A stretch of 64,000 nucleotides of DNA, taken from contig JAFZYY010000001.1 of the NCBI GenBank assembly GCA_017616015.1, positions 186,001 through 250,000 of the forward strand, read 5' to 3'. Origin of the DNA: Alphaproteobacteria bacterium. Its GTDB lineage: Bacteria; Pseudomonadota; Alphaproteobacteria; CAAGCB01; CAG-977. The position numbers and the translations under genes are program-made. Each line of letters begins with the position of its first letter. The first letter of the stretch is position 1. A model generated the notes under the pieces. That model had not been told where the DNA came from, did no database searches, and saw nothing but the letters and a program-made list of their open reading frames with translations. This document shows, in pieces, positions 1 through 64,000 of this stretch.

Positions 1-1323
1 ATTTCATTTTCCAATCTGTTTTTTTCCTGTCTGGCTTTGCTGTTTGCCGCCGTTGTCCTGTTGCTTGTTTTGCTGAAGAAAAACTCTCGGCTGAATGCGG
101 AAAAAAATGATTTGCTCGCCAAATCGGGGCAGACTTTGTTTCAGCAGGAACAGTTGGAAGAACTGAAAAAGGAAAACAGTCGCTTAAATGATGAAAACGG
201 GCGGCTGAAGGAAAAAGCGGCTGTTTTGGAAACTCAGATGAAAGAGGAAAGCCGCCATTTAAACGATAAAATCGAAGAACTGAAAAAAGCCCGCGAAGAA
301 CTGTCCGTACAGTTTAAAGCCGTTTCCGCCGATCTTTTGAAAACGCAAACCGCCGATTTTAAAAAAGATCAGCAGGAATCTTTGGGGCAGATTTTAACGC
401 CGCTGAAAGACCAGTTGGACGCTTTTAAAAAGCGTATGGAGGATATTCATCAGACGAATTTAGTGGACAAAGGCGAAATGAACAAACAGCTGGAAAAGTT
501 GTTCGGAATGAATCAAAGCCTGTCCGAAGACGCCAAAAATTTGACGAATGCGTTGAAAGGCAATACGAAACATCAGGGCGACTGGGGTGAAACGCAGTTG
601 GAACGCGTGTTCGAAGTCGCCGGTTTCGAAAAGGGAATCAACTATTCCACTCAGGAAAACTTTAAGGACGAAGACGGGAATAACAAACGTCCCGACTATA
701 TTGTCAATCTGCCGAACAATCGTCGTCTGATTGTGGACTGCAAAGTATCTTTGAACGCCTACATGCGCTATATCAAGGCCGAAACACCCGAAGACAAAAA
801 GAAATCTTTGGGTGAACACGTGCAGGCTTTGCGCAACCATATCAAAGAGCTTGCTTCCAAAAACTATCAGTCGGAAATCAAAGAGCAGGGCTTGGATTAT
901 GTGTTTATGTTCATTCCCGTGGAACAGGCGTATATCGAAGCGTTAAGCGCCGATCCCGAAATTTACGAAGCGGCCTATCAGAACAATATTGCCGTGACGA
1001 CGGCGTCTTCTTTATTGCCGGTGCTACGCACGATTGAAAACCTGTGGCGGATTGAAAAGCAGAACAGAAACGTTCAGCAGATTGCCGAGATCGGCGGAAA
1101 ACTGCATGACAAGCTGGTCGGGTTTGTCGAAGATATGCAGGCAATCGACAAAGCTTTGACCAAAGCCAAATCAAGCTATGACGATGCGTTTAAAAAGTTG
1201 TCGGAAGGCAAAGGAAACGCGATCGGCTGGGCGGAAAAACTGAAACTTCAGGGCGCGCGGGTCACTAAAGAATTTCAAGTTGATTTTGACGATCAGGATC
1301 TGCCGCAAATTGAAGGAAATTAA
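1..1323 (+). CDS. rmuC: RmuC-family DNA recombination protein, 5' end outside the window
   Basis: The frame is open from base 1, so the start lies at or before the left edge; a TTG at 37 is only the first in-frame alternative start. About 440 residues are visible. A hydrophobic segment (about residues 8-25) would anchor the protein in the membrane. A long Lys/Glu-rich coiled coil follows to about residue 170. The RmuC domain then shows HQGDWGE, RPDYIVNLP followed by LIVDCK (a PD-DxK nuclease-like pattern), and the ENLWRIEKQNRN segment. RmuC proteins are linked to limiting inversions at short inverted repeats; nuclease activity is inferred from the fold. The 3' end overlaps the convergent queH gene by 4 bases. 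Confidence 0.9.
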   Translation: MSFSNLFFSCLALLFAAVVLLLVLLKKNSRLNAEKNDLLAKSGQTLFQQEQLEELKKENSRLNDENGRLKEKAAVLETQMKEESRHLNDKIEELKKAREELSVQFKAVSADLLKTQTADFKKDQQESLGQILTPLKDQLDAFKKRMEDIHQTNLVDKGEMNKQLEKLFGMNQSLSEDAKNLTNALKGNTKHQGDWGETQLERVFEVAGFEKGINYSTQENFKDEDGNNKRPDYIVNLPNNRRLIVDCKVSLNAYMRYIKAETPEDKKKSLGEHVQALRNHIKELASKNYQSEIKEQGLDYVFMFIPVEQAYIEALSADPEIYEAAYQNNIAVTTASSLLPVLRTIENLWRIEKQNRNVQQIAEIGGKLHDKLVGFVEDMQAIDKALTKAKSSYDDAFKKLSEGKGNAIGWAEKLKLQGARVTKEFQVDFDDQDLPQIEGN

Positions 1324-1859
1324 TTTTTTCTGACGGAAAACGGACAGCCGCAATAATCCTGCGCGTACATACCCGTTTCTTTGATTAATTGCTGGCGCCG
1401 CTGTTCCAAACCACCTTTGCGCCAGTTCGTTTCGTCATAAGGGACGCCGGTTTCTTCCGAAGCTTTCTTTGCCGCGCGATTGACCTGAGCCATATCTTTG
1501 TAGCGCGAAACGCCCAAAACGGAACTGACCGCGGCAAAACCGTTTTCTTTCGCGTATTCCATCGCGCGTTTCAATCTGAAATAAAAGCAAACGGAACACC
1601 GTTTGCCGCGCTCCGGCTCGTTTTCCAATCCGTTGACGGCTTGCCGCCAGTTTTCGGGATCATATTCCAAAGAAACAAAAGGCACATTTCTTTCCTGACA
1701 GAAGCGTTCATTTTCTTTGCGCCGTTTTTCATATTCTTCCGCGGGCTGAATATTCGGATTGTAAAACAGAACGGCGAAATCCTTCTTTTCCCGCGCCAAC
1801 TTTTCAATTACGGCGCAGGAGCAGGGGGCACAGCAGGAAACCAACAGGAATTCAGGCAT
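1320..1859 (-). CDS. queH: Epoxyqueuosine reductase QueH
   Basis: This 179-residue protein belongs to the QueH (former DUF208) family, which reduces epoxyqueuosine to queuosine in the wobble base of GUN-anticodon tRNAs. It replaces QueG in many bacteria. The cysteines expected to bind the iron-sulfur cluster and metal are visible: CCAPC near the N-terminus (residues 9-13), CSVC in the middle and YCGC close to the C-terminus. Length is normal for the family. The gene converges on rmuC, with the stop codons overlapping. The only GUN-type tRNA gene in this window is tRNA-Asn (GTT) at 33 kb, which would be a substrate. Confidence 0.93.
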   Translation of the reverse strand: MPEFLLVSCCAPCSCAVIEKLAREKKDFAVLFYNPNIQPAEEYEKRRKENERFCQERNVPFVSLEYDPENWRQAVNGLENEPERGKRCSVCFYFRLKRAMEYAKENGFAAVSSVLGVSRYKDMAQVNRAAKKASEETGVPYDETNWRKGGLEQRRQQLIKETGMYAQDYCGCPFSVRKN

Positions 1860-1870
1860 GATTTGACGGC

Positions 1871-1902
1871 AAAAAAAACGGCCGAAAAAACTTTCAGCCG
1901 CT
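1871..1902 (-). terminator. Intrinsic terminator of the small DUF2934-like gene
   Basis: On the minus strand AGCGGC can pair with GCCGTT (one G-U) around a U-rich loop, followed at once by a run of eight T (plus-strand A run 1871-1878). It lies 20 bases past the stop of the upstream gene. Confidence 0.55.
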
Positions 1903-1922
1903 TTTTCAGGTGAAATACAGAA

Positions 1923-2204
1923 TTACTTTTTCGCAGCGGCTTTTTTGGCAGGCGCTTTTTTAGCAGCGGGCTTCTTTTCCGCTTTTTCAGCAGTAGCCGT
2001 TGTTTTCTTCGCGGCTGTCGTTTTCTTTGCAGCGGCTTTCTTTGCCGGTTTCTTTTCTTCCGCAGCTTTTTCACAGCAACAGCAACATTCGCCGCCGTCC
2101 TGAGCTTCGGCTTCTAACCAGCAATCAATTTCCACGCCTTCCGGACAGCCATTGTTTAACCAAACAAAGTATGCTGCTTCACGGATTTCATCTTCTTTAG
2201 CCAT
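1923..2204 (-). CDS. Small DUF2934-like protein with a Cys5 cluster and a histone-like Lys/Ala tail
   Basis: The start at 2204 (MAKEDEIREAAYF) is chosen because GGGAGAAG lies just upstream; an in-frame ATG 27 bases earlier has no such site. The 93-residue protein has two parts. The N-terminal 35 residues (IREAAYFVWLNNGCPEG...DCWLEAE) resemble the DUF2934 motif, a short helical segment common in proteobacteria. Next comes GGECCCCCEK with five consecutive cysteines. A repetitive PAKKAAAKKTTAAKK-type tail like the C-termini of histone H1-like bacterial proteins then runs to the end. The tail suggests nucleic-acid binding and the cysteines suggest metal or redox chemistry; both are inference. No operon partner is evident. 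Confidence 0.7.
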   Translation of the reverse strand: MAKEDEIREAAYFVWLNNGCPEGVEIDCWLEAEAQDGGECCCCCEKAAEEKKPAKKAAAKKTTAAKKTTATAEKAEKKPAAKKAPAKKAAAKK

Positions 2205-2365
2205 TAGTCTTCTCCCAAAAACACAAAACAAAAAATCTTATTCGGCTTGATTGTTTCCTCATGCATCTACCTTTTTAGCCGATTTTTTTTAAAAACTCAA
2301 CGCTTTTTAAATAAAACGGCCGTTTCATCAAAAATAAAAAAATAAAAAGCATAAAAATCAAAAGG

Positions 2366-3001
2366 TTAGGAGTCCCGCCACGGACGTAAAATACTGAAAT
2401 GATCGGCGTTTTTTTCTAAAACGGGCAATATTTCCTGTAAGGCGGAAGCCCGGGCGCGGGTGTTTTGAGCCGAAAAATAGCGCTCGCGTTTTTCCAGTCT
2501 GGGCAATACCAGTTCCAGATCGGCATTGATGTATCGGATATCGACCGTATATCCCGCCTGCTTGATTTTTTCGTATAATTCGATGTGATAAGGCGTCGCG
2601 TTGGAATGCTCGAATAAAATGGGCAGTTTATGCTTTACGGCCTGTTTCAGCAGTTGGTATCCGATAAATCGCGCGGGCAATTCCCAACGTTCAAAAGATC
2701 TTTGCCGATCCTTTACGTGTTCGCTGAGGTAAGTCGGCAGATCTTCCATTAAAGCGTCAAAGGAAATATACAGAATTTCCTTGTGAACGGTTTTAAACGC
2801 TTTGCACAGACAGCTTTTTCCCGAAGCCGGCAGACCGCAGATGTTAATCAGGTAAGGTTTTTCAACGGGCGCGATTCCCTCAAGCGCATGCTTTACCGCG
2901 TTGCGGATTTCTTGTTTGATTGCCCTTAAGTCAATGTCGGGCGGAAAAATTTTGCTCAACTCGGAGTAAGGGGCAAGAATTTTATTAATAACGGACTGCA
3001 T
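2366..3001 (-). CDS. Zeta-toxin-like P-loop kinase, orphan
   Basis: The 211-residue protein has an N-terminal helical region and a Walker A motif GLPASGKS at residues 56-63. This is followed by YISFDALMEDLP, the strand and acidic residue position expected in zeta-toxin and chloramphenicol-phosphotransferase-like kinases, and LPILFEHSNATPYHIELYEKIKQAGY, the typical zeta second-half pattern. The arginine-rich LPRLEKRERYF segment may be the lid. Zeta toxins phosphorylate UDP-N-acetylglucosamine. No epsilon-type antitoxin gene is adjacent: the next gene upstream is divergent glgE. The role may therefore be housekeeping. The substrate cannot be read from sequence. Confidence 0.65.
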   Translation of the reverse strand: MQSVINKILAPYSELSKIFPPDIDLRAIKQEIRNAVKHALEGIAPVEKPYLINICGLPASGKSCLCKAFKTVHKEILYISFDALMEDLPTYLSEHVKDRQRSFERWELPARFIGYQLLKQAVKHKLPILFEHSNATPYHIELYEKIKQAGYTVDIRYINADLELVLPRLEKRERYFSAQNTRARASALQEILPVLEKNADHFSILRPWRDS

Positions 3002-3095
3002 GAAAATAATCGCATCTCAATAAACAGCCGGATTCTACAGCATCGCGAATATTGAAATCAATCAAAAAGGATTGCGCTTTAACCTGTTAAAAAAG

Positions 3096-3124
3096 TGGAA
3101 AAAAAAGGATTGTTTGTATATACT
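3096..3124 (+). promoter_or_regulatory. Candidate sigma-70 promoter of the glucan operon
   Basis: TGGAAA (3096-3101) and TATACT (3119-3124) are separated by 17 bases. Transcription would start about 3131, leaving a short leader ahead of the glgE ribosome site GGAG at 3144-3147. Confidence 0.5.
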
Positions 3125-3156
3125 GACAGGAATTTAATTTTATGGAGATTCTTTAT

Positions 3157-5268
3157 ATGGCGCAGGAACGAAAGATTAAACCCAAAAAAACACCGGTTAT
3201 CAGCGGATCTGACGTAACGGACGTCAGCAAACGCGGCTGGGTGATCAAGGAAAAGAAAAATCATTTGATGGACTTGGCGGCCAGTTTGCCGATTACGATC
3301 GAAAACGTTACTCCGGAAATTAACGAAGGTCGCTTTGCCGTTAAGCTCGAAGTCGGCGATACGATGGAGGTCTGGGCCAATATTTTCAAAGATGGCCATG
3401 ATTTGCTCAAAGCCGTTATTCTTTGCCGCTACGCGGATTCCGACGAATGGTGGGAAGCGCCGATGTACGAAGTCAATCACGGACTGGCTTTATGGGGCGG
3501 CGATTTATGGTTCGGCGACAACAAGCGCTATATTTACACGATTGAAGCCTGGGTCGATGAATTCGGTACTTGGCGTGACGGAACGATGAAAAAGCTTGAT
3601 GCGGGACAACATGTCGTTCTGGAATTGGTGGAAGGCGCCAATATCGTGCGCAAGACGTTGGAAAGACTGAAAAAAACGACGGAAGTTCGCGATCCGGACG
3701 CCCGGAAATACGATATAGATTTTCTGACCGATATGTTAAAGGCGTTCGATTCCTGCGATGACGAATATGAATGCGCCGGTATGCTGATGAGCGAAGACGT
3801 TCTGGAAGCGATGGATCGTTGGCCGGATCGCGAACAGGCGACGCGTTATGATCGCGAATTGGAAGTTTTCGTCGATCGCGAACGGGCGCGTTTCGGCGCC
3901 TGGTATGAAATGGACGTGCGCTCTCAGGGAACGGAGCCGGGCGTTCACGGTACGTTTAAAGATGCTGAAGCACGTTTGCCGGATATTAAGGAAATGGGCT
4001 TTGACGTCGTTTATTTGTTGCCGATTCACCCGATCGGTCATACGCATCGCAAAGGCAAAAACAATTCGTTGCTCTGCGAGCCGTGGGACGTCGGGTCTCC
4101 GTACGCAATCGGATCCGAAGAAGGGGGACATAAAGCCATTCACCCGCAATTAGGGACGATGGACGATTTCCGTTCTTTCGTTCATCGGGCGCAGGAATTG
4201 GAAATGGAAGTCGCCATGGACTTCGCCATTCAGTGTTCGCCGGATCACCCTTGGATCAAGGAACACCCCGAATGGTTTACTTTCCGGCCGGACGGCACGA
4301 TTAAATATGCCGAAAATCCGCCGAAAAAATATCAGGATATCGTGAATGTCGATTTTTACGGACCGCGAAGCGAAGATTTGTGGCTTGAATTGCGCGAAAC
4401 ATTTATGTTTTGGGCAAACGAAGGAATCAGAATTTTCCGTATCGACAATCCGCATACAAAGTCCGTTCCGTTCTGGGAATGGGTTATCCGCGAAGTGCAA
4501 AACGTTTATCCCGACACAATCTTTTTGGCGGAAGCCTTTACGCACCCGTCAATGATGCAGATGTTGGCGAAAATCGGATTTTCACAGTCTTATACTTATT
4601 TTACGTGGCGCGAATCCCGCCGTGATCTGGAAGAATATTTTACAAGCCTGATCCATTCCGAAATGCGGGATTATTTCCGTCCCAACCTGTTTCCGACAAC
4701 GCCGGACATTATGCCGTTTTATTTGCATGACGCGCCGCGTTCGGCTTTTATTATCCGTTATATTCTGGCGGCGACTTTGTCTCCGTCCTACGGCATGCTG
4801 AACGGGTACGAATTGTGCGAAAATGACGGAATTTTCGGCAGAGAGGAATTTAACAATTCCGAAAAGTACGAAATTAAAACGCGCGACTGGAACGCCGATG
4901 GCAATATCAAGGATTTGATTGCGACGGTCAACTGGATCCGGGGTGAGAACTATGCCTTGCAACTATATGAAAATCTTGAATTTTATACTTCGGAAAACGA
5001 GAACATCATGTTCTACGGCAAGATGACTGAAAACAGGGATAATATGATTTTTGTCGCGATCAGTCTGGATCCGTATCACGGTCAAGCCGGACGCGTTTGG
5101 TTTCCGACTGAAGAAATGGGAATTTCTTTCGGCGGACGGTTCTGGGTGGAAGAATTGCTGAGCGGGCGCGAATTCGAAGTGCGCGGCAACGAATTGTTTG
5201 TCAATTTGTATCCCGCGGGCAATCAGGCCGAGATTTATCGCGTGACGCCGATTGACAGGGCGTGGTGA
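3157..5268 (+). CDS. glgE: Alpha-1,4-glucan:maltose-1-phosphate maltosyltransferase GlgE
   Basis: GlgE (GH13) transfers maltosyl units from maltose-1-phosphate to the non-reducing end of an alpha-1,4-glucan. The start at 3157 has GGAG nine bases upstream; the in-frame ATG at 3142 overlaps that site and is less likely. The protein is 703 residues, the usual size. Visible features are the N-terminal beta domain (RFAVKLEVGDTMEVWANIFKDG), the linker with GTFKDAEARLPDIKEMGFDVVYLLPIHPIG, the nucleophile region FRIDNPHTKSVPFWEW and the acid region FLAEAFTHPSMM. It is the first gene of a run in which mak, glgB, glgX and malQ follow at short spacing, so maltose-1-phosphate is presumably supplied by the next gene. 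Confidence 0.95.
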   Translation: MAQERKIKPKKTPVISGSDVTDVSKRGWVIKEKKNHLMDLAASLPITIENVTPEINEGRFAVKLEVGDTMEVWANIFKDGHDLLKAVILCRYADSDEWWEAPMYEVNHGLALWGGDLWFGDNKRYIYTIEAWVDEFGTWRDGTMKKLDAGQHVVLELVEGANIVRKTLERLKKTTEVRDPDARKYDIDFLTDMLKAFDSCDDEYECAGMLMSEDVLEAMDRWPDREQATRYDRELEVFVDRERARFGAWYEMDVRSQGTEPGVHGTFKDAEARLPDIKEMGFDVVYLLPIHPIGHTHRKGKNNSLLCEPWDVGSPYAIGSEEGGHKAIHPQLGTMDDFRSFVHRAQELEMEVAMDFAIQCSPDHPWIKEHPEWFTFRPDGTIKYAENPPKKYQDIVNVDFYGPRSEDLWLELRETFMFWANEGIRIFRIDNPHTKSVPFWEWVIREVQNVYPDTIFLAEAFTHPSMMQMLAKIGFSQSYTYFTWRESRRDLEEYFTSLIHSEMRDYFRPNLFPTTPDIMPFYLHDAPRSAFIIRYILAATLSPSYGMLNGYELCENDGIFGREEFNNSEKYEIKTRDWNADGNIKDLIATVNWIRGENYALQLYENLEFYTSENENIMFYGKMTENRDNMIFVAISLDPYHGQAGRVWFPTEEMGISFGGRFWVEELLSGREFEVRGNELFVNLYPAGNQAEIYRVTPIDRAW

Positions 5269-5279
5269 TAAAAGGTAAT

Positions 5280-5310
5280 AAAGTGGCAGGCGCTTTGTGT
5301 CTGTCACTTT
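5280..5310 (+). terminator. Hairpin between glgE and mak (attenuator or partial terminator)
   Basis: AAAGTGGCAG (5280-5289) pairs with CTGTCACTTT (5301-5310) through ten base pairs including one G-U, around an 11-base loop. Only a weak U-rich tail (ATATTT) follows, so partial termination or mRNA stabilisation between glgE and the rest of the operon is more likely than full stop. Confidence 0.45.
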
Positions 5311-5352
5311 ATATTTAAACATTCTATTTAACTTAACAATCAGGGCAATTTC

Positions 5353-6921
5353 ATGCTTTCCAATTTTAAAGATCAGGATTTTTTGTTAACGGATAAAGAA
5401 GAACTGAAAGATATTTTTAAAGACGTGGTTTTCCAGGATTCTTTTTGTAAAAAGCTGGAGGCTTTTTTGCCGTCCAAGCGTTGGTACAGCGCTAAGGACG
5501 ACACGATCGCCACGGTTTCTTTTCAGGCTTTGGTTCCGTTGGACAAAGTTTTGTTGGCTGTTGTTTTAGTGGCTTTAAAAAGCGGTGAAAAACCGACTTT
5601 TTTAATTCCTTTGCGCATGGCGTTGGAGCAGGCGGCGGACAGTGTGCCGGAAGCTTCCGTCATTACGGGAATTGGAACGCCGGATAAAAAAGGCGTGATT
5701 TATGATGCCGTCGGCGATGACGATTTTGCCGCCGGTCTTTTGGAGCTGCTGAAAAACGATGTTTCAACAGACGTCGGAGAAGGAATGACGCTGACGGCTT
5801 CTTCTACTTCTACCGGCAAAACGCTGATTCAGGAAGTTGACGGCTTGCCGCAGGAGGTTCTGGGCGTCGAACAAAGCAACACTTCTTTGGTCATCGGCAA
5901 AAAGATTATGCTGAAAATGTACCGCCGCACGGCTTTCGGATCCAATCCCGAAGTGACGACGACCAGTTTTCTGACGGAAGAAGCTCATTTTGAAAACACG
6001 CCGGCTTATTTGGGAATGCTTGAGCTGAAATATGCGGATAACAGGACGATGGCTCTGGGCGTTTTGCAGGCGTTTGTGCCCAATGTCGGAAACGGGTGGG
6101 CCTATACGCTGGATTATCTGAAATCTTATTTTGTGGAAGCTTTGGCGGGACAGACCGGTTTGCGGCATACGGCTTATCTGAAGCAAGCGCGTCTGTTGGG
6201 CAAAAGAACGGCTGAAATGCACAAAGCTTTTGCCAAAGGAACGGACGAAATCTTTAAACCGGTTCCGGTCATGGCGGACGATTTAACAGCCTGGCGGGAT
6301 CAGGTTATCGCGCAGGCGGATAAAACGATTGCCGTTGCTCAGGCAAATGTGGATCATTTGACGGGCGATTTGAAAAAGCGTGTGGAAAACCTGATTAACG
6401 GCCGCGAACGTATTGTCGCCCGGATAGCGGAATTGCTGCCGGTGGTCGCGGACGGGAAAAAGACCCGTTTCCACGGTGATTATCATCTGGGGCAGGTTGT
6501 CCTTGATAAAGACGGTGATTTTTATATTCTGGATTTTGAAGGCGAGCCGTTGCGCCCGATCGCGGAACGGCAGGTAAAACAATCCGTTTTAAAAGACGTG
6601 GCCGGTATGGTTCGTTCTTTCGACTATGCGGCGTTCGGTTCCGTTTTGTTGTATGTTCTTCCTGAAAATCAGAAAAAGGCTTTGGAATTGGCGTCTAAGT
6701 GGCGTGAAAAGGCAACTCAGGCGTTTTTGGACGGCTATTTCGAAAATATGGAAGGGTGCGATTCGCTTCCGTCGGATAAGGAAACAACGCTGAAGCTGAT
6801 GGATTTGTTCGTTTTGGAAAAAACGCTGTACGAAGTGATTTATGAAGTCGCCAATCGTCCTGATTGGCTGGCGATACCCATGAACGGCCTTGCTCGTTTA
6901 ATCAACCTCGATGGAGAATAA
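5353..6921 (+). CDS. mak: Maltokinase, stand-alone
   Basis: Maltokinase phosphorylates maltose to alpha-maltose-1-phosphate, the GlgE donor. The 522-residue protein shows the eukaryotic-like kinase signature of the family near residue 375: FHGDYHLGQVV (catalytic loop), then FYILDFEGEPLRPIAERQ (metal-binding Asp and the family-specific GEP). The N-terminal cap includes FLPSKRWYSAKDD, typical of Mak. In many bacteria this domain is fused to trehalose synthase TreS; here it is free and no TreS occurs in the window. The start at 5353 has AGGG upstream. The gene ends 3 bases before glgB, so the two are translationally close. Confidence 0.92.
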   Translation: MLSNFKDQDFLLTDKEELKDIFKDVVFQDSFCKKLEAFLPSKRWYSAKDDTIATVSFQALVPLDKVLLAVVLVALKSGEKPTFLIPLRMALEQAADSVPEASVITGIGTPDKKGVIYDAVGDDDFAAGLLELLKNDVSTDVGEGMTLTASSTSTGKTLIQEVDGLPQEVLGVEQSNTSLVIGKKIMLKMYRRTAFGSNPEVTTTSFLTEEAHFENTPAYLGMLELKYADNRTMALGVLQAFVPNVGNGWAYTLDYLKSYFVEALAGQTGLRHTAYLKQARLLGKRTAEMHKAFAKGTDEIFKPVPVMADDLTAWRDQVIAQADKTIAVAQANVDHLTGDLKKRVENLINGRERIVARIAELLPVVADGKKTRFHGDYHLGQVVLDKDGDFYILDFEGEPLRPIAERQVKQSVLKDVAGMVRSFDYAAFGSVLLYVLPENQKKALELASKWREKATQAFLDGYFENMEGCDSLPSDKETTLKLMDLFVLEKTLYEVIYEVANRPDWLAIPMNGLARLINLDGE

Positions 6922-6924
6922 AAT

Positions 6925-9129
6925 ATGAAAAATTATTTAGATGACAGTATCGTAGAAGCTCTGGTGACATCGGGGTACGGAGACCCGTTCTCTATATTGG
7001 GATTGCACCGCGAAGGGGCGGACGGCGATTTGGTTTTGCGCACGTTTCAGCCGCAGGCGCAGAATGTTTATGTGCTGGAATATGAAACCGGAAAAATTAT
7101 GGCGCAGATGGAACGCGTTCACAGCTCCGGCTTGTTCCAGTTCGAATTTCCGGCGGATTGGGAGTTTTTCAAATACCGTCTGCGCATTGATTTGTGGATA
7201 GGGGAATCTTACGACACGGAAGACCCTTACCGTTTCCCGCCGGTATTGGGGGAAATGGATTTGTATTTCCTGTCCGAAGGATCCCATCTGGACGAATATG
7301 ACCGGTTAGGCGCGCACCCGATGACGCATGACGGCGTCGAAGGCGTGTCTTTCGCTCTATGGGCGCCGAACGCCCGCCGCGTTTCCGTCGTCGGACCGTT
7401 CAACGAATGGGACGGACGCCGTCACATGATGCGTCCGCGCGGTTCGACGGGCGTGTGGGAAATCTTTATTCCGCATATTTCCGCAGGCGTTTTGTATAAG
7501 TATGAACTGATCGGACCGGACGGCAATATTCTGCCTCTGAAAGCCGATCCGTTCGCGTTCTATGCCGAAAAGCGCCCCTCGACCGCTTCCGTCGTTTATG
7601 ATTTGGAAAAGTATGAATGGCAATCCAAAGGCTGGGAAAAGAAACGCGAGAACATCAATGCGATGGACGCTCCGATTTCGATTTACGAAGTGCATTTGGG
7701 ATCCTGGAAACGTCACTACGACGACAACAGTTATTTGTCTTATCAGGAAATGGCAAATGATCTGGTCAACTATGTCAAAGACATGGGATATACGCACGTC
7801 GAATTGCTGCCGGTGAACGAACACCCGTTTGACGGTTCCTGGGGCTATCAGGCGACGGGGCTTTACGCGCCGACCAGCCGCTTCGGCAAACCGGACGATT
7901 TCCGCGCGTTAGTGGACGCTTTCCATAAAGCCGGCATCGCCGTGATTATGGACTGGGTGCCCGGACATTTCCCCAAGGATTCTTTCGGTCTGGCCGATTT
8001 TGACGGCACGGCTTTGTATGAACATGCCGATCCGCGCCGCGGCGAACATAAAGACTGGGGAACGAAGATTTACAACTACGGCCGCCGCGAAGTGAACAAC
8101 TTCCTGACGTCGAACGCGATGTTCTGGAACAAGAAATACCAGATCGACGGTCTGCGCGTCGACGCGGTCGCTTCGATGCTTTATCTGGATTACAGCCGCA
8201 AGGCGGGCGAGTGGATTCCGAACGAATTCGGCGGTCACGAGGATTTGGAAGCCGTCGCTTTCCTGAAACGCACGAACGAGCTGATGTACGCCAACTGTCC
8301 GGGAACCGCGACGTTTGCGGAAGAATCGACCGCATGGCCGATGGTGTCGCGTCCGACATATATGGGCGGTCTGGGCTTTGGCTACAAGTGGAACATGGGC
8401 TGGATGCATGACACGCTTGACTATATGGCCAAAGACCCGATTTACCGCCGTTATCACCACAACAAGATGACGTTCGGCATGCTCTATGCCTATAACGAAA
8501 ACTTTGTTCTGCCGTTAAGCCATGACGAAGTCGTGCACGGCAAGTGTTCTTTGTTGAACAAGATGTCGGGCGATCGTTGGCAGAAATTCGCGAACTTAAG
8601 GGCGTATTACGGCTTTATGTACGCATTCCCCGGCAAAAAGTTGTTGTTTATGGGTAGCGAGTTCGCTCAGGATCGCGAATGGGATTACAACGGTTCTTTG
8701 AGCTGGCATTTGCTGAACGACCCGATGCACCGCGGCGTTCAAAACGCTGTGCGTGATTTAAACCATATTTATCGCGAAACAGCGGCGTTGTATGAGCAGG
8801 ACTATGATCCCGCGGGCTTTGAATGGATTGATCCCGATAACGCGGACGAAAGCGTGTTTACGTTTGTCCGTTATGCCAAAGATCGCGAATCCGTCGTTGT
8901 CGCCGTGTCCAACTTTACGCCGGTGCCGCGCGAAAACTACCGTATCGGCGTGCCGAAAGCCGGCCGCTATGTCGAAGTGTTCAATTCCGACGCCGAAATC
9001 TACGGCGGTAGCGGCATGGGCAATATGGGCGGCGTAGATACGCAGGAAGAAGAATGCAACGGGCGTCCGTATTCCGTTTCCGTTACGCTTCCGCCGTTAT
9101 CGACGACACTTTTCGTTTTGCAACGTTGA
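6925..9129 (+). CDS. glgB: 1,4-alpha-glucan branching enzyme GlgB
   Basis: GlgB (GH13 with an N-terminal CBM48) moves an oligoglucan chain to make alpha-1,6 branches in glycogen. The 734-residue protein has both N-terminal domains (YGDPFSILGLHRE; then GVSFALWAPNARRVSVVGPFNEWDGR). Its catalytic barrel carries GSWGYQATGLYAPTSRFG, the nucleophile motif GLRVDAVASMLYLDYSR, the acid motif FAEESTAWP and LPLSHDEVVHGK. Length matches the GlgB type with two N-terminal domains. It starts 3 bases after mak with GGAG inside the mak 3' end, and glgX begins 14 bases after its stop. Confidence 0.97.
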   Translation: MKNYLDDSIVEALVTSGYGDPFSILGLHREGADGDLVLRTFQPQAQNVYVLEYETGKIMAQMERVHSSGLFQFEFPADWEFFKYRLRIDLWIGESYDTEDPYRFPPVLGEMDLYFLSEGSHLDEYDRLGAHPMTHDGVEGVSFALWAPNARRVSVVGPFNEWDGRRHMMRPRGSTGVWEIFIPHISAGVLYKYELIGPDGNILPLKADPFAFYAEKRPSTASVVYDLEKYEWQSKGWEKKRENINAMDAPISIYEVHLGSWKRHYDDNSYLSYQEMANDLVNYVKDMGYTHVELLPVNEHPFDGSWGYQATGLYAPTSRFGKPDDFRALVDAFHKAGIAVIMDWVPGHFPKDSFGLADFDGTALYEHADPRRGEHKDWGTKIYNYGRREVNNFLTSNAMFWNKKYQIDGLRVDAVASMLYLDYSRKAGEWIPNEFGGHEDLEAVAFLKRTNELMYANCPGTATFAEESTAWPMVSRPTYMGGLGFGYKWNMGWMHDTLDYMAKDPIYRRYHHNKMTFGMLYAYNENFVLPLSHDEVVHGKCSLLNKMSGDRWQKFANLRAYYGFMYAFPGKKLLFMGSEFAQDREWDYNGSLSWHLLNDPMHRGVQNAVRDLNHIYRETAALYEQDYDPAGFEWIDPDNADESVFTFVRYAKDRESVVVAVSNFTPVPRENYRIGVPKAGRYVEVFNSDAEIYGGSGMGNMGGVDTQEEECNGRPYSVSVTLPPLSTTLFVLQR

Positions 9130-9143
9130 TTGTGGAGTAAAGA

Positions 9144-11483
9144 ATGCCTACCGGAATTCGTGTTTTCCCCGGCCGTCCTTACCCTTTAGGGGCGACTTGG
9201 GACGGCAAAGGGGTGAATTTCGCTTTGTTCTCAGCCAATGCCGAAAAAGTGTTGCTGTGCCTGTTTGATGAAACGGGAACGCGCGAGATTCAGCGAATCG
9301 CTTTGCCGGAAAGGACGGACGAGGTTTGGCACGTTTATCTGCCGGATATTAAGCCGGGGCAGTTGTACGGGTATCGCGTGTTCGGTCCTTACGATCCGGA
9401 GCGGGGACACAGGTTCAATCATAACAAACTGCTTTTGGATCCTTACGCGAAGTCGATCAGCGGCAATCTGATCTTTCACGAAACGATGCAGGGCTATCGT
9501 CCCGAATCGCCGAAAGAAGACATGTCTTTTGACCGTCGCGACAGCGCGCCGTTTGTGCCGAAATGCCGCGTGATCGACGATTCTTATGCCTGGGGAGGAG
9601 ATCTGCCGCCGCAAAAACCGTGGACGGATACGATTATCTATGAAACGCATCTGAAAGGATTTACGTTCCGGAATCCTGAAATTGATGAGCAGGTTCGCGG
9701 AACTTTTGCCGGTATGGGAACGCCTCGGGCGGTTGACTATCTGAAAAATCTGGGCGTGACGGCTGTGGAATTTCTGCCGATTCAGGCTTTTTTTACGGGC
9801 AGTCACTTGCTGAAAGCAAAGCTGCATAACTATTGGGGATACGATCCGATTTGTTATTTCGCGCCCCAGCCCTCGTATATGGCGGGGACGGATATCGGCG
9901 AAGTCAAGAATATGATCCGCCTGTTTCATGAGGCCGGCATCGAAGTCATTATGGACGTTGTGTACAACCATACCGGAGAAGGCAACCAGAAAGGGGTGAC
10001 GCTTTCTTTCCGCGGGATAGACAATGCCGTTTATTACAGATTGAGATCGGACAATTCCCGTTATTATGAAGATACGACGGGTTGCGGCGCTTCGTTTAAT
10101 GTGGAACACCCGCGCGTCATTCAGCTGGTGATGGATTCTTTGCGCTATTGGGTGGAGCAGATGCACGTGGACGGCTTCCGTTTCGATCTGGCGCCGACGT
10201 TGGCCAGAACGGGCGCCGGTTTTACCAATAAAGCCGGATTTTTAACGGCCGTTCAGCAGGATCCCGTTTTGCAGCGCGTTAAAATGATTGCCGAACCGTG
10301 GGATATTGGTCTGGGCGGCTATCAGGTCGGCGCTTTTCCGCCGGGGTGGTCGGAATGGAATGACCGCTTCCGCGATACGGTTCGTTCGTTCTGGAAAGGG
10401 GATAAAGGGATTATCGGCGATATGGCTTCCCGTTTGACCGGATCCAGCGAAACTTTCGGTTATCGCGGGCGTCACCCGTGGACCAGTGTGAACTTTGTAA
10501 CGGCGCATGACGGTTTTACTTTAAAAGACGTTGTCAGCTATAACGAAAAGCATAACGAGGCAAACGGCGAAAACAACCGCGACGGCACGAACGATAACAG
10601 AACCTGGAACAGCGGGGCGGAAGGCGAAACGGGAAATCCCGTCGTTTTAGAGTTAAGACGCAAAAGAATGAAAGCGATGGCGGCGACTTTGCTGTTGTCC
10701 TTGGGTGTGCCGATGATTACCGCCGGCGACGAGTTCGGCCGCACGCAAAAGGGAAATAACAACGCGTACTGTCAGGACAGTCCGATCAGCTGGTTGAATT
10801 GGGAGGAAATCAGTCAGGACGACGCCGCTTTTACGGAGCTGATCCGCTATTTGATCAAGCTGCGTCAGGGGCATCGCATTTTCCGTCGCAAACGGTATTA
10901 TGTCGGGAGAAAAGCGGGCGATTCTCCGATCAAAGACATTACCTGGATTACGCCCGAGGGGTTGGAAATGTCTCCGGCTGATTGGAACAAGCCGTATGCG
11001 CAAAGCTTGTCCGCGTTGATTTCCGGTTCGCTGAGCGTTGCTTTTTGCAATGACGAAGGGCGTTTTTATTCGGACAACCACTTTTTTATCGTTCTGAACG
11101 CGTTCCATGACAGCATTGAATGGCTGTTGCCGGAAGTCGAGCAGGGGACTGTCTGGAATTTGATTTTGGACACGTCGCGGGATCAGCCGGCCGTTACGAA
11201 CGAAACGTATATGCCGGGAGATTCCTTTAACGTGCCGGCCTGGTCAGTTCTGCTGTTTGAAGCGCCGCTGACCGATAATGAAAAGGCCGTTTTGCATTCC
11301 CGCGCCGGAATGACGGGTATTCTGGGAAAAGTGTATCAAAATGTTCAGAACAGTCGTTTGATCGCTACGACAAAAGATCTGGACAGCCTGGACTTTATGA
11401 CATACGGTCCGATGGGACCGGTGGCGACGTTGGCCGATCTTGAAAAAGAAGAGGAAAAAGACGGATTTACCCGTTTGATATAA
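9144..11483 (+). CDS. glgX: Glycogen debranching enzyme GlgX (isoamylase type)
   Basis: GlgX hydrolyses alpha-1,6 branches of glycogen or limit dextrin. The 779-residue protein begins with the family's FPGRPYPLGATWDGKGVNFALFSANA segment, followed by the GH13 barrel with YNHTGEG, the nucleophile segment VDGFRFDLAPTLAR, the acid segment MIAEPWDIG and FVTAHDGFTLKDVVSYNEKHN. It is somewhat longer than many GlgX proteins; the extra length lies at the C-terminus (after about residue 690) and has no recognised domain. The start at 9144 has GGAG ten bases upstream. The gene lies between glgB and malQ, giving release of maltodextrins that MalQ can disproportionate. Confidence 0.95.
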   Translation: MPTGIRVFPGRPYPLGATWDGKGVNFALFSANAEKVLLCLFDETGTREIQRIALPERTDEVWHVYLPDIKPGQLYGYRVFGPYDPERGHRFNHNKLLLDPYAKSISGNLIFHETMQGYRPESPKEDMSFDRRDSAPFVPKCRVIDDSYAWGGDLPPQKPWTDTIIYETHLKGFTFRNPEIDEQVRGTFAGMGTPRAVDYLKNLGVTAVEFLPIQAFFTGSHLLKAKLHNYWGYDPICYFAPQPSYMAGTDIGEVKNMIRLFHEAGIEVIMDVVYNHTGEGNQKGVTLSFRGIDNAVYYRLRSDNSRYYEDTTGCGASFNVEHPRVIQLVMDSLRYWVEQMHVDGFRFDLAPTLARTGAGFTNKAGFLTAVQQDPVLQRVKMIAEPWDIGLGGYQVGAFPPGWSEWNDRFRDTVRSFWKGDKGIIGDMASRLTGSSETFGYRGRHPWTSVNFVTAHDGFTLKDVVSYNEKHNEANGENNRDGTNDNRTWNSGAEGETGNPVVLELRRKRMKAMAATLLLSLGVPMITAGDEFGRTQKGNNNAYCQDSPISWLNWEEISQDDAAFTELIRYLIKLRQGHRIFRRKRYYVGRKAGDSPIKDITWITPEGLEMSPADWNKPYAQSLSALISGSLSVAFCNDEGRFYSDNHFFIVLNAFHDSIEWLLPEVEQGTVWNLILDTSRDQPAVTNETYMPGDSFNVPAWSVLLFEAPLTDNEKAVLHSRAGMTGILGKVYQNVQNSRLIATTKDLDSLDFMTYGPMGPVATLADLEKEEEKDGFTRLI

Positions 11484-11495
11484 GGACGATGAAAC

Positions 11496-13736
11496 GTGGT
11501 TTTGGATTACGAGAAAACAGTTGATGAACTGGCCGAAAAAGCCGGAATTCTGCCTGAATTTGAAGCGGAAGGCGGTGTTTATCCCACTTCTTTTGAAACA
11601 AAAAAGGCTTTGCTGAAGGCTTTGGGATTGCCCGCGGATACGCCGAAGGAAGCGTCCGCTTCTTTGCGCGCTGTTTCGGAAAAGCCGTTCAAGCGCGCTT
11701 TGCCGCCGGTTATGGTTGTTCGCCGCGAACAAAAAACGGCCGAGATCCCCGTGACCGTCGTTGCCGGAACGAAAAAAGGAGCTTTGAGCTGTCAGATCGT
11801 TCTGGAAAACGGAAAAAAACTGTCGGTCAAAACGAATCTTTCCGATATGCCGGTTTCGGAAAAAGCAACGATCGGCAGGCAGAAATACGAACGCCGCGCT
11901 TTGAAAATCGAAGTGCCGGAACAGTTGGGCTATCATACGCTTTCCGTATCGGGCGACGCTGTTATAAAGCAAGGGCGGACAATGGCGCTGATCGTCGCGC
12001 CGGAAAAATGCTATATGCCGGAAATGATGCAAAACGGCGGCAAACCGTGGGGCTTTCCGGTGCAACTGTACGCGCTTCGTTCCGATCGCAACTGGGGAAT
12101 CGGCGATTTTACCGATTTAAAAGAAATGAACGCCGTTGCCAAAACATTCGGCGCGGATATTGTCGGGATTAATCCGATCAACGTGGCTTTTGCGGCGAAT
12201 TGGGAAACGGCCAGCCCGTATTATTCCTCCTCCCGTTTGTTCTTAAATCCGCTGTATATCGACGTCGAAGCCGTTGACGGCGCTAAGACGGCGTTGAAAA
12301 AATGGAAAGCCTCCGCCGGCGTCAAAGCCCGTTTGAAAAAGGCGAAAGAGTCCGCTTTGGTCGATTACGCGACGGTCGGCGCTTTAAAGACGGAGGCTTT
12401 GCGTCTGCTGTTTGCCGCGTTTAAAGGGGACAAGGATTTTGACGCTTTTTGCAAAGAGGGCGGCAAAGAATTGGACAGCGCCGCATTATATCAGGCGTTA
12501 TCGGTTTTCTTTGTCAACGATCGCGGACTGCACGCTTCTTCGGACGATTTGGATCAAGCCGTAAATCCGGTCGCAACAGTGGAAGATTTAGTTCTGAAAA
12601 AAGGAACGGGCTTTAAATCCTGGGGTAAGGCGTATGCGTCTCCCGATACCGAACAGGCGCGCCGTTTTGCTGCTGAAAACGCAAATGAAATCCGTTTTTA
12701 CAAGTTTATGTTCTGGATTGCCGACCGGCAGTTTCAGGCCGCTTGTGATGAAAGCAAAAAACAGGGGCTGGAAATCGGATTATATCAGGATTTGGCTGTC
12801 GGCGTTGCTTCCGAAAGCGCGGAAACATGGGGGGCGCAGGAGCTTTTCGCAACGCGGTTAAGCATCGGATCTCCGCCTGATATGTTTAACGCGAACGGTC
12901 AGGAATGGGGCGTTGCGCCGATGCGTCCCGACGTAATGCGCGATGAAGCTTATGCGTCGTATCGCCGCATTTTGTCCGCAAATATGAAACGGGCGGGAGC
13001 CGTGCGCATCGACCATGTTATGGGTTTGGTGCGGCTGTTCTGTATTCCCCGCGGAGAAAAAGGCGCTTATATCAAATATAACGTCGAAGATATGATAGGC
13101 ATCGTCGCATTGGAAAGTTGCCGGAACAAATGTCTGGTTGTCGGCGAAGATTTGGGCGTGGTGCCCGACTTTTTCAGAGGAATGCTTGAAAAAGCGGGAA
13201 TTTTATCTTTCCGCGTATTCCGTTATGAACAGACAAACGACGGCCGTTACAAACCGTTGGACTCTTATCCGAAAACGGCATTGGTCGCTGCGGGAACGCA
13301 CGACATGCCGACGTTGGCCGGATATTGGTTGGGAACGGATATAGAAATCGCCCGAAAAATCGGGCTGATGAACGAAGAGCGCGCCATTGCGGCGCGTTCG
13401 GCACGGCGTAAAGATCGCTTTGCCGTTGTAGAATCTTTGTCACGGTCGGGACGGTGGTTTGTTGATTCGCGCTCTTTTGAAGCGGAAATCAACGGAAAAG
13501 AGCTTCCCCGCCGGTTTGTCGAAAAACTGTATTCCTATCTGGCGACGGCGCCTTGTTGTTTGCTGTTGGTTCAGTTGGAGGACATTCTGGAACAAAAAGA
13601 GCAGATGAATATGCCCGGAACGAATACGGAGTATCCGAACTGGCGTTATAAACTGCCGAAAACCGTTTCCGAATTGTACGACGATGAAAAGATGAAGCGT
13701 TTCTGTGCGGTTATTCGTCAAATCAGGCAATCATAA
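11496..13736 (+). CDS. malQ: 4-alpha-glucanotransferase (amylomaltase) MalQ
   Basis: MalQ (GH77) transfers alpha-1,4-glucan segments between maltooligosaccharides and releases glucose. The 746-residue protein has the N-terminal extension typical of E. coli-type MalQ, then PVQLYALRSDRNWGIGDF, the nucleophile motif AVRIDHVMGL, the acid motif VVGEDLGVVP and GTHDMPTLAGYW. The predicted start is GTG at 11496, with AGGA about nine bases upstream; an ATG at 11489 is in another frame. In this operon MalQ could also supply maltose to Mak. That would close a glucan-maltose-maltose-1-phosphate-glucan loop without trehalose (inference). Confidence 0.95.
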   Translation: MVLDYEKTVDELAEKAGILPEFEAEGGVYPTSFETKKALLKALGLPADTPKEASASLRAVSEKPFKRALPPVMVVRREQKTAEIPVTVVAGTKKGALSCQIVLENGKKLSVKTNLSDMPVSEKATIGRQKYERRALKIEVPEQLGYHTLSVSGDAVIKQGRTMALIVAPEKCYMPEMMQNGGKPWGFPVQLYALRSDRNWGIGDFTDLKEMNAVAKTFGADIVGINPINVAFAANWETASPYYSSSRLFLNPLYIDVEAVDGAKTALKKWKASAGVKARLKKAKESALVDYATVGALKTEALRLLFAAFKGDKDFDAFCKEGGKELDSAALYQALSVFFVNDRGLHASSDDLDQAVNPVATVEDLVLKKGTGFKSWGKAYASPDTEQARRFAAENANEIRFYKFMFWIADRQFQAACDESKKQGLEIGLYQDLAVGVASESAETWGAQELFATRLSIGSPPDMFNANGQEWGVAPMRPDVMRDEAYASYRRILSANMKRAGAVRIDHVMGLVRLFCIPRGEKGAYIKYNVEDMIGIVALESCRNKCLVVGEDLGVVPDFFRGMLEKAGILSFRVFRYEQTNDGRYKPLDSYPKTALVAAGTHDMPTLAGYWLGTDIEIARKIGLMNEERAIAARSARRKDRFAVVESLSRSGRWFVDSRSFEAEINGKELPRRFVEKLYSYLATAPCCLLLVQLEDILEQKEQMNMPGTNTEYPNWRYKLPKTVSELYDDEKMKRFCAVIRQIRQS

Positions 13737-13761
13737 CTTTTCGTAAAACCGGAGAAAAAAG

Positions 13762-14928
13762 ATGCCGATGTTTTTTGTCCTGTTATTTATTCTCAATCTG
13801 GCATCGATTATCGTTACGCTGAAAATACTGGTCGGCTACAATCCCGAATTTTCTTTCCGGCGCAAGATGAGCATAGCTCTGATTGTTGTTTTTGCGTGGT
13901 TTTCTCCGACAATCGCCGGCATGATCCGTTGGCTGAAGCTTTTGCCGGAAAAGGCCGGCGCTTATGTGTCGCAAGGATTGTATACGCTTTTTATTGCGGC
14001 GATGTTTTTGCTGGTGATTTTGCTGATCCGCGATCTGTTCTGGATTCACGGCTATAAAATTGCCAAAAAACTCGGGAAAGCTTCTCCCGATTACGATCCG
14101 ATGAAGCCGGAAGCCATTAAAAAAGCCAATGTGATGGCCGTCGCCGCCGCCGTATTGCTGTCAGTGTATTCATTGTACGAAGGCATGAAATTTCCCGCAA
14201 TCAAAGAAATAACCATCAAAACGGAAAAAGTAGCGGCTCCCTTTAAAATCGTCGCGTTAACGGATACTCATATTTCTCCGGCGACTTCCGTTGCGGCGGT
14301 GGAAAAACTGGTTCATACAGTGAACAATTTAAAACCGGACGCTACGGTTTTGGTCGGCGATATCGGAGATTCCAAACCGGCTTTTTTAGAACCGCAAATG
14401 CGGGCTTTGTCCAAACTTGAAGCAAAGTACGGTGTGTTCGTCACATTGGGTAATCACGAGTTTTATCACGGCGCTATGGACTGGGAAATGAAATTCCGGA
14501 AAATGGGCTTGTTCTATTTGGCGAATAACGGCCTGATGCTGAACGGAACGAATGTTTATGTGTTTGGTCTGCCCGATCCGCAACTGTTAATGATTACGGA
14601 GCCGGCGATGGAGAGAATTAAAAGCAATATGAAAACGGCGCCCGAGGGAGCGTACCGCGTGTTTTTATCCCATTCTCCGCGCTTTATCAGACGGCTGAAC
14701 AGGGATTTGACAGATTTGCAGATTTCAGGTCATACGCACGGCGGCCAGATTTTTCCGTTTCATTTTTTTGTAAAGCGCTTTAACGATTTCGTTGCCGGCT
14801 TATATGACGTTGACGGCATGAAGCTGTATGTTTCCCGCGGCGCGGGCGGGTGGGGGCCTCCGATGCGGCTGTTTGCTCCGTCCGAAATTGCCGTGATTAC
14901 GCTGATGCCAAAAAACGCGGCTGATTAA
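13762..14928 (+). CDS. Membrane-anchored metallophosphoesterase (YkuE/YaeI type)
   Basis: The 388-residue protein has four hydrophobic segments in the first 150 residues. A calcineurin-like metallophosphoesterase domain follows with all signature motifs: LTDTHIS, VGDIGDS, LGNHEFYHG, LSHSPRF and SGHTHGGQIFP. The GGWGPPMRLFAPSEIAVITL ending is typical of the YkuE-like family, some members of which act on UDP-2,3-diacylglucosamine or phospholipids; the substrate here is unknown. The gene starts 25 bases after malQ, so it may be cotranscribed, but no functional link to glucan metabolism is obvious. Confidence 0.88.
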   Translation: MPMFFVLLFILNLASIIVTLKILVGYNPEFSFRRKMSIALIVVFAWFSPTIAGMIRWLKLLPEKAGAYVSQGLYTLFIAAMFLLVILLIRDLFWIHGYKIAKKLGKASPDYDPMKPEAIKKANVMAVAAAVLLSVYSLYEGMKFPAIKEITIKTEKVAAPFKIVALTDTHISPATSVAAVEKLVHTVNNLKPDATVLVGDIGDSKPAFLEPQMRALSKLEAKYGVFVTLGNHEFYHGAMDWEMKFRKMGLFYLANNGLMLNGTNVYVFGLPDPQLLMITEPAMERIKSNMKTAPEGAYRVFLSHSPRFIRRLNRDLTDLQISGHTHGGQIFPFHFFVKRFNDFVAGLYDVDGMKLYVSRGAGGWGPPMRLFAPSEIAVITLMPKNAAD

Positions 14929-14939
14929 ACCGCGTTTTT
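14911..14939. terminator. Bidirectional terminator with a stop codon in the loop
   Basis: AAAAACGCGG (14911-14920) and CCGCGTTTTT (14930-14939) form a perfect 10-bp stem. The nine-base loop contains the TAA that ends the metallophosphoesterase gene. U-rich flanks exist on both strands, so it serves the convergent gene ending at 14956 as well. Confidence 0.8.
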
Positions 14940-14955
14940 GAAAAAATATGAAAAA

Positions 14956-16248
14956 TTAAGACTGTTGCTGTTCCTCTTCGCTTTCTTCGGCAACGGAAGC
15001 CGGCGGCGGAGTGAAGCTTGTCTTGAAAACGTTTTCCAGAATGCCCTCTCTGTCTTCGTCTTTGGCTTTTCCTTCCGTTTCCAAAGCGGCCAGAGTTTCC
15101 AGCATGGATACTTTTTCCTGTGCCTGAGCGGCGGCTTTTTCATACCGGATACGCGTCTGGATTAACATGAACATCAGACCGCAGGAAATTGCGATCGGCA
15201 GTCCTAAGGTTACGGTCGTCATAAAAGTCGAAATATTCGGCATTTTAAAGGAAATGCCGGCGACGATCATCAAAACGGCTATAATGGCGAACAGGCCGGA
15301 AATGACATACCAACCCGTCATCTGATTTGTTTTCGTCTGGTTTTGCTTAAGTTGCTCGTTCCAGTAATCAAGAGCCGTGCCGTAACGGATACGGCTGGCG
15401 ACGCTTTGGCGCAAAGAGGCCAGCTGGCGTTCATGGTCGTTTTGAATTAAATTCAGCTGATCCCACATCGCGTTGACGGCGCTGTCGGAAGTCTGCTTGA
15501 TTTCGGCAACCAGACGGGAAACGTATTCGGCCACGTCGTTTCTGTAGCTTTGCAGCTGACGCGTAGCTTCTTCAAACCCTTTTTGCAGGGACAGGTGTTC
15601 GTTTTCCAACGGCTTAATCTGTTTTTCCGCCATTTCGACACGGCGGATTATGCTGTTGATTTTGCGCAAAGTTTCGGACACTTTACCGTCCAACATTTCC
15701 GGCTGAATATTTGTTCTGAACTGTAATGTAAAGGCATATCCGAACGTAAAGCTTTCCGCGTCGGAAGACGTGCTGAACCCTGCCGCTTCAGACAAATCGG
15801 CCGCTCCGGTCGCGCCGGCCAGCAATCCCATCAGCATCGGTTCGTAACGGTACATAATCGTCGCCATTTTTCCCAAAGTGCCCTGGGAATGGATACATTT
15901 GAAGCCCAGATAAGCGTTTAAGTCTTTCCGGATAATGGCAAATCCTTCGGCCGGCGTCATTTCGCCGCTAAGAACGGCTTTTGCCGCTGAAAAAACGGAA
16001 CGCGGGGTTTGCAACTGAAAATCGATGATTTTCTGAAGGAACGGTTTTGTCGCTTTTTCGGAACCGATAATATCGTGCCAGGCTTTCAATTCGGACGAAG
16101 CGAACAAGCCTGCTTCGGCAAAAGAACGAAGCTCGACGGTATCGCCGTTGTCGTCCAATTCGATATGGATCGGCACACTGAAAGGAATATCTTTTTCTTT
16201 ATCAAAAGAAAAATCTGTAACGGCGGAAATGTTATTTTCTGTAGTCAT
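14956..16248 (-). CDS. Coiled-coil membrane protein of unknown function
   Basis: I do not recognise this 430-residue protein with certainty; the layout is reminiscent of DUF6161-type proteins. A soluble N-terminal half (to about residue 205) is followed by a long coiled coil (about 210-320). Two adjacent transmembrane helices come next (WYVISGLFAIIAVLMIVAG and TTVTLGLPIAISCGLMFML), and the acidic, Gln/Pro-rich cytoplasmic tail ends in EEQQQS. No signal peptide or catalytic motif is visible. It lies 32 bases downstream of a GT2 glycosyltransferase on the same strand. It could be a scaffold or structural membrane protein, but function is unknown. Confidence 0.75.
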   Translation of the reverse strand: MTTENNISAVTDFSFDKEKDIPFSVPIHIELDDNGDTVELRSFAEAGLFASSELKAWHDIIGSEKATKPFLQKIIDFQLQTPRSVFSAAKAVLSGEMTPAEGFAIIRKDLNAYLGFKCIHSQGTLGKMATIMYRYEPMLMGLLAGATGAADLSEAAGFSTSSDAESFTFGYAFTLQFRTNIQPEMLDGKVSETLRKINSIIRRVEMAEKQIKPLENEHLSLQKGFEEATRQLQSYRNDVAEYVSRLVAEIKQTSDSAVNAMWDQLNLIQNDHERQLASLRQSVASRIRYGTALDYWNEQLKQNQTKTNQMTGWYVISGLFAIIAVLMIVAGISFKMPNISTFMTTVTLGLPIAISCGLMFMLIQTRIRYEKAAAQAQEKVSMLETLAALETEGKAKDEDREGILENVFKTSFTPPPASVAEESEEEQQQS

Positions 16249-16280
16249 GGTTCAAACTATGTCGTATATCACTTTAAAAA

Positions 16281-17198
16281 TCAACTGTTATCATCATTGT
16301 TTTTGAAAGGGTAGGACAGATAAAGCAATCGTGAAATTTCCCTTTTGTTTTCTGTTTGTTTGTTGGCGTAAACGCCGTACATTCCGAAAAGCAAAAATCC
16401 GATGAACGAGAGAAAAGCCGGAGGAAAAGTCCATATGGCGCCACACAAATCCAACCCTAAAACAGATAATATAAGCGCCGCAAACGCAAAAAATAAAGCT
16501 GGTAACGAATAAGCGATGGCAGGACGTTCTTTATAGAACAAACGAAGTATCATAAATAAAATCTTAAAGCCGTCCTTTATGGTTGATAGTTTGCTGAACG
16601 AACCTTCCGGGCGAGCAAAATAATTTGTTTCCACTTCGGCATAAGGCAATTTGTTCATGGCGGTAAAAACGTTCAGCTCCGTTTCGATTTCAAAGCCGTT
16701 GGAGCAGGCGGGAAAAGTCTTCACGAACCGTTTGGAAAAGACACGCAGTCCGGACAGCATATCTGTTTGTTTGATTCCGAACAAAATCCGGACAAGGAAT
16801 GTCAGCAGAACATTGCCGAATCGATGCCCGAAACGGTAAGCTTCCCGCTGCTGTTCTTTGCGCGTGCCGATAACCATGTCGTTTTGCTCAAGCAACAGCG
16901 TGTCGATTAAATGGGGCAGAGTATCTAAATCATAGGTCATGTCGCCGTCGGTCATAACATATATGTCCGCGTCAATATCGGCGAACATGCGGCGGACAAC
17001 GGATCCTTTTCCCTGCTGGCGGACAAAGCGGACGATTGCGCCCGCGTCCGCCGCGATCTGCGCCGTGTTGTCCGTAGAATTATTGTCGTAAACATAGATT
17101 TTGGCCGCGGGCAAAACCTGTTTTGCTTTTTGCACGACGGCGGCAATCGCTTCCGCTTCATTGTAACAGGGAATTAAAACGGCGACCTGAGCGGACAT
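16281..17198 (-). CDS. Family 2 glycosyltransferase (polyprenyl-phosphate sugar transferase-like)
   Basis: The 305-residue protein starts with a GT-A fold: VLIPCYNEAEAIAAVVQKA, then YVYDNNSTDNT, and DADIYVMTDGDMTYDLDTLPHLI, where DGD is the metal-binding DXD equivalent. The GTRKEQQREAYRFGHRFGN segment is typical of dolichyl- or undecaprenyl-phosphate mannose/glucose synthases. Two C-terminal transmembrane helices (about 225-250 and 255-280) anchor it. It probably loads a nucleotide sugar onto a polyprenyl phosphate for cell-envelope glycans; donor sugar unknown. It is divergent from rplM across a 254-base AT-rich gap. Confidence 0.85.
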   Translation of the reverse strand: MSAQVAVLIPCYNEAEAIAAVVQKAKQVLPAAKIYVYDNNSTDNTAQIAADAGAIVRFVRQQGKGSVVRRMFADIDADIYVMTDGDMTYDLDTLPHLIDTLLLEQNDMVIGTRKEQQREAYRFGHRFGNVLLTFLVRILFGIKQTDMLSGLRVFSKRFVKTFPACSNGFEIETELNVFTAMNKLPYAEVETNYFARPEGSFSKLSTIKDGFKILFMILRLFYKERPAIAYSLPALFFAFAALILSVLGLDLCGAIWTFPPAFLSFIGFLLFGMYGVYANKQTENKREISRLLYLSYPFKNNDDNS

Positions 17199-17380
17199 GG
17201 GTTTCTCCTTAAAGTTTTCCGGTCAGATCAGTATACGAAATAACATTCGAGAATGAAACGATTTTTAATTTTTCTCTTTTTTCCGTTCAATCGCACCATT
17301 TTAAAAGAGTTTTGCGTAGGTAAAATAATACCAATATTTTATCTTATTGATTTTATTTGATTTTTTTAACATAAAAAATG

Positions 17381-17407
17381 TTGACATCTTTGCTCGGGCA
17401 TTATACC
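17381..17407 (+). promoter_or_regulatory. Candidate promoter of rplM-rpsI
   Basis: A perfect TTGACA (17381-17386) is followed 15 bases later by TATACC (17402-17407; shifting one base gives TTATAC). The spacing is short. The leader has a small inverted repeat, CAGTT-TTT-AACTG, about 25 bases upstream of the rplM start, which might matter for r-protein feedback; that is speculation. Confidence 0.5.
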
Positions 17408-17452
17408 TTAAACGTCAGTTTTTAACTGTAACTTTTTAAGGAATAAAACTAA

Positions 17453-17914
17453 ATGCAGACCTTATCCATTAAGCCGTCTGAGGTCAAAAAGAAATGGTAT
17501 CTGATCGATGCCGAAGATTTGGTCTTGGGACGTCTGGCCAGCATTGTCGCCAAAATTTTGCGCGGCAAGCATAAAACCTGTTATACGCCGCATGTTGACT
17601 GCGGTGACTACGTTGTAATCATCAATGCGGAAAAAGTGCATCTGACCGGCAAAAAGCTGGAAGACAAAGTGTACTATCGCCACACCGGTTTCCCCGGCGG
17701 AATCAGAGGCGTGACCGCCGGCAAGGTGATTGAGGGCAAACACCCCGAACGCGTCATCATTAAAGCTGTTGAACGCATGATTACGCGTAACCCGTTGGGC
17801 CGCAAGCAGATGACTAATCTGCGCGTTTATGCCGGTCCCGAACACCCGCACGCCGCTCAGAACCCGGAAGTTTTGGACGTCGCCGCTTTGAACCCGAAGA
17901 ATAAGAGGAATTAA
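17453..17914 (+). CDS. rplM: 50S ribosomal protein L13
   Basis: L13 (uL13) binds 23S rRNA early in large-subunit assembly. The 153-residue product has the full family signature, including [46 protein letters not shown] and [20 protein letters not shown]. The start has AAGGA upstream. rpsI follows with a 2-base gap, the usual bacterial rplM-rpsI operon. Confidence 0.98.
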
Positions 17915-17916
17915 TC

Positions 17917-18387
17917 ATGGCTGGTTTAGAAGATCTGAAAAAAGAAATGATTGCTCCGGCCGCTGAACCGGCTGTTGTTCGCGAACCCAAGAAAGATAAG
18001 TTCGGCCGCGCCTATGCGACCGGCCGTCGTAAAGACGCCAGCGCCCGCGTTTGGCTCAAATTGGGATCCGGTAAGATGACGGTTAACGGAATTGATATTG
18101 AAAAATATTTTACCCGTCCCGTTTTGCGCATGATTATCAATCAGCCGTTTGAAGTGACCAATCGCGTCGGTCAGTTTGATGTTATCGTCACGGTTTCCGG
18201 CGGCGGTTTGTCCGGTCAGGCCGGCGCTGTCCGTCACGGTGTCAGCCGTTGTCTGGACAACTTTGAACCGGAATTGCACACCGCGTTAAAGCGCGCAGGC
18301 TTCTTGACCCGCGACCCGCGTGTTGTCGAACGTAAGAAATACGGTAAAGCCAAAGCTCGCCGCAGTTATCAGTTCAGCAAACGTTAA
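17917..18387 (+). CDS. rpsI: 30S ribosomal protein S9
   Basis: S9 (uS9) sits in the 30S head and its C-terminal tail reaches the P-site tRNA. The 156-residue protein carries an alpha-proteobacterial-type N-terminal extension of about 30 residues, then [35 protein letters not shown] and the conserved tail ending in QFSKR. AGAGGA precedes the start. A terminator hairpin follows. Confidence 0.98.
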
Positions 18388-18406
18388 TCGTTTCGGCTTT
18401 TTACGA

Positions 18407-18440
18407 AAAAGGGGCTGTATCATTTGGTGCAGCCTCTTTT
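18407..18440 (+). terminator. Intrinsic terminator of rplM-rpsI
   Basis: AAAAGGGGCTG (18407-18417) pairs with CAGCCTCTTTT (18430-18440) with one G-U, followed by CTTT. It sits 20 bases after the rpsI stop. An upstream in-frame start for the next gene at 18424 would fall inside this hairpin, which argues against that start. Confidence 0.8.
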
Positions 18441-18456
18441 CTTTAGAAAAAAGAAG

Positions 18457-19392
18457 ATGCCCGTTTATATAACAAAAGACAATCCCGAAAAAGAACGGTT
18501 GGTCAGAAAAGCGTTTTCATTTTGGCGGCCTTCGATTGATGTGGAAAAAATCATCTTTTTGCCCGGCGGAAGCAATTCGATTGTCGTCAGGGCAGGGGAT
18601 TTTGTTTGTCGCTTTCCTCAAACTGAAACGGCTTTTATGGCAATGCGCCGGGAAGCGGTCGTAACAGAGATTTTAAAGCAAAATTTTCCGTTGTTTTCCG
18701 AAACGACGGAGGTTTCCGTCGTCGAACAAACCGAAGATGATTTTCCGGAATTTTCCTGTCATCGGTATATCCCGGGCAGAATAATCGATAACAGACGCGG
18801 GGAAACGGAATTTAATATGCCGTATAATCATTTGACGGCTCGGCAGAAAAAGAGACTGGCTGAAAGAACAGCCGCATTTTTAGCCGGACTTCATTCAATC
18901 CCGACAGAGCTTTTTCAAGATCTGCCGCCGCTTTCAAACGAACAAAATTGGGATTTTACGGGACGCGTCAATGTTCGATTAAGTCGGGAATTGTTATTAA
19001 AAGCGACAAACGGACGGGTGGATTTAAAAGAATTTGAAACAGAATGTTCTCAAAATGCCGTTTTTTGCCACAATGACTTAAGCGGCAGCAATTTATTGGT
19101 GGATTTGAACAAAAAAGACGTTTTGGCCGGCGTTATAGATTTTGGCGATGCCGGCGTTTTTCCTCAAACAAACGAATTTATTCCACTTTATAAGATAGGA
19201 CGGGATTTCGTCTGTCAAACGGTCGAAGAGTATAACAAAATTTCGCCAATTCCTGTGGATATGCGGGAAATTGATTATAAATTTTTATGCTTTATCGGAT
19301 TTTTTTTGGAACAGCAAAAAAAGCCGTCGTTTTTTACAACGGCGTTGATTCAAGATTTTGTTCAATCGCTTTCATACACGCATCTGATGTAA
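18457..19392 (+). CDS. Aminoglycoside phosphotransferase (APH)-family kinase
   Basis: The start at 18457 is preferred because the alternative at 18424 lies within the rpsI terminator. The 311-residue protein has the APH/choline-kinase fold. The N-lobe shows FLPGGSNSIVVRAGDFVCRFP. The catalytic loop is CHNDLSGSNLLVD (Asp catalytic, Asn metal-binding), and the DFG-like motif is VIDFGDAGVFP. Such enzymes phosphorylate small molecules (antibiotics, sugars, choline-like amines); the substrate is not predictable. It is not next to a mobile element, so acquired resistance is unlikely. Its 3' end overlaps the convergent secreted-protein gene by 31 bases. Confidence 0.82.
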   Translation: MPVYITKDNPEKERLVRKAFSFWRPSIDVEKIIFLPGGSNSIVVRAGDFVCRFPQTETAFMAMRREAVVTEILKQNFPLFSETTEVSVVEQTEDDFPEFSCHRYIPGRIIDNRRGETEFNMPYNHLTARQKKRLAERTAAFLAGLHSIPTELFQDLPPLSNEQNWDFTGRVNVRLSRELLLKATNGRVDLKEFETECSQNAVFCHNDLSGSNLLVDLNKKDVLAGVIDFGDAGVFPQTNEFIPLYKIGRDFVCQTVEEYNKISPIPVDMREIDYKFLCFIGFFLEQQKKPSFFTTALIQDFVQSLSYTHLM

Positions 19393-19844
19393 GCGCCGAA
19401 CCCGCTTTTAATCCAAAACGGTCTGTATTGTTCTTCGCCTTGTTCGCCGAATTTTTTTACGAATTTATCTGGTTCTACTTCTATGTGTTTTTTGGAACCG
19501 TTTCCAAAAATAATGCGGTAACCAAAATCTTGTCCGTCGGGTTTATGCGTAACTCTTTGCGACCAGTAAGGCCAGCCGCCGGGATCAAAACCATCGGTAA
19601 AACCGCCGATTTCATCTCTGTGTTTATACATTTCCCTCAATTCTTCAAGGGTGGGCAGGCGTTTTCCTACTTCTGCACACCATTTTTCAGCGGCGGCACC
19701 ATTTCCTTTGTTTTTGGGCGGAGGCAGATTTGCCCAATCGACGATTGCGCCGGTCCTCAAGGTATACGCGTTGCTTTCTGCCGCATTAAGCAGAGAAAGA
19801 AAAACGGAAACAGAAAAAATTAAAAATTTAATTTTACCGTTCAC
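19362..19844 (-). CDS. Secreted DUF1566 (Lcl C-terminal)-like small protein
   Basis: A GTG start at 19844 with AAAAGG upstream gives 160 residues. The N-terminus is a signal peptide (KIKFLIFSVSVFLSLLNAAESNA). The mature part has AEKWCAEVGKRLPTLEELREMY, then GGWPYWSQ and a terminal YIRCVYESD. This A..WC...G.RLPT..EL...Y...WS...C pattern is that of DUF1566/FGE-like lectin folds found in many bacterial surface proteins. Two cysteines could make a disulfide. The gene overlaps the 3' end of the upstream 634-residue gene by 11 bases, so the two are probably translated from one message; function unknown. Confidence 0.7.
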   Translation of the reverse strand: MNGKIKFLIFSVSVFLSLLNAAESNAYTLRTGAIVDWANLPPPKNKGNGAAAEKWCAEVGKRLPTLEELREMYKHRDEIGGFTDGFDPGGWPYWSQRVTHKPDGQDFGYRIIFGNGSKKHIEVEPDKFVKKFGEQGEEQYRPFWIKSGFGAYIRCVYESD

Positions 19845-21738
19845 GGGCTTTGCCTTTTAATGCCGCTTTCTGTTTTTCCGAGTTTTCCATGGTTGTTAAC
19901 AGAGCGCGATTCAACGATCCTTTTTGGTTGCCTTTTTTCGCCTGGTTCAGTTTTTCTTCATACGCTTTAGTTATTCCTTTATCGGATATTTGATCCACAA
20001 CCTGACGGACTTTGGCTTTTTCTTTGCCGTTCGGTGAGAAATCTTTTAAAGACATGACGCCTTTGGCGTTCCATTCTTTAACGCGTTTTTCTTCATCGGG
20101 AGTCAGTTCTTCCTTGTTTTTCAGTTTTGTAAACAGATGGAGAGCTTCTTCCATTTTTATAGCGTTGACAGCTTTACGGATTTCTTTCTGCTCTTTTTTA
20201 TGGTCAGCAGGATTAGAAGCCGGCGCTTTCGGGTCGCCTTCAGCTTCAAGGCTTTGCTGCAATGATTTAGGTTTAGGAGCGGCTTTCGGATCACCTTCAG
20301 CCTCAATACTGTGCTGCAATGATTTGGGTTTAGGATCAACAGACTTTCCGCCATTGTCATTGGTGGGATTTGAATTCTTTTTAGTTTCTTCCTCTAAAGC
20401 TTTTGTTGCTTCAAGCTTTTGTTCCGAAGTTAATTTTTTATCGTTTACAATTTTCCATAACGCGCCCAGATTAACGTGCTCTTCTTTCATACGCTGAGCC
20501 ATTTCGAGCTCTTTATCCGTAACCGTTTTTGTTCCGTGAAGTCTTGTTACGGCATTCAGGTATTGCATCAGCAATTTATCGTCAGGATCTTCGACGTAGT
20601 TTTTACGATTTCCTCTGCCTTCTTTTGTTAAATGGTCAATATCTTTTCCGGGTTTTATATCAAGAGATACGGGGGGCAGTTTGTTTTTATCTTTTGCTCG
20701 TTCGTTGATAAATCTTTTTTGAGAATCCATATCTTCTTTATGAGTCGCTTCAAGGGCTTCCTGTGCGTTTTTCGGGAATTTTTTGTAGCTTATGTTGTTC
20801 AGAAGAGCAGGTTTCTTTTTAAGATCCTCTAAAGAATGAATTCCCTTCTTTTCAGCCTCTTCAATTAATTTTTTTTCCTCTTCCGTAAGAGATTCGTTGT
20901 GTTCTGCCTTCCACAAAATTTTTGCTAAACAGTCCGCTTTGATACGATTCTGACGGGTATCTTGACCGACGAGGGTAAGATCTATTGTAGAACCGTCAGG
21001 GAGTTTGATGGAGATGGTTTCTTCTGTGGAACAGGATTTACCGCCGGGATAACGAGCCGTAACGGGCGAAACTTGTTTAATGCCCCGACTCTCATAGATA
21101 GGATCCTTAAAGCTTTCCTGTGCAGAGCGCAATAAAGTGTCAACAGGCTTGTAGCCGGTAGTCGCAAAGACAGGAGAAGTATTAAATAAGCTACCGGACG
21201 ATTTTAACGTGTCGGTTTTTGTGTTAGAGGAACTGCCTGATTTTTTGGCTTCGGCTTCTTGAGCTTTTGTGCCTTTATGCGAAGTCGAAATATTCGCTCT
21301 GGCCATGCTTTTTAATACGGCGTCTTTTAATTCGGGCGGGATTTCGCCTTCAACCGCGGCAAAGCCAAGCTCTTTAATTTTTTTCAAAAGTTCGGCGATT
21401 TTGGTACGAGCATAAGCGCGGCGGGATTCTTTTTGGAATTTTTCCAATCCTTTTTCTTCCGCGTTATCTTTAATGGAGCGTCCGTTGCGCAGATTGACCT
21501 GAACGGAAACTTTTCCGTTTTCGTCTTTGACAAACGAAACAGAGGTGATTTTTCTGTTGGCGCGCACTCTTATTCCGCCGTTTTCCTGACGCTTCGCCAA
21601 AGCCTCCCAACGCCGTCTGATTTTACTCGCGACCTGCTTGGACACTTTTATTTCTTTTGCTTTTTCTTTAGAAACGCCTTTTTTTTCAGAAACATCTTTT
21701 GTGTCTTGAGCTGTTTTTTGCTGCGCCGTTTTTTCCAT
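19834..21738 (-). CDS. Large unknown repeat-bearing hydrophilic protein, 634 residues
   Basis: I do not recognise this protein. It has no signal peptide or membrane segment and is highly charged. A Lys-rich N-terminus leads into a compact region (VASKIRRRWEALAKRQENGG, then ITSVSFVKDENGKVSVQVNLRNGR). A Ser/Thr-rich linker and a region with two cysteines (GGKSCSTEE; KADCLAKILW) follow. A helical motif occurs twice with diverged sequence: ESLTEEEKKLIEEAEKKGIH and EELTPDEEKRVKEWNAKGVM, each followed by SL-D. A 19-residue tandem repeat (KPKSLQxS-EAEGDPKA) lies between the copies. GGAAGGAG precedes the ATG. It heads a two-gene unit with the secreted DUF1566-like protein. An effector or structural role is possible but unsupported. 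Confidence 0.65.
   Translation of the reverse strand: MEKTAQQKTAQDTKDVSEKKGVSKEKAKEIKVSKQVASKIRRRWEALAKRQENGGIRVRANRKITSVSFVKDENGKVSVQVNLRNGRSIKDNAEEKGLEKFQKESRRAYARTKIAELLKKIKELGFAAVEGEIPPELKDAVLKSMARANISTSHKGTKAQEAEAKKSGSSSNTKTDTLKSSGSLFNTSPVFATTGYKPVDTLLRSAQESFKDPIYESRGIKQVSPVTARYPGGKSCSTEETISIKLPDGSTIDLTLVGQDTRQNRIKADCLAKILWKAEHNESLTEEEKKLIEEAEKKGIHSLEDLKKKPALLNNISYKKFPKNAQEALEATHKEDMDSQKRFINERAKDKNKLPPVSLDIKPGKDIDHLTKEGRGNRKNYVEDPDDKLLMQYLNAVTRLHGTKTVTDKELEMAQRMKEEHVNLGALWKIVNDKKLTSEQKLEATKALEEETKKNSNPTNDNGGKSVDPKPKSLQHSIEAEGDPKAAPKPKSLQQSLEAEGDPKAPASNPADHKKEQKEIRKAVNAIKMEEALHLFTKLKNKEELTPDEEKRVKEWNAKGVMSLKDFSPNGKEKAKVRQVVDQISDKGITKAYEEKLNQAKKGNQKGSLNRALLTTMENSEKQKAALKGKARER
20225..20338. 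repeat. 57-bp tandem repeat (two units) inside the 634-residue gene
   Basis: Units 20225-20281 and 20282-20338 are about 85% identical and keep frame (19 codons). They encode KPKSLQ-S-EAEGDPKA-type repeats in a disordered linker. Confidence 0.8.
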
Positions 21739-21778
21739 TGGAATGCTCCTTCCAAATCAAAATTACTAATTATATAGA

Positions 21779-21829
21779 GTCATACCATACTTTAAAAAGG
21801 CCTGTCAAGAAATAGTCGAAAATTTTCGA
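21779..21829 (-). promoter_or_regulatory. Candidate promoter with an adjacent 14-bp palindrome
   Basis: On the minus strand TTGACA (21803-21808) and TATGAC (21779-21784) are 18 bases apart, ahead of the 634-residue gene. Immediately upstream lies the perfect palindrome TCGAAAATTTTCGA (21816-21829), a possible operator. The promoter match is fair; the operator idea is inference. Confidence 0.45.
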
Positions 21830-21860
21830 AAAATTTGACAAAAAAAATAAAAAGGCTGTT

Positions 21861-22220
21861 TTATCGAACGGCTATTCCTTCTGTTTGAGCGGCGATTATT
21901 CCGCCGCGTATGACGACAACGTTTTTGAAGCCGGCTTGTTTAAACTTTTCCGCTGCGGTTTTTGCCCTTTTTCCCGAACGGCATAAAATGTACAGAGGCT
22001 TTGTTCCGTCCAGTTTGTGTTCGCGAATAAATTGCGCCGCGTCCAGCTGATTTAAAGGAACCAGCCAATGTTCCTGCGCCAAAGAGGCCGCGTCATGTTC
22101 GGCGGCGGTGCGGACGTCAAGAATTAAATCGCCCTGTTTTAATTCGGCGGGAGAAATTTCCCCGGCTGTTTTGTCAGAACAGGCGGTTAATAATAAAAGG
22201 AAAAGAAAAATTTTTATCAT
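21861..22220 (-). CDS. Rhodanese-domain lipoprotein
   Basis: The 119-residue protein has a short hydrophobic signal ending in the lipobox LTAC (Cys14), so it should be a lipid-anchored periplasmic or outer-membrane protein. A single rhodanese domain follows: GDLILDVRTAAEHDAASLA, then YILCRSGKRAKTAAEKF with the active-site Cys80 in a CRSGKR loop, and a closing VVIRGGIIAA. Single-domain rhodaneses bind sulfane sulfur or act as thiol carriers; the partner is unknown. It lies downstream of rpsU on the same strand, with a terminator in between. Confidence 0.85.
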   Translation of the reverse strand: MIKIFLFLLLLTACSDKTAGEISPAELKQGDLILDVRTAAEHDAASLAQEHWLVPLNQLDAAQFIREHKLDGTKPLYILCRSGKRAKTAAEKFKQAGFKNVVVIRGGIIAAQTEGIAVR

Positions 22221-22241
22221 GATTTAATCCGTGCGGAAAAA

Positions 22242-22272
22242 TAAAAAAAGCGGAAGATCTTAAGTCTTCCGC
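22242..22272 (-). terminator. Intrinsic terminator of rpsU
   Basis: GCGGAAGA (22250-22257) and TCTTCCGC (22265-22272) make a perfect 8-bp stem around a 7-base loop. On the minus strand it is followed by TTTTTTTA (plus 22242-22249), 15 bases past the rpsU stop. Confidence 0.88.
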
Positions 22273-22286
22273 TCCTTGTCAGTGGG

Positions 22287-22493
22287 CTAAAAGCCATCGC
22301 GTTCCAGGCGCTTGCGTTCCAGCTTGCGGGCACGGCGGATAGCTTCCGCTTTTTCACGAGCCTTTTTTTCAGAGGGCTTTTCGAAATTGCGGCGCAACTT
22401 CATTTCGCGAAAAACGCCTTCGCGCTGCATTTTCTTTTTTAAAGCCTTCAAGGCCTGATCAACATTGTTGTCGCGTACAATAACCTGTACCAT
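22287..22493 (-). CDS. rpsU: 30S ribosomal protein S21
   Basis: The 68-residue basic protein matches bS21: [20 protein letters not shown], then [21 protein letters not shown] and an Arg/Lys-rich tail. S21 helps 30S subunits engage the Shine-Dalgarno helix. AAAGGATG precedes the ATG at 22493. It is a single-gene unit with its own promoter and terminator. Confidence 0.97.
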
Positions 22494-22516
22494 AAAATCA
22501 CATCCTTTAAAGTTAA

Positions 22517-22545
22517 ATTAGAACAACATAGTCTGACAAGGTCAA
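22517..22545 (-). promoter_or_regulatory. Candidate rpsU promoter
   Basis: Minus-strand TTGACC (22540-22545) and TCTAAT (22517-22522) are separated by 17 bases, giving a leader of about 20 bases before the rpsU start. Confidence 0.55.
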
Positions 22546-22778
22546 GATACAGAAAATCAAATGAAAACTCAAGAACAAAAAACGTTTTCCGGCAATGGAA
22601 AGGTAAAAAAAATCCCCGATTCGATGAAAAAGCAGAAAAATAAAAAAAATTCGTCTAAAAATCTTTTTCGGAACAGAGAATTTTTAATAAAAGGTTTATT
22701 TTTAAGTGTTTGAAAAATATATATTTTTTTATCTACCCCGAAAAAGGGAAAAGAAATGAAGATTTTTTGAAAAAAATG

Positions 22779-22807
22779 TTGCGGGAAAACGTTTTTTTTT
22801 CTATATT
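22779..22807 (+). promoter_or_regulatory. Candidate promoter of the first metallopeptidase-like gene pair
   Basis: TTGCGG (22779-22784) and TATATT (22802-22807), 17 bases apart. The leader then carries AAGAGG eight bases before the ATG at 22841. Confidence 0.6.
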
Positions 22808-22840
22808 ACTTCTGTCTTCATCTGAGAAGAGGTTTCACAA

Positions 22841-23911
22841 ATGATAAAAGATGTTTATGATAAACAGCCCGTGGCCGGACAATATGACGAAACAATTAAG
22901 CCGGTCGTTGATATCGATTTAACGGAATGCAAAAAGGAAGATCGCCCGCGCCTGATCGCGTTGGTCAATCGTTTGGCCAAATCGCCCAGCGGTTTGGAAA
23001 CATTGCAAATCGCCGCTGAAAACGGTTTTAAATTCAGCTTCTTCGAACCGGGTGTTCGTTGTTGCGGCGCTTGTGACGAAGCGGGACATTGGGTGCGTTT
23101 AAACCCGAATGAAACAGATGATAAGCTGGTTGGAACTTTGGCGCATGAATGCCGTCACGCCGGTCAGTTTGTTCGCGGCGCTCACGAAGCGTTCGGCGTT
23201 ATGGACGTCCGTTCGGAATTGATCGCTTTCCGCGCTATGGAAGCCGACGCGCAGACCTATGCCGTGACTTCCTGTAAGGAATTGGCGCTGCAGGGCGATG
23301 CGGGACCGTATGAAACGTTTAAAAAGCGTTATCCCGAAATCGAAAAGGCTTTTGATACGGCTTACAAAGCGGCCGGGAACAAAATTACGCACGAAGTGAT
23401 GACGGAAACCTTTGAAGGCTGGTACGATCAGTTGGGAACCAAAACGGTTTATGAAGAAGCTTATCAGATTGAACCGATGCTTAAAGAAATTTATGACATC
23501 AAGCAGGGCAAGGAACCCAAGCTGTTCTACGACAAGCAAACCATGTCGGGTGAAGAAGCGATCGCTTTGGCCGGTTGGACAAAAGACGGCAACTACTACA
23601 CCAAAGATCCGAAGCGGTTGGAAGGCGGCAAATTCCTGAATGTGGCGGAAGCTTCTATGCAGGATATGAAAGAGTTCTTTGAAATGCGCAAGGAATTGAC
23701 CGGTATGGAACCGGATCCTTCTCTGGCGTCCATTCCGACTCGTCCGGATACAAGAGAACGCAACCGTCCCAAAATGGGCGAAAAGCCTATGGCCGGCATG
23801 TTCGAAGCCAAAGATCGTATTTTGGCAAATAAACAGCAATACGCAGCCGAAAAGAAAACTGTAAAACAAGCGGCTTTGGCAAAGGCCGCCGCAATGAAAA
23901 ATGGCAGATAA
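22841..23911 (+). CDS. HExxH metallopeptidase-like protein, paralogue 1 of 3 (DUF6782-like)
   Basis: The 356-residue protein has no signal peptide. After KPVVDIDLTEC and RPRLIALVNRLAKSPSGLETL comes the zincin motif HECRH (residues 102-106) in LAHECRHAGQF. The FRAMEADAQTYAV segment then places Glu134 as a likely third zinc ligand, a gluzincin layout. The conserved EAFGVMD and GWYDQ segments and a Lys/Arg-rich C-terminus are shared with the two following genes. I associate the family with DUF6782 (putative metallopeptidase) but cannot confirm it. Two extra cysteines (CCGAC, 74-78) precede the motif. The second copy starts 11 bases after its stop, so they are cotranscribed. Confidence 0.75.
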   Translation: MIKDVYDKQPVAGQYDETIKPVVDIDLTECKKEDRPRLIALVNRLAKSPSGLETLQIAAENGFKFSFFEPGVRCCGACDEAGHWVRLNPNETDDKLVGTLAHECRHAGQFVRGAHEAFGVMDVRSELIAFRAMEADAQTYAVTSCKELALQGDAGPYETFKKRYPEIEKAFDTAYKAAGNKITHEVMTETFEGWYDQLGTKTVYEEAYQIEPMLKEIYDIKQGKEPKLFYDKQTMSGEEAIALAGWTKDGNYYTKDPKRLEGGKFLNVAEASMQDMKEFFEMRKELTGMEPDPSLASIPTRPDTRERNRPKMGEKPMAGMFEAKDRILANKQQYAAEKKTVKQAALAKAAAMKNGR

Positions 23912-23922
23912 GGACTAAAATA

Positions 23923-24987
23923 ATGGAAATAATGAAAAACGCGACTCCTAAAGGTGTTTTTGACGCCGCTCCGGTAACTCAGCAACAGTATGATCCGAAG
24001 GCTGAGCTTGCCGTCGACGTTGATATATCGCTGTGTACGGAAGAAGAACGCCCCCGCATGATCTCTATCGTTAACCGGCTGGCTAAATCCGAAGCCGGGC
24101 GCGAAACGTTGGAAATTGCCGCGAAGGCAGGATATAAATTCGGCTTTTTGGACGCTTCGACGAACTGTTTCGGTTGCTGCTTCGGCGGCATCAAATGCAT
24201 CGGTTTGGGGCCCATGGCTTCCGATGACAAGCTGGTCAGCACGCTGTGCCATGAATCCCGTCACGCGGGGCAGGGCGTCCGTATGGAACTTATTCCCGAC
24301 CGCGATCAGCTGAACGTCGCTTCTATTATCCGCGCTTCCCGCGCGAAAGAAGCTGATGCGCAGGCTTATGCGTTGAAAGCGTGCAAGGAATTGGAAATGC
24401 AGGGCGACGCCGGTCCTTTGGCTACATTCGCGAAGTTCTATCCGCCTATTTATGCCGCTTATGAAAAAGCTTTGGCCGAACAGAACGGCGTGATGAACGA
24501 CAAAGTCGTCGCCGGCGTGTTCAAAGGCTGGTACGATCAGACAGGCACTAAACAAAGCTATGAAGAAGGCTATATCATTGAACCGATGCATGACGCTATC
24601 GAACAGTTCAATAAAGGCACGACGGAAGATACGTATACTTTTGAACATAACGTGTCGTCTTCTCAGGTCGTTCAAGCCATCGGCTGGACCAAGAACGGCA
24701 ATTATCTGGCGGACGAAGATCCGAAATTCTTAGATGGAGAGCACTATCTCAGCATCGGAGAACGGACAAAGAAAGACGCGCAGGACTTTTTTGATATTCG
24801 TGAAGAAAAAACGGGGATTAAAAAAGATAAAACCGTCGCGAAAATGCCGACGCATAAAGACGCTTATGCCCGCCGTCTGCCGGAAATGGGCAAGCCGCGC
24901 GAAAATACCGAAGAAACGATGTCTATGGGACAAACGATTGAAAAATGGAATACTATTTTGGGGAAGAAGCTTTACGAAGGCCGTTAA
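23923..24987 (+). CDS. HExxH metallopeptidase-like protein, paralogue 2 of 3
   Basis: The 354-residue paralogue of the preceding gene has LAVDVDISLC and RPRMISIVNRLAKSEAGRETLEIAA. The zincin motif is HESRH (residues 110-114) and the RAKEADAQAYAL segment puts Glu143 as candidate third ligand. A cysteine-rich stretch (CFGCCFGGIKC) precedes the motif, in the same place as CCGAC in copy 1. The C-terminal third is diverged and Lys-rich. AAGGAC lies upstream of the chosen ATG; a second in-frame ATG at 23932 is possible. A strong terminator follows, closing the two-gene unit. Confidence 0.75.
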   Translation: MEIMKNATPKGVFDAAPVTQQQYDPKAELAVDVDISLCTEEERPRMISIVNRLAKSEAGRETLEIAAKAGYKFGFLDASTNCFGCCFGGIKCIGLGPMASDDKLVSTLCHESRHAGQGVRMELIPDRDQLNVASIIRASRAKEADAQAYALKACKELEMQGDAGPLATFAKFYPPIYAAYEKALAEQNGVMNDKVVAGVFKGWYDQTGTKQSYEEGYIIEPMHDAIEQFNKGTTEDTYTFEHNVSSSQVVQAIGWTKNGNYLADEDPKFLDGEHYLSIGERTKKDAQDFFDIREEKTGIKKDKTVAKMPTHKDAYARRLPEMGKPRENTEETMSMGQTIEKWNTILGKKLYEGR

Positions 24988-25004
24988 TCCCTAATCTGTC
25001 CGAT

Positions 25005-25038
25005 AAAAAGACTCCGCAATTTTGCGGAGTCTTTTTTT
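25005..25038 (+). terminator. Intrinsic terminator after metallopeptidase paralogue 2
   Basis: AAAAAGACTCCGC (25005-25017) pairs with GCGGAGTCTTTTTTT (25024-25038), continuing into the T tract. It separates the first two paralogues from the third. Confidence 0.9.
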
Positions 25039-25061
25039 GCGGAGAAAATAGACGAAAATAT

Positions 25062-25090
25062 TTGACAAAATGATGCGTTTTTTCTAAGAT
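25062..25090 (+). promoter_or_regulatory. Candidate promoter of metallopeptidase paralogue 3
   Basis: TTGACA (25062-25067) and TAAGAT (25085-25090) with a 17-base spacer; AAGGAG stands before the ATG at 25120. Confidence 0.7.
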
Positions 25091-25119
25091 ATTTCCAGTC
25101 ATGTTTAAAGGAGAATCCT

Positions 25120-26148
25120 ATGAAGGCAGCAGATTATCATAAAGCCAGGCAAAGAGCCGAAATGTCCTATCCCGATGAAAAACCTGTCGTCGATATTGAT
25201 TTAAGTCAGTGTCCGGTAAAAGATCGTCCGCGTATGATCGCATTGGTTAATCGTTTGGCAAAAAGCCCGGCGGGATTGGAAATGTTAACGTTTGCGGCCG
25301 AAAACGGATATCATTTCAACTTTATGACCGGAAGCAGTACAGCCAACGGCGTTATGAGCGAATGCGGAAAAAGGATATCTTTAAATCCGCACAGATCCGA
25401 CGCCAAGCTGGTCAGCACTTTATGTCATGAATGCCGGCATGCGTTTCAACATGCGCATTCTTCCGTTTTGGACGAAGAACATAATTTAGACGTTCAATCT
25501 AATATATTATACAAACGCGCTATGGAAGCCGATGCTCAGGCCTATGCCATCAGAGCCAGTAAAGAATTGGCTTTGCAGGGCGATCTTGAACCGTATTATG
25601 CCTTTAAAAAGCATTATCCCGAAATTGAAAAGGCTTTTGATCAGGCGTATCAGGCCGCCGACAATGAAATTACAAATGAAGTCATGACAAAAACTTTCGA
25701 GTCTTGGTACGACCAGGATTGTATGAAAGCAGTATATGAGAATACTTATATACTAAAGCCGATGTTAAATGATCTGACATGGATTCAGAAAGGAGTTCCC
25801 GGAAAGGAATTCAACCGCGCCGTATCGGCTCAACAGACTATTCAGGAAATTACTCAAACAAAAGACGGCAATTATTTTACGGACGATCCTGAAATTTTGA
25901 ACACCAGCAAGTATAAAGCTGTTACCGAAAAAACAGCGGAACAAATAGAAAAATACGTTCAGTATCGTAAGGAAATGACCGGCGATGATGTGTCCGCAAT
26001 TTTGAAAGGCATTCAAAAACGTCCGAATGTTCCTGCGGCTGAAGCCGTCGAGATGAAAAAGCCTGAACCTGAGCCGAAGAAAAGCGAAGACAAACAGTCG
26101 GCTCGTCAAGCGATGGTTATGAACAGACTTAAAAACAGGAGCCGATAA
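25120..26148 (+). CDS. HExxH metallopeptidase-like protein, paralogue 3 of 3
   Basis: The 342-residue third copy is transcribed from its own promoter. It has KPVVDIDLSQC, RPRMIALVNRLAKSPAGLEML, the zincin motif HECRH (residues 103-107) in LCHECRHAFQH, and YKRAMEADAQAYAI with Glu136 as candidate third ligand. The Cys-rich patch before the motif is reduced to a single CG, so the other copies' cysteines are probably not needed for zinc. It is closest to copy 1 in the segment KKHYPEIEKAFDQAYQAA. No secretion signal is visible, so a cytoplasmic protease, or an effector exported without a signal peptide, are the two readings. Confidence 0.75.
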   Translation: MKAADYHKARQRAEMSYPDEKPVVDIDLSQCPVKDRPRMIALVNRLAKSPAGLEMLTFAAENGYHFNFMTGSSTANGVMSECGKRISLNPHRSDAKLVSTLCHECRHAFQHAHSSVLDEEHNLDVQSNILYKRAMEADAQAYAIRASKELALQGDLEPYYAFKKHYPEIEKAFDQAYQAADNEITNEVMTKTFESWYDQDCMKAVYENTYILKPMLNDLTWIQKGVPGKEFNRAVSAQQTIQEITQTKDGNYFTDDPEILNTSKYKAVTEKTAEQIEKYVQYRKEMTGDDVSAILKGIQKRPNVPAAEAVEMKKPEPEPKKSEDKQSARQAMVMNRLKNRSR

Positions 26149-26252
26149 TCCGGCAACGACTGAAAAGTCGCTTGAAATTTCAAACGAACGCTGAAGAACT
26201 CGGGCGGTGTCGGTCTGTGTCTACATATAAAGATTTCAGACGTCAGAAAGAT

Positions 26253-27215
26253 TTAATCAAACAGGCGGTATAAAAGATTTTCCTGCTTTTCTTCCGTTGC
26301 GCAGTCATCATCTTTTTCTTCCTGACTTAAAACGGCGTCCTGTTTTTTATCGGGAGGCGTCAGCGTATAGACAACGGCGCCCAGTCTTTCTCCGTCCAAT
26401 CCGAATAAAGGCAGAGAGCCGCTGGGCAATTCAACTTCAGGCAGGACGAATTCGTTTTTATGGTCGGATAAGGAAAGAAGCTTCTTTTGCTGTTTTTTCG
26501 TCAGCACGCGGCCGGAACCTATAGAAGTTAAAAAAGCTAAATTGTTCGCCGTGCACCAACCGGAATGGCGGGGTTTATCGGTTTCTTTGCGCCGCATTTT
26601 AAACCATGCCATTTTCTTTAAACCGGCTTTGTCCAAAGCGGTGTAAATGCGTCCTGCGCCGAACGGAGCCAAAACGTCGGGCATGCCGGACACCATGCGC
26701 GTCAGTTTTTTCGATATTTTCAGGTATCCTGTTTTTTCACCGTCGATTTTTATCAAAGCGCTGTATACCAGATCCTGCGAGGGCAGACGTTCCCAAAAAC
26801 AGGCGGAGGAAGAGGCCGCCGCTTCGGCTGGCAATCTCATTCTGCCGCGATACCCTTTATCGTTTACGCGAACGAAAAAGTGCGTGTTCGGGTGATAGAA
26901 AACAAAATCCGTATCATATTCTTTGGCAAGAATATCGGCGAATTTTGAAGCGGCTCGGGCAACGCGGCGCGTGTTGCGGTCGGTTGCCGCGGCCATAAAG
27001 TCGGAATCTTTGAAAATTTTTTCGCCGGCAAAAGAGCGAAGTTCCGAACAAACCCGGCCTTCTTCCGTTCTTAAAAAGTTTTCCAAGGTTTCTCTGGGCG
27101 TCGGTTCCGCCGGAGAAGCCGCTTCGACCGTTTTGACTTTGATGACTTCCTGCGCACTCAAAGCAGAGCAGGTCAAAAGCGTTAAAGCGACCGATAGCAG
27201 AAAAATTTTTTTCAT
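26253..27215 (-). CDS. Secreted protein with a cache-like sensor domain
   Basis: The 320-residue protein begins with a signal peptide (KKIFLLSVALTLLTCSALSAQ). A domain of about 180 residues follows with DTDFVFYHPNTHFFVRVNDK-type strands, YSALIKIDGEKTGYLKISKKL and a long N-terminal helix. This arrangement resembles the double-cache ligand-binding domains of chemoreceptors and histidine kinases. There is no transmembrane segment after the domain and no signalling output, so it would be a free periplasmic binder. The C-terminus is acidic (EEKDDDCATEEKQE). It lies 18 bases downstream of valS on the same strand and may be cotranscribed. Function unknown. Confidence 0.6.
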   Translation of the reverse strand: MKKIFLLSVALTLLTCSALSAQEVIKVKTVEAASPAEPTPRETLENFLRTEEGRVCSELRSFAGEKIFKDSDFMAAATDRNTRRVARAASKFADILAKEYDTDFVFYHPNTHFFVRVNDKGYRGRMRLPAEAAASSSACFWERLPSQDLVYSALIKIDGEKTGYLKISKKLTRMVSGMPDVLAPFGAGRIYTALDKAGLKKMAWFKMRRKETDKPRHSGWCTANNLAFLTSIGSGRVLTKKQQKKLLSLSDHKNEFVLPEVELPSGSLPLFGLDGERLGAVVYTLTPPDKKQDAVLSQEEKDDDCATEEKQENLLYRLFD

Positions 27216-27233
27216 GCGGCTTCTCCATTTATT

Positions 27234-29879
27234 TTATAAAGAGCTTAAACGAACCAAAGCTCCGTTTACACTTTCCAAAGCGGTTTGCGCTTCGCTTAAA
27301 CGTGTTTTCTGCTCTTCGACGACTTTGGCGGGAGCCTTGGCAACGAAAGACTCGTTGCTTAAACGTCCCTGAATGCCGGCGATCGTCTTTTCCAGATTGG
27401 TCTTTTCTTTGTTCAGACGCTCCGTTTCTTTGGCAACGTCAATCACGCCGGCCAGAGGAAGCAGGATTTCCGCTGTTCCGAAGACAGCCTGCGCCGCGCC
27501 TTTCGCGTCGTCGGCGGAAACGGAAAGCTCGGCTTTTTCCAGACGGGCAAGCGTCTTGATTAACGTTTCAAATGTCTTCAGCCGTTGTTGTTCTTTTTCG
27601 GAAGCATTGCCTAACAGCATCGTGATTTTAGCCGACGGAGCGATGTTCATTTCCGAACGCAGAGAACGAACGGCCGCAATCAATCCGACTACCCAATCCA
27701 AATCTTCTTCCGCGGCCGCATCAATCAGATTATTCAAATCGCCCCACGGAGTCACGATCAGCATTTGATCGCGTTCGGATTTGCCCCACAGTTCTTCCGT
27801 TACAAACGGCATGATCGGGTGCAACATGATCAGAATGCGGTCAAGCACCCAGGCGGCTGTCGCGCGCGTTTCCGCTTTGGCCGTTTCATCGTCGCCGTAG
27901 AACAGCGGTTTGGCAAATTCCAGATACCAGTCGCAGAATGTTCCCCAGGCAAACTGATACGCCGCGTTTGCCGCTTCGTTGAATTTGTATTCGTCAAAAG
28001 CGGCCGTCACTTTTGCGTGCGCCTGCGCCGTCTTGGAAACGATCCACTTGTTCAAAGAATCCTTGACCGATTTCGGATCGAAGTCTTTGACGGGCTTGCA
28101 TTCGTTCATTTCGCAGAAACGGGCGGCGTTCCACAGCTTTGTGACAAAGTTGCGGTAGCCTTCGACGCGGCTTTCGCTCATCAAAACGTCGCGTCCCTGA
28201 GCCGCCATCGCCGCTAAAGTGAAGCGCATCGCATCGACACCGTACTTGTCCGCCAAAATCAGCGGATCAATCACGTTTCCTTTGGATTTTGACATCTTGC
28301 GCCCCTGTTCGTCGCGCACCAGAGCGTGAATGTAAACTGTTTTAAACGGCACTTCTTTCATAAAGTGCATGCCCAGCATCACCATACGGGCGACCCAGAA
28401 GAAAATAATGTCAAACCCCGTCACCAGAACGTTCGTCGGATAGTAGCGCTTCAGCTCGACGGTCTGATCCGGCCAGCCCAGAGTGGAAAAGGGCCAGATA
28501 CCCGAAGAAAACCAAGTGTCGAACACGTCTTCGTCCTGCGTCAGGTCTTCGTGATGACCGTAGAAGGCGTCCGCTTCCTTCTGGGCGTCCTCGGCGTTTT
28601 CCTGTACAAAGAAATGACCGTCCGGACCGTACCAGACAGGAATCTGATGTCCCCACCACAACTGACGGGAAACACACCACGGCTGAATGTTGCGCATCCA
28701 TTCGAAATACGTCTTTTCCCATGCTTTAGGCACAAACTCCATGCGGCCGTCTTCGACGACCTTAATGGCTTCTTCGGCTAATTTCGGGGCGTCGACAAAC
28801 CATTGATCGGTCAGCCACGGTTCAATGACGACGCCTGAGCGATCGCCATAGGGGATCGTCATCGGGTTGTCTTCCTCTTTGACATACAAGCCCAATGCTT
28901 TGACGTCTTCCAGCACTTTGACGCGGGCTTCCGCGGTCGACAATCCCCGATAGGCTTCCGGCACGTTTTCATTCAAGTGCGCGGTCGAATCCAGAATGTT
29001 GATCATCGGCAGATTGTGACGTTTGCCGACTTCAAAGTCGTTGAAGTCGTGCGCCGGCGTGATTTTCACGGCGCCCGTTCCTTTTTCCGGATCGGCGTGT
29101 TCGTCCGCGACGACCGGAATCGCGCGGTTGCAAATCGGAATGATCACATTTTTGCCGATAATGTCTTTATAGCGTTCGTCCTGATCGGACACGGCGACGG
29201 CCGTATCGCCGAACAGCGTTTCCGGACGCGTCGTCGCAATCGTGATAAAGCGTCCTTCCTCGTTTTCGACAGGGTAGTTGAAGTACCACATCGTTCCGAC
29301 GGTTTCGCGTTGTTCGACTTCCAGATCGGAAATCGCCGTTTGCAGTTGAGGATCCCAGTTGACCAGACGTTTTGCGCGATAAACCAGTCCGTCGCGATAG
29401 AGTTGGACAAACTCCTGACGCACGGCGCGGCACAGCCCTTCGTCCATCGTGAATCGTTCGCGCGGCCAGTCCAGAGACGCCCCCAGACGGCGCAGCTGGT
29501 TTGTGATTTGTCCGCCCGATTTGGCTTTCCATTCCCAGACTTTTTCAATAAATTTTTCGCGTCCGAGATCGTGTCTGGAAACGCCTTCCTTTGCCAACAG
29601 GCGTTCAACGACCATTTGCGTCGCAATGCCGGCGTGATCCGTTCCCGGTTGCCATAAAACGTCTTTTCCTTTCATGCGCTGATAGCGAATCAAAGAATCC
29701 TGAATGGTGAAAGTCAGAGCGTGACCGATATGCAGATTTCCCGTTACGTTCGGCGGCGGAATCATAATGCAGTAGGGTTCTTTGTTCGAATCGGGGTGGC
29801 AGGCGAAAGCGCCGGATTTTTCCCATTTTTCGTAACAAGCCGCTTCGCTTTCGGCCGGATTATACGTTTTATCTAACAT
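27234..29879 (-). CDS. valS: Valyl-tRNA synthetase
   Basis: ValRS charges tRNA-Val and edits mischarged threonine. The 881-residue class I enzyme has the HIGH motif in PPPNVTGNLHIGHALT, the editing domain (ATTRPETLFGDTAVAV), the KMSKS loop in GRKMSKSKGNVIDP and a C-terminal coiled-coil arm (TERLNKEKTNLEKTIAGIQG). It is preceded by AAGGA. Its neighbour upstream is popZ, an order often seen in Alphaproteobacteria. Confidence 0.98.
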   Translation of the reverse strand: MLDKTYNPAESEAACYEKWEKSGAFACHPDSNKEPYCIMIPPPNVTGNLHIGHALTFTIQDSLIRYQRMKGKDVLWQPGTDHAGIATQMVVERLLAKEGVSRHDLGREKFIEKVWEWKAKSGGQITNQLRRLGASLDWPRERFTMDEGLCRAVRQEFVQLYRDGLVYRAKRLVNWDPQLQTAISDLEVEQRETVGTMWYFNYPVENEEGRFITIATTRPETLFGDTAVAVSDQDERYKDIIGKNVIIPICNRAIPVVADEHADPEKGTGAVKITPAHDFNDFEVGKRHNLPMINILDSTAHLNENVPEAYRGLSTAEARVKVLEDVKALGLYVKEEDNPMTIPYGDRSGVVIEPWLTDQWFVDAPKLAEEAIKVVEDGRMEFVPKAWEKTYFEWMRNIQPWCVSRQLWWGHQIPVWYGPDGHFFVQENAEDAQKEADAFYGHHEDLTQDEDVFDTWFSSGIWPFSTLGWPDQTVELKRYYPTNVLVTGFDIIFFWVARMVMLGMHFMKEVPFKTVYIHALVRDEQGRKMSKSKGNVIDPLILADKYGVDAMRFTLAAMAAQGRDVLMSESRVEGYRNFVTKLWNAARFCEMNECKPVKDFDPKSVKDSLNKWIVSKTAQAHAKVTAAFDEYKFNEAANAAYQFAWGTFCDWYLEFAKPLFYGDDETAKAETRATAAWVLDRILIMLHPIMPFVTEELWGKSERDQMLIVTPWGDLNNLIDAAAEEDLDWVVGLIAAVRSLRSEMNIAPSAKITMLLGNASEKEQQRLKTFETLIKTLARLEKAELSVSADDAKGAAQAVFGTAEILLPLAGVIDVAKETERLNKEKTNLEKTIAGIQGRLSNESFVAKAPAKVVEEQKTRLSEAQTALESVNGALVRLSSL

Positions 29880-29903
29880 GATCGTTCCTTTTTTATCTTC
29901 TAT

Positions 29904-29940
29904 AAAAAAATATTCCTCAAGCTGTTGAGGGCTTGAGGAA
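29904..29940 (-). terminator. Intrinsic terminator of popZ
   Basis: TTCCTCAAGC (29913-29922) and GCTTGAGGAA (29931-29940) form a perfect 10-bp stem with an 8-base loop. On the minus strand ATATTTTTTT follows. It lies between popZ and valS. Confidence 0.88.
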
Positions 29941-29959
29941 ATAAAAGTGTTTCAACAGA

Positions 29960-30649
29960 TTATTTCAAATCAAGCCTGTCCATGATATGGGCGACTTCTT
30001 TCCTGACTACGCGTTCGACGATTTCGGGCAGGTGTGCGTCCAGCCATTCTTTTAAATACGGCTTTAATGTTTCGCGGACGATCGCTTCGATCGTTAAGGT
30101 GCCGTCGCCTAAGCTTAATTGTTTTTCGGCGGCAATGTCGCGCAGATGAGACAGCGATTCCGTCGCGGCCATGACGGTCGGTTCGGCCAACAGCATATCG
30201 TCTTGAATCTGCCGTTCAGCCGTTTCTTTAATTAAGTCTGTCAATGTTTCTTCTTTCATCGGTTCCTGAGGAATGACAGGTTCCGGTTTGAAATCGTCTT
30301 CTTCCTCTTCTTCGGAAGGAGTGCTCACAATCATATCCGCGGTTAAGTCCATGACCTTTTCGGCTGTTTCATCGGCAGGCAATTCGTCAGAAGAAGAATC
30401 TTTTTCAGTAATATTGAAAGATTCTTCAGGTTCTTCTGTTTCGGAGGAAGAAGCATCTTCTTGTTGTTCCGCGTTTGCAGAAGGAGTTTCCTGCTGTTCC
30501 GCGGACTTCTCCGGTTCCGCATTTTTCTGCGGTTCGGCAGGAGCTTCTTTTTCAGCCGGATTTCCGGAGGATTCTTCCTCGTCTTCAGCTAAAATATTAC
30601 GGATAGAAGCAAGAATGGCTTCCATAGACGGTTCGTTTTGTTCTGTCAT
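29960..30649 (-). CDS. popZ: Polar organising protein PopZ (DUF2497)
   Basis: PopZ self-assembles into a polar matrix that anchors the chromosome origin through ParB in Alphaproteobacteria. The ATG at 30649 gives 229 residues; a GTG at 30676 is an in-frame alternative. The three-part layout is clear. An N-terminal helix carries SMEAILASIRNILAEDE. A long acidic, proline-containing disordered middle is dominated by Glu, Ser and Pro. The C-terminal oligomerisation helices show EAIVRETLKPYLKEWLDAHL and VERVVRKEVAHIMDRL. This is a strong marker for an alphaproteobacterial origin of the window. Confidence 0.92.
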   Translation of the reverse strand: MTEQNEPSMEAILASIRNILAEDEEESSGNPAEKEAPAEPQKNAEPEKSAEQQETPSANAEQQEDASSSETEEPEESFNITEKDSSSDELPADETAEKVMDLTADMIVSTPSEEEEEDDFKPEPVIPQEPMKEETLTDLIKETAERQIQDDMLLAEPTVMAATESLSHLRDIAAEKQLSLGDGTLTIEAIVRETLKPYLKEWLDAHLPEIVERVVRKEVAHIMDRLDLK

Positions 30650-30722
30650 TTTCTGTCCATATAACTTTGTTACCACTTAAATATAACATTTCCTTAAAAA
30701 GGAGCAAGTCGATATTTTCATT

Positions 30723-32165
30723 TTAAACGTTTGATTCTGTCGGTTTTTCGTCCGGGGCAGGGGCTTCCGCCGGCTTTTCGTCCGAAGCCGGAGCCGCAGA
30801 CTGTTTTCCCGCTTTGTTGTAGCGGGCTATATCCAATCCCAAGTCGGTCGGCGTCATCATTCCCATCGCGGCGATTAACTGATAAGAAGCGTCAATCAGG
30901 TTCTTCTTTGCCGTGACGACGCTGACGCGGGCGTCCAATAATTCCTGTTCGGCATTCAGAACGTCTAAAATGGTGCGTTCTCCCGCTTGTTCTTCGTAAC
31001 GGACGCCTTCCAGAGCCAGAGCCGACGCTCGGACTTGCTCTTCCAGAGATGACAGAGAAGCCAGAACGGATTGATAATTTTCCCAGGCCTGTGTCGTCTG
31101 ACGGGCGACAGAACGTTTGACGGCGTTAATGTTAATGCGGGCTTTTCCGGCGGCATATTTGGTTTCCCGCACTTTGGAAGAGGTTGTCCCCGCATTGTAG
31201 AAAGGAACGTCTAAAACCAGTTTGACGGTCGTGTCTTCTTCCCGCGCGCGTCCCGTTTCGATGTCAACGCCGCCTACGGTCGCCGTGCCGTGAGCGCCGG
31301 CGCGCATATTCAAATAAGCGGCCTGCAATTCCAAAGTCGGATAGTGACCCGATTCCGCGATTTCGATCGAGCTCTGTGCGCTCTCAGCCTGTTTTTCGGC
31401 GGCCTGAACGGCGGGATTGCTTTTCATCGCGATTTCCAAAGCGTCTTCCAATGTTTGAGGCAACTTGGCGGCGGGAACTTCCGGTTCGTAAATTTTTTCG
31501 GGCAGTTTGCCAATCACTTTACGGTAAGCGGCATAAGCGATTTTTAAGTCGCCTTCCGCGGAAATTCTGGCGGCTACGGCCCGGGCGTGGCGCGCTTCGG
31601 ACTGAGCTACGTCCGTTTTGGTTAGTTCGCCGACGCGGAAACGATCCCGCGTATATTCCAACTGGCGCTGCAAAACGGTTTCATTATTTTGATTTAACCG
31701 GAGAACGGCCAAAGCCCGAATAACGTCCGTATAAACGATAACGGCGTTGGTCAGAGTTGTCTGTTCGATGTTTTTCAGGTTGGCACGTTCCGCTTCAAAT
31801 TGAGTTTTTGCCGTTTTTACGGAAGCCGACGTGTTAAAGCCCGAAAAAATAGGCTGAACGGCCGTGACGCCTAAAATGACGGGTCTGCTTTCTTTTTCCT
31901 GAAAAATCGGGGAGGCCTTTGTCCTTTCGTAAGAATATCCGTAAGAAGCTTCTCCGGCGACGGTCGGTTTATATCCCGACTGGCTTTGCGTGATCTTTTC
32001 ATGCACGGAACGCAGATAAGCCCTCTGCGAAAGGATTTCCGGATTGGCGGCATATGTATAGGCCAAAGCTTCCTCCAGCGTTTCCGCCTGAGCGACATTC
32101 CCTAACAGGGCAACAGACAAAGATATTCCGGACAATATTCTTTTTAAATTCGGTTGATTTGACAC
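30723..32165 (-). CDS. tolC: TolC-family outer membrane channel
   Basis: This is the outer-membrane exit duct of type I secretion and RND efflux systems. The 480-residue protein starts at GTG 32165 with GGAG upstream and has a signal peptide (SGISLSVALLGNVAQAE). Two repeats of the outer membrane efflux domain follow, with ETLEEALAYTYAANPEIL, AVQPIFSGFNTSASV, VVTAKKNLIDASYQLIAAMG and LGLDIARYNK. The C-terminal tail repeats a proline-rich APAPDEKP-type unit. The order pcm-like gene, tolC, popZ, valS is typical of Alphaproteobacteria. Confidence 0.93.
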   Translation of the reverse strand: MSNQPNLKRILSGISLSVALLGNVAQAETLEEALAYTYAANPEILSQRAYLRSVHEKITQSQSGYKPTVAGEASYGYSYERTKASPIFQEKESRPVILGVTAVQPIFSGFNTSASVKTAKTQFEAERANLKNIEQTTLTNAVIVYTDVIRALAVLRLNQNNETVLQRQLEYTRDRFRVGELTKTDVAQSEARHARAVAARISAEGDLKIAYAAYRKVIGKLPEKIYEPEVPAAKLPQTLEDALEIAMKSNPAVQAAEKQAESAQSSIEIAESGHYPTLELQAAYLNMRAGAHGTATVGGVDIETGRAREEDTTVKLVLDVPFYNAGTTSSKVRETKYAAGKARININAVKRSVARQTTQAWENYQSVLASLSSLEEQVRASALALEGVRYEEQAGERTILDVLNAEQELLDARVSVVTAKKNLIDASYQLIAAMGMMTPTDLGLDIARYNKAGKQSAAPASDEKPAEAPAPDEKPTESNV

Positions 32166-32243
32166 GGTTCACTCCATAAGTATAGGAAGCTTATACATAT
32201 TGTTCTTTTTTAACGTTAATCATGCCTGAATATCAACAACTAT

Positions 32244-32933
32244 TTAAGAAACGGTGTCAAAAATAAAACTTTTATACAGGCGGTTGCGCGGGAAACCGCT
32301 CAAATCCAAATCAAACAAAGCCGAACGGGACAGCGCGTCACCTTTTTTTATGATTTTTACGGCGTGTCCCGTGTTGCTCGGATCGTTTGATTCAACACAA
32401 ATCAACCGGCCGTTGTTCGCTAATTGCGACAGCAGTTTTTCAGGAATATGCGAAACGACGTTTTCAATAAAAATAACGTCGAAGGGCCCCTGAGAGGGAA
32501 GGCCGTCTTCGGGCGGCTGATTTAAAACCGCGACATTGTCTACTTCCGCATCAATTAAAATTTGCTGTGCCGTTTCGCACAAAGACGAATCATTTTCCAA
32601 AGCGACGACCGCCTGTGTCATGTTCGCTATTACCGCGGCGGAATATCCCGAGCCGGATTTAATGTCCAGAACGAAGTCCGTTTCTTTTAATTCGGCGGCA
32701 AGCAACAGTTTGGCAAAGATTCTCGGGGGAAAAATCAGCGTGTTTGCGTCAATGTAAATCGTTTCGTCCGCATAAGCCCGCCCTCTTAATCTTTCCGGCA
32801 GAAATTGTTCCCGCGCGACTTTTCCCATGGCGTCAAGCAAACGCGGATCGTTGATTTGATTGGGAATCAGCTGTCCCGCCAACATGTTTTCGCGCGCTCT
32901 TTTATAAGGATTTTCTATAGAAGTGTTTGCCAT
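32244..32933 (-). CDS. Protein-L-isoaspartate O-methyltransferase-like protein, active-site motif altered
   Basis: The start at 32933 (MANTSIEN) has AAGGAA eight bases upstream and is preferred to the ATG at 32954. The 229-residue protein has a PCMT-like Rossmann fold: VLDIKSGSGYSAAVIANMTQAVVALE for SAM binding, and FDVIFIENVVSHIPEKLL. The usual PCMT substrate motif (TISQP-like, just before the first strand) is replaced by TLIFPPRIFAKLL, and the GTGSGYQ consensus is changed to KSGSGYS. Isoaspartate repair is therefore doubtful. This alphaproteobacterial tolC-linked group may methylate something else or have lost activity. Confidence 0.75.
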   Translation of the reverse strand: MANTSIENPYKRARENMLAGQLIPNQINDPRLLDAMGKVAREQFLPERLRGRAYADETIYIDANTLIFPPRIFAKLLLAAELKETDFVLDIKSGSGYSAAVIANMTQAVVALENDSSLCETAQQILIDAEVDNVAVLNQPPEDGLPSQGPFDVIFIENVVSHIPEKLLSQLANNGRLICVESNDPSNTGHAVKIIKKGDALSRSALFDLDLSGFPRNRLYKSFIFDTVS

Positions 32934-33011
32934 AAGCTTTTTTCCTTGAAACATAAACTTATAACATGAAAGCCGCTTTTTTAAAAAGAAGAAAAAAGAT
33001 TCATTTTTCTA

Positions 33012-33040
33012 TTGACGCATAAGAAAACAAAGGATATAAA
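33012..33040 (+). promoter_or_regulatory. Promoter of the tRNA-Cys/tRNA-Asn unit
   Basis: TTGACG (33012-33017) and TATAAA (33035-33040) are 17 bases apart, about 30 bases ahead of the mature tRNA-Cys. Confidence 0.75.
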
Positions 33041-33069
33041 ATTCCTGTTTTAAGAGCAAACCGCTTGAG

Positions 33070-33143
33070 GGCCGAATGGCAGAATGGTTATGCAGAGGAC
33101 TGCAAATCCTTAGATATCGGTTCGATTCCGGTTTCGGCCTCCA
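33070..33143 (+). tRNA. tRNA-Cys (GCA)
   Basis: The acceptor stem GGCCGAA pairs perfectly with TTCGGCC, and the discriminator is T followed by encoded CCA. The anticodon loop reads ACTGCAAA with GCA as anticodon; the T loop is GTTCGATTC. U73 is the identity base expected of tRNA-Cys. Length is 74 with CCA. Confidence 0.97.
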
Positions 33144-33152
33144 AAAACTTTT

Positions 33153-33227
33153 TCCGCGATAGCTCAGCGGTAGAGCAATCGGCTGTTAACCGATTGGTCG
33201 TAGGTTCGAATCCTACTCGCGGAGCCA
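33153..33227 (+). tRNA. tRNA-Asn (GTT)
   Basis: The acceptor stem TCCGCGA pairs with TCGCGGA, the discriminator is G and CCA is encoded. The anticodon loop is CTGTTAA with GTT as anticodon, so this is a queuosine-type tRNA (substrate of the pathway that QueH completes). D and T arms are intact. It lies 9 bases after tRNA-Cys and shares its promoter. Confidence 0.97.
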
Positions 33228-33229
33228 AC

Positions 33230-33275
33230 AAAAATCCCGTTCCTGATTTTCAGGGACGGGTTTTTGTTTATCGGT
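33230..33275. terminator. Bidirectional terminator after the tRNAs
   Basis: A rich in A-T flank, CCCGTTCCTGA pairs with TCAGGGACGGG around TTT, followed by TTTTTG on the plus strand and preceded by A-runs that make T-runs on the minus strand. It stops the tRNA transcript and the convergent SseB-like gene ending at 33268. Confidence 0.85.
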
Positions 33276-33714
33276 ATTCCGACGTTGTTTGGCGAAAAAG
33301 AGAAAGAATCCGAATCTGATCCGGCGTCAGCAGAAAAGAAATATCGGAAAACGGATTAAGGATAACGCCTTCGCTGTTGCCGGCGTAAAAAGCTTTAATC
33401 CAACCGGAACAATGCATAAAAACGGTTTTTCCCGAAGCATAATCCGAAGGAATTTTCGTCGGATCCGAAAAAATCGGCATCAGGCGTTTGTTTTCGGAAG
33501 CCATGTAAATGACGTCCGGTCTGAAGACAGTTTGTTTTAAAATTCCTTCATTGCCGAAGGGAAGCTCATTCGCCGTCGGCGCGGCGGGAACTAAAACGTC
33601 CGTACAGCGGAAAGCTTCTAACAGCAGAACGTATTTTTCTTTGCTTTTATCTCGGAAAAAATCGATCAGACGCCGTTCCAGCAGAAGATCCGGATTAGAC
33701 GGCTTCTTCTTCAA
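33268..33714 (-). CDS. SseB-family protein
   Basis: The 148-residue protein matches the N-terminal SseB domain: LIDFFRDKSKEKYVLLLEAFRCTDVLVPAAP, LPVFSDP-like PIFSDPTKIPSDYA, and AGNSEGVILNPFSD near the end. SseB-like proteins are small soluble proteins of unclear function. The gene overlaps the end of the CorC-like gene by 20 bases, so it is probably translationally coupled to it. Confidence 0.75.
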   Translation of the reverse strand: MKKKPSNPDLLLERRLIDFFRDKSKEKYVLLLEAFRCTDVLVPAAPTANELPFGNEGILKQTVFRPDVIYMASENKRLMPIFSDPTKIPSDYASGKTVFMHCSGWIKAFYAGNSEGVILNPFSDISFLLTPDQIRILSLFRQTTSEYR

Positions 33715-35041
33715 CGTCTTCCTCTTCTTCGTTTTCCGGTTCTTTCAGAAAAGCTTTGACTTTTTTAACCCGGAAGCCGTCGATTTCCAATATTTCAAAA
33801 CGGCAGGACGGACAGTCAACCACGTCGCCGACTTTAGGTTTGCGCGCCAACAGGCCGAAAACATATCCGCCGATCGTGTCTTCCTCGTGTTCTTCCAAAG
33901 GACGCAGCCCCATGTATTCCATTGCTTCGTCCAGTAAAGTCATGCCTAAAAACTCGAAAGTTCCGTCGTCCAGACGCTTTTCGTAGACTTCGTTCGTCGT
34001 GTCGTGTTCGTCCTGAATGTCGCCGACCAATTCTTCCAAAACGTCTTCCATCGAAATCAGTCCGGACGTGCCGCCGTATTCGTCAATCACGATCGCCATG
34101 TGAATCCGGCGCCGCTTCATGGTATGCAAGACTTCGGAAACGGAGAGGCTTTCCGGCACGAACAAGACTTCGCGCAGCATTTTTGTGATGTCTTTTTCGC
34201 CTTCGTTCATCAGAACGTCACGCAAGTGAACCATGCCGACGATATTGTCTTTATCTTCGTCGCAAACGGGATAACGCGTGTGATTGCTTGTTTTGACGAT
34301 GTCAAAGTTTTCTTCATAGCTGCTTTCCAGATACAGACACTCCATATCCTGACGCGGAACCATGATTTCGCGGGCGATTTTATCGGAAAAATCGACGGCG
34401 TTTTTAATGATCTCGCTTTCCGTTTTATCAATGATGCCGCCGCGTTGGGAAGCGCCCGCAATCAGTTTGATTTCTTCTTCCGAATGAACCAGATCGCTGT
34501 TGTGAGCCGGACGAATGCCGAGCAGTTTTAAAGCGAAAGCGGCCATATTGTCAAAGATATAGATAACCGGACGGAACAGTTGGGCAAACAGATATAAAGG
34601 ACGTACGACCAACATGACGGCGGTTTCCGTTTTTTGAATGGCAATGGATTTCGGGACAAGTTCGCCGAAAACGACGTGCATTAAAGTGATGATTGTAAAA
34701 GCGACGGCAATGCTTAAAGAGTGCATTAAAATCGGGTCGTCTTTCAGCCAGGAACCGAACAGCGGATCGATAATGACGGCCAAAGCCGGTTCGCCGATCC
34801 AGCCCAAAGCCAGAGAAGCAAGCGTTATGCCCAACTGCGTCGCGCTGAGATAAGAGTCCAGGGAAGACGTGATTTTGATAGCCAGTTTTGCTTTTTTATT
34901 GCCGTGGGATTCGATTTCTTCCAGTCTGGAACGGCGGATTTTAACGATTGAAAATTCCGCCGCGACAAAGAAAGCGTTAATCGCTACGAACATAAGAGCC
35001 ATAAAAACTTTTAAAGCAGTATAAGACGAAGGAGAATCCAT
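33695..35041 (-). CDS. HlyC/CorC-family (CNNM-type) membrane protein with CBS domains
   Basis: The 448-residue protein carries an N-terminal DUF21/CNNM transmembrane domain (four hydrophobic segments to about residue 180, including FFVAAEFSIVKIRRSRLEE). A CBS pair follows (IAREIMVPRQDMECL; HTRYPVCDEDKDNIVGMVHLRDVL), with the DEYGGTSGLISMEDVLEELVGDI linker. A CorC_HlyC transporter-associated domain and an acidic tail complete it. Such proteins are implicated in magnesium or cobalt export or regulation. It shares a strand with xth upstream (12-base gap). Confidence 0.92.
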   Translation of the reverse strand: MDSPSSYTALKVFMALMFVAINAFFVAAEFSIVKIRRSRLEEIESHGNKKAKLAIKITSSLDSYLSATQLGITLASLALGWIGEPALAVIIDPLFGSWLKDDPILMHSLSIAVAFTIITLMHVVFGELVPKSIAIQKTETAVMLVVRPLYLFAQLFRPVIYIFDNMAAFALKLLGIRPAHNSDLVHSEEEIKLIAGASQRGGIIDKTESEIIKNAVDFSDKIAREIMVPRQDMECLYLESSYEENFDIVKTSNHTRYPVCDEDKDNIVGMVHLRDVLMNEGEKDITKMLREVLFVPESLSVSEVLHTMKRRRIHMAIVIDEYGGTSGLISMEDVLEELVGDIQDEHDTTNEVYEKRLDDGTFEFLGMTLLDEAMEYMGLRPLEEHEEDTIGGYVFGLLARKPKVGDVVDCPSCRFEILEIDGFRVKKVKAFLKEPENEEEEDVEEEAV

Positions 35042-35053
35042 ATTTTCCTCTGG

Positions 35054-35917
35054 TTATTGTAAAGATAAATCACATCTGACCGGCGCGTGATCGGAAGCTT
35101 TTTCGCCGCTTCTGACTTCCGCGTCGACTTTTGCGGTTTTGAATTTGTCCGCCCAGGCCGGCGATAAAAACAGATGATCCAGCAGAATCCCGTTGTTCTT
35201 TTCCCAGGCGCCCGCACGGTAATCCCAATAGGAATAAACCGGCACTTTGTTTTTTTCGCGACGCAAAGCGTTTGTCAGACCCGTATAGTAAAAAGCTTTA
35301 AACAGCTGTCTGACAGGCTGAACGGTAAAAGCCGTATTTTCAAAGGCCTTCGGATTATAAACATCACTGTCATATTCAATGACGTTAAAGTCTCCGCCGA
35401 TAATGAACGGATCGCCTTTGTCCATTAAAGCGTGCGCCCTGGAAACCAAAGCGTCCAACCAGGCAATTTTGTATTCCAGCCGTTCCGTGCTTTCCGGAGC
35501 GCTTGCGGGCGGTTCGCCGTTCGGCACATAGACGCTGATGAACGTTGATTTCAGATCGGGGCAGTAGGCTTCGATGTATCGCGCCTGTTCTCCGTTATCG
35601 GGGGCGCCGGGCAGGGCGTCGCGTTCCAATACGATTTTGTGCTTGGACAAGACAGCCACGCCGTTATAGCTTTTTTGGCCTTGAGCCAAAGAATAATATC
35701 CTAAGCCGTTTAATTCAAAGGACGGAAAAGAATCCGTTTCCGTTTTGATTTCCTGCAACATCGCGACATCTGGCTTTTTATCCTGCAGATAAGCGGATAA
35801 AGCGGGTAATCGTGCTTTAACGGAATTAACGTTCCAAGTGCAAACGGAAATATCTCCGCCCTCTGTAAAAATCAGAGCAGACGGAGGCTTTGCGGAATTT
35901 AGAGAACCATCGTCCAT
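35054..35917 (-). CDS. xth: Exodeoxyribonuclease III (AP endonuclease)
   Basis: Exonuclease III cuts at abasic sites and removes 3' blocking groups. The 287-residue protein has the whole catalytic set: CTWNVNSVKARLP, MLQEIKTE, GGDFNVIEYDSDVYNP, WDYRAGAWEKNNGILLDHLF and SDHAPVRCDL. Most family members begin right at the TWNVNS strand. Here the only ATG lies 23 codons earlier and adds a Ser/Ala/Pro-rich extension with no clear ribosome site. The true start may therefore be a rare codon nearer the domain. Confidence 0.93.
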   Translation of the reverse strand: MDDGSLNSAKPPSALIFTEGGDISVCTWNVNSVKARLPALSAYLQDKKPDVAMLQEIKTETDSFPSFELNGLGYYSLAQGQKSYNGVAVLSKHKIVLERDALPGAPDNGEQARYIEAYCPDLKSTFISVYVPNGEPPASAPESTERLEYKIAWLDALVSRAHALMDKGDPFIIGGDFNVIEYDSDVYNPKAFENTAFTVQPVRQLFKAFYYTGLTNALRREKNKVPVYSYWDYRAGAWEKNNGILLDHLFLSPAWADKFKTAKVDAEVRSGEKASDHAPVRCDLSLQ

Positions 35918-36015
35918 TTCTAATAAAACAGCCTTTATAGCCTTCCTTTATATGTTTAATCTTATCTTATACATGAAAAAAATAAAGGAATCCATAGGAA
36001 AATAAATCAAAAACA

Positions 36016-36044
36016 TTGTTTTTTATACGGGCTTTGTTTACAAT
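36016..36044 (+). promoter_or_regulatory. Candidate promoter of the secreted HELTH operon
   Basis: TTGTTT (36016-36021) and TACAAT (36039-36044), 17 bases apart. The transcript would start about 36051. That excludes the ATG at 36050 and supports the ATG at 36068 with GGGGG upstream. Confidence 0.6.
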
Positions 36045-36067
36045 TAATTATGCAATGCGGGGGAATT

Positions 36068-36739
36068 ATGAAGCGTTTGTTGTTTGTTCTTTTCGTGGTG
36101 ATGCTCGTGTTTCCTTCTTCTTATGCGGAGGGGAGAAAAAGGAAAGTCCTTTGCCCTAAAGGAAAAGTTATTGTTCTGAATTCACATTACGGCAAGGCAT
36201 CACATTCCGCCAAGAAAGAAGAGCCCCAGATAAAACCGGAATTATCCGTCGAAGTGGACGAAGGAACCCCTAAATTTATCCATAAAAGACCTCAATTTCC
36301 ATGCTCTAACGGGATTAATCACGGGGGAGGTTGCACGCGCGTCGAATTTTACGCCGTAATAAAAGGGGGTAAAATGACCCGTGGGGGGGCTTATGAAAAG
36401 CTTCAGCTGAAAATCGGGCTTAAAAATATTGAAGTGGAGCTTTCTTCCGAATTGCAAAAAGGAACCTGTTTGTTTGATGTCGTTTTAAAACATGAATTGA
36501 CGCATTTGGCTTTGCACAGAAATGTTTTAAAACGTTTCGCGCCGGAAATCGCCAAGGCGGTTCTGAGTACCGCGGAACGTTTTCAGACGAAGCAGGCCGA
36601 AAGAATTTCTGAGGTTTTGAAGGATTATACCCGGCGTATGTCGGAGGAAGACGACAAACAGAACGCTTTGATGGATACGACGGACTCTTATATTTACCAA
36701 CAAAAACAATGCGTTCAGACAGAAAAATCCCGGAAATAA
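36068..36739 (+). CDS. Secreted HELTH (HExxH) protein, paralogue 1 of 3
   Basis: The start at 36068 has a strong GGGGG ribosome site and yields a signal peptide (KRLLFVLFVVMLVFPSSYA). The 223-residue protein has a region with LKIGLKNIEVELSSELQKGTCLFDVVLKHELTHLALHRNVLKRF. HELTH at 142-146 fits the zinc-protease HExxH motif. The KGTC-FD--LKHELTH signature is shared with the next two genes and resembles the DUF922 group of secreted Zn-dependent protease-like proteins, which I cannot confirm. A helical Lys/Glu-rich tail follows. The third zinc ligand is not obvious. It starts an operon of three, 1 base apart from the next gene. Confidence 0.7.
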   Translation: MKRLLFVLFVVMLVFPSSYAEGRKRKVLCPKGKVIVLNSHYGKASHSAKKEEPQIKPELSVEVDEGTPKFIHKRPQFPCSNGINHGGGCTRVEFYAVIKGGKMTRGGAYEKLQLKIGLKNIEVELSSELQKGTCLFDVVLKHELTHLALHRNVLKRFAPEIAKAVLSTAERFQTKQAERISEVLKDYTRRMSEEDDKQNALMDTTDSYIYQQKQCVQTEKSRK

Positions 36740-36740
36740 G

Positions 36741-37505
36741 ATGAAGAAAAGCTTGATTGGTTTTATCTGTTGTTTGACGGCTGTTTCTTTTTTCGCTTTT
36801 CCCGCTTCGGCGTTTAAGCAGAAATATACGCGCCATTATCAGGAAAGGACGAAGTATTATCAGGAAAGGACGAAGTATTATCAGGAAAGAGATCTTCCGA
36901 GTTCCAGCGCTTATTTGGAAGTAAGCCGCGAACCTCCGAAGACTGTGGTTGAATACAGTCCGCAGAAGCCGACTTTTGAAATCGTATCGGACAATCTTTC
37001 GTGTCATGAACAGGAAGCTTTAAGTTGCTCTTCTTTTTCGGCGGATTTTTCTTCGGAAGCCGATTGCGAACTGTCTCTGATCACGCTGAAGGTGACGGAA
37101 AAAATTAAAGTAAGCCTGACTTCTTCGTATAAAAAAGGAACGTGTCAGTTTGATCGGATTTTGAAACATGAACTGACGCATATCGATACATACAGAAAAA
37201 CGCTGAACAGTTTTATAACGCAGGCCAAACAGGAATTGACCGAAAAATATAAAACTAGGCAGGAAAACAGCAAAGGGTGCGAGGATATTCAAAAAAGCGT
37301 CGCCGATTTAACAAATGAATTCAACAAGCGGTATTCCGAAAAAGCAGAAGCGGAAAACGCAAAATTGGATATGGAAAACGGCAATCATAAATACAATTTT
37401 TCGGTTTGCGCATCGCCGGAAAAAAATAATTCGAACAAAAACCGGAAACCTGATGAAGTAAAGACTGCTTCTAATCCCTTATATCCTGAGAAGAGCAAAC
37501 GATGA
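36741..37505 (+). CDS. Secreted HELTH (HExxH) protein, paralogue 2 of 3
   Basis: The 254-residue paralogue has a signal peptide (MKKSLIGFICCLTAVSFFAFPASA). The mature N-terminus then repeats YQERTKY nearly three times. The core is KVSLTSSYKKGTCQFDRILKHELTHIDTYRKTLNSF with HELTH at residues 143-147. Six cysteines in the mature protein suggest disulfides. The C-terminal part is a helical Glu/Lys/Asn-rich region. It starts 1 base after the previous stop and overlaps the next gene by 4 bases, a tight operon. Function unknown; secreted metallopeptidase is the best guess. Confidence 0.7.
   Translation: MKKSLIGFICCLTAVSFFAFPASAFKQKYTRHYQERTKYYQERTKYYQERDLPSSSAYLEVSREPPKTVVEYSPQKPTFEIVSDNLSCHEQEALSCSSFSADFSSEADCELSLITLKVTEKIKVSLTSSYKKGTCQFDRILKHELTHIDTYRKTLNSFITQAKQELTEKYKTRQENSKGCEDIQKSVADLTNEFNKRYSEKAEAENAKLDMENGNHKYNFSVCASPEKNNSNKNRKPDEVKTASNPLYPEKSKR
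36837..36889 (+). repeat. 21-bp tandem repeat, about 2.5 units
   Basis: Units 36837-36857 and 36858-36878 are identical and a partial third follows to 36889. They encode YQERTKY in the mature N-terminus of the second HELTH protein. Identity at DNA level points to recent slippage. Confidence 0.9.
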
Positions 37506-38827
37506 AAATGAAACTCTTTTTCTGCGCGATTCTCCTTTTCGAGTATTTATGGCCTTCTCCGGTTTTTGCTTTGAAGCCGTCCGTCAAAGCCGTTCGCATC
37601 AAAGAAGAAATCGTTTACGAATTTGTTCCGGAAAACGAAACCGTATGCGATAAAAGCGGAACAATACATCTTGTCGGTGCAGAGAAAGCCGCCGGGTGTA
37701 CGATCAGAGAGTTGAAAAGTAAAATCGAAGTCAGTTGCGATAATAAGGAAATCATTTTTGGTTTCGGAGTTCCGAAATATAAAGTCGAGCTTATCAATAC
37801 TCTCAAAAAAGGAACAAATGAATTCGATATGGTTTTGAAGCATGAATTAACGCATGTGCGGATAGGCCAAAGAACCATCGAAAAGTTTTATCCGTCCGTG
37901 GCGCAGGCGTTGTTGATGCAGTACGAACGTTCCGAAAAAAAAGGAAAAAGCTGTCCGGAAATACAGCAGGACGTTTTCAATATCTTTCATAAATATTTAA
38001 AGTTATTAACTCAGGAACAGAAAAAACACGACGCTCTGATAGACGGAATGGAAAATTACGAATATCAATGGGCGCAACTGAGGAATATGGATTTTGAGAA
38101 AAAGATACATCAAAGTCCGAAAAAACGGCAAACATCTCTGGCGTTCCGACCGCCACAAAAACAACCTCTGAATCAAAAAAGGGAAAAACCTCTTTTGTTG
38201 GCTGAAAACAAAACGCCGCCAACGCCTGTAATTAAGCATCAGCCTTCCGGGAGAGAGCCGATTCAACAATATGTTTCAAATAACAGAACTACTTCCGAAC
38301 CTTCGCGGGAAAAGGTTTATGCCGCGGCGAAAACGGTATGGGATATGGACGACGATGTCTCTGAAACGCCGTCTTCCGGCTCCGTTGTTTCGAAACGCAA
38401 ACCGCAAACGAACGAAAAGGAAGCCGCTTCCGTACGGTCGGATCCGTACGAAGATCTTTCTGTTCCTCACCTTTTCGCTTCTCAACGCCGTTCGTCTTTG
38501 CACTCACCTAGGTATGAAAAGCCTTCTGTTCAGCGCCGTTCCTCTTCGGAGGAAAACGACCCCCGGGAAGTTCAGGAACAGTCGCTTCCGGAACCGCCGC
38601 AGGCTCTGCAATCCACTCCGGATAAGCCGAAAACGGCAAAAAAGAGGACGACGAACGTCGTGTTTGGTATAATCAACGGATTGTTTGAGGGGATTTCGGA
38701 AAAAATCGGATTAAAGGAAAAAATCGGGAAATTGACGTCGTATGTTGAAGGGCTGTTTCAGAAAAAGGTTCCCGAAAAAGCCGCAGAACAAAAGCCGGAA
38801 GAAAATCCGAAACGTGAAGCAAAATGA
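37502..38827 (+). CDS. Secreted HELTH (HExxH) protein, paralogue 3 of 3, with long tail
   Basis: The ATG at 37502 overlaps the preceding stop by 4 bases. A signal peptide (MKMKLFFCAILLFEYLWPSPVFA) precedes a core KVELINTLKKGTNEFDMVLKHELTHVRIGQRTIEKF, with HELTH at 114-118. The Cys of the KGTC signature is replaced by Asn here. Beyond residue 220 there is a long Pro/Ser/Arg-rich, probably disordered region (about 150 residues). It ends in a predicted amphipathic segment (NVVFGIINGLFEGISEKIGLKEKIGKL) and a Lys/Glu tail. The extra C-terminal part is absent from the two shorter paralogues. Function unknown. Confidence 0.7.
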   Translation: MKMKLFFCAILLFEYLWPSPVFALKPSVKAVRIKEEIVYEFVPENETVCDKSGTIHLVGAEKAAGCTIRELKSKIEVSCDNKEIIFGFGVPKYKVELINTLKKGTNEFDMVLKHELTHVRIGQRTIEKFYPSVAQALLMQYERSEKKGKSCPEIQQDVFNIFHKYLKLLTQEQKKHDALIDGMENYEYQWAQLRNMDFEKKIHQSPKKRQTSLAFRPPQKQPLNQKREKPLLLAENKTPPTPVIKHQPSGREPIQQYVSNNRTTSEPSREKVYAAAKTVWDMDDDVSETPSSGSVVSKRKPQTNEKEAASVRSDPYEDLSVPHLFASQRRSSLHSPRYEKPSVQRRSSSEENDPREVQEQSLPEPPQALQSTPDKPKTAKKRTTNVVFGIINGLFEGISEKIGLKEKIGKLTSYVEGLFQKKVPEKAAEQKPEENPKREAK

Positions 38828-38848
38828 AATAGCTTTTTTACGGGCGTT

Positions 38849-38857
38849 TGCTATAAT
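38849..38857 (+). promoter_or_regulatory. Extended -10 promoter of dgt
   Basis: TG-C-TATAAT (38849-38857) is a perfect extended -10 element, 34 bases before the dgt start; no good -35 is seen. AGG stands upstream of the ATG at 38891. Confidence 0.6.
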
Positions 38858-38890
38858 ACGTCGAATTTTTTAGATTAAAGGCAGGTTTTT

Positions 38891-40069
38891 ATGGCTTTGG
38901 CTGTTTATGCGACACACGCGGAAAAGACGCGGGGGAGGTTGTATCCCGAACAGGAAGCGCCGTATCGGACGTGTTTTCAGCGCGACAGGGACAGAATTAT
39001 TCATTCCGGAGCGTTCCGCCGATTGGAATCCAAAACGCAGGTGTTCGTCTACCATGAAGGCAGCAGCCTGCGCACGCGATTGACGCACTCGCTGGAAGTT
39101 TCGCAAATTACGCGTTCTTTATGCCGTATGCTCGGGCTGAACAAAGATTTGGGCGAAGCTTTGGCTCTGGCGCATGATTTGGGACACACGCCGTTCGGCC
39201 ATGCCGGCGAAATGGCTTTGAACGAATGTATGTTGGGTTTCGGCGGTTTCGATCACAACGCGCATTCTTTGAAAATCGTGACGAAATTGGAACAGAAATA
39301 TCCCCGCTTTGACGGGATCAATCTGTCCTGGGAAACATTGGAAGGTCTGGTCAAACATAACGGTCCTCTGATCGGCGAAGGGCGCGAGCCTTTGCCGCTT
39401 GAAATCGCGGAATATAACGCCGTTCAGGATTTGGAGCTGGACGGTTATCCGGGAGCGGAAGCGCAGGTCGCGGCTTTGGCGGACGACATCGCCTATTCCA
39501 ATCACGACACGGACGACGGGCTGAAAACGGGGCTGATTACGGTGGAAGAAATTTCTTCCGTCGGTTTCTTTAAGCGCCATTACGAACAGGTGAAAAAAGA
39601 ATATCCGGCGGTCGAGCGTTCCCGTATTGTCGCGGAAACAGTTCGCCGCATGATTAACGACATGATTTTGGACGTGGCGGAAGCTTCGCGTAAAAATCTG
39701 GAAGAACTTAACCCTCAAAGCGTCGAGGATATTCGCGCCTGCGGCCGTCCGGTGATCGCTTTTTCGGAAAGCATGAAAGAACAGATGAAAGAGCTGAAAG
39801 ATTTCCTGTTCCCGAACATGTATCGTCATTACAAAATCAATCAAATGACCAGTAAAGGGAAAAGAATCGTCAGAGATTTGTTTTCTCTGCTGTTTGCCGA
39901 AAACAATATTCTGCCGCCTCAATGGCAGAAGAGGGTGCTGCAATATCCCGATTCGGAAGACGGCCGAAAACTGAAAGCGCGCGCGATCGCCGATTTCGTC
40001 GCGGGATTGACGGACGCTTCCGCCATAGAACTGCATACGCGACTTTTTGATCCTCAGGTGAGAATATAA
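38891..40069 (+). CDS. dgt: dGTP triphosphohydrolase-like protein (HD domain)
   Basis: The enzyme cleaves dNTPs, typically dGTP, to the deoxynucleoside and triphosphate. The 392-residue protein shows the HD signature: [11 protein letters not shown], then [15 protein letters not shown] (HD pair), and [17 protein letters not shown]. The N-terminal [25 protein letters not shown] is the family opening. Length fits the short, alphaproteobacterial dGTPase type. argS starts 2 bases after its stop, the order dgt-argS-SPOR-nagZ of Alphaproteobacteria. Confidence 0.94.
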
Positions 40070-40071
40070 CG

Positions 40072-41823
40072 ATGAACATTTTTACGCATATCAGAAACAA
40101 TATTATCAAAGCATTGGACAACTTGGTCGAACAGGGAAAAATTCCCGCGGGACTGACTACGGACCGTGTGGTGGCCGAACCGCCGCGCGACGCCGCGCAC
40201 GGGGACGCCGCGACGAACGCCGCTATGGTGCTGGCTTCTCAGGCGGGAATGAAGCCCAGGCAGTTCGCGGAAATTCTGGCTGAAGAATTAAAGACTCTGC
40301 CGATTGTCGAAAATGTTGAAATCGCGGGTCCCGGATTTGTCAATCTGCGCCTGTCCGGAGCATTCTGGGATTCCTGCCTGCGTGAAATTTTAGAGCAGGG
40401 GACGCGTTTCGGCTCTTCCGATATGGGAAAAGGCCAAAAAAAGAACGTTGAGTTCGTTTCCGCCAATCCGACGGGACCGATGCACGTCGGACACAGCCGC
40501 GGCGCCGTTTTCGGCGATGCTCTGGCTTCTTTGTTGGAAAAAGCGGGATACGACGTCACGCGCGAATATTACATCAACGACGCCGGCGCTCAGGTCGACG
40601 TGTTGGCGCGTTCGGCATATCTGCGCTATGAAGAGGCTCTGGGAAAGGACATCGGCGCTATTCCCGAAGGGCTTTATCCCGGCGAATACCTGATTCCCGT
40701 CGGCAAAGAGCTGGCCGAAAAGGACGGCGATAAATGGCTGGATAAGCCGGAAAGCGAATGGCTCGCTTATTTCAGAAAGTTCGCGATTGACAAAATGATG
40801 GATATGATTCGCGATGATTTGGCGGCTTTGGGGATTAAATTCGACGTGTTTTCGTCCGAGCGCACTTTGGTGGAAGGCGGAAAAATCGACGAAGTAATTG
40901 AATTCCTGCGCGGTAAGGGCTTGATTTACGAAGGCGTTCTGGAACCGCCGAAAGGCAAATTGCCCGACGATTGGGAGCCGCGTCCTCAAACGCTGTTCAA
41001 AGCGACGGAATTTGGTGACGATGTTGACCGCGCTTTGAAGAAATCAAACGGATTTCAGACGTATTTTGCTTCGGATATGGCGTATCATTTGGACAAGTAT
41101 CGCCGCGGATTTGCCGATATGATTAACGTCTGGGGGGCGGATCACGCCGGTTATGTCAAACGTTTGCAGGCGGCCGTCAAGGCTTTGACCGACGGCAAGG
41201 CGAAACTGGACGTCAGGCTGTGCCAGATGGTGAATCTGGTATGCAACGGCGAACCGATAAAAATGTCCAAGCGCGCCGGACGCTTCGTTACTCTGCGCGA
41301 CATGGTGGACGCCGTCGGCAAAGACGTGATGCGCTTTATCATGCTGACGCGCAAAAACGACGCTCATTTGGATTTCGACGTTGAAAAAGTCAAGGAACAG
41401 TCCAAAGACAACCCTGTTTTCTACGTGAATTACGCTTTCGCCCGCGCGCGCTCCGTGCGCCGTCGCGCGACCGAGATGTTCTCCGGTCGGGATTTAAGCC
41501 TGCAGGCGTTGTCAAAGGCTGATTTTTCATTGCTGACGGATGAGGCGGAAGTTTCTTTGATCCGTCTTCTGGCGGATTTCCCGCGTCAGATTGAAATTGC
41601 CGCCGCCGCGCACGAACCGCACAGAATCGCGTATTATTTGGGCGATGTCGCCGCGGCTTTCCACGGGCTGTGGAACAAAGGAAAAGACAATACGGAGCTA
41701 CGTTTCCTGGAACAGGATAAAGAGGCGCTTTCCATGGCTCGTTTAGGCTTGGTCGAAGCGGCTGCCGTCGTCATTCAGTCGGGATTGGACGTTTTCGGCG
41801 TCATTCCCGCGGAGGAGATGTAA
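40072..41823 (+). CDS. argS: Arginyl-tRNA synthetase
   Basis: ArgRS is a class I synthetase. The 583-residue protein has the N-terminal Arg-specific domain ([21 protein letters not shown]), the HIGH motif as HVGH in [20 protein letters not shown], and the KMSKS loop as [21 protein letters not shown] anticodon domain closes the protein. It is tightly linked with dgt upstream and with the SPOR gene 3 bases downstream. Confidence 0.97.
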
Positions 41824-41826
41824 TAC

Positions 41827-42645
41827 ATGCAAGATCAGGATATGGATACTTCTCAGGAAGATATTCTCGCTTCCTTTCGGGAAGAAAGGTTGGAACAACG
41901 CAGAAAAAAGCCGGCTATCCTGATCGGCGTGTCAATCGGGATTGTCATCGCCGTTGTTGTCGGCTGGATTACGTTCGGCAAATATGTATCCGTTTATTAC
42001 GGGGCGGACAGAGCCGAATTGCCCGTTATCCGGGCGGATTCTTCCGCCGACGGCATGAAGCCGGCGACGCCGGGCGGCATGGAGGTTCCCAATCGGGACA
42101 AACTGGTATATGAACGGCTGCGTCAAAACAAATCGGAACTGCCGGTTGAACGGCTGTTGCCGTCTGCGGAAAAGCCTTTGAAACCGGAACCGTCGGAAAA
42201 AGAAGAGCCGAAACAGAAAGACGAAATAGGAGCTTTGACGGCAAATATTATTCAGGAAGAGCAGAAGCAAGCTTCCGCTCTGTTGTATGAGGAAGACGGA
42301 ACGCCGGTTGAGGTCGTGTTTAAAGAAACGCCTGCCGCTGTAGAAAAAGCGGAAAAGAAAGAGCTGCCGCCAAAGGAAGAGGAAAAACAGGCGGAACAGA
42401 AGATTTCCTATTCGGTTCAGTTGGTTTCGACACGTTCGGAAAGCGCGGCGGAAAGCGAATGGAAGCGTTTGTCTAAGAAGTTTAAAGAAATTATAGCGGA
42501 GCAACCGCATTTCGTTTCAAAAACGGTTGTTTCAAGCGGAACGTTTTACCGCTTGCGCGTCGGTTCTTTTGAAAAAAGGGAAGATGCCGCTCTTTTGTGC
42601 GAACAGTTGAAAACAAAAAAACAGGAGTGCTTCGTTGTTAAATGA
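41827..42645 (+). CDS. SPOR-domain inner-membrane protein
   Basis: The 272-residue protein has a cytoplasmic N-terminus and one transmembrane helix (about 33-51, ILIGVSIGIVIAVVVGWITF). A Pro/Glu/Lys-rich periplasmic linker leads to a C-terminal SPOR domain (YSVQLVSTRSESAAESEWKRL...FYRLRVGSFEKREDA). SPOR domains bind denuded peptidoglycan at division septa. The gene lies between argS and nagZ, the usual alphaproteobacterial place, and overlaps nagZ by 11 bases. Confidence 0.88.
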   Translation: MQDQDMDTSQEDILASFREERLEQRRKKPAILIGVSIGIVIAVVVGWITFGKYVSVYYGADRAELPVIRADSSADGMKPATPGGMEVPNRDKLVYERLRQNKSELPVERLLPSAEKPLKPEPSEKEEPKQKDEIGALTANIIQEEQKQASALLYEEDGTPVEVVFKETPAAVEKAEKKELPPKEEEKQAEQKISYSVQLVSTRSESAAESEWKRLSKKFKEIIAEQPHFVSKTVVSSGTFYRLRVGSFEKREDAALLCEQLKTKKQECFVVK

Positions 42646-43663
42646 ATATCCTTCCGCCGTAGTATTCGGTTGTGCCGGTCTGGCTTTGAGCGATGAGGAA
42701 AAAGAGTTCTTCAGTCGCGTTAATCCACTTGGTTTTATCTTGTTTTCGCGTAATATCGCCACGCCGGAACAGTTGAAAACGCTGATACAGTCTTTGCGCG
42801 AAACGGTCGAACGCGAAGACGTCGTGTTTTTGATCGATCAGGAAGGCGGACGCGTTTCCCGTTTAAAGCCGCCGTATTGGCTGAAATATCCGCCCGCCAG
42901 AACTTTCGGCGACAAGTACCGGATTGATCCCGAAGACGGCGTTCAGGCCGCTTATGAAACGGCTCGCCTGATCGGGCGCGATCTTTGTGAATTAGGGTTT
43001 AACGTAGATTGCGCGCCTGTCTTAGATGTGCCTGTGGAAGGCTCTATCGATACGATATTAGGGGACAGGACTTTTTCTCTGGATCCCGAACTGAACGGAC
43101 CTTTGGGTAAAATCATCTGCGACGGTTTGCTGGCGGAAGGCGTTCTGCCGGTCGTCAAGCATATGCCGGGACACGGACGCGCCGTCGTGGACAGTCATCT
43201 GGAACTGCCTAAGGTTTCTACCGATTTGGAGACGCTGAAAAAAACGGATTTTGTGCCGTTTAAATTCTTGGCGGACGCGCCGTGGGGCATGACAGCGCAC
43301 GTTCTGTATACGGCAATCGACGCGCACAAGCCGGCCTCGCTGTCCAACAAAGTGATACAGGACATTATCCGCGATGAAATAGGCTTTAAAGGCTTCCTGA
43401 TTTGCGATGATTTGTCAATGAAAGCGTTGTCCGGTTCTCTGTCTGACTTGGCCGCGGAAGCTTTAACGGCAGGCTGTGACGCCGTGTTGCACTGCAACGG
43501 CAAAATGGACGAAATGGAATTGGTCGCTTCCGGCGTCGAGCCGCTGTCGCCTCGCGCGATGGAACGTTTTGTGCGCGGTCAGGAAATGGTTAAAGCGGTC
43601 GTTGAACAAACAACCGCGTTTGATTATGACGCGGCCAAATCGCGCCTGTCAAAAACGGCTTGA
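42635..43663 (+). CDS. nagZ: Beta-N-acetylhexosaminidase NagZ
   Basis: NagZ (GH3) removes N-acetylglucosamine from muropeptides during peptidoglycan recycling. The 342-residue protein begins at TTG 42635, eight bases after AGGAG. Motifs include FLIDQEGGRVSRL, NVDCAPVLDVP, VVKHMPGHGRAVVDSHLELP and FLICDDLSMKAL. It is the right length for a single-domain NagZ. The downstream M50 gene begins 4 bases after its stop. Confidence 0.95.
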   Translation: MLNEYPSAVVFGCAGLALSDEEKEFFSRVNPLGFILFSRNIATPEQLKTLIQSLRETVEREDVVFLIDQEGGRVSRLKPPYWLKYPPARTFGDKYRIDPEDGVQAAYETARLIGRDLCELGFNVDCAPVLDVPVEGSIDTILGDRTFSLDPELNGPLGKIICDGLLAEGVLPVVKHMPGHGRAVVDSHLELPKVSTDLETLKKTDFVPFKFLADAPWGMTAHVLYTAIDAHKPASLSNKVIQDIIRDEIGFKGFLICDDLSMKALSGSLSDLAAEALTAGCDAVLHCNGKMDEMELVASGVEPLSPRAMERFVRGQEMVKAVVEQTTAFDYDAAKSRLSKTA

Positions 43664-43667
43664 TTCA

Positions 43668-44579
43668 ATGGATTTTTCAGGAACGGTTTTATCGGCGGGA
43701 GAATGGGCGGTTCCGGTCGTTTTCGCGGTTGTTTTGCATGAAATTGCGCACGGATATGCGGCGTTGTGTTTCGGGGATACCACCGCGCGGGACATGAAAA
43801 GACTTTCTTTGAATCCGTTGCGCCATGTGGATCCTGTCGGAACCGTCTTGTTTCCGTTGATTTTAATTCTGACAAGCTCTCCGTTCGTTTTCGGTTGGGC
43901 CAAGCCCGTTCCCGTTAATTTCGCGCGTTTAAGACACCCTAAAAAAGACATGGTTTGGGTGGCTTTGGCCGGGCCGGCGATGAATTTGTTCCAGGCTTTA
44001 TGCGCTTTTTTCGTATTGAGCGTTTGTAAAAATGTTTTGCACACCGGTTTGCCGATAGAGATACAGCGATTTTTATTAAATATCATAGTGTTAAATCTGT
44101 CTGTAATGACCTTTAATCTGATTCCCGTTTTGCCGATGGACGGCGGACGGATTGTGACGGGATTGTTGCCGTTGAAGTGGGCGGTCAGGTTTGCCAAAAC
44201 GGAAAGATACGGCTTCGGGATCATAGCTTTTTTATTGATTTTACTGCCTGTTCTGGGCAATTATATAGGGCGGGATCTTGATATTGTTTCCCGTTTTTTG
44301 GCGATTACCGTTCAAAACCTTGCTTCGTTTTTTGTTGGTTTTTTCGGCTTGGGAGAAAAGGAAAGTATTATGGGAATAGGTTTTTTCCAACTTTTGATTA
44401 TTCTGTTGATCGTTTTAGTCCTGTTCGGGCGCGGCAAACTGCCCGCTTTGGCGGAAGACTTAGGAAAAAGCGTCAGCGCGTTTAAAAAAGGACTGAACGG
44501 GGATAAGGAAGAAGAAAAGAAAGAAGCCCCGAAAGAAGAAAATAAAACGGCAGAAAACGATCAACCCAAGAAAGAATAA
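43668..44579 (+). CDS. Site-2 protease (M50)-TatA continuous reading frame
   Basis: A single uninterrupted frame of 303 codons holds two proteins usually separate. Residues 1-234 form an M50 intramembrane protease: HEIAH at 24-28 and FNLIPVLPMDGGRI with catalytic-site Asp158, in a multi-helix protein. Residues 235-303 are a complete TatA: MGIGFFQLLIILLIVLVLFGRGKLPALAEDLGKSVSAFKKGL, then a charged tail. No stop lies between them. An internal ribosome site (AAGGAAAG) precedes Met235 by seven bases, so TatA may also be made on its own. TatB and TatC follow directly, so this is the only TatA of the cluster. Confidence 0.88.
   Translation: MDFSGTVLSAGEWAVPVVFAVVLHEIAHGYAALCFGDTTARDMKRLSLNPLRHVDPVGTVLFPLILILTSSPFVFGWAKPVPVNFARLRHPKKDMVWVALAGPAMNLFQALCAFFVLSVCKNVLHTGLPIEIQRFLLNIIVLNLSVMTFNLIPVLPMDGGRIVTGLLPLKWAVRFAKTERYGFGIIAFLLILLPVLGNYIGRDLDIVSRFLAITVQNLASFFVGFFGLGEKESIMGIGFFQLLIILLIVLVLFGRGKLPALAEDLGKSVSAFKKGLNGDKEEEKKEAPKEENKTAENDQPKKE
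44351..44372 (+). promoter_or_regulatory. tatA: Internal ribosome-binding site and TatA start within the M50 frame
   Basis: GGGAG (44351-44355) and AAGGAAAG (44358-44365) stand before ATG 44370-44372, which opens the 69-residue TatA part. Its strength suggests independent TatA synthesis from the same message. Confidence 0.6.
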
Positions 44580-44582
44580 TCC

Positions 44583-44846
44583 GTGTTCGGAATCAGTTCG
44601 GCCGAGTTTGCCGTCATTCTTGTCATTGCTTTGCTGATTGTCGGGCCGAAGCAAATGCCGGAAGTTTTACGTGCGGCCGGGCGGATCTATAAAAAGCTAA
44701 ACCAATTTGTTAAAAAGTCATCGCAAGCCATTGATGATATTATGTATGATGCGGATAAAATAGCGGATAAGGCGGAAAAAGCCCTGCTTTCCGAACAGGA
44801 TAAAAAGTCCCCTTCGTCAGAGGATAAAAAAGCCGATGACAAATAA
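44583..44846 (+). CDS. tatB: Sec-independent translocase protein TatB
   Basis: The 87-residue protein begins at GTG 44583 and has the family opening MFGISSAEFAVILVIALLIVGPKQMPEVLRA, a short amphipathic helix and a Lys/Asp-rich tail. TatB with TatC forms the receptor for twin-arginine signal peptides. It is short for TatB, but the FGIS-E motif and the place between TatA and TatC support the call. It overlaps tatC by 11 bases. Confidence 0.9.
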   Translation: MFGISSAEFAVILVIALLIVGPKQMPEVLRAAGRIYKKLNQFVKKSSQAIDDIMYDADKIADKAEKALLSEQDKKSPSSEDKKADDK

Positions 44847-45648
44847 AGTTTTGCCGCCTGATTTGATTGATGAAAAAAGCGATAATCAGGAGGGGCTGAT
44901 GACGTGGGCCGGGCATTTGACGGAATTGCGAGGCCGTATTTTAAAAGCGCTGTTCTTTTTTGTGTTGGTTTTTATCGTTCTTTATCCGTTTTCCGGAAAA
45001 ATTTTAGAAATTCTGATGCTGCCTTTGGCTCAAGCCATGCAAAAGGCCGGCGGATCTCACCGCATGATTTTTACGGGCGTTGCGGAAGGTTTTGTTACGC
45101 ATCTGAAACTATCCGCGTTTGGCGCGGCGGTGCTCAGCTTTCCGTTTCTGGCCTTTCAGATATGGCGCTTCGTTGTTCCGGCTCTGTATGAAAATGAAAG
45201 GCGCTTTGTCCGTCCGCTTTTTATCGCTTCGCCGATTTTGTTCGTTTTGGGGGCGTTTTTCGTTTTTTTCGCATTGATGCCCGTGGCTTTCCGCTTTTTG
45301 CTTTCTTTTCAGCAGCTGGCGACTTCGGATAAGGTGCTGCCTGTTGTTTTGGAAGCCCGTTTAAGCGAGTATCTGTCCTTTCTGATGACGCTGATTTTGG
45401 CGTTCGGCATAAGTTTTCAGTTGCCGGTCGTGTTGGTGATATTGGGAAAATTAGGCGTTATTACCGCCCGAAATTTGAAGGATTTCCGCCGTTATGCCAT
45501 TGTTTTTATTTTTATCGCGGCGGCCGTTCTGACACCGCCCGATGTAATCAGTCAGCTGGCTTTGGCTGTTCCTTTGATTTTTTTATATGAAAGTGCCGTT
45601 TGGTGCATACAGTCCCTTGAAAAGAAAGATGATCAGGGCTATAAGTAA
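44836..45648 (+). CDS. tatC: Sec-independent translocase protein TatC
   Basis: The 270-residue protein has six hydrophobic segments, the N-terminal HLTELRGRI motif (LTELR recognised in signal-peptide binding) and FEVPVVLV-like FQLPVVLVILGKLGV. It is the multispanning receptor subunit of the Tat translocon. The start overlaps tatB. serS follows after a 31-base U-rich gap. Confidence 0.96.
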   Translation: MTNKVLPPDLIDEKSDNQEGLMTWAGHLTELRGRILKALFFFVLVFIVLYPFSGKILEILMLPLAQAMQKAGGSHRMIFTGVAEGFVTHLKLSAFGAAVLSFPFLAFQIWRFVVPALYENERRFVRPLFIASPILFVLGAFFVFFALMPVAFRFLLSFQQLATSDKVLPVVLEARLSEYLSFLMTLILAFGISFQLPVVLVILGKLGVITARNLKDFRRYAIVFIFIAAAVLTPPDVISQLALAVPLIFLYESAVWCIQSLEKKDDQGYK

Positions 45649-45679
45649 ATAAATTTTTTTTATTTTTGGGAGTCTTTTG

Positions 45680-46957
45680 ATGTACGACATTAAGTGGATT
45701 CGGGAAAATCCCGAGCTTTTCGATAAAGGGTTGGAACGCCGCGGCATAGCTCCGCATTCCGCCGAAGTTTTAGAGCTGGATAAGAAATATCGCGCGGCTC
45801 AGACGGATTTGCAGGAAATGCAGTCCCGCCGCAACGATTTGTCCCGTCAGGTCGCCGAAGTCAAAAGAAACGGCGGAGACGCCGACGTTTTAATGCACGA
45901 AGTCGGCGCTTTGAAGCGCAGTATGGCTGATGCGGAAGAAGACGTACGCGCTTTGTGCGAACAGATTGACGCTGTTTTGGAAACGTTGCCGAACTGTCCC
46001 GCCGATGATATTCCCGACGGTTTGGACGAAACAACCAACCGTGAAATTCGTCGTTGGGGCGAACCGCGCGTCTTTGATTTCAAGCCTTTGGAACATGATG
46101 AAATCGGCGCTAAATTGGGCATGATGGACTTTGATCAGGCGGCCAAGGTTTCCGGCGCCCGCTTTGTTTATCTGATGGGCGACATCGCGCGTATGGAACG
46201 GGCTTTGGCGCAGTATATGTTGGATTTGCATCGCGAAAAGCACGGCTATACCGAAATGGAAGTGCCGTTAATGGTCAACAGCGACACAATGTACGGCACG
46301 GCTCAGTTGCCCAAATTCGCCGAAGACTTATACCGCACGACGGACGGTTACTGGCTGATTCCGACAGCGGAAGTCAGTCTGACGAACTTCGCCGCGGGCA
46401 AAGCTTTGGACGAAGACATTCTGCCGTTGCGTCTGACGGCTTTAACGCCGTGCTTCAGATCTGAAGCGGGAGCCGCCGGCAAGGATACGCGCGGCATGAT
46501 CCGTCAGCATCAGTTCTACAAAGTCGAAATGGTCAGCATTACGACGCCCGAAAAATCCTGGGAAGAACACGAACATATGACCAACGCGGCGGAAGATGTC
46601 TTAAAAGGCTTGAACCTGCCGTATCGCGTAATGTGTCTGTCCGCGGGGGATATGGGCTTTTCGTCACGTAAAACGCACGATTTGGAAGTCTGGATGCCCG
46701 GCCAGAACAAGTACCGTGAGATTTCAAGCGTTTCCAACTGCTGGGACTTCCAGGCGCGTCGTATGGACGCCCGTTGCAAGAGCAAGGCGCAGAAGGGCAC
46801 GCGTTTCGTTCATACGCTGAACGGCTCGGGCGTTGCTGTCGGCCGCGCTTTGATTGCTGTTATGGAAAACTATCAGCAGGCGGACGGATCCGTTCTGATC
46901 CCCGAAGTTTTGCAGAAGTATATGGGCGGACAGACTGTTATTTCCGCTAAAAAATAG
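45680..46957 (+). CDS. serS: Seryl-tRNA synthetase
   Basis: The ATG at 45680, seven bases after GGGAG, is preferred to an overlapping TTG at 45677. The 425-residue class II enzyme has the N-terminal long coiled-coil arm. Motif 2 reads [21 protein letters not shown] and the class-defining final block is [21 protein letters not shown]. It charges tRNA-Ser and tRNA-Sec. Confidence 0.97.
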
Positions 46958-46975
46958 TTTAAGGCGAGGGCGGTT

Positions 46976-47731
46976 TTGAACCAATCCAGAATCCTGATTT
47001 GCAATGATGACGGTATCAAAGCGGAAGGGATTCGTATGTTGGAACTGGCCGCCCTTCGTTTATCCGACGACGTTTGGGTGGTTGCTCCCGCCGCCGAACA
47101 AAGCGGCAAGGCGCATTCCTTTACGGCAAAAGGAGACTTGGAAGCCGTTAAAATCGATGATCGCCATTTTGCCGTCAACGGCACGCCGACCGACTGTGTT
47201 TTGTTCGCATGCAATGTATTGCTGAAAGACCGCAAGCCCGATTTTATTTTTTCCGGCGTCAATCACGGTTCGAATTTAGGATTTGACGTGATTTATTCCG
47301 GCACGACGGGAGCGGCGATAGAAGGGACTTTACAGGGAATCAGATCTTTTTCTTTCAGTCTGTACGGCGCGAAGCGCGGTTCGGATTTTTGGCCTGTTAT
47401 CCCGGAACTGCTGCCGTCAATCGTTGAAAAAGCGCTGACGATTGACTGGCCGGAACGCACGTTTCTGAACATTAATTTTCCGGAACGTTCGGTTCGGGAC
47501 GTTGCGGGCGTTCGGGTGACGCGGCTCAGTTCGCGCAAGATCGGCGACGATATTCAGATAACAAAGCAAACGACGCAGGGGATTTCTTTTAATATCGGAT
47601 ATGCCAGAAACGGAGAAACGGAGCCGGATTCGGATACTTATGCCGTTCAGAACGGTTTTGTTTCCGTTACGCCTGTCAGCGTTGATATGACGGCTTTTTC
47701 CCGTTTAGCCGATTTTCAGAAAGTGTTTTAA
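46976..47731 (+). CDS. surE: 5'-nucleotidase SurE
   Basis: SurE is a metal-dependent nucleotidase linked to survival in stationary phase. The 251-residue protein begins at TTG 46976 after GAGGG. Motifs are ILICNDDGI (metal-binding Asp pair), APAAEQSGKAHSFT, VNGTPTDCV and FSGVNHGSNLGFDVIYSGTTGAAIEG. Order serS-surE is typical of Alphaproteobacteria. The next gene converges with a 2-base gap. Confidence 0.95.
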   Translation: MNQSRILICNDDGIKAEGIRMLELAALRLSDDVWVVAPAAEQSGKAHSFTAKGDLEAVKIDDRHFAVNGTPTDCVLFACNVLLKDRKPDFIFSGVNHGSNLGFDVIYSGTTGAAIEGTLQGIRSFSFSLYGAKRGSDFWPVIPELLPSIVEKALTIDWPERTFLNINFPERSVRDVAGVRVTRLSSRKIGDDIQITKQTTQGISFNIGYARNGETEPDSDTYAVQNGFVSVTPVSVDMTAFSRLADFQKVF

Positions 47732-47733
47732 AC

Positions 47734-48423
47734 TTACTTGTTCATTGCCAGCCAGTGTTGTTGCGCGGCCAATAAAGGATATGATGCGCCGCCTTTTTTC
47801 AGAGCCTGCACGGTAAGCGTATAGGCGTCTTCGTATTTTTCTTCCGCAATGGCAACGGAGGCTTTGGAGGCTAAAGCTTCCCAACTGTCCGGGAATGTTT
47901 CCGACAACGTGTCCGCCAGTTGTCCGGCAATATCCGCCAACCCGGCATGAGCCAGCACGCGGATTAAACGGTAATGATTGACGGGGCGGGTAAAAAAGGA
48001 ATCTTGTGAAAAGCGCGTGGATAAAGCGTCTATCAGACGGACAGCCTGTTCATGCCGCTTTTTTTCGGATAGCATTTCGGCAACAAGCATATAAGTTTCT
48101 GCCGCGGAAAACTCGTCGCTTTGAATGTCGTTCAGGATTTCGCTTGCCTGATCCTCTTTGCCGATTGATGTCAGGCAGGCTGCCAGATAGGCGCCGACGG
48201 GCAGGTCTTTTTGTTCGGCTTCTTTAAACGTTTTTTTCAAAAAAGATTCGGCTTCTTCCGGTTGGCCGAGTAATAACAGACAAATACCGGCTTGCGCGGC
48301 AGCGATTAAGCAGGACGGATCGATTTCCAGGCATTCTTTTAAAAGGGCAACGGTTTCTTCCAGTTTAAAATGTTTTTTTGATAAGCGCGCTTGATTTAAT
48401 TTTTCAATCAGTTCTTCTTTCAT
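47734..48423 (-). CDS. Tetratricopeptide repeat protein
   Basis: The 229-residue protein is wholly helical with TPR-like repeats (ALLKECLEIDPSCLIAAAQAGICLLLLGQPEEAESFLKKTF; SWEALASKASVAIAEEKYEDAYTLTVQALKKG). No signal peptide; cytoplasmic. It is the last gene of a minus-strand unit with the 80-residue gene 2 bases upstream, a small lipoprotein and hydF. Partner proteins unknown. Confidence 0.8.
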   Translation of the reverse strand: MKEELIEKLNQARLSKKHFKLEETVALLKECLEIDPSCLIAAAQAGICLLLLGQPEEAESFLKKTFKEAEQKDLPVGAYLAACLTSIGKEDQASEILNDIQSDEFSAAETYMLVAEMLSEKKRHEQAVRLIDALSTRFSQDSFFTRPVNHYRLIRVLAHAGLADIAGQLADTLSETFPDSWEALASKASVAIAEEKYEDAYTLTVQALKKGGASYPLLAAQQHWLAMNK

Positions 48424-48425
48424 CG

Positions 48426-48668
48426 TCAGTCCTCTAATTTAGTGCGTAAAAAATTCATAAAAGCTTTTTCTTCATAAGGCGGCTCGAACTTGTCCAAAGC
48501 GTCGTCGATCGCTTTTTCGATTTCGCGTTCGGTCGCGTTGTCATATAGCATTTTCAGTCGTTTGACCAGCTGTTCGCGCTGTTCCTGATTTTCCGGCGCG
48601 AAGCTTTGTTCGGCGGTCATTTCCTGTTTTTGCTTTATTTTTTGCTGCGCTTCCTCAAGCCAAGACAT
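48426..48668 (-). CDS. Small helical protein, 80 residues
   Basis: The protein is charged and helical (MSWLEEAQQKIKQKQEMTAEQ; LVKRLKMLYDNATEREIEKAIDDAL). It has no recognised domain. Strong GGAGGAC precedes its ATG, the stop touches the TPR gene (2-base gap), and its start is 10 bases after the small lipoprotein gene. It is probably a real member of the hydF-led unit; function unknown. Confidence 0.7.
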   Translation of the reverse strand: MSWLEEAQQKIKQKQEMTAEQSFAPENQEQREQLVKRLKMLYDNATEREIEKAIDDALDKFEPPYEEKAFMNFLRTKLED

Positions 48669-48678
48669 AGCGTCCTCC

Positions 48679-48948
48679 TTACGGGGTTAATTCCATACCG
48701 GTATAATAACACTGTCTTGTGTCAATATCACGGGCTTTAATTTCGTTTAGCGCGGCTTCGCGGATATGCTCGTGCCGCCAGTTTTTAGTGCCCTGGCATA
48801 AATCCTTCAAAGGAGCCGTTGCCGCCCATTCCCGCGCTTCGATCGGCAGAGCGTAAGCTTTTTCATAAAACGGTATGTCGTCATTTTGAAAAAAAGAAGA
48901 ACAGGCGGCTATGCAGAACGGGGATAAAAATAAAAATATTTTTTTCAT
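48679..48948 (-). CDS. Small lipoprotein
   Basis: The start at 48948 (MKKIFLFLSPFCIAAC) overlaps the hydF stop by 4 bases and is preferred to the longer frame reaching 49047. The 89-residue protein has a lipobox-like IAAC followed by SS, then a helical mature part with EAREWAATAPLKDLCQGTKNWRHEHIREAALNEI. It should be anchored in the envelope. Function unknown; conserved-looking context hydF-lipoprotein-80-residue protein-TPR. Confidence 0.7.
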   Translation of the reverse strand: MKKIFLFLSPFCIAACSSFFQNDDIPFYEKAYALPIEAREWAATAPLKDLCQGTKNWRHEHIREAALNEIKARDIDTRQCYYTGMELTP

Positions 48949-50141
48949 TTGCTTAATCCAAAAGGTTGAACAACGCGATTTAAAACGCCCTGCATTGCGG
49001 ACAAAGCCATGCCGAAATTTGTTACCGGCACGCGATTGCGCGCGCATTCGTTTAAACGCCGCAAGGTTTCCAGGCGCGACAACATACAGCCGCCGCAGTG
49101 TATAACAACTTTAAATTTCTGTAAATCCGCCGGAAAATCACTGCCGGCAGACCATTCAAAATGAATATCTTCGCCCAGCTTTTTCCTGATTAAAGAAGGA
49201 ATTTTAACGCGGGCGATGTCGTCGTCCTGCGCGTGATGCGAGCAGGCTTCGGCGATTAGAACGCGGTCGTTTCCATTCAGCTTCATCAGCTCGGCGGCGC
49301 CTTCGTAAAGCAGCTTTAAATCCCCCTTATAACGCGCGAAAAGCGTGGAAAACGTGGTCAGGGCGATTTCGGGCGGAACGACGGCGTTGACTTGTCGGAT
49401 TAATTGGGAATCCGTAATCACCAAAGCGGGCGGTGTTTTCAGGTTCGGCAGAATTTTCAGAAAATCCTGATCGTTTTGAACGACATAAGCGTAAGCGTTT
49501 GCGTCCAGTATGTCCCGAATGACTTGCACCTGCGGCAAAATCAGCCGTCCCTTAGGCGCGGAAGAATCTATCGGCGCGACACAGACGATTGTTTGTCCTT
49601 CCCGAATCAGGTCACGCACCAGAGCCGGAGCGTTTTTTAAGTGTTCCGGAACGGTGTCTTTGATCAGTTGCTTTAACGCTTCTATATTGTTTCCTGTTGC
49701 GGCGCAAACCGAAATAAAAGGGCAGGCGGGTTCTTTGCCGGGAAGTTTCCCGATTAAATCGCTTTTGTTAAAAACTAGAATGAACGGTACTTTCAAGTCA
49801 TTGAAAGTTTTCATTAAATCGTTTTCATGCTCTCCGATACCGTTCTCGTCCGTGATTAATAAAGCAATGTCGACTTTATTAATGATTTTGCGTGTCGCCG
49901 CAATGCGCAGTTTGCCGATTTTTCCCGTGTCATCAATGCCGGCGGTGTCAAAGAAAGTGACGGGGCCGACGGGAATCAGCTCGTAAATCTTTGAAACGGC
50001 GTCGGTTGTTGTTCCCGCCGTATCGGACACGATGGAAATCTGTTGCGCGCACAAAGCGTTTAAAAGAGAAGACTTGCCGACGTTCCGGCGGCCGAACAAT
50101 CCGATGTTCAGACGTTCTCCTCTCGGGGCTGTTTCTGCCAT
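48945..50141 (-). CDS. hydF: [FeFe]-hydrogenase H-cluster maturation GTPase HydF
   Basis: HydF is the scaffold on which the 2Fe subcluster is assembled before transfer to HydA. The 398-residue protein has a GTPase domain (GLFGRRNVGKSSLLNAL, DTAGTTTD, DTAGIDDTG, NKSDL), a dimerisation domain, and a C-terminal [4Fe-4S] domain with CSHHAQDDD and HCGGCM. These give the Cys/His ligand set typical of HydF. Partners HydE, HydG and HydA are not in this window. Its presence implies the organism makes an [FeFe] hydrogenase, so anaerobic hydrogen metabolism. Confidence 0.93.
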   Translation of the reverse strand: MAETAPRGERLNIGLFGRRNVGKSSLLNALCAQQISIVSDTAGTTTDAVSKIYELIPVGPVTFFDTAGIDDTGKIGKLRIAATRKIINKVDIALLITDENGIGEHENDLMKTFNDLKVPFILVFNKSDLIGKLPGKEPACPFISVCAATGNNIEALKQLIKDTVPEHLKNAPALVRDLIREGQTIVCVAPIDSSAPKGRLILPQVQVIRDILDANAYAYVVQNDQDFLKILPNLKTPPALVITDSQLIRQVNAVVPPEIALTTFSTLFARYKGDLKLLYEGAAELMKLNGNDRVLIAEACSHHAQDDDIARVKIPSLIRKKLGEDIHFEWSAGSDFPADLQKFKVVIHCGGCMLSRLETLRRLNECARNRVPVTNFGMALSAMQGVLNRVVQPFGLSK

Positions 50142-50238
50142 AAGACATTCCTTTGCAAAAGAATCAATTTTCTTTTTCCTTTATACCTTTTTTTAGCATT
50201 TATCTGAAAAGATATTTTTAAGTAAAATTTTTTATAGG

Positions 50239-51240
50239 GTGTTGTCCGGTTTGATTAACAGAAGATATGTCCGAACATCATGTTTTTTGGCGGCGGCGTT
50301 GCTTTTTTCCGTGACAGGGCAAACAGCGGCGGAAGCGGATTCTTTTTTGAATCCTGCGCGAAATTCATATTCGCTGTCAAAAACGCTTGATCGCCCGTTT
50401 TTGCAATCCGTTCCCGTTCCGCAGGTCTGGCAGACGGATTCGTCTTCCGAAGAATTCAGACGGGCTTTATCAAACGCTGATTCACCCGAAGAGTTGGCGG
50501 ACAGATACCTTAGAGATGCTCTTTGGCAAACGGAAGCTACCGATATGCAAAATGATTTTCAAACGATTGTTCTTGACGATCAACTGTCGGAAAAAACGGA
50601 AATTGCCGATGTGCTGAACGACCTCATGCCGGTTATTGTGCTGGCAAATGACGATGTTGTAGGTCAGGTTGAGAAAATAGAAAGCGATTTTGATGATTTT
50701 CAAATATCCTTATCTGAAAAAAATGCTGAAAAATTGCCGGAACATTTGCTTGACCTGAACGCTTTTTTTAACTCTTTGAAAGAAACGGCGCCGATGGACG
50801 TTGAGTTGGCTTCTTTTCAGGATTTTTTCCGGAAAAAAAGCGCGCAGGAAACGCAGATTGTAACGGAAACGGCCGACTCTTTTATTACAGATGCCGTTTT
50901 GGATCAGGCAGAGCAAGTCTTTTCTTTTGAAAGATCTTATACTCAGGGAATGTGGGAAGCCGATGAAGTATGCTGGTCTTTGTTGATTAATGATGTTTTG
51001 GATCTGTCAACAGGCGCTAATTTTTTAGTTCGGGAAGAAGATTTGCCGGACGGAGAAACGATCAAAAATTCATATCGTTCGGCCTCTCTGCTTGACAGAG
51101 AGGAAAAAACTGATCAGATTCAAGGCGATCGTTTTTCCGCAGACAGACAGGCTTTGATAAAGAGGTTGCCCAAGTTGCTGGAAACAATTGAAACACAAGG
51201 TCGTAAAACAAAAGGCCGTAATACAAAGGACGTAAAATGA
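50239..51240 (+). CDS. Secreted unknown protein upstream of a TolC-type lipoprotein
   Basis: The frame opens with GTG 50239 (TTG 50242 and 50251 are alternatives; AGGG upstream fits several). The signal peptide region is RTSCFLAAALLFSVTGQTAAEA. The 333-residue protein is acidic and mostly helical, without a known domain; the stretch PEELADRYLRDALWQTEAT and the acidic helices are its main features. Its stop overlaps the ATG of the TolC-type gene by 4 bases, a strong sign of cotranslation. It may be a periplasmic partner of that outer-membrane protein, as in some type I or RND-linked secretion loci; not proven. Confidence 0.6.
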   Translation: MLSGLINRRYVRTSCFLAAALLFSVTGQTAAEADSFLNPARNSYSLSKTLDRPFLQSVPVPQVWQTDSSSEEFRRALSNADSPEELADRYLRDALWQTEATDMQNDFQTIVLDDQLSEKTEIADVLNDLMPVIVLANDDVVGQVEKIESDFDDFQISLSEKNAEKLPEHLLDLNAFFNSLKETAPMDVELASFQDFFRKKSAQETQIVTETADSFITDAVLDQAEQVFSFERSYTQGMWEADEVCWSLLINDVLDLSTGANFLVREEDLPDGETIKNSYRSASLLDREEKTDQIQGDRFSADRQALIKRLPKLLETIETQGRKTKGRNTKDVK

Positions 51241-53282
51241 AAAAAGAGTTTTTAATTAAAAAGAATTTTTGGAAAAGAACGTCCTTTCTGACGACTTCCG
51301 TTGCGGCGTTGCTGATCGCGGCCTGTTCTGTCGAGCCGGAGCCGCTGAGCGATTGGGAACGCGCCGTCCGCGTCGATCAGGATATTCAGGAAATGTTCCA
51401 GGATCAGCGCTCGAATAAAATTATGAAGCCGATTTCTTTATATGATGCTATGGCGCGGGCGTTGAAATATAACCTGAATTCCCGTTTAAAACTGATGGAA
51501 ACGGCTCTTTCCGCCAAACAGTTTGACTTGTCTTCCGTTGATATGCTACCGCAGGTGTCCGCGCAGGCCGGTTATTCCGCCCGCAGCAATTATGAAGCCG
51601 TTGTTTCCAAATCCATGCAGAACGGCGTTATGTCTCAGGACGCGAGGGCTTACAGTTCAAAGTCGCACGGTATAGCTAACGCTCAGATCAGTTGGAATAT
51701 TTTGGATTTCGGCGTCAGCTATTATCAGGCAAAGCAGGACGCTAATAGAATTCTGATGGTAAAGGAACAACGCCGCAAGCAGGTTCAGGCTTTGTTGCAG
51801 GACGTTCGTGCCGCTTACTGGCGCGCTTTGGCCGCGGAACGTTTGGCTCCGGAAATTGACGATTTGATGGAAGAAGCGACTTTCGTTCTGGAAAATCTGC
51901 GCGCCATGGGAAATGAATCAAAAGAAAATTCGCCCGTTTTGCTGAATTATCAGATGGGGCTGATGGAAACGATGCGCGATTTGAGCGAAATGAAGAAAGA
52001 ATTGCTTTTATCCCGCGAAAGTCTGGCCGCATTGATGAATCTGAAGCCCGGAACACGTTATCGGCTGGTCGGTTCCGAAAACGGTAATTTTGTGTTGCCG
52101 GAAATCCGGTCGAATTTGGATCGGCTGGAATGGCTGGCGTTGATGAACAGGCCGGAGCTACGCGAGGAAGATTATAAACTTCAGAATACGCGTCTGGCCG
52201 CTAAAAAAGCGTTGTTAAAATTGCTTCCCGGAATAAATCTTTCCGCTTCGGCTAATTATGACAGCGACGATTTCCTGTCTCATAATTCCTGGTTGCAGGC
52301 TGCCGCTCAATTAGGGTGGAATTTGCTGAATCCGGCCAGAATGCAGAAGACCTTGGCTTACGGGGAGGTGAAAGAAGCCGTCGATAATCTGAACCGTCAG
52401 GTAACGGCGATGACTGTTTTGACGCAAACCCATATCGGGTGGGGACGTTATCAGGGGGCAAAAGAAACATATCAGCTGAGCGTTGAAATTGCCGAAGTGG
52501 CTCAAAAGTTAGCACAGCAGGCTTCGGAAAACGCCAAAACGGACGTGTTGGCTGAAGCCGAAAAGGTTTCCACCGCTGCTCGGGCTTTGTTCGCCAAGTT
52601 AAGATCCGCCATGAATTGGGCTGAGTTGCAGGACGCGACCGGATACGTGTTCGTGACTTTGGGGCTTGATCCGTTGCCGGCAGATTTTGCGTCCAATGAT
52701 TTGGGAACGATTTCCAGAGCGTTGGAACGCGTGATGACGGCATGGGATATGGGACGGTTTACAAACGAGGATTATCCGCGTTTGCCGCCTGTGCCGATGC
52801 ACCGTCCGCCCGTGTATATCAATGCAAATTTGCCGATGCAAAGAGTGCTTGAGGACAGCCGGTTTGTCGTTACGGTTCCGCCGACGACTTTTGCCGAAGC
52901 GGACTTAGGACATAAAGTGGCTTATACGGCGACCATGCGGGACGGAAGCCCGTTACTGCCGTGGCTGTTCTTCGATTCGAAAACGATTACTTTGTCGGGG
53001 CGGCCGCCGGCTACTTCGGAAGGCATTTACGAAATCAAAATAATGGCGCGCAACAGCCGGAAAATGAGCGCTTATATCTTTATTACCGTTCAGGCCGTGC
53101 GCGGATACAAGACTATTTTGGATATGCGCGGAGCGGAACCGGATTCCCGCGTGACGGTTATTCAGCGTTGCGATGGTTCCGATGAATGCCGGGACTATCA
53201 GAACGTCCGCCAGATAGAGATGTTCCCGGAAAAAGTAACGGTAACGCCGTTGCCGCTTCCGACGAAAAACAGAAAAAGGTAA
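51237..53282 (+). CDS. TolC-type outer-membrane lipoprotein with C-terminal cadherin-like domain
   Basis: The 681-residue protein has a lipobox LIAAC followed by SVEPEP. An outer membrane efflux domain in two halves follows (about residues 50-490), with SLYDAMARALKYNLNSRL, ISWNILDFGVSYYQAK, DVRAAYWRALAAERL and LGWNLLNPARMQK. After a proline-rich linker comes a module of about 100 residues (AEADLGHKVAYTATMRDGSPLLPWLFFDS, TITLSGRPPATSEGIYEIKIMARN, YIFITV) that matches dystroglycan-type cadherin/putative Ig folds. That module is unusual in TolC proteins. Two cysteines follow near the C-terminus. A secretion or efflux channel with an adhesin-like surface or periplasmic module is the likely reading. 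Confidence 0.85.
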   Translation: MKKEFLIKKNFWKRTSFLTTSVAALLIAACSVEPEPLSDWERAVRVDQDIQEMFQDQRSNKIMKPISLYDAMARALKYNLNSRLKLMETALSAKQFDLSSVDMLPQVSAQAGYSARSNYEAVVSKSMQNGVMSQDARAYSSKSHGIANAQISWNILDFGVSYYQAKQDANRILMVKEQRRKQVQALLQDVRAAYWRALAAERLAPEIDDLMEEATFVLENLRAMGNESKENSPVLLNYQMGLMETMRDLSEMKKELLLSRESLAALMNLKPGTRYRLVGSENGNFVLPEIRSNLDRLEWLALMNRPELREEDYKLQNTRLAAKKALLKLLPGINLSASANYDSDDFLSHNSWLQAAAQLGWNLLNPARMQKTLAYGEVKEAVDNLNRQVTAMTVLTQTHIGWGRYQGAKETYQLSVEIAEVAQKLAQQASENAKTDVLAEAEKVSTAARALFAKLRSAMNWAELQDATGYVFVTLGLDPLPADFASNDLGTISRALERVMTAWDMGRFTNEDYPRLPPVPMHRPPVYINANLPMQRVLEDSRFVVTVPPTTFAEADLGHKVAYTATMRDGSPLLPWLFFDSKTITLSGRPPATSEGIYEIKIMARNSRKMSAYIFITVQAVRGYKTILDMRGAEPDSRVTVIQRCDGSDECRDYQNVRQIEMFPEKVTVTPLPLPTKNRKR

Positions 53283-53320
53283 AAAAATAAAAGCTCCTGA
53301 AAAGGAGCTTTTATTTTTTA
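53282..53320. terminator. Bidirectional terminator between the TolC-type gene and trpS
   Basis: AAAAGCTCCT (53290-53299) and AGGAGCTTTT (53304-53313) form a perfect 10-bp stem with a GAAA loop. T-tracts follow on both strands, matching the convergent genes. Confidence 0.9.
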
Positions 53321-54403
53321 GCGTTTGTATTTTTCCATTTGTTTTTTTAATAAATTGTCGTCTCTGAAATAATCGATTTTCATGGCTTTTCGGACGTCCT
53401 GCAAAGTTTGAGCCGCTTTTTGTTCGGCAACTTCGCTGCCTTTTTTCAGGATTTCATAGACGGAGGAAAGATCGTTTTCCCATTTTTTACGTTCTGCGCG
53501 GAAAGGCTCCAATATCGTCTGAAGGACATTGTTCAGCAGTTTTTTGACTTTGACATCGCCCAACCCGCCGCGTTTATAATGAGCTTCCAATTCGTCCAGA
53601 CTTTGATATTCCGGCAAAAATTCAGCCAGATGCTCCGGCTTCGCAAAGGCGCGCAGGTACGTGAACACGGCGTTTCCTTCGACTTTTCCGGGATCGGACA
53701 CACGCAGGTGATCCGGATCGGTAAACATATTCATGACTTTTTGCTGAACGTCTTTTTCGGAATCCGACAGGTAGATGCAGTTACCGAGCGATTTGCTCAT
53801 TTTAGCTTTGCCGTCCGTGCCGGGCAGGCGCATGCACGCTTCGTTGTCCGGCAATAAAATCTTCGGCTCGACAAGCGTTTCGCCGTAAACGGCATTGAAT
53901 TTGCGCACGATTTCCTGACACTGTTCTAACATCGGCGCCTGATCTTCGCCGACGGGGACGACCGTCGCTTTGAAAGCCGTAATGTCGGCGGCCTGACTGA
54001 TCGGGTAGGCGAAGAATCCGACGGGAATGCTTGCTTCGAAATTGCGCATCTGTATTTCCGATTTTACGGTCGGATTGCGTTGCAAACGGGAAACTGTCAC
54101 CAGGTTCATATAGTAAAAAGACAATTCCGTCAATTCGGGAACCATGGATTGAATGAACAGGTTTGATTTTACGGGATCCAATCCGATAGATAAATAATCG
54201 AGAGCGACTTCGAAAATGTTTTCCTGTATTTTTTCGGGGTTGTCCGCGTTGTCCGTCAAAGCCTGAGCGTCGGCAATCATGATATAGATTTCATCGTATT
54301 CGCCGGAATTTTGCAATTCGACGCGGTGACGCAAAGATCCGACATAATGTCCGACATGAAGACGTCCCGTGGGGCGATCGCCGGTTAAAATAATTTTGGT
54401 CAT
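53318..54403 (-). CDS. trpS: Tryptophanyl-tRNA synthetase
   Basis: The 361-residue class I enzyme has the HIGH motif as RPTGRLHVGHYVGSL and the KMSKS loop as GKAMMSKSLGN-type KMSKSLGNCIYL. The insertion of about 30 residues near EAHYKRGGLGDVKVKKLL is typical of bacterial TrpRS. AGAGG stands before the ATG at 54403. The adjacent downstream gene in transcription order is convergent. Confidence 0.97.
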   Translation of the reverse strand: MTKIILTGDRPTGRLHVGHYVGSLRHRVELQNSGEYDEIYIMIADAQALTDNADNPEKIQENIFEVALDYLSIGLDPVKSNLFIQSMVPELTELSFYYMNLVTVSRLQRNPTVKSEIQMRNFEASIPVGFFAYPISQAADITAFKATVVPVGEDQAPMLEQCQEIVRKFNAVYGETLVEPKILLPDNEACMRLPGTDGKAKMSKSLGNCIYLSDSEKDVQQKVMNMFTDPDHLRVSDPGKVEGNAVFTYLRAFAKPEHLAEFLPEYQSLDELEAHYKRGGLGDVKVKKLLNNVLQTILEPFRAERKKWENDLSSVYEILKKGSEVAEQKAAQTLQDVRKAMKIDYFRDDNLLKKQMEKYKR

Positions 54404-54481
54404 GCAAAAACCTCTTTCGTTTTGTTGCTTTTACTACGTCTTAACATAAAAAGAAATTAAAGAGCAATAGAGATAAGATGT

Positions 54482-54513
54482 AAAAAAATCTCCGTTTTTT
54501 TACAAACGGAGAT
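54482..54513 (-). terminator. Terminator T1 of array copy 1
   Basis: ATCTCCGTTT (54488-54497) and AAACGGAGAT (54504-54513) form a 10-bp stem. An A run at 54482-54487 gives a T tail on the minus strand. The same stem follows every copy of the array. Confidence 0.9.
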
Positions 54514-54533
54514 TTTAAATCGGAGATTTCTTT

Positions 54534-55277
54534 TTACCGACCGTCTCTGGCCGCTTTTATCTTGGCTATATCGGCAGACTTTAAAGGCTTGGGCTGTTTT
54601 TGTCCCTTTCCGTTGTCGCGCTGATCTACCGTTCTGTAAGAATTTTTGCCGACGATCAACAATTCTTCTTTCAGCGATTCGGGATTTCTCTTGTATTGCT
54701 GATATTCTTCAGCCGTCAGAGGCATCGCTATATAATAGGTCGTTCTGCTGCCTTCTTTTTCCGGCATGGGACCGTTACGCTTTTCCATCGCGTCGTGAAC
54801 GTTTTTGTGTATATCGCTGCCGGCTGAATTGGGCAGGGGCATCATGCAACGCCAGTCATGAAGAGAGGTCAGCGTTTCGTTCCCGAATTGGACGGAGCCT
54901 TCATTTAAAGCGCCGCTGAGAGCGCGCGGAAATAAATGATGATAGTTATATCCGTTCGGCGTTTTTCCTTTACCGATGGATTCGTAAATATCTCTGTCGC
55001 TTAAACCGGCCTGGCGCAGACGCGCGACTCCTTCTTTATTTTCCGTGCCGTCAGGATTGAACATGGTTTCTTTTAACATGCGTCCGCGTTCCTGTTTATA
55101 TTCCTCATAAAGGGCTTGATTGGCTGCGGAAGATATTCTGACCGCTTCAATCGGAACCCATTTAAAAACGACTTCAAAACCCGCGGGCAAAGAACCATTT
55201 CTGATGTTGTTATAGGAATGCGAGGAATGCTTGTTTCCTTTTTTTCTGTCGCGTTTCTTGTGAATATATTCTTTCAT
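54534..55277 (-). CDS. HNH-like tandem-array protein, copy 1 (most diverged)
   Basis: I do not recognise this family. The 247-residue protein has a short Lys-rich N-terminus, then GFEVVFKWVPIEAVRIS, PDGTENKEGVARLRQAGLSDRDI, and a central block YHHLFPRALSGALNEGSVQFG (HH at 113-114). The block continues with SLHDWRCMMPLP (His140) and DIHKNVHDAM (His157, His161). HH-H-H-x3-H spacing resembles the betabeta-alpha-metal (HNH) nuclease fold; that is inference. A conserved YYIAMPLTAEEYQQYK and a C-terminal ADIAKIKAARDGR follow. AGAGG precedes the ATG. Of the four copies this has the shortest N-terminus. Confidence 0.75.
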   Translation of the reverse strand: MKEYIHKKRDRKKGNKHSSHSYNNIRNGSLPAGFEVVFKWVPIEAVRISSAANQALYEEYKQERGRMLKETMFNPDGTENKEGVARLRQAGLSDRDIYESIGKGKTPNGYNYHHLFPRALSGALNEGSVQFGNETLTSLHDWRCMMPLPNSAGSDIHKNVHDAMEKRNGPMPEKEGSRTTYYIAMPLTAEEYQQYKRNPESLKEELLIVGKNSYRTVDQRDNGKGQKQPKPLKSADIAKIKAARDGR

Positions 55278-55313
55278 TTCAACCTCTGCTTGGTTAAGCG
55301 ATATTTAAAAAGC

Positions 55314-55341
55314 ATTATGACATAAAATAAAGCTCCGCCCA
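55314..55341 (-). promoter_or_regulatory. Promoter of array copy 1
   Basis: Minus-strand TGGGCG (55336-55341) and CATAAT (55314-55319), 16 bases apart, as in the other three copies (whose -35 is TGGACA). Confidence 0.65.
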
Positions 55342-55376
55342 AAAGAAAAAACTCGAAAAAGCAAGATTTCTTTTGG
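55339..55376. repeat. Inverted repeat overlapping the copy 1 promoter
   Basis: CCAAAAGAAA (55339-55348) and TTTCTTTTGG (55367-55376) are perfect 10-bp arms 18 bases apart. The left arm reaches into the -35. A palindrome of different sequence sits at the same place upstream of copy 4. Confidence 0.6.
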
Positions 55377-55410
55377 ATTAAACTGGCGGAAAATGATTTT
55401 TTTTAAGCAT

Positions 55411-55440
55411 AAAAAAATCTCCGTTTTTTCAAACGGAGAT
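55411..55440 (-). terminator. Terminator T2 of array copy 2
   Basis: ATCTCCGTTT (55417-55426) and AAACGGAGAT (55431-55440) with a TTTC loop; six A at 55411-55416 form the minus-strand T tail. Confidence 0.9.
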
Positions 55441-55461
55441 TTTTAATGTGAGTTGATTTTT

Positions 55462-56334
55462 TTATCGGCCTTGAGCTCTCATCTTAGCCGCTTTTACGAG
55501 AACGTCGTTGTTCTTGGGCTTCTTGTCATTCTCTTTGGCTTTTGTCGCAGCCTGCAGACCGGCTCCGCCGTTGCCGGGAGGCGGCCGTCTGTCTATCGTC
55601 GTTGAATCTTCGCGTTGATCTACCGTTCTGTAACCGTCTTTATCAACGATCAACAATTCTTCTTTCAACGCTTTGGGATTCGCTTTATAGAGCTCGTATT
55701 CTTCAGCGGTCAGAGGCATCGCTATATAGTAAGTTTTTCTTTTGCCTTCTTTTTGAGGAATAGGGCCGTTGCGTTCGTCCATAGCGTCGTGAACGTTATG
55801 GTGAATATCGTGACCGGGCGCATACGGCAATACCATCATGCAACGCCAATCATGAATAGAGGTCAGCATTTCGCCGCCGAAATTGACGGGACCTTCGTTA
55901 AAGGCGCCGCTTACCGCGCGCGGAAACAGATGATGATAATTAAAGCCGTTCGGAGTCTGACCTTTTTGACCAATCGTTTCAAAAATGTCTTTGTCGCTCA
56001 GACCGGCCTGACGCAGGCGGGCGATTCCTTCCTTGTTTTCCGTGCCGTCAGGATTGTAAACGGTTTCCTTCAGCATACGTTCGCGCTGTTCGTTGTATTC
56101 ATCATAAACGGCTCTGTTAGCTTCAGGAGATATGCGAACCGCTTCGATGGGAACCCATTTCATGACGACTTCGAAATCGTCCGGCGGAAGATGCATTTCG
56201 CCGTTGTTGTTATTTTGGGGCGCATTATTCTGGTGGTTAAAAGGTTTATTTCCTTTACCTTTGCCTTTCTTGCCTTTTTTTCTGGCGCTTCTGGCTTTTC
56301 GCGCTTCGTCGCTGTACAGATATTCTTTTTTCAT
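55462..56334 (-). CDS. HNH-like tandem-array protein, copy 2
   Basis: The start at 56334 (MKKEYLYSDEARKARSARKK) matches the conserved start of copies 3 and 4; AGAGGA lies upstream, and the longer frame to 56361 is not needed. The 290-residue protein has a Lys/Gly/Asn-rich N-terminus, then the shared block VVMKWVPIEAVRIS, TENKEGIARLRQAGLSDKDIF, YHHLFPRAVSGAFNEGPVNFG (HH 134-135), IHDWRCMMVLP (His161) and DIHHNVHDAM (His178, His182). YYIAMPLTAEEYELYK, KALKEELLIVDKDGYRTVDQ and a Pro/Gly-rich tail ending in KAAKMRAQGR follow. Nuclease-like reading rests only on histidine spacing. Confidence 0.75.
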   Translation of the reverse strand: MKKEYLYSDEARKARSARKKGKKGKGKGNKPFNHQNNAPQNNNNGEMHLPPDDFEVVMKWVPIEAVRISPEANRAVYDEYNEQRERMLKETVYNPDGTENKEGIARLRQAGLSDKDIFETIGQKGQTPNGFNYHHLFPRAVSGAFNEGPVNFGGEMLTSIHDWRCMMVLPYAPGHDIHHNVHDAMDERNGPIPQKEGKRKTYYIAMPLTAEEYELYKANPKALKEELLIVDKDGYRTVDQREDSTTIDRRPPPGNGGAGLQAATKAKENDKKPKNNDVLVKAAKMRAQGR

Positions 56335-56369
56335 TGCTGTCCTCTTTCTTTTGAATGACATCTGTAGGT

Positions 56370-56397
56370 ATTATGACAGAAAATGAAATTTTGTCCA
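56370..56397 (-). promoter_or_regulatory. Promoter of array copy 2
   Basis: Minus-strand TGGACA (56392-56397) and CATAAT (56370-56375), spacer 16. Confidence 0.7.
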
Positions 56398-56445
56398 GAA
56401 AAAAAATAACTGAAAAACAAAGTTTCTTTTAAACAGATAGACAAA

Positions 56446-56473
56446 AAACAGAGATGATTTTCAGCCTCTGTTT
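56446..56473 (-). terminator. TTTCAG-loop hairpin upstream of copy 2 promoter
   Basis: AAACAGAG (56446-56453) pairs with CTCTGTTT (56466-56473). On the minus strand TTTTTTG follows. Its sequence context matches the pntB 3'-end hairpin, so it looks like a duplicated terminator. Confidence 0.65.
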
Positions 56474-56566
56474 CAGATTTTTATTGGTTTTATAGCATAT
56501 TTTCCGAATTTGGAAACGAATGCTACGGAAGAGGAAAGAGAGCGTTATAAATAATTTAAAATCCGT

Positions 56567-56597
56567 AAAAAAAATCTCCGTTTTTTCAAACGGAGAT
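56567..56597 (-). terminator. Terminator T3 of array copy 3
   Basis: ATCTCCGTTT (56574-56583) and AAACGGAGAT (56588-56597), TTTC loop, preceded on the plus strand by an A run. Confidence 0.9.
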
Positions 56598-56617
56598 TTT
56601 AAATTAGATTCGATTCT

Positions 56618-57478
56618 TTATCGACCGTTTCTGGCCGCTTTCATTTTGGCAATATCAGCCGTTTCCAAAGACTTTTCAGGCTTCTTTGTTCTCCGCCATT
56701 CGGTTTTTCCTCTTCTCGGCTGTTCGCGCTTGACTTCTTCGTCCCGCTGATCCTCCGTTCTGTAGCCTCTGCTGCTGACGATCAACAATTCCTCTTTCAA
56801 CGCTTTGGGATTCGTTTTGTACAGTTCATATTCTTCAGCGGTCAGAGCGATAGGCACATAATAAGTTCCTCTCATTCCTGCCTGTTCGGGGATAGGACCG
56901 TTGCGTTCGTCTATTGCTTTGTGAAGCTGGTCGTGGACATTGTGGAAAGGCGGCTTGCACGGCAACACCATCATGCATCGCCAATCATGAATAGAGGTCA
57001 GCGTTTCGCCGCCGAATTCGACGGGACCTTCATTTAAAGCGCCGCTTACCGCGCGCGGATACAGATGGTGATAGTTAAATCCGTTCGGCGTATGACCGTC
57101 CCGACCGATCGTTTCAAAAATATCTCTTTCGCTCAGACCGGCCTGACGCAGACGTTCGATTCCTTCCTTGTTTTCCGTGCCGTCCGGGTTGTAAACGGTT
57201 TCCCGTAACATACGGTCGCGATTTTCAGGGAGGACATATTCTTCATAAATAGGACGACCGGGCACCCGAACCGCTTCAATGGGAACCCATTTGAAAACAA
57301 CTTCGAAATCTGACGGCGGAAGATGCATTTCACCGCCGTTGTTGTGTTGGGGAGCATTATTTTGGTTATGGGAAGGTTTGCTTCCTTTGCCTTTATTCCC
57401 TTGGTTTCCTTTATTCCCTTTTTTTCTATTGCTTCTGTCCTTTCGGGCTTCGTCGCTATACAGGTATTCTTTTTTCAT
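56618..57478 (-). CDS. HNH-like tandem-array protein, copy 3
   Basis: The start at 57478 has AGAGGA upstream; the frame to 57595 passes through the promoter and is rejected. The 286-residue protein has a Lys/Asn/Gly-rich N-terminus with two GNKG units, the VFKWVPIEAVRV block, TENKEGIERLRQAGLSERDIF and YHHLYPRAVSGALNEGPVEFG (HH 137-138). IHDWRCMMVLP (His164) and NVHDQLHKAIDERNG (His182, His186) follow. It differs from copy 2 in a PGRPIYEEYVLPENRDRM segment and in the PPF/HNVHDQ insertion. The C-terminal ADIAKMKAARNGR is near identical to copies 1 and 4. Confidence 0.75.
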   Translation of the reverse strand: MKKEYLYSDEARKDRSNRKKGNKGNQGNKGKGSKPSHNQNNAPQHNNGGEMHLPPSDFEVVFKWVPIEAVRVPGRPIYEEYVLPENRDRMLRETVYNPDGTENKEGIERLRQAGLSERDIFETIGRDGHTPNGFNYHHLYPRAVSGALNEGPVEFGGETLTSIHDWRCMMVLPCKPPFHNVHDQLHKAIDERNGPIPEQAGMRGTYYVPIALTAEEYELYKTNPKALKEELLIVSSRGYRTEDQRDEEVKREQPRRGKTEWRRTKKPEKSLETADIAKMKAARNGR

Positions 57479-57514
57479 TGCCGTCCTCTTTTTATTTGAA
57501 TGACTTCTGTTGGT

Positions 57515-57542
57515 ATTATGACAGAAAATGAAATTTTGTCCA
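57515..57542 (-). promoter_or_regulatory. Promoter of array copy 3
   Basis: Minus-strand TGGACA (57537-57542) and CATAAT (57515-57520), spacer 16. Confidence 0.7.
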
Positions 57543-57593
57543 GAAAAAAAACGACTGAAAAACGAAGTTTCTTTTAAACGGATAGACAAAAAC

Positions 57594-57616
57594 AAAGCGC
57601 GAGTTTCAGGCGCTTT
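57594..57616 (-). terminator. TTTCAG-loop hairpin upstream of copy 3 promoter
   Basis: AAAGCGC (57594-57600) and GCGCTTT (57610-57616), loop GAGTTTCAG, followed on the minus strand by GTTTTTG. Confidence 0.65.
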
Positions 57617-57654
57617 TCAGGGAGAAGGGGGATTTTATAAATTTTTTCCCGTGT

Positions 57655-57686
57655 AAAAAATCTCCGTTTTTTTTATAAACGGAGAT
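57655..57686 (-). terminator. Terminator T4 of array copy 4
   Basis: ATCTCCGTTT (57660-57669) and AAACGGAGAT (57677-57686) with a longer loop; A run 57655-57660 gives the minus-strand T tail. Confidence 0.9.
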
Positions 57687-57706
57687 TTTAATTAGGATTC
57701 CTTTTT

Positions 57707-58531
57707 TTACCGACCGTCTCTGGCGGCTTTTATCTTGGCAATATCCGCCGAGTCTAAAGTTTTGGAGTGCTTGTTGCCTTTTTTAGTCGTTTTGCTCTTG
57801 GCTCCGTTTTCCCGCTGATCAATAGTTCTGTAGCTGCTGCCGCTGACGATCAGCAGTTCTTCTTTTAATGCTTTGGGATTCGTTTTGTAGAGTTCATATT
57901 CTTCGGCGGTCAGAGGCATTGCGTAGTAATAAATTTCTTTTTTGCCCACTTCCTTTTGATCGACATAACCGTTACGTTCGTTCATGGCGTCGTGAACTTT
58001 TTTGTGAATGTCACAAAGGTTGTGCGCACACGGTAACGCCATCATGCACCGCCAATCATGGATTGAGGTCAGCATATCTTTTCCGAACCGGACGGGGCCT
58101 TCTTTAAAAGCGCCGCTCATGGCGCGCGGAAACAGATGATGATAGTTATATCCGTTTGGCAGGCGGCCTTTTTTGCCAACCATTTCAAAAATATCTTCTT
58201 CGTTCAGACCGGCCTGACGCAGGCGGGCGATTCCTTCTTTATTTTCCGTGCCGTCAGGGTTATAAACGGTTTCCTTTAACATGCGTTCGCGCTGCCTGTT
58301 ATATTCCCTGAAAATAGTGTGATTTTCTCCGGGAGATACGCGAGCCGTTTCGACGGGAACCCATTTGAATACAACTTCAAAATCTGACGGCGGCAGATGC
58401 TTTCCGCCGTCACTGACAATGTTGCCGTTATGAACGGAAATGGAATGTTTGTTGCCTTTGCCTTTATTTCCTTTTTTTCTTTCGCTTCTTGCTTTCCTTG
58501 CGCTGTCGCTGTACTCGTATTCTTTTTTCAT
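57707..58531 (-). CDS. HNH-like tandem-array protein, copy 4 (pntB-proximal)
   Basis: The 274-residue protein begins MKKEYEYSDSARKARSERKK with GGGGA before the ATG. The shared core is VFKWVPVETARVSP, TENKEGIARLRQAGLNEEDIF, YHHLFPRAMSGAFKEGPVRFG (HH 131-132), IHDWRCMMALP (His158) and DIHKKVHDAMNERNG (His176, His180). YYAMPLTAEEYELYK, LIVSGSSYRTIDQ and ADIAKIKAARDGR complete it. Being next to pntB with the best-preserved inverted repeat, it is a candidate for the founding copy. Function unknown; nuclease-like fold is a guess from histidine spacing. Confidence 0.75.
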   Translation of the reverse strand: MKKEYEYSDSARKARSERKKGNKGKGNKHSISVHNGNIVSDGGKHLPPSDFEVVFKWVPVETARVSPGENHTIFREYNRQRERMLKETVYNPDGTENKEGIARLRQAGLNEEDIFEMVGKKGRLPNGYNYHHLFPRAMSGAFKEGPVRFGKDMLTSIHDWRCMMALPCAHNLCDIHKKVHDAMNERNGYVDQKEVGKKEIYYYAMPLTAEEYELYKTNPKALKEELLIVSGSSYRTIDQRENGAKSKTTKKGNKHSKTLDSADIAKIKAARDGR

Positions 58532-58565
58532 TTCGTCCCCGTTTCGTTTAAGTGGCGTTTAAATC

Positions 58566-58593
58566 ATTATGGCATAAAAATAAATTTTGTCCA
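58566..58593 (-). promoter_or_regulatory. Promoter of array copy 4
   Basis: Minus-strand TGGACA (58588-58593) and CATAAT (58566-58571), spacer 16. Confidence 0.7.
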
Positions 58594-58630
58594 GAAAAAA
58601 TACTTGAAAAACAAGATTTCTTCTGGACAA
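58587..58630. repeat. Inverted repeat overlapping the copy 4 promoter
   Basis: TTGTCCAGAA (58587-58596) and TTCTGGACAA (58621-58630) are perfect 10-bp arms, 24 bases apart. The left arm contains the -35 TGGACA. Possible operator; inference. Confidence 0.6.
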
Positions 58631-58643
58631 GTGGACAAAAAAC

Positions 58644-58666
58644 AAAAGCGGCTTTCAGACGCTATT
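58644..58666 (-). terminator. pntB 3'-end hairpin
   Basis: AGCG/CGCT with A-T extensions around GCTTTCAGA, overlapping the pntB TAG and followed on the minus strand by TTTTGTTTTTTG. Weak stem but homologous to the hairpins upstream of copies 2 and 3. Confidence 0.5.
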
Positions 58667-60053
58667 TCAGGAACTTATTGATTTCTTCCGTAACTTTTTT
58701 AGCGTCGCCCAGCAACATCATCGTATTGGGCGCATAGAAAACAGGGTTGTCTATGCCGGCATATCCCGTTCCTTTTAAAGAACGCTTGACGACGATGATG
58801 TTGCGCGCTTTTTCGACGTCCAAAACGGGCATACCGTAAATCGGGCTGGAAGAATCCGTTTTGGCCAACGGATTCGTCACGTCGTTCGCGCCGATAATAT
58901 AGACGACGTCCGCATCGGAAAATTCCCCGTTAATGTCGTCCATTTCAAACACGTCTTCGTAAGGGATTTTCGCTTCCGCCAGCAAAACGTTCATGTGGCC
59001 GGGCATGCGTCCCGCGACGGGGTGAATGGCGTATTTGACGATTGCGCCTTTCTTTTTCAGGATAGCGGCCATTTCTTCTAAAGCAAACTGTGATTGAGCA
59101 ACCGCCATGCCATATCCCGGAACAATAATGACTTTCTGCGCGTTTTCCAACAAAACGGCGGCGTCTTCCGCCGAACCGATATTGGCTGTTTTTGCCGTGT
59201 CGTCGGCCGCGCCGGCCGCGCCGGCTTTTCCGCCGCCGCCCAGCAGGACGTTAATGATAGAGCGATTCATCGCTTTGCACATAATATAAGAAAGTATCGC
59301 GCCCGAAGAACCGACCAGAGCGCCGGTGATGACCAGCAGACTGTTTCTTAATGTGAAGCCGATGCCGGCCGCCGCCCACCCGGAATAAGAGTTCAGCATC
59401 GAGATGACGACGGGCATATCCGCGCCGCCGACCGGCAGAATCAGCAGAAATCCCAAAGCGAACGACAAAAGCGTCAAGAGCAGGAACGCGAACGTCGATT
59501 CCGTTTTTGCAAAAAGAACCAGCAACGCAATGATAACGACGGCCAGAAGGGCGTTTAATAACGTTTGCCCCTTAAATCTGAACGGTTTGCCGGGCAGAAG
59601 GCCTTGCAGTTTGGAAAAAGCGATAACCGATCCGGAAAACGTGATTGCGCCGATCGCCACGCCCAAAGACATTTCGATCAAACTGGACAAAGCGATATGT
59701 CCCGGAGTTCCGATGCCGTAAGCGGCCGGAGACAGAAAAGACGCCCAGGCGACAAAAACGGCGGCCAGACCGACAAGGCTGTGAAAAGCCGCTACCAGTT
59801 GGGGCAGAGCGGTCATGGCGATTCGTCTGGCGATAATCAGACCGACGATGCCGCCCAGAACAATGGCGACAACAATAAAACCAAAAGCGGAAACCGCCGG
59901 CAGACACAAAGTGGCGGCTACGGCGATAATCATGCCGATAATGCCGGACCAGTTGCCTTTGATCGCCGTTTTCGGGGAAGATAAGCCTCTGAGTGAAAAG
60001 ATAAAACAGACGGCTGAAATCAGATAAAGAAAAGCGCTGTAATTCGTAGTCAT
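58662..60053 (-). CDS. pntB: Proton-translocating NAD(P) transhydrogenase subunit beta
   Basis: PntB is the membrane and NADP-binding subunit that couples proton entry to NADH-to-NADP hydride transfer. The 463-residue protein has about nine transmembrane helices. GGADMPVVISMLNSYSGWAAAGIGF is in the membrane part, and the C-terminal NADP domain shows VIIVPGYGMAVAQSQ, HPVAGRMPGHMNVLLAEA and GANDVTNPLAK. Its ATG is 4 bases after the stop of pntAB, giving operon pntAA-pntAB-pntB. Confidence 0.97.
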   Translation of the reverse strand: MTTNYSAFLYLISAVCFIFSLRGLSSPKTAIKGNWSGIIGMIIAVAATLCLPAVSAFGFIVVAIVLGGIVGLIIARRIAMTALPQLVAAFHSLVGLAAVFVAWASFLSPAAYGIGTPGHIALSSLIEMSLGVAIGAITFSGSVIAFSKLQGLLPGKPFRFKGQTLLNALLAVVIIALLVLFAKTESTFAFLLLTLLSFALGFLLILPVGGADMPVVISMLNSYSGWAAAGIGFTLRNSLLVITGALVGSSGAILSYIMCKAMNRSIINVLLGGGGKAGAAGAADDTAKTANIGSAEDAAVLLENAQKVIIVPGYGMAVAQSQFALEEMAAILKKKGAIVKYAIHPVAGRMPGHMNVLLAEAKIPYEDVFEMDDINGEFSDADVVYIIGANDVTNPLAKTDSSSPIYGMPVLDVEKARNIIVVKRSLKGTGYAGIDNPVFYAPNTMMLLGDAKKVTEEINKFLK

Positions 60054-60057
60054 GGTT

Positions 60058-60507
60058 TTATCCTTTTTTCTTTTTAAACAGAGCCAACATTCTTTCCGTT
60101 ACGGCGAAGCCTCCGAAAATATTGACGGAGGCCAGAAAAACGGCCAGAAATCCAAGTATTTTCGCCGCGGAAAAACCGGCTGGACCGGCCGCAATCAAAG
60201 CGCCGACGATAATGACCGACGAAACGGCGTTTGTGACCGACATCAGCGGAGAATGCAAAGCCGGCGTGACTTTCCATATAATATAGTATCCGACGAAGCA
60301 GGCCAGAACGAATACGGTCAGCAGGAACATGAATTCATTGTTACCTGCTGCCGGAGCCGCGTTCAGCGACAGACTGACCTGAGCGGATAAATCCTGTAAG
60401 TAATCCTGTGCTGTTTCAAGCGTTTGAGCCGCTTGAGCAATGTTCTGTGAAGCGGATTCCAATTCGCTTGAAAGTTGTTTTGTTAAAATAATGGCTGTTC
60501 CGGACAT
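60058..60507 (-). CDS. pntAB: NAD(P) transhydrogenase subunit alpha part 2
   Basis: The 149-residue protein is the membrane half of PntA, found as a separate subunit in Alphaproteobacteria. After a hydrophilic N-terminus predicted to be coiled coil, it has three helices with FVGYYIIWKVTPALHSPLMSVTNAVSSVIIVGAL and FLASVNIFGGFAVTERML. Its start overlaps the pntAA stop. Confidence 0.95.
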   Translation of the reverse strand: MSGTAIILTKQLSSELESASQNIAQAAQTLETAQDYLQDLSAQVSLSLNAAPAAGNNEFMFLLTVFVLACFVGYYIIWKVTPALHSPLMSVTNAVSSVIIVGALIAAGPAGFSAAKILGFLAVFLASVNIFGGFAVTERMLALFKKKKG

Positions 60508-61628
60508 TATTTGTTCTCCCCGATTAAAAGCTGTCCGTCTTTGGCAATACAGGACGCTTTGTAAATCTCGTCTTCAAAGTTGATATTGAGCGTTAATTTT
60601 TCCCGATCAATCATCGGCAGAATGAAATTATACAGGTTTTTGGCGAATAACGGACTGGCTGCCGCGCTTAATGCCGAAGCGGCGTTTGATTGCCCGAAAA
60701 TCGTTACTCCATACTGTGTTACGGATTTTCCGTAAACCGTTCCGTAACAGTTTCCGCCTTGTTCGGCGGCTAAGTCAAAAACAACGCTTCCGGATTTCAT
60801 CTGTTTCAGCATTTCTTCCGTGATTAACAGCGGAGCTTTCTTGCCCGGAATCAGAGCTGTCGTGATGATGATGTCTGTTTTCGGCATTACCGCCATTAAC
60901 GCTTCTTCCTGATTTTTCTTGGACTGTTCGTCTAATTCTTTGGCGTAACCTCCGGTTGTTTCCGCTTGTTCAATCTTTGCTGTTTCCAGGAACTTGGCGC
61001 CGAGGGATTCGACTTGTTCTTTAACAGCCGGACGGACGTCGAAAGCGGTGACGACGGCGCCCAGCCGTTTGGCTGTCGCAATCGCCTGAAGGCCGGCGAC
61101 GCCGGCGCCTAAAATCAATACCTGAGCCGGAGAAATCATTCCCGCCGCCGTCATCATCATCGGAACGGCTTTTTTATAAGCGGAAACGGCGTCGATAACG
61201 GCTTTGTAGCCCGCCAGATTGCTTTGGGAAGACAAAACGTCCATGTTCTGCGCACGGGAAATGCGCGGCAGAAATTCCATCGCAAAACAAGTAATTCCGG
61301 CTTTGGCGACAGCTTTAGCCGCCTTTAAATCAGCTCTGGCGTTCATCAGGCAGACCAGGCAGGAGCCTTTCGGCAAAGCCTTTATTTCCTCGTTGGAAGG
61401 CGGCAGAATTTTTAAGACGATGTCGGCTTTTTCAACCGTTGACGCAAAATCGTCGGCTAAAGCGGCGCCGGCTTCGCGATACATCTCGTCTGAAATTTCG
61501 GATTCCGCTCCCGCGTTTTTCTGCACGACAACGGAAACTCCCATCTCTGTCAGTTTTTTGACAGTGTCCTGAGAAGCGGCGACACGGTTTTCACCGCCGG
61601 CGCTTTCTTTGGGAATGGCTATTTTCAT
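60507..61628 (-). CDS. pntAA: NAD(P) transhydrogenase subunit alpha part 1
   Basis: The 373-residue NAD-binding subunit has GENRVAASQDTVKKL at the N-terminus and the AlaDH/PNT signature (AQVLILGAGVAGLQAIATAKRLGA, a GxGxxG NAD fold). VTAFDVRPAVKEQVESLGAKFL is typical of PntA. It is the first gene of the pnt operon, with AAGGAG before the ATG. Confidence 0.97.
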   Translation of the reverse strand: MKIAIPKESAGGENRVAASQDTVKKLTEMGVSVVVQKNAGAESEISDEMYREAGAALADDFASTVEKADIVLKILPPSNEEIKALPKGSCLVCLMNARADLKAAKAVAKAGITCFAMEFLPRISRAQNMDVLSSQSNLAGYKAVIDAVSAYKKAVPMMMTAAGMISPAQVLILGAGVAGLQAIATAKRLGAVVTAFDVRPAVKEQVESLGAKFLETAKIEQAETTGGYAKELDEQSKKNQEEALMAVMPKTDIIITTALIPGKKAPLLITEEMLKQMKSGSVVFDLAAEQGGNCYGTVYGKSVTQYGVTIFGQSNAASALSAAASPLFAKNLYNFILPMIDREKLTLNINFEDEIYKASCIAKDGQLLIGENK

Positions 61629-61670
61629 AAAAGCGTTCTCCTTGAAAGATATTTATATGGCAAAACTGTA

Positions 61671-62792
61671 TTAAGCGGGAAAATCCGCTATGGCAATATT
61701 ATTTTGACGTTCTTTTGCGGATCGTAGCGCGTTGAAGGCTCTGAGTAAAACAGAATCTATCGTGTCGTCTTGGTCCGTTTTGGACGCGATGCTGATGCTT
61801 GTCGTAACGGCGATTTTAACGTTATCGACCATTAAATCGGAACGCATGACTTCGTCCCGAATGCGCTCGGCAACGATTTTGGCGCCGTCCAACGGCGTTT
61901 CCGGCAATAATATCGCGAATTCGATGTCCGCCAGCCGTCCCAGATAATCCGAATCTCTGATCGAATTCTGGCAGGCCGTAACGGCGACGCGAATCGCTTC
62001 ATCGCCGAAAGCCGTTCCGTGTTCGGAGCTTAAAGCCTCGAAACGGTCGATCGTCATTAATAAAACGGACAGTTCGCGCTTATAGCGGCGGGCTCGCTTC
62101 ATTTCCTTGGCGCCGTCCTCTAAAAACTTCCGTCTGTTCAAAACGCCCGTAATCGGATCAACCACGGTCATCTGGCGCAATTCCTCTTCCATTTGTTTGC
62201 GAGCTGTGATGTCAAAACCGACGGAGCGGATTTCTTTGGGCTGACCGTCGGCGTCATAGATGATTCTGTTCGTCCACGAAATCCAGACTTTCCGACCATC
62301 TTTGCAGATGTTTTCGTTTTCGTTGTCGATATACAGACGCGGATTGTTCTGAATGCGGTAAATCAGGTTGCTCAAATCCTGACCGTGCGAATCTTTTGCG
62401 GGAACAAGTGTGCCGACGATGTTTTTCCCGACCATTTCGTTTTCTTCATAGCCGAAAAATTCGCGAGCGTAATCGTTAACGGACAGAATGTCGCCGTTTT
62501 TATCGATGCACAAAAACAGACTTTTCGTATTCGGAGAGGAATAAGGGTCAAGCTGGCGATGCTTTTCCTTTTTCATGTCCTCCAATTCTTTTTGCGAAGA
62601 AATGAGGTTGTTTTGCAATTCAACGACTTTGGCTTTCAACTCTTTTTCCTGCTGGCGATAGAACAGCAGTTTGTAAATGCCGAAAGCAACAACAACAATC
62701 AAAGCCGAAATTAAAAAAGTCAAAATCGGTATTTCTCTCTGCTGGGAAAGAAATCCGCCCGGATCGGCCGCCAAAGCTGTTTGTATGAACAT
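61671..62792 (-). CDS. PAS-GGDEF membrane protein with degenerate catalytic motif
   Basis: The start at 62792 follows GGAGG by five bases and is preferred to ATG 62807. The 373-residue protein has a short periplasmic N-terminus, one transmembrane helix (about 22-44), a coiled coil and a PAS domain (about 88-205; ENICKDGRKVWISWTNR). A GGDEF-type domain follows with the family opening DPITGVLNRRKF. The signature GG(D/E)EF is replaced by ADIEF (288-292), and the Asn in the metal/nucleotide motif is also changed (TIDRFEALSSEHGT). Diguanylate cyclase activity is unlikely; a c-di-GMP or GTP sensor or scaffold is possible. It lies between pnt and divergent sufB. Confidence 0.85.
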   Translation of the reverse strand: MFIQTALAADPGGFLSQQREIPILTFLISALIVVVAFGIYKLLFYRQQEKELKAKVVELQNNLISSQKELEDMKKEKHRQLDPYSSPNTKSLFLCIDKNGDILSVNDYAREFFGYEENEMVGKNIVGTLVPAKDSHGQDLSNLIYRIQNNPRLYIDNENENICKDGRKVWISWTNRIIYDADGQPKEIRSVGFDITARKQMEEELRQMTVVDPITGVLNRRKFLEDGAKEMKRARRYKRELSVLLMTIDRFEALSSEHGTAFGDEAIRVAVTACQNSIRDSDYLGRLADIEFAILLPETPLDGAKIVAERIRDEVMRSDLMVDNVKIAVTTSISIASKTDQDDTIDSVLLRAFNALRSAKERQNNIAIADFPA

Positions 62793-63020
62793 TGAGCCTC
62801 CGTTCATAGTCCGTCTGTATGTTGTTGAATTTTATCTCTTTTTAGAGCGATTCTGCAAACGCTTTTTTACACTTTTTTAATATTTTTGTAATTTTTGTCC
62901 GGCCTTGCAGATAAAAAGGGGTATTTCATTTGTTTGTCGGACGGGATATAAAACCGAATGAAAAAAGATTGTATCTCGATTGTGTTTTGGGTATTTTGAC
63001 CCTGTTTGTCGGAGGATAAA

Positions 63021-64000
63021 ATGACACAGGAAAAGATTTCCGCGCAGGACGCCGTTTCGGACACCTATCATTACGGGTTTGAAACGCAGATTTCGGCGGA
63101 AACCGCGCCAAAAGGGTTGAACGAGGACATTATCCGCTTTATTTCGGCTAAAAAGAAAGAGCCGGAATGGCTGTTGGAGTTTCGCTTGAAAGCGTACCGC
63201 CACTGGCTGACGATGAAAGAGCCGAAATGGGCGAAGGTCTCTTATCCGCCGATTGACTATCAGGACATTTATTATTATGCCGCGCCGACATCGGCGACAA
63301 CGCCTAAAAGCTTGGACGAGGTCGATCCCGAATTGTTGAAAACGTATGACAAGCTGGGCGTTCCTCTGCACGAGCGCGAAGTGTTGGCGGGCGTGGCGGT
63401 CGACGCCGTGTTCGACAGCGTTTCCGTCGCGACGACTTTCCGCGAAAAACTGGCAAGGCAAGGCATTATTTTCTGTTCGATTTCCGAAGCCGTGCAAAAC
63501 CACTCGGATTTGGTGCAAAAGTATCTGGGCTCGGTCGTGCCGTACACGGACAATTTCTTTGCGTGCTTAAATTCGGCGGTCTTTACGGACGGGACTTTCG
63601 TTTATATCCCGAAAGGCGTGCGCTGCCCGATGGATTTATCGACCTATTTCCGCATTAACGCGAAGAAATCCGGTCAGTTCGAGCGCACGATGATTATCGC
63701 GGACGATAACTCTTACGTCAGTTATCTGGAAGGCTGTACGGCGCCGCAACGTGACGAAAACCAGCTTCACGCGGCAATCGTCGAAATCATCGTGATGAAC
63801 GACGCCGAAGTCAAGTATTCCACCGTTCAGAACTGGTATCCGGGGGACAAGGACGGCAAGGGCGGTATCTATAACTTTGTGACGAAGCGCGGCCTGTGCA
63901 AAGGAGTGAACGCGAAACTGTCGTGGACGCAGGTCGAAACGGGCTCTGCGGTGACGTGGAAATATCCGTCCTGCGTTTTGATGGGCGACAATTCCCGGGG
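63021..64000 (+). CDS. sufB: Fe-S cluster assembly scaffold SufB, 3' end outside the window
   Basis: The frame opens at ATG 63021 after GGAGG and runs without stop to the window edge (326 codons visible). The sequence has the SufB features: [57 protein letters not shown], and [18 protein letters not shown]. SufB with SufC and SufD builds Fe-S clusters under stress or as the main pathway in many Alphaproteobacteria. The rest of the suf operon must lie to the right. Confidence 0.97.

Follow-up and report, generated by a model that had tools for sequence, protein, structure and literature searches.

A site-2 protease gene and tatA joined in one open reading frame in most members of an alphaproteobacterial genus

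The site-2 proteases mjS2P (MJ0392), SpoIVFB and RseP have in common an HExxH motif and a DG motif, both of which recur in the protease described here, and SpoIVFB and mjS2P follow one common topology in which the cytosolic domain of SpoIVFB comes after TM6 (PMC11486902). TatA of the Tat system lies in the membrane with its N-terminus outside and its C-terminus inside (PMC11867995). The closest described meeting of an intramembrane protease with TatA is in Providencia stuartii, where pro-TatA bears an N-terminal extension of 8 residues, does not bind TatC or form large assemblies while it does so, and is relieved of the extension in trans by the rhomboid AarA acting near the periplasm (PMC3712462). 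A different association is genomic, since other Alphaproteobacteria have a region nagZ-M50-scpA-scpB-tatABC in which, as in the present locus, tatA lies downstream of an M50 gene and shares its orientation.

The present analysis concerns a 64,000-nucleotide stretch of alphaproteobacterial DNA (the window) from an assembly of 2.1 Mb that is 98% complete. Positions 43668–44579 are one open frame of 303 amino acids without a stop (open reading frame check, table 11), in which residues 1–228 are an M50 site-2 protease, 229–234 a linker, GEKESI, and 235–303 a TatA beginning at Met235 (44370); by sequence both parts are full-length. Both also exceed their Pfam gathering cut-offs, M50 with 39.2 bits against 27.2 and TatA_B_E with 50.9 bits against 21. 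The initial annotation had described an uninterrupted protease-to-TatA frame with a HEIAH motif, Asp158 and a TatA start at 44370, and all of these are present. The junction reads GLGEKESIMGIG. The features of the locus are as follows.

42635–43663, plus strand: upstream gene, presumably nagZ (beta-N-acetylglucosaminidase-like), named from general knowledge of such sequences; an open reading frame whose product lies next to M50 in family loci by tblastn
43668–44351, plus strand: M50 site-2 protease part, residues 1–228 (PF02163; profile match to mjS2P 3b4r)
43737–43751, plus strand: HEIAH zinc-binding motif, residues 24–28, near-invariant in an 88-sequence alignment
44139–44141, plus strand: Asp158 of the DG motif, third zinc ligand, from sequence and alignment
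44283–44345, plus strand: C-terminal helix of the protease, residues 206–226, putative TM6 (AlphaFold helix 206–225, high pLDDT)
44352–44369, plus strand: six-codon linker GEKESI, from alignment with genus relatives
44358–44362, plus strand: AAGGA, Shine-Dalgarno core of tatA within the linker, 7 nt before the ATG (−7.3 kcal/mol)
44370–44579, plus strand: tatA, continuing the protease frame as residues 235–303, 69 amino acids when free (PF02416 and TIGR01411 above cut-off)
44583–44846, plus strand: tatB, with a GTG start (open reading frame, Pfam, family loci)
44836–45648, plus strand: tatC (PF00902, 228.7 bits)

Four bases separate the nagZ stop from the protease start. The first 228 residues are assigned to the M50 site-2 proteases, predicted to cleave within the membrane, on several grounds. 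Their profile matches the solved site-2 protease 3b4r (E 2.9e-14) as well as 8vjl and RseP, and mjS2P and SpoIVFB are the best Foldseek matches (probability 1.00, with a modest TM-score of 0.35–0.46). In an AlphaFold model built from the 88-row alignment the protease has a mean pLDDT of 88, and HEIAH sits inside a helix spanning residues 3–34, with positions 24, 25 and 28 near-invariant among the homologues. The third zinc ligand, Asp158, lies in PMDGG on a later helix. The model also shows both the helix and the amphipathic helix of the TatA part, while residues 233–235 at the junction have pLDDT below 50. Since the profile aligns to mjS2P only from TM2 on (query profile 8–40 on 34–66), the protease appears to be without TM1, and its N-terminus should be outside. 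The last protease helix is moderately hydrophobic, about like TM4 by hydropathy and moment; if it crosses the membrane, the linker and Met235 would be cytoplasmic, opposite to the N-out orientation of TatA, a placement that is likely rather than certain.

Residues 235–303 score 65.3 with the TIGR01411 tatAE model (cut-off 53.9) and fall below the cut-off of the tatB model, which identifies them by sequence as TatA rather than TatB, and the part is complete, with transmembrane helix, FGRGKLP hinge, amphipathic helix and charged tail. Directly downstream in the window are tatB and tatC, the end of the former overlapping the start of the latter by 11 bases (44836–44846). At 44577–44585 tatA ends in TAA-TCC, and the tatB GTG after it keeps the frame of the M50-TatA fusion; tatB is in this frame in most other genus members too, so that losing a further stop would extend the fusion into TatB.

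The fused frame is real, and it is shared within the genus. Seven genomes of the genus were sampled and six have the locus; biological loss in the seventh (G006) was considered and rejected, as the contig ends inside tatC. Five of the six, the window included, have a stop-free junction, with M50 and TatA Pfam domains detected in all five fused species, and over the whole frame the fused relatives are 66–81% identical to the window in protein sequence. One of them (JAFVAT010000026.1) is an alphaproteobacterium from roe-deer rumen. The initial annotation had looked to close relatives for a clear stop, and such a stop does occur, in the sixth genus member (L006, unfused, TAA) and in other genera, with the remaining five members stop-free. 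M50 and tatA are distinct genes in the remaining two genera of the family, with an in-frame TAG in L007 and, in L008 and L011, stops plus a tatA that lies in a different frame. Outside the genus no spanning M50-TatA frame was present among the matches listed, sorted by score, in a 386-genome sample of the class. The stops in L006 and in other genera therefore indicate a stop loss limited to this clade. In a tree built from NagZ, TatB, TatC and M50, L006 falls within the fused species, though this placement is weakly supported. A fused clade is not rejected (AU p = 0.30), and there may have been one loss, two losses, or a loss with regain of the stop in L006.

Fourfold-degenerate sites of the M50 part differ by 45–73% between genus members, which is near saturation, and the fusion must therefore be old. 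In spite of this saturation the proteins keep 61–83% identity and every fused species has an intact active site; to judge from this pattern of conservation, the predicted enzyme is very probably translated and kept by purifying selection. Persistence of the open junction is less telling. Under simple codon models a neutral six-codon linker would stay stop-free in four to five independent lineages with a probability of about 0.14–0.28, and stop-free persistence alone is therefore compatible both with selection for the fusion and with its absence.

The second linker codon of the window, GAA (44355–44357), occupies the position of TAA in L006 and of CAA in three other species; GAA occurs in two and CAA in three of the fused species. 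The junction of L006 runs FGLA-stop-GGGV-Met, with TAA as the second codon after FGL, and the distance to the TatA ATG is six codons there and in the fused species alike. Across the five fused species the linkers vary freely (GEKESI, EEGESI, TQGDGV, TQREGI, IQGEKG), as expected if selection acts only on the Shine-Dalgarno sequence. The TatA ATG itself is invariant and preceded by a Shine-Dalgarno sequence in all five, with pairing of −7.3 to −9.4 kcal/mol. The value of −7.3 kcal/mol in the window bears out the good internal ribosome site seen in the initial annotation; a pairing of −7.0 kcal/mol is reached at only 2–3% of the window's in-frame internal ATGs, and the protease start has a weak Shine-Dalgarno sequence of −1.7 kcal/mol. 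In each genus genome with the locus the TatA/B family numbers exactly two proteins, namely TatB and the TatA described here; a search for a further tatA found none, either in the window genome or in the other five that carry the locus. Internal initiation at 44370 is therefore the likely supply of TatA, and free TatA is probably made from this start. The initial annotation had suggested that one locus could make both a fusion and free TatA; the open frame and the internal start are both in place, and synthesis of the two products would follow from them.

The neighborhood of these genes in other Alphaproteobacteria points to how the fusion may have arisen. The initial annotation had taken separate M50 and tatA genes to be commonly adjacent in the class, but scpA intervenes in the three other genomes examined (G043, G050 and G012), with scpB as well in G043 and G050, the two tested. 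The two genes stand side by side in this family and, apparently, in at least two further lineages of the class, L116 (G388) and L124 (G141), where M50 is directly before tatA and stops separate them; this suggests that adjacency arose more than once. ScpA (PF02616) and ScpB (PF04079) were undetected in the whole genomes G000, G001 and G008 of the window's family, which are 94–98% complete, and the same search detected both in other Alphaproteobacteria. As a separate matter, this family, on the evidence of those three genomes, may be without the standard condensin partners. We infer that loss of scpAB likely came first and loss of the stop second. In the first step scpA and scpB would have been lost from between the M50 gene and tatA, leaving a protease stop that overlaps the tatA Shine-Dalgarno sequence, TAAGGAGG, as is still the case in L006. 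In the second step the stop would have been lost, giving CAA in three fused species and GAA in two, and the frames joined; a single T to C change in an L006-type junction gives CAAGGAG and a fused frame.

Taken together, we think it probable that this is a genuine, clade-limited fusion reached in two steps, in which a protease-TatA fusion is the sole protease product, its tail is tolerated and free TatA is initiated internally. With no stop between the parts, ribosomes on the protease frame would continue through TatA, and the protease would exist as a protease-TatA fusion unless cut afterwards. The Tat system would be served by free TatA, for which ribosomes would initiate independently at the internal site that has been kept; the TatA part of the fusion would most likely not work as a Tat subunit but be a tail that the protease tolerates at its C-terminus. 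Both proteins would be made, with the tail neutral, although little of the fusion might survive intact if it is rapidly degraded or if translation ends early by programmed termination.

An alternative explanation, which we consider unlikely, is a selected regulatory device in which the targets of the M50 part would be its own TatA tail or neighboring Tat components. TatA would then be a pro-form in cis, akin to the pro-TatA that a rhomboid processes in Providencia. It is consistent with an open frame that has outlasted synonymous saturation in five species and with a protease active site intact in all of them, and an intramembrane protease activating an N-terminally extended TatA has precedent (PMC3712462). 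However, the internal Shine-Dalgarno sequence and ATG are retained in every fused species, so that free TatA needs no processing, the linker sequence is not conserved, the stop-free junction has the appreciable neutral probability given above, L006 of the same genus does without the fusion, and the protease C-terminus is by homology cytoplasmic, the wrong side for TatA. That the fusion is functional in the specific sense of a site-2 protease releasing or withholding a covalently attached TatA, a protease switch for Tat built into the genus, seems to us improbable.

The initial annotation had seen the fusion itself as a TatA subunit tethering the protease to Tat assemblies. The TatA part is indeed complete in its transmembrane helix, hinge and amphipathic helix, and the strong positive charge after the TatA helix favors a C-in orientation. 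With TM6 crossing, however, the N-terminus of TatA would start in the cytoplasm, and in Providencia as few as 8 added N-terminal residues abolish TatA-TatC binding and inactivate TatA (PMC3712462). Two points, the cytoplasmic junction expected by homology and this effect of the Providencia extension, speak against the TatA part as a working Tat subunit and make coupling of the protease to Tat assemblies unlikely. We also think it unlikely that termination, frameshifting or proteolysis close to the junction keeps free protease the main product: the low-confidence junction could be flexible and cleaved, but there is no stop in the frame, and the junctions differ among species with no conserved slippery site seen by eye. 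An assembly or base-calling error at one position, an option in the initial annotation to which the multi-contig draft state of the assemblies might lend weight, is excluded because four further fused species, separately assembled, have the same open junction in different codon contexts.

If the fusion is made, the genus offers a natural experiment both on how a membrane protease tolerates a further transmembrane protein at its tail end and on how a start within another gene secures the supply of TatA; L006, with a stop at the same codon, is a ready control. Were the fusion functional, it would connect Tat transport with intramembrane proteolysis, a connection of which the Providencia rhomboid is the only case found in the literature searched. 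Even if it is neutral, annotation pipelines may miss tatA here by calling one long open reading frame.

M50 proteases and TatA are each well known, and the new part is their natural fusion, kept in most of a genus; no report of a natural M50-TatA fusion was found in the literature searched. Compared with the six-helix site-2 protease core, the window protease is without TM1 and without a CBS or PDZ domain, and bears TatA as a C-terminal tail. The transmembrane helix, FGRGKLP hinge, amphipathic helix and charged tail of E. coli TatA (2mn7, 2lzr) are all matched in the window TatA, which differs in being embedded behind a protease in a longer frame while also having its own start. Like pro-TatA and AarA of Providencia stuartii, the locus combines an N-terminally extended TatA with an intramembrane protease, but the extension here is an unrelated metalloprotease plus linker of 234 residues, and where Providencia has only extended TatA and requires rhomboid cleavage, an unextended TatA with Shine-Dalgarno sequence and ATG is encoded in all five fused species. 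Finally, tatB and tatC follow tatA in the window's family, and relative to the nagZ-M50-scpA-scpB-tatABC region of other Alphaproteobacteria this family is without scpA-scpB and has, in most of one genus, lost the M50 stop.
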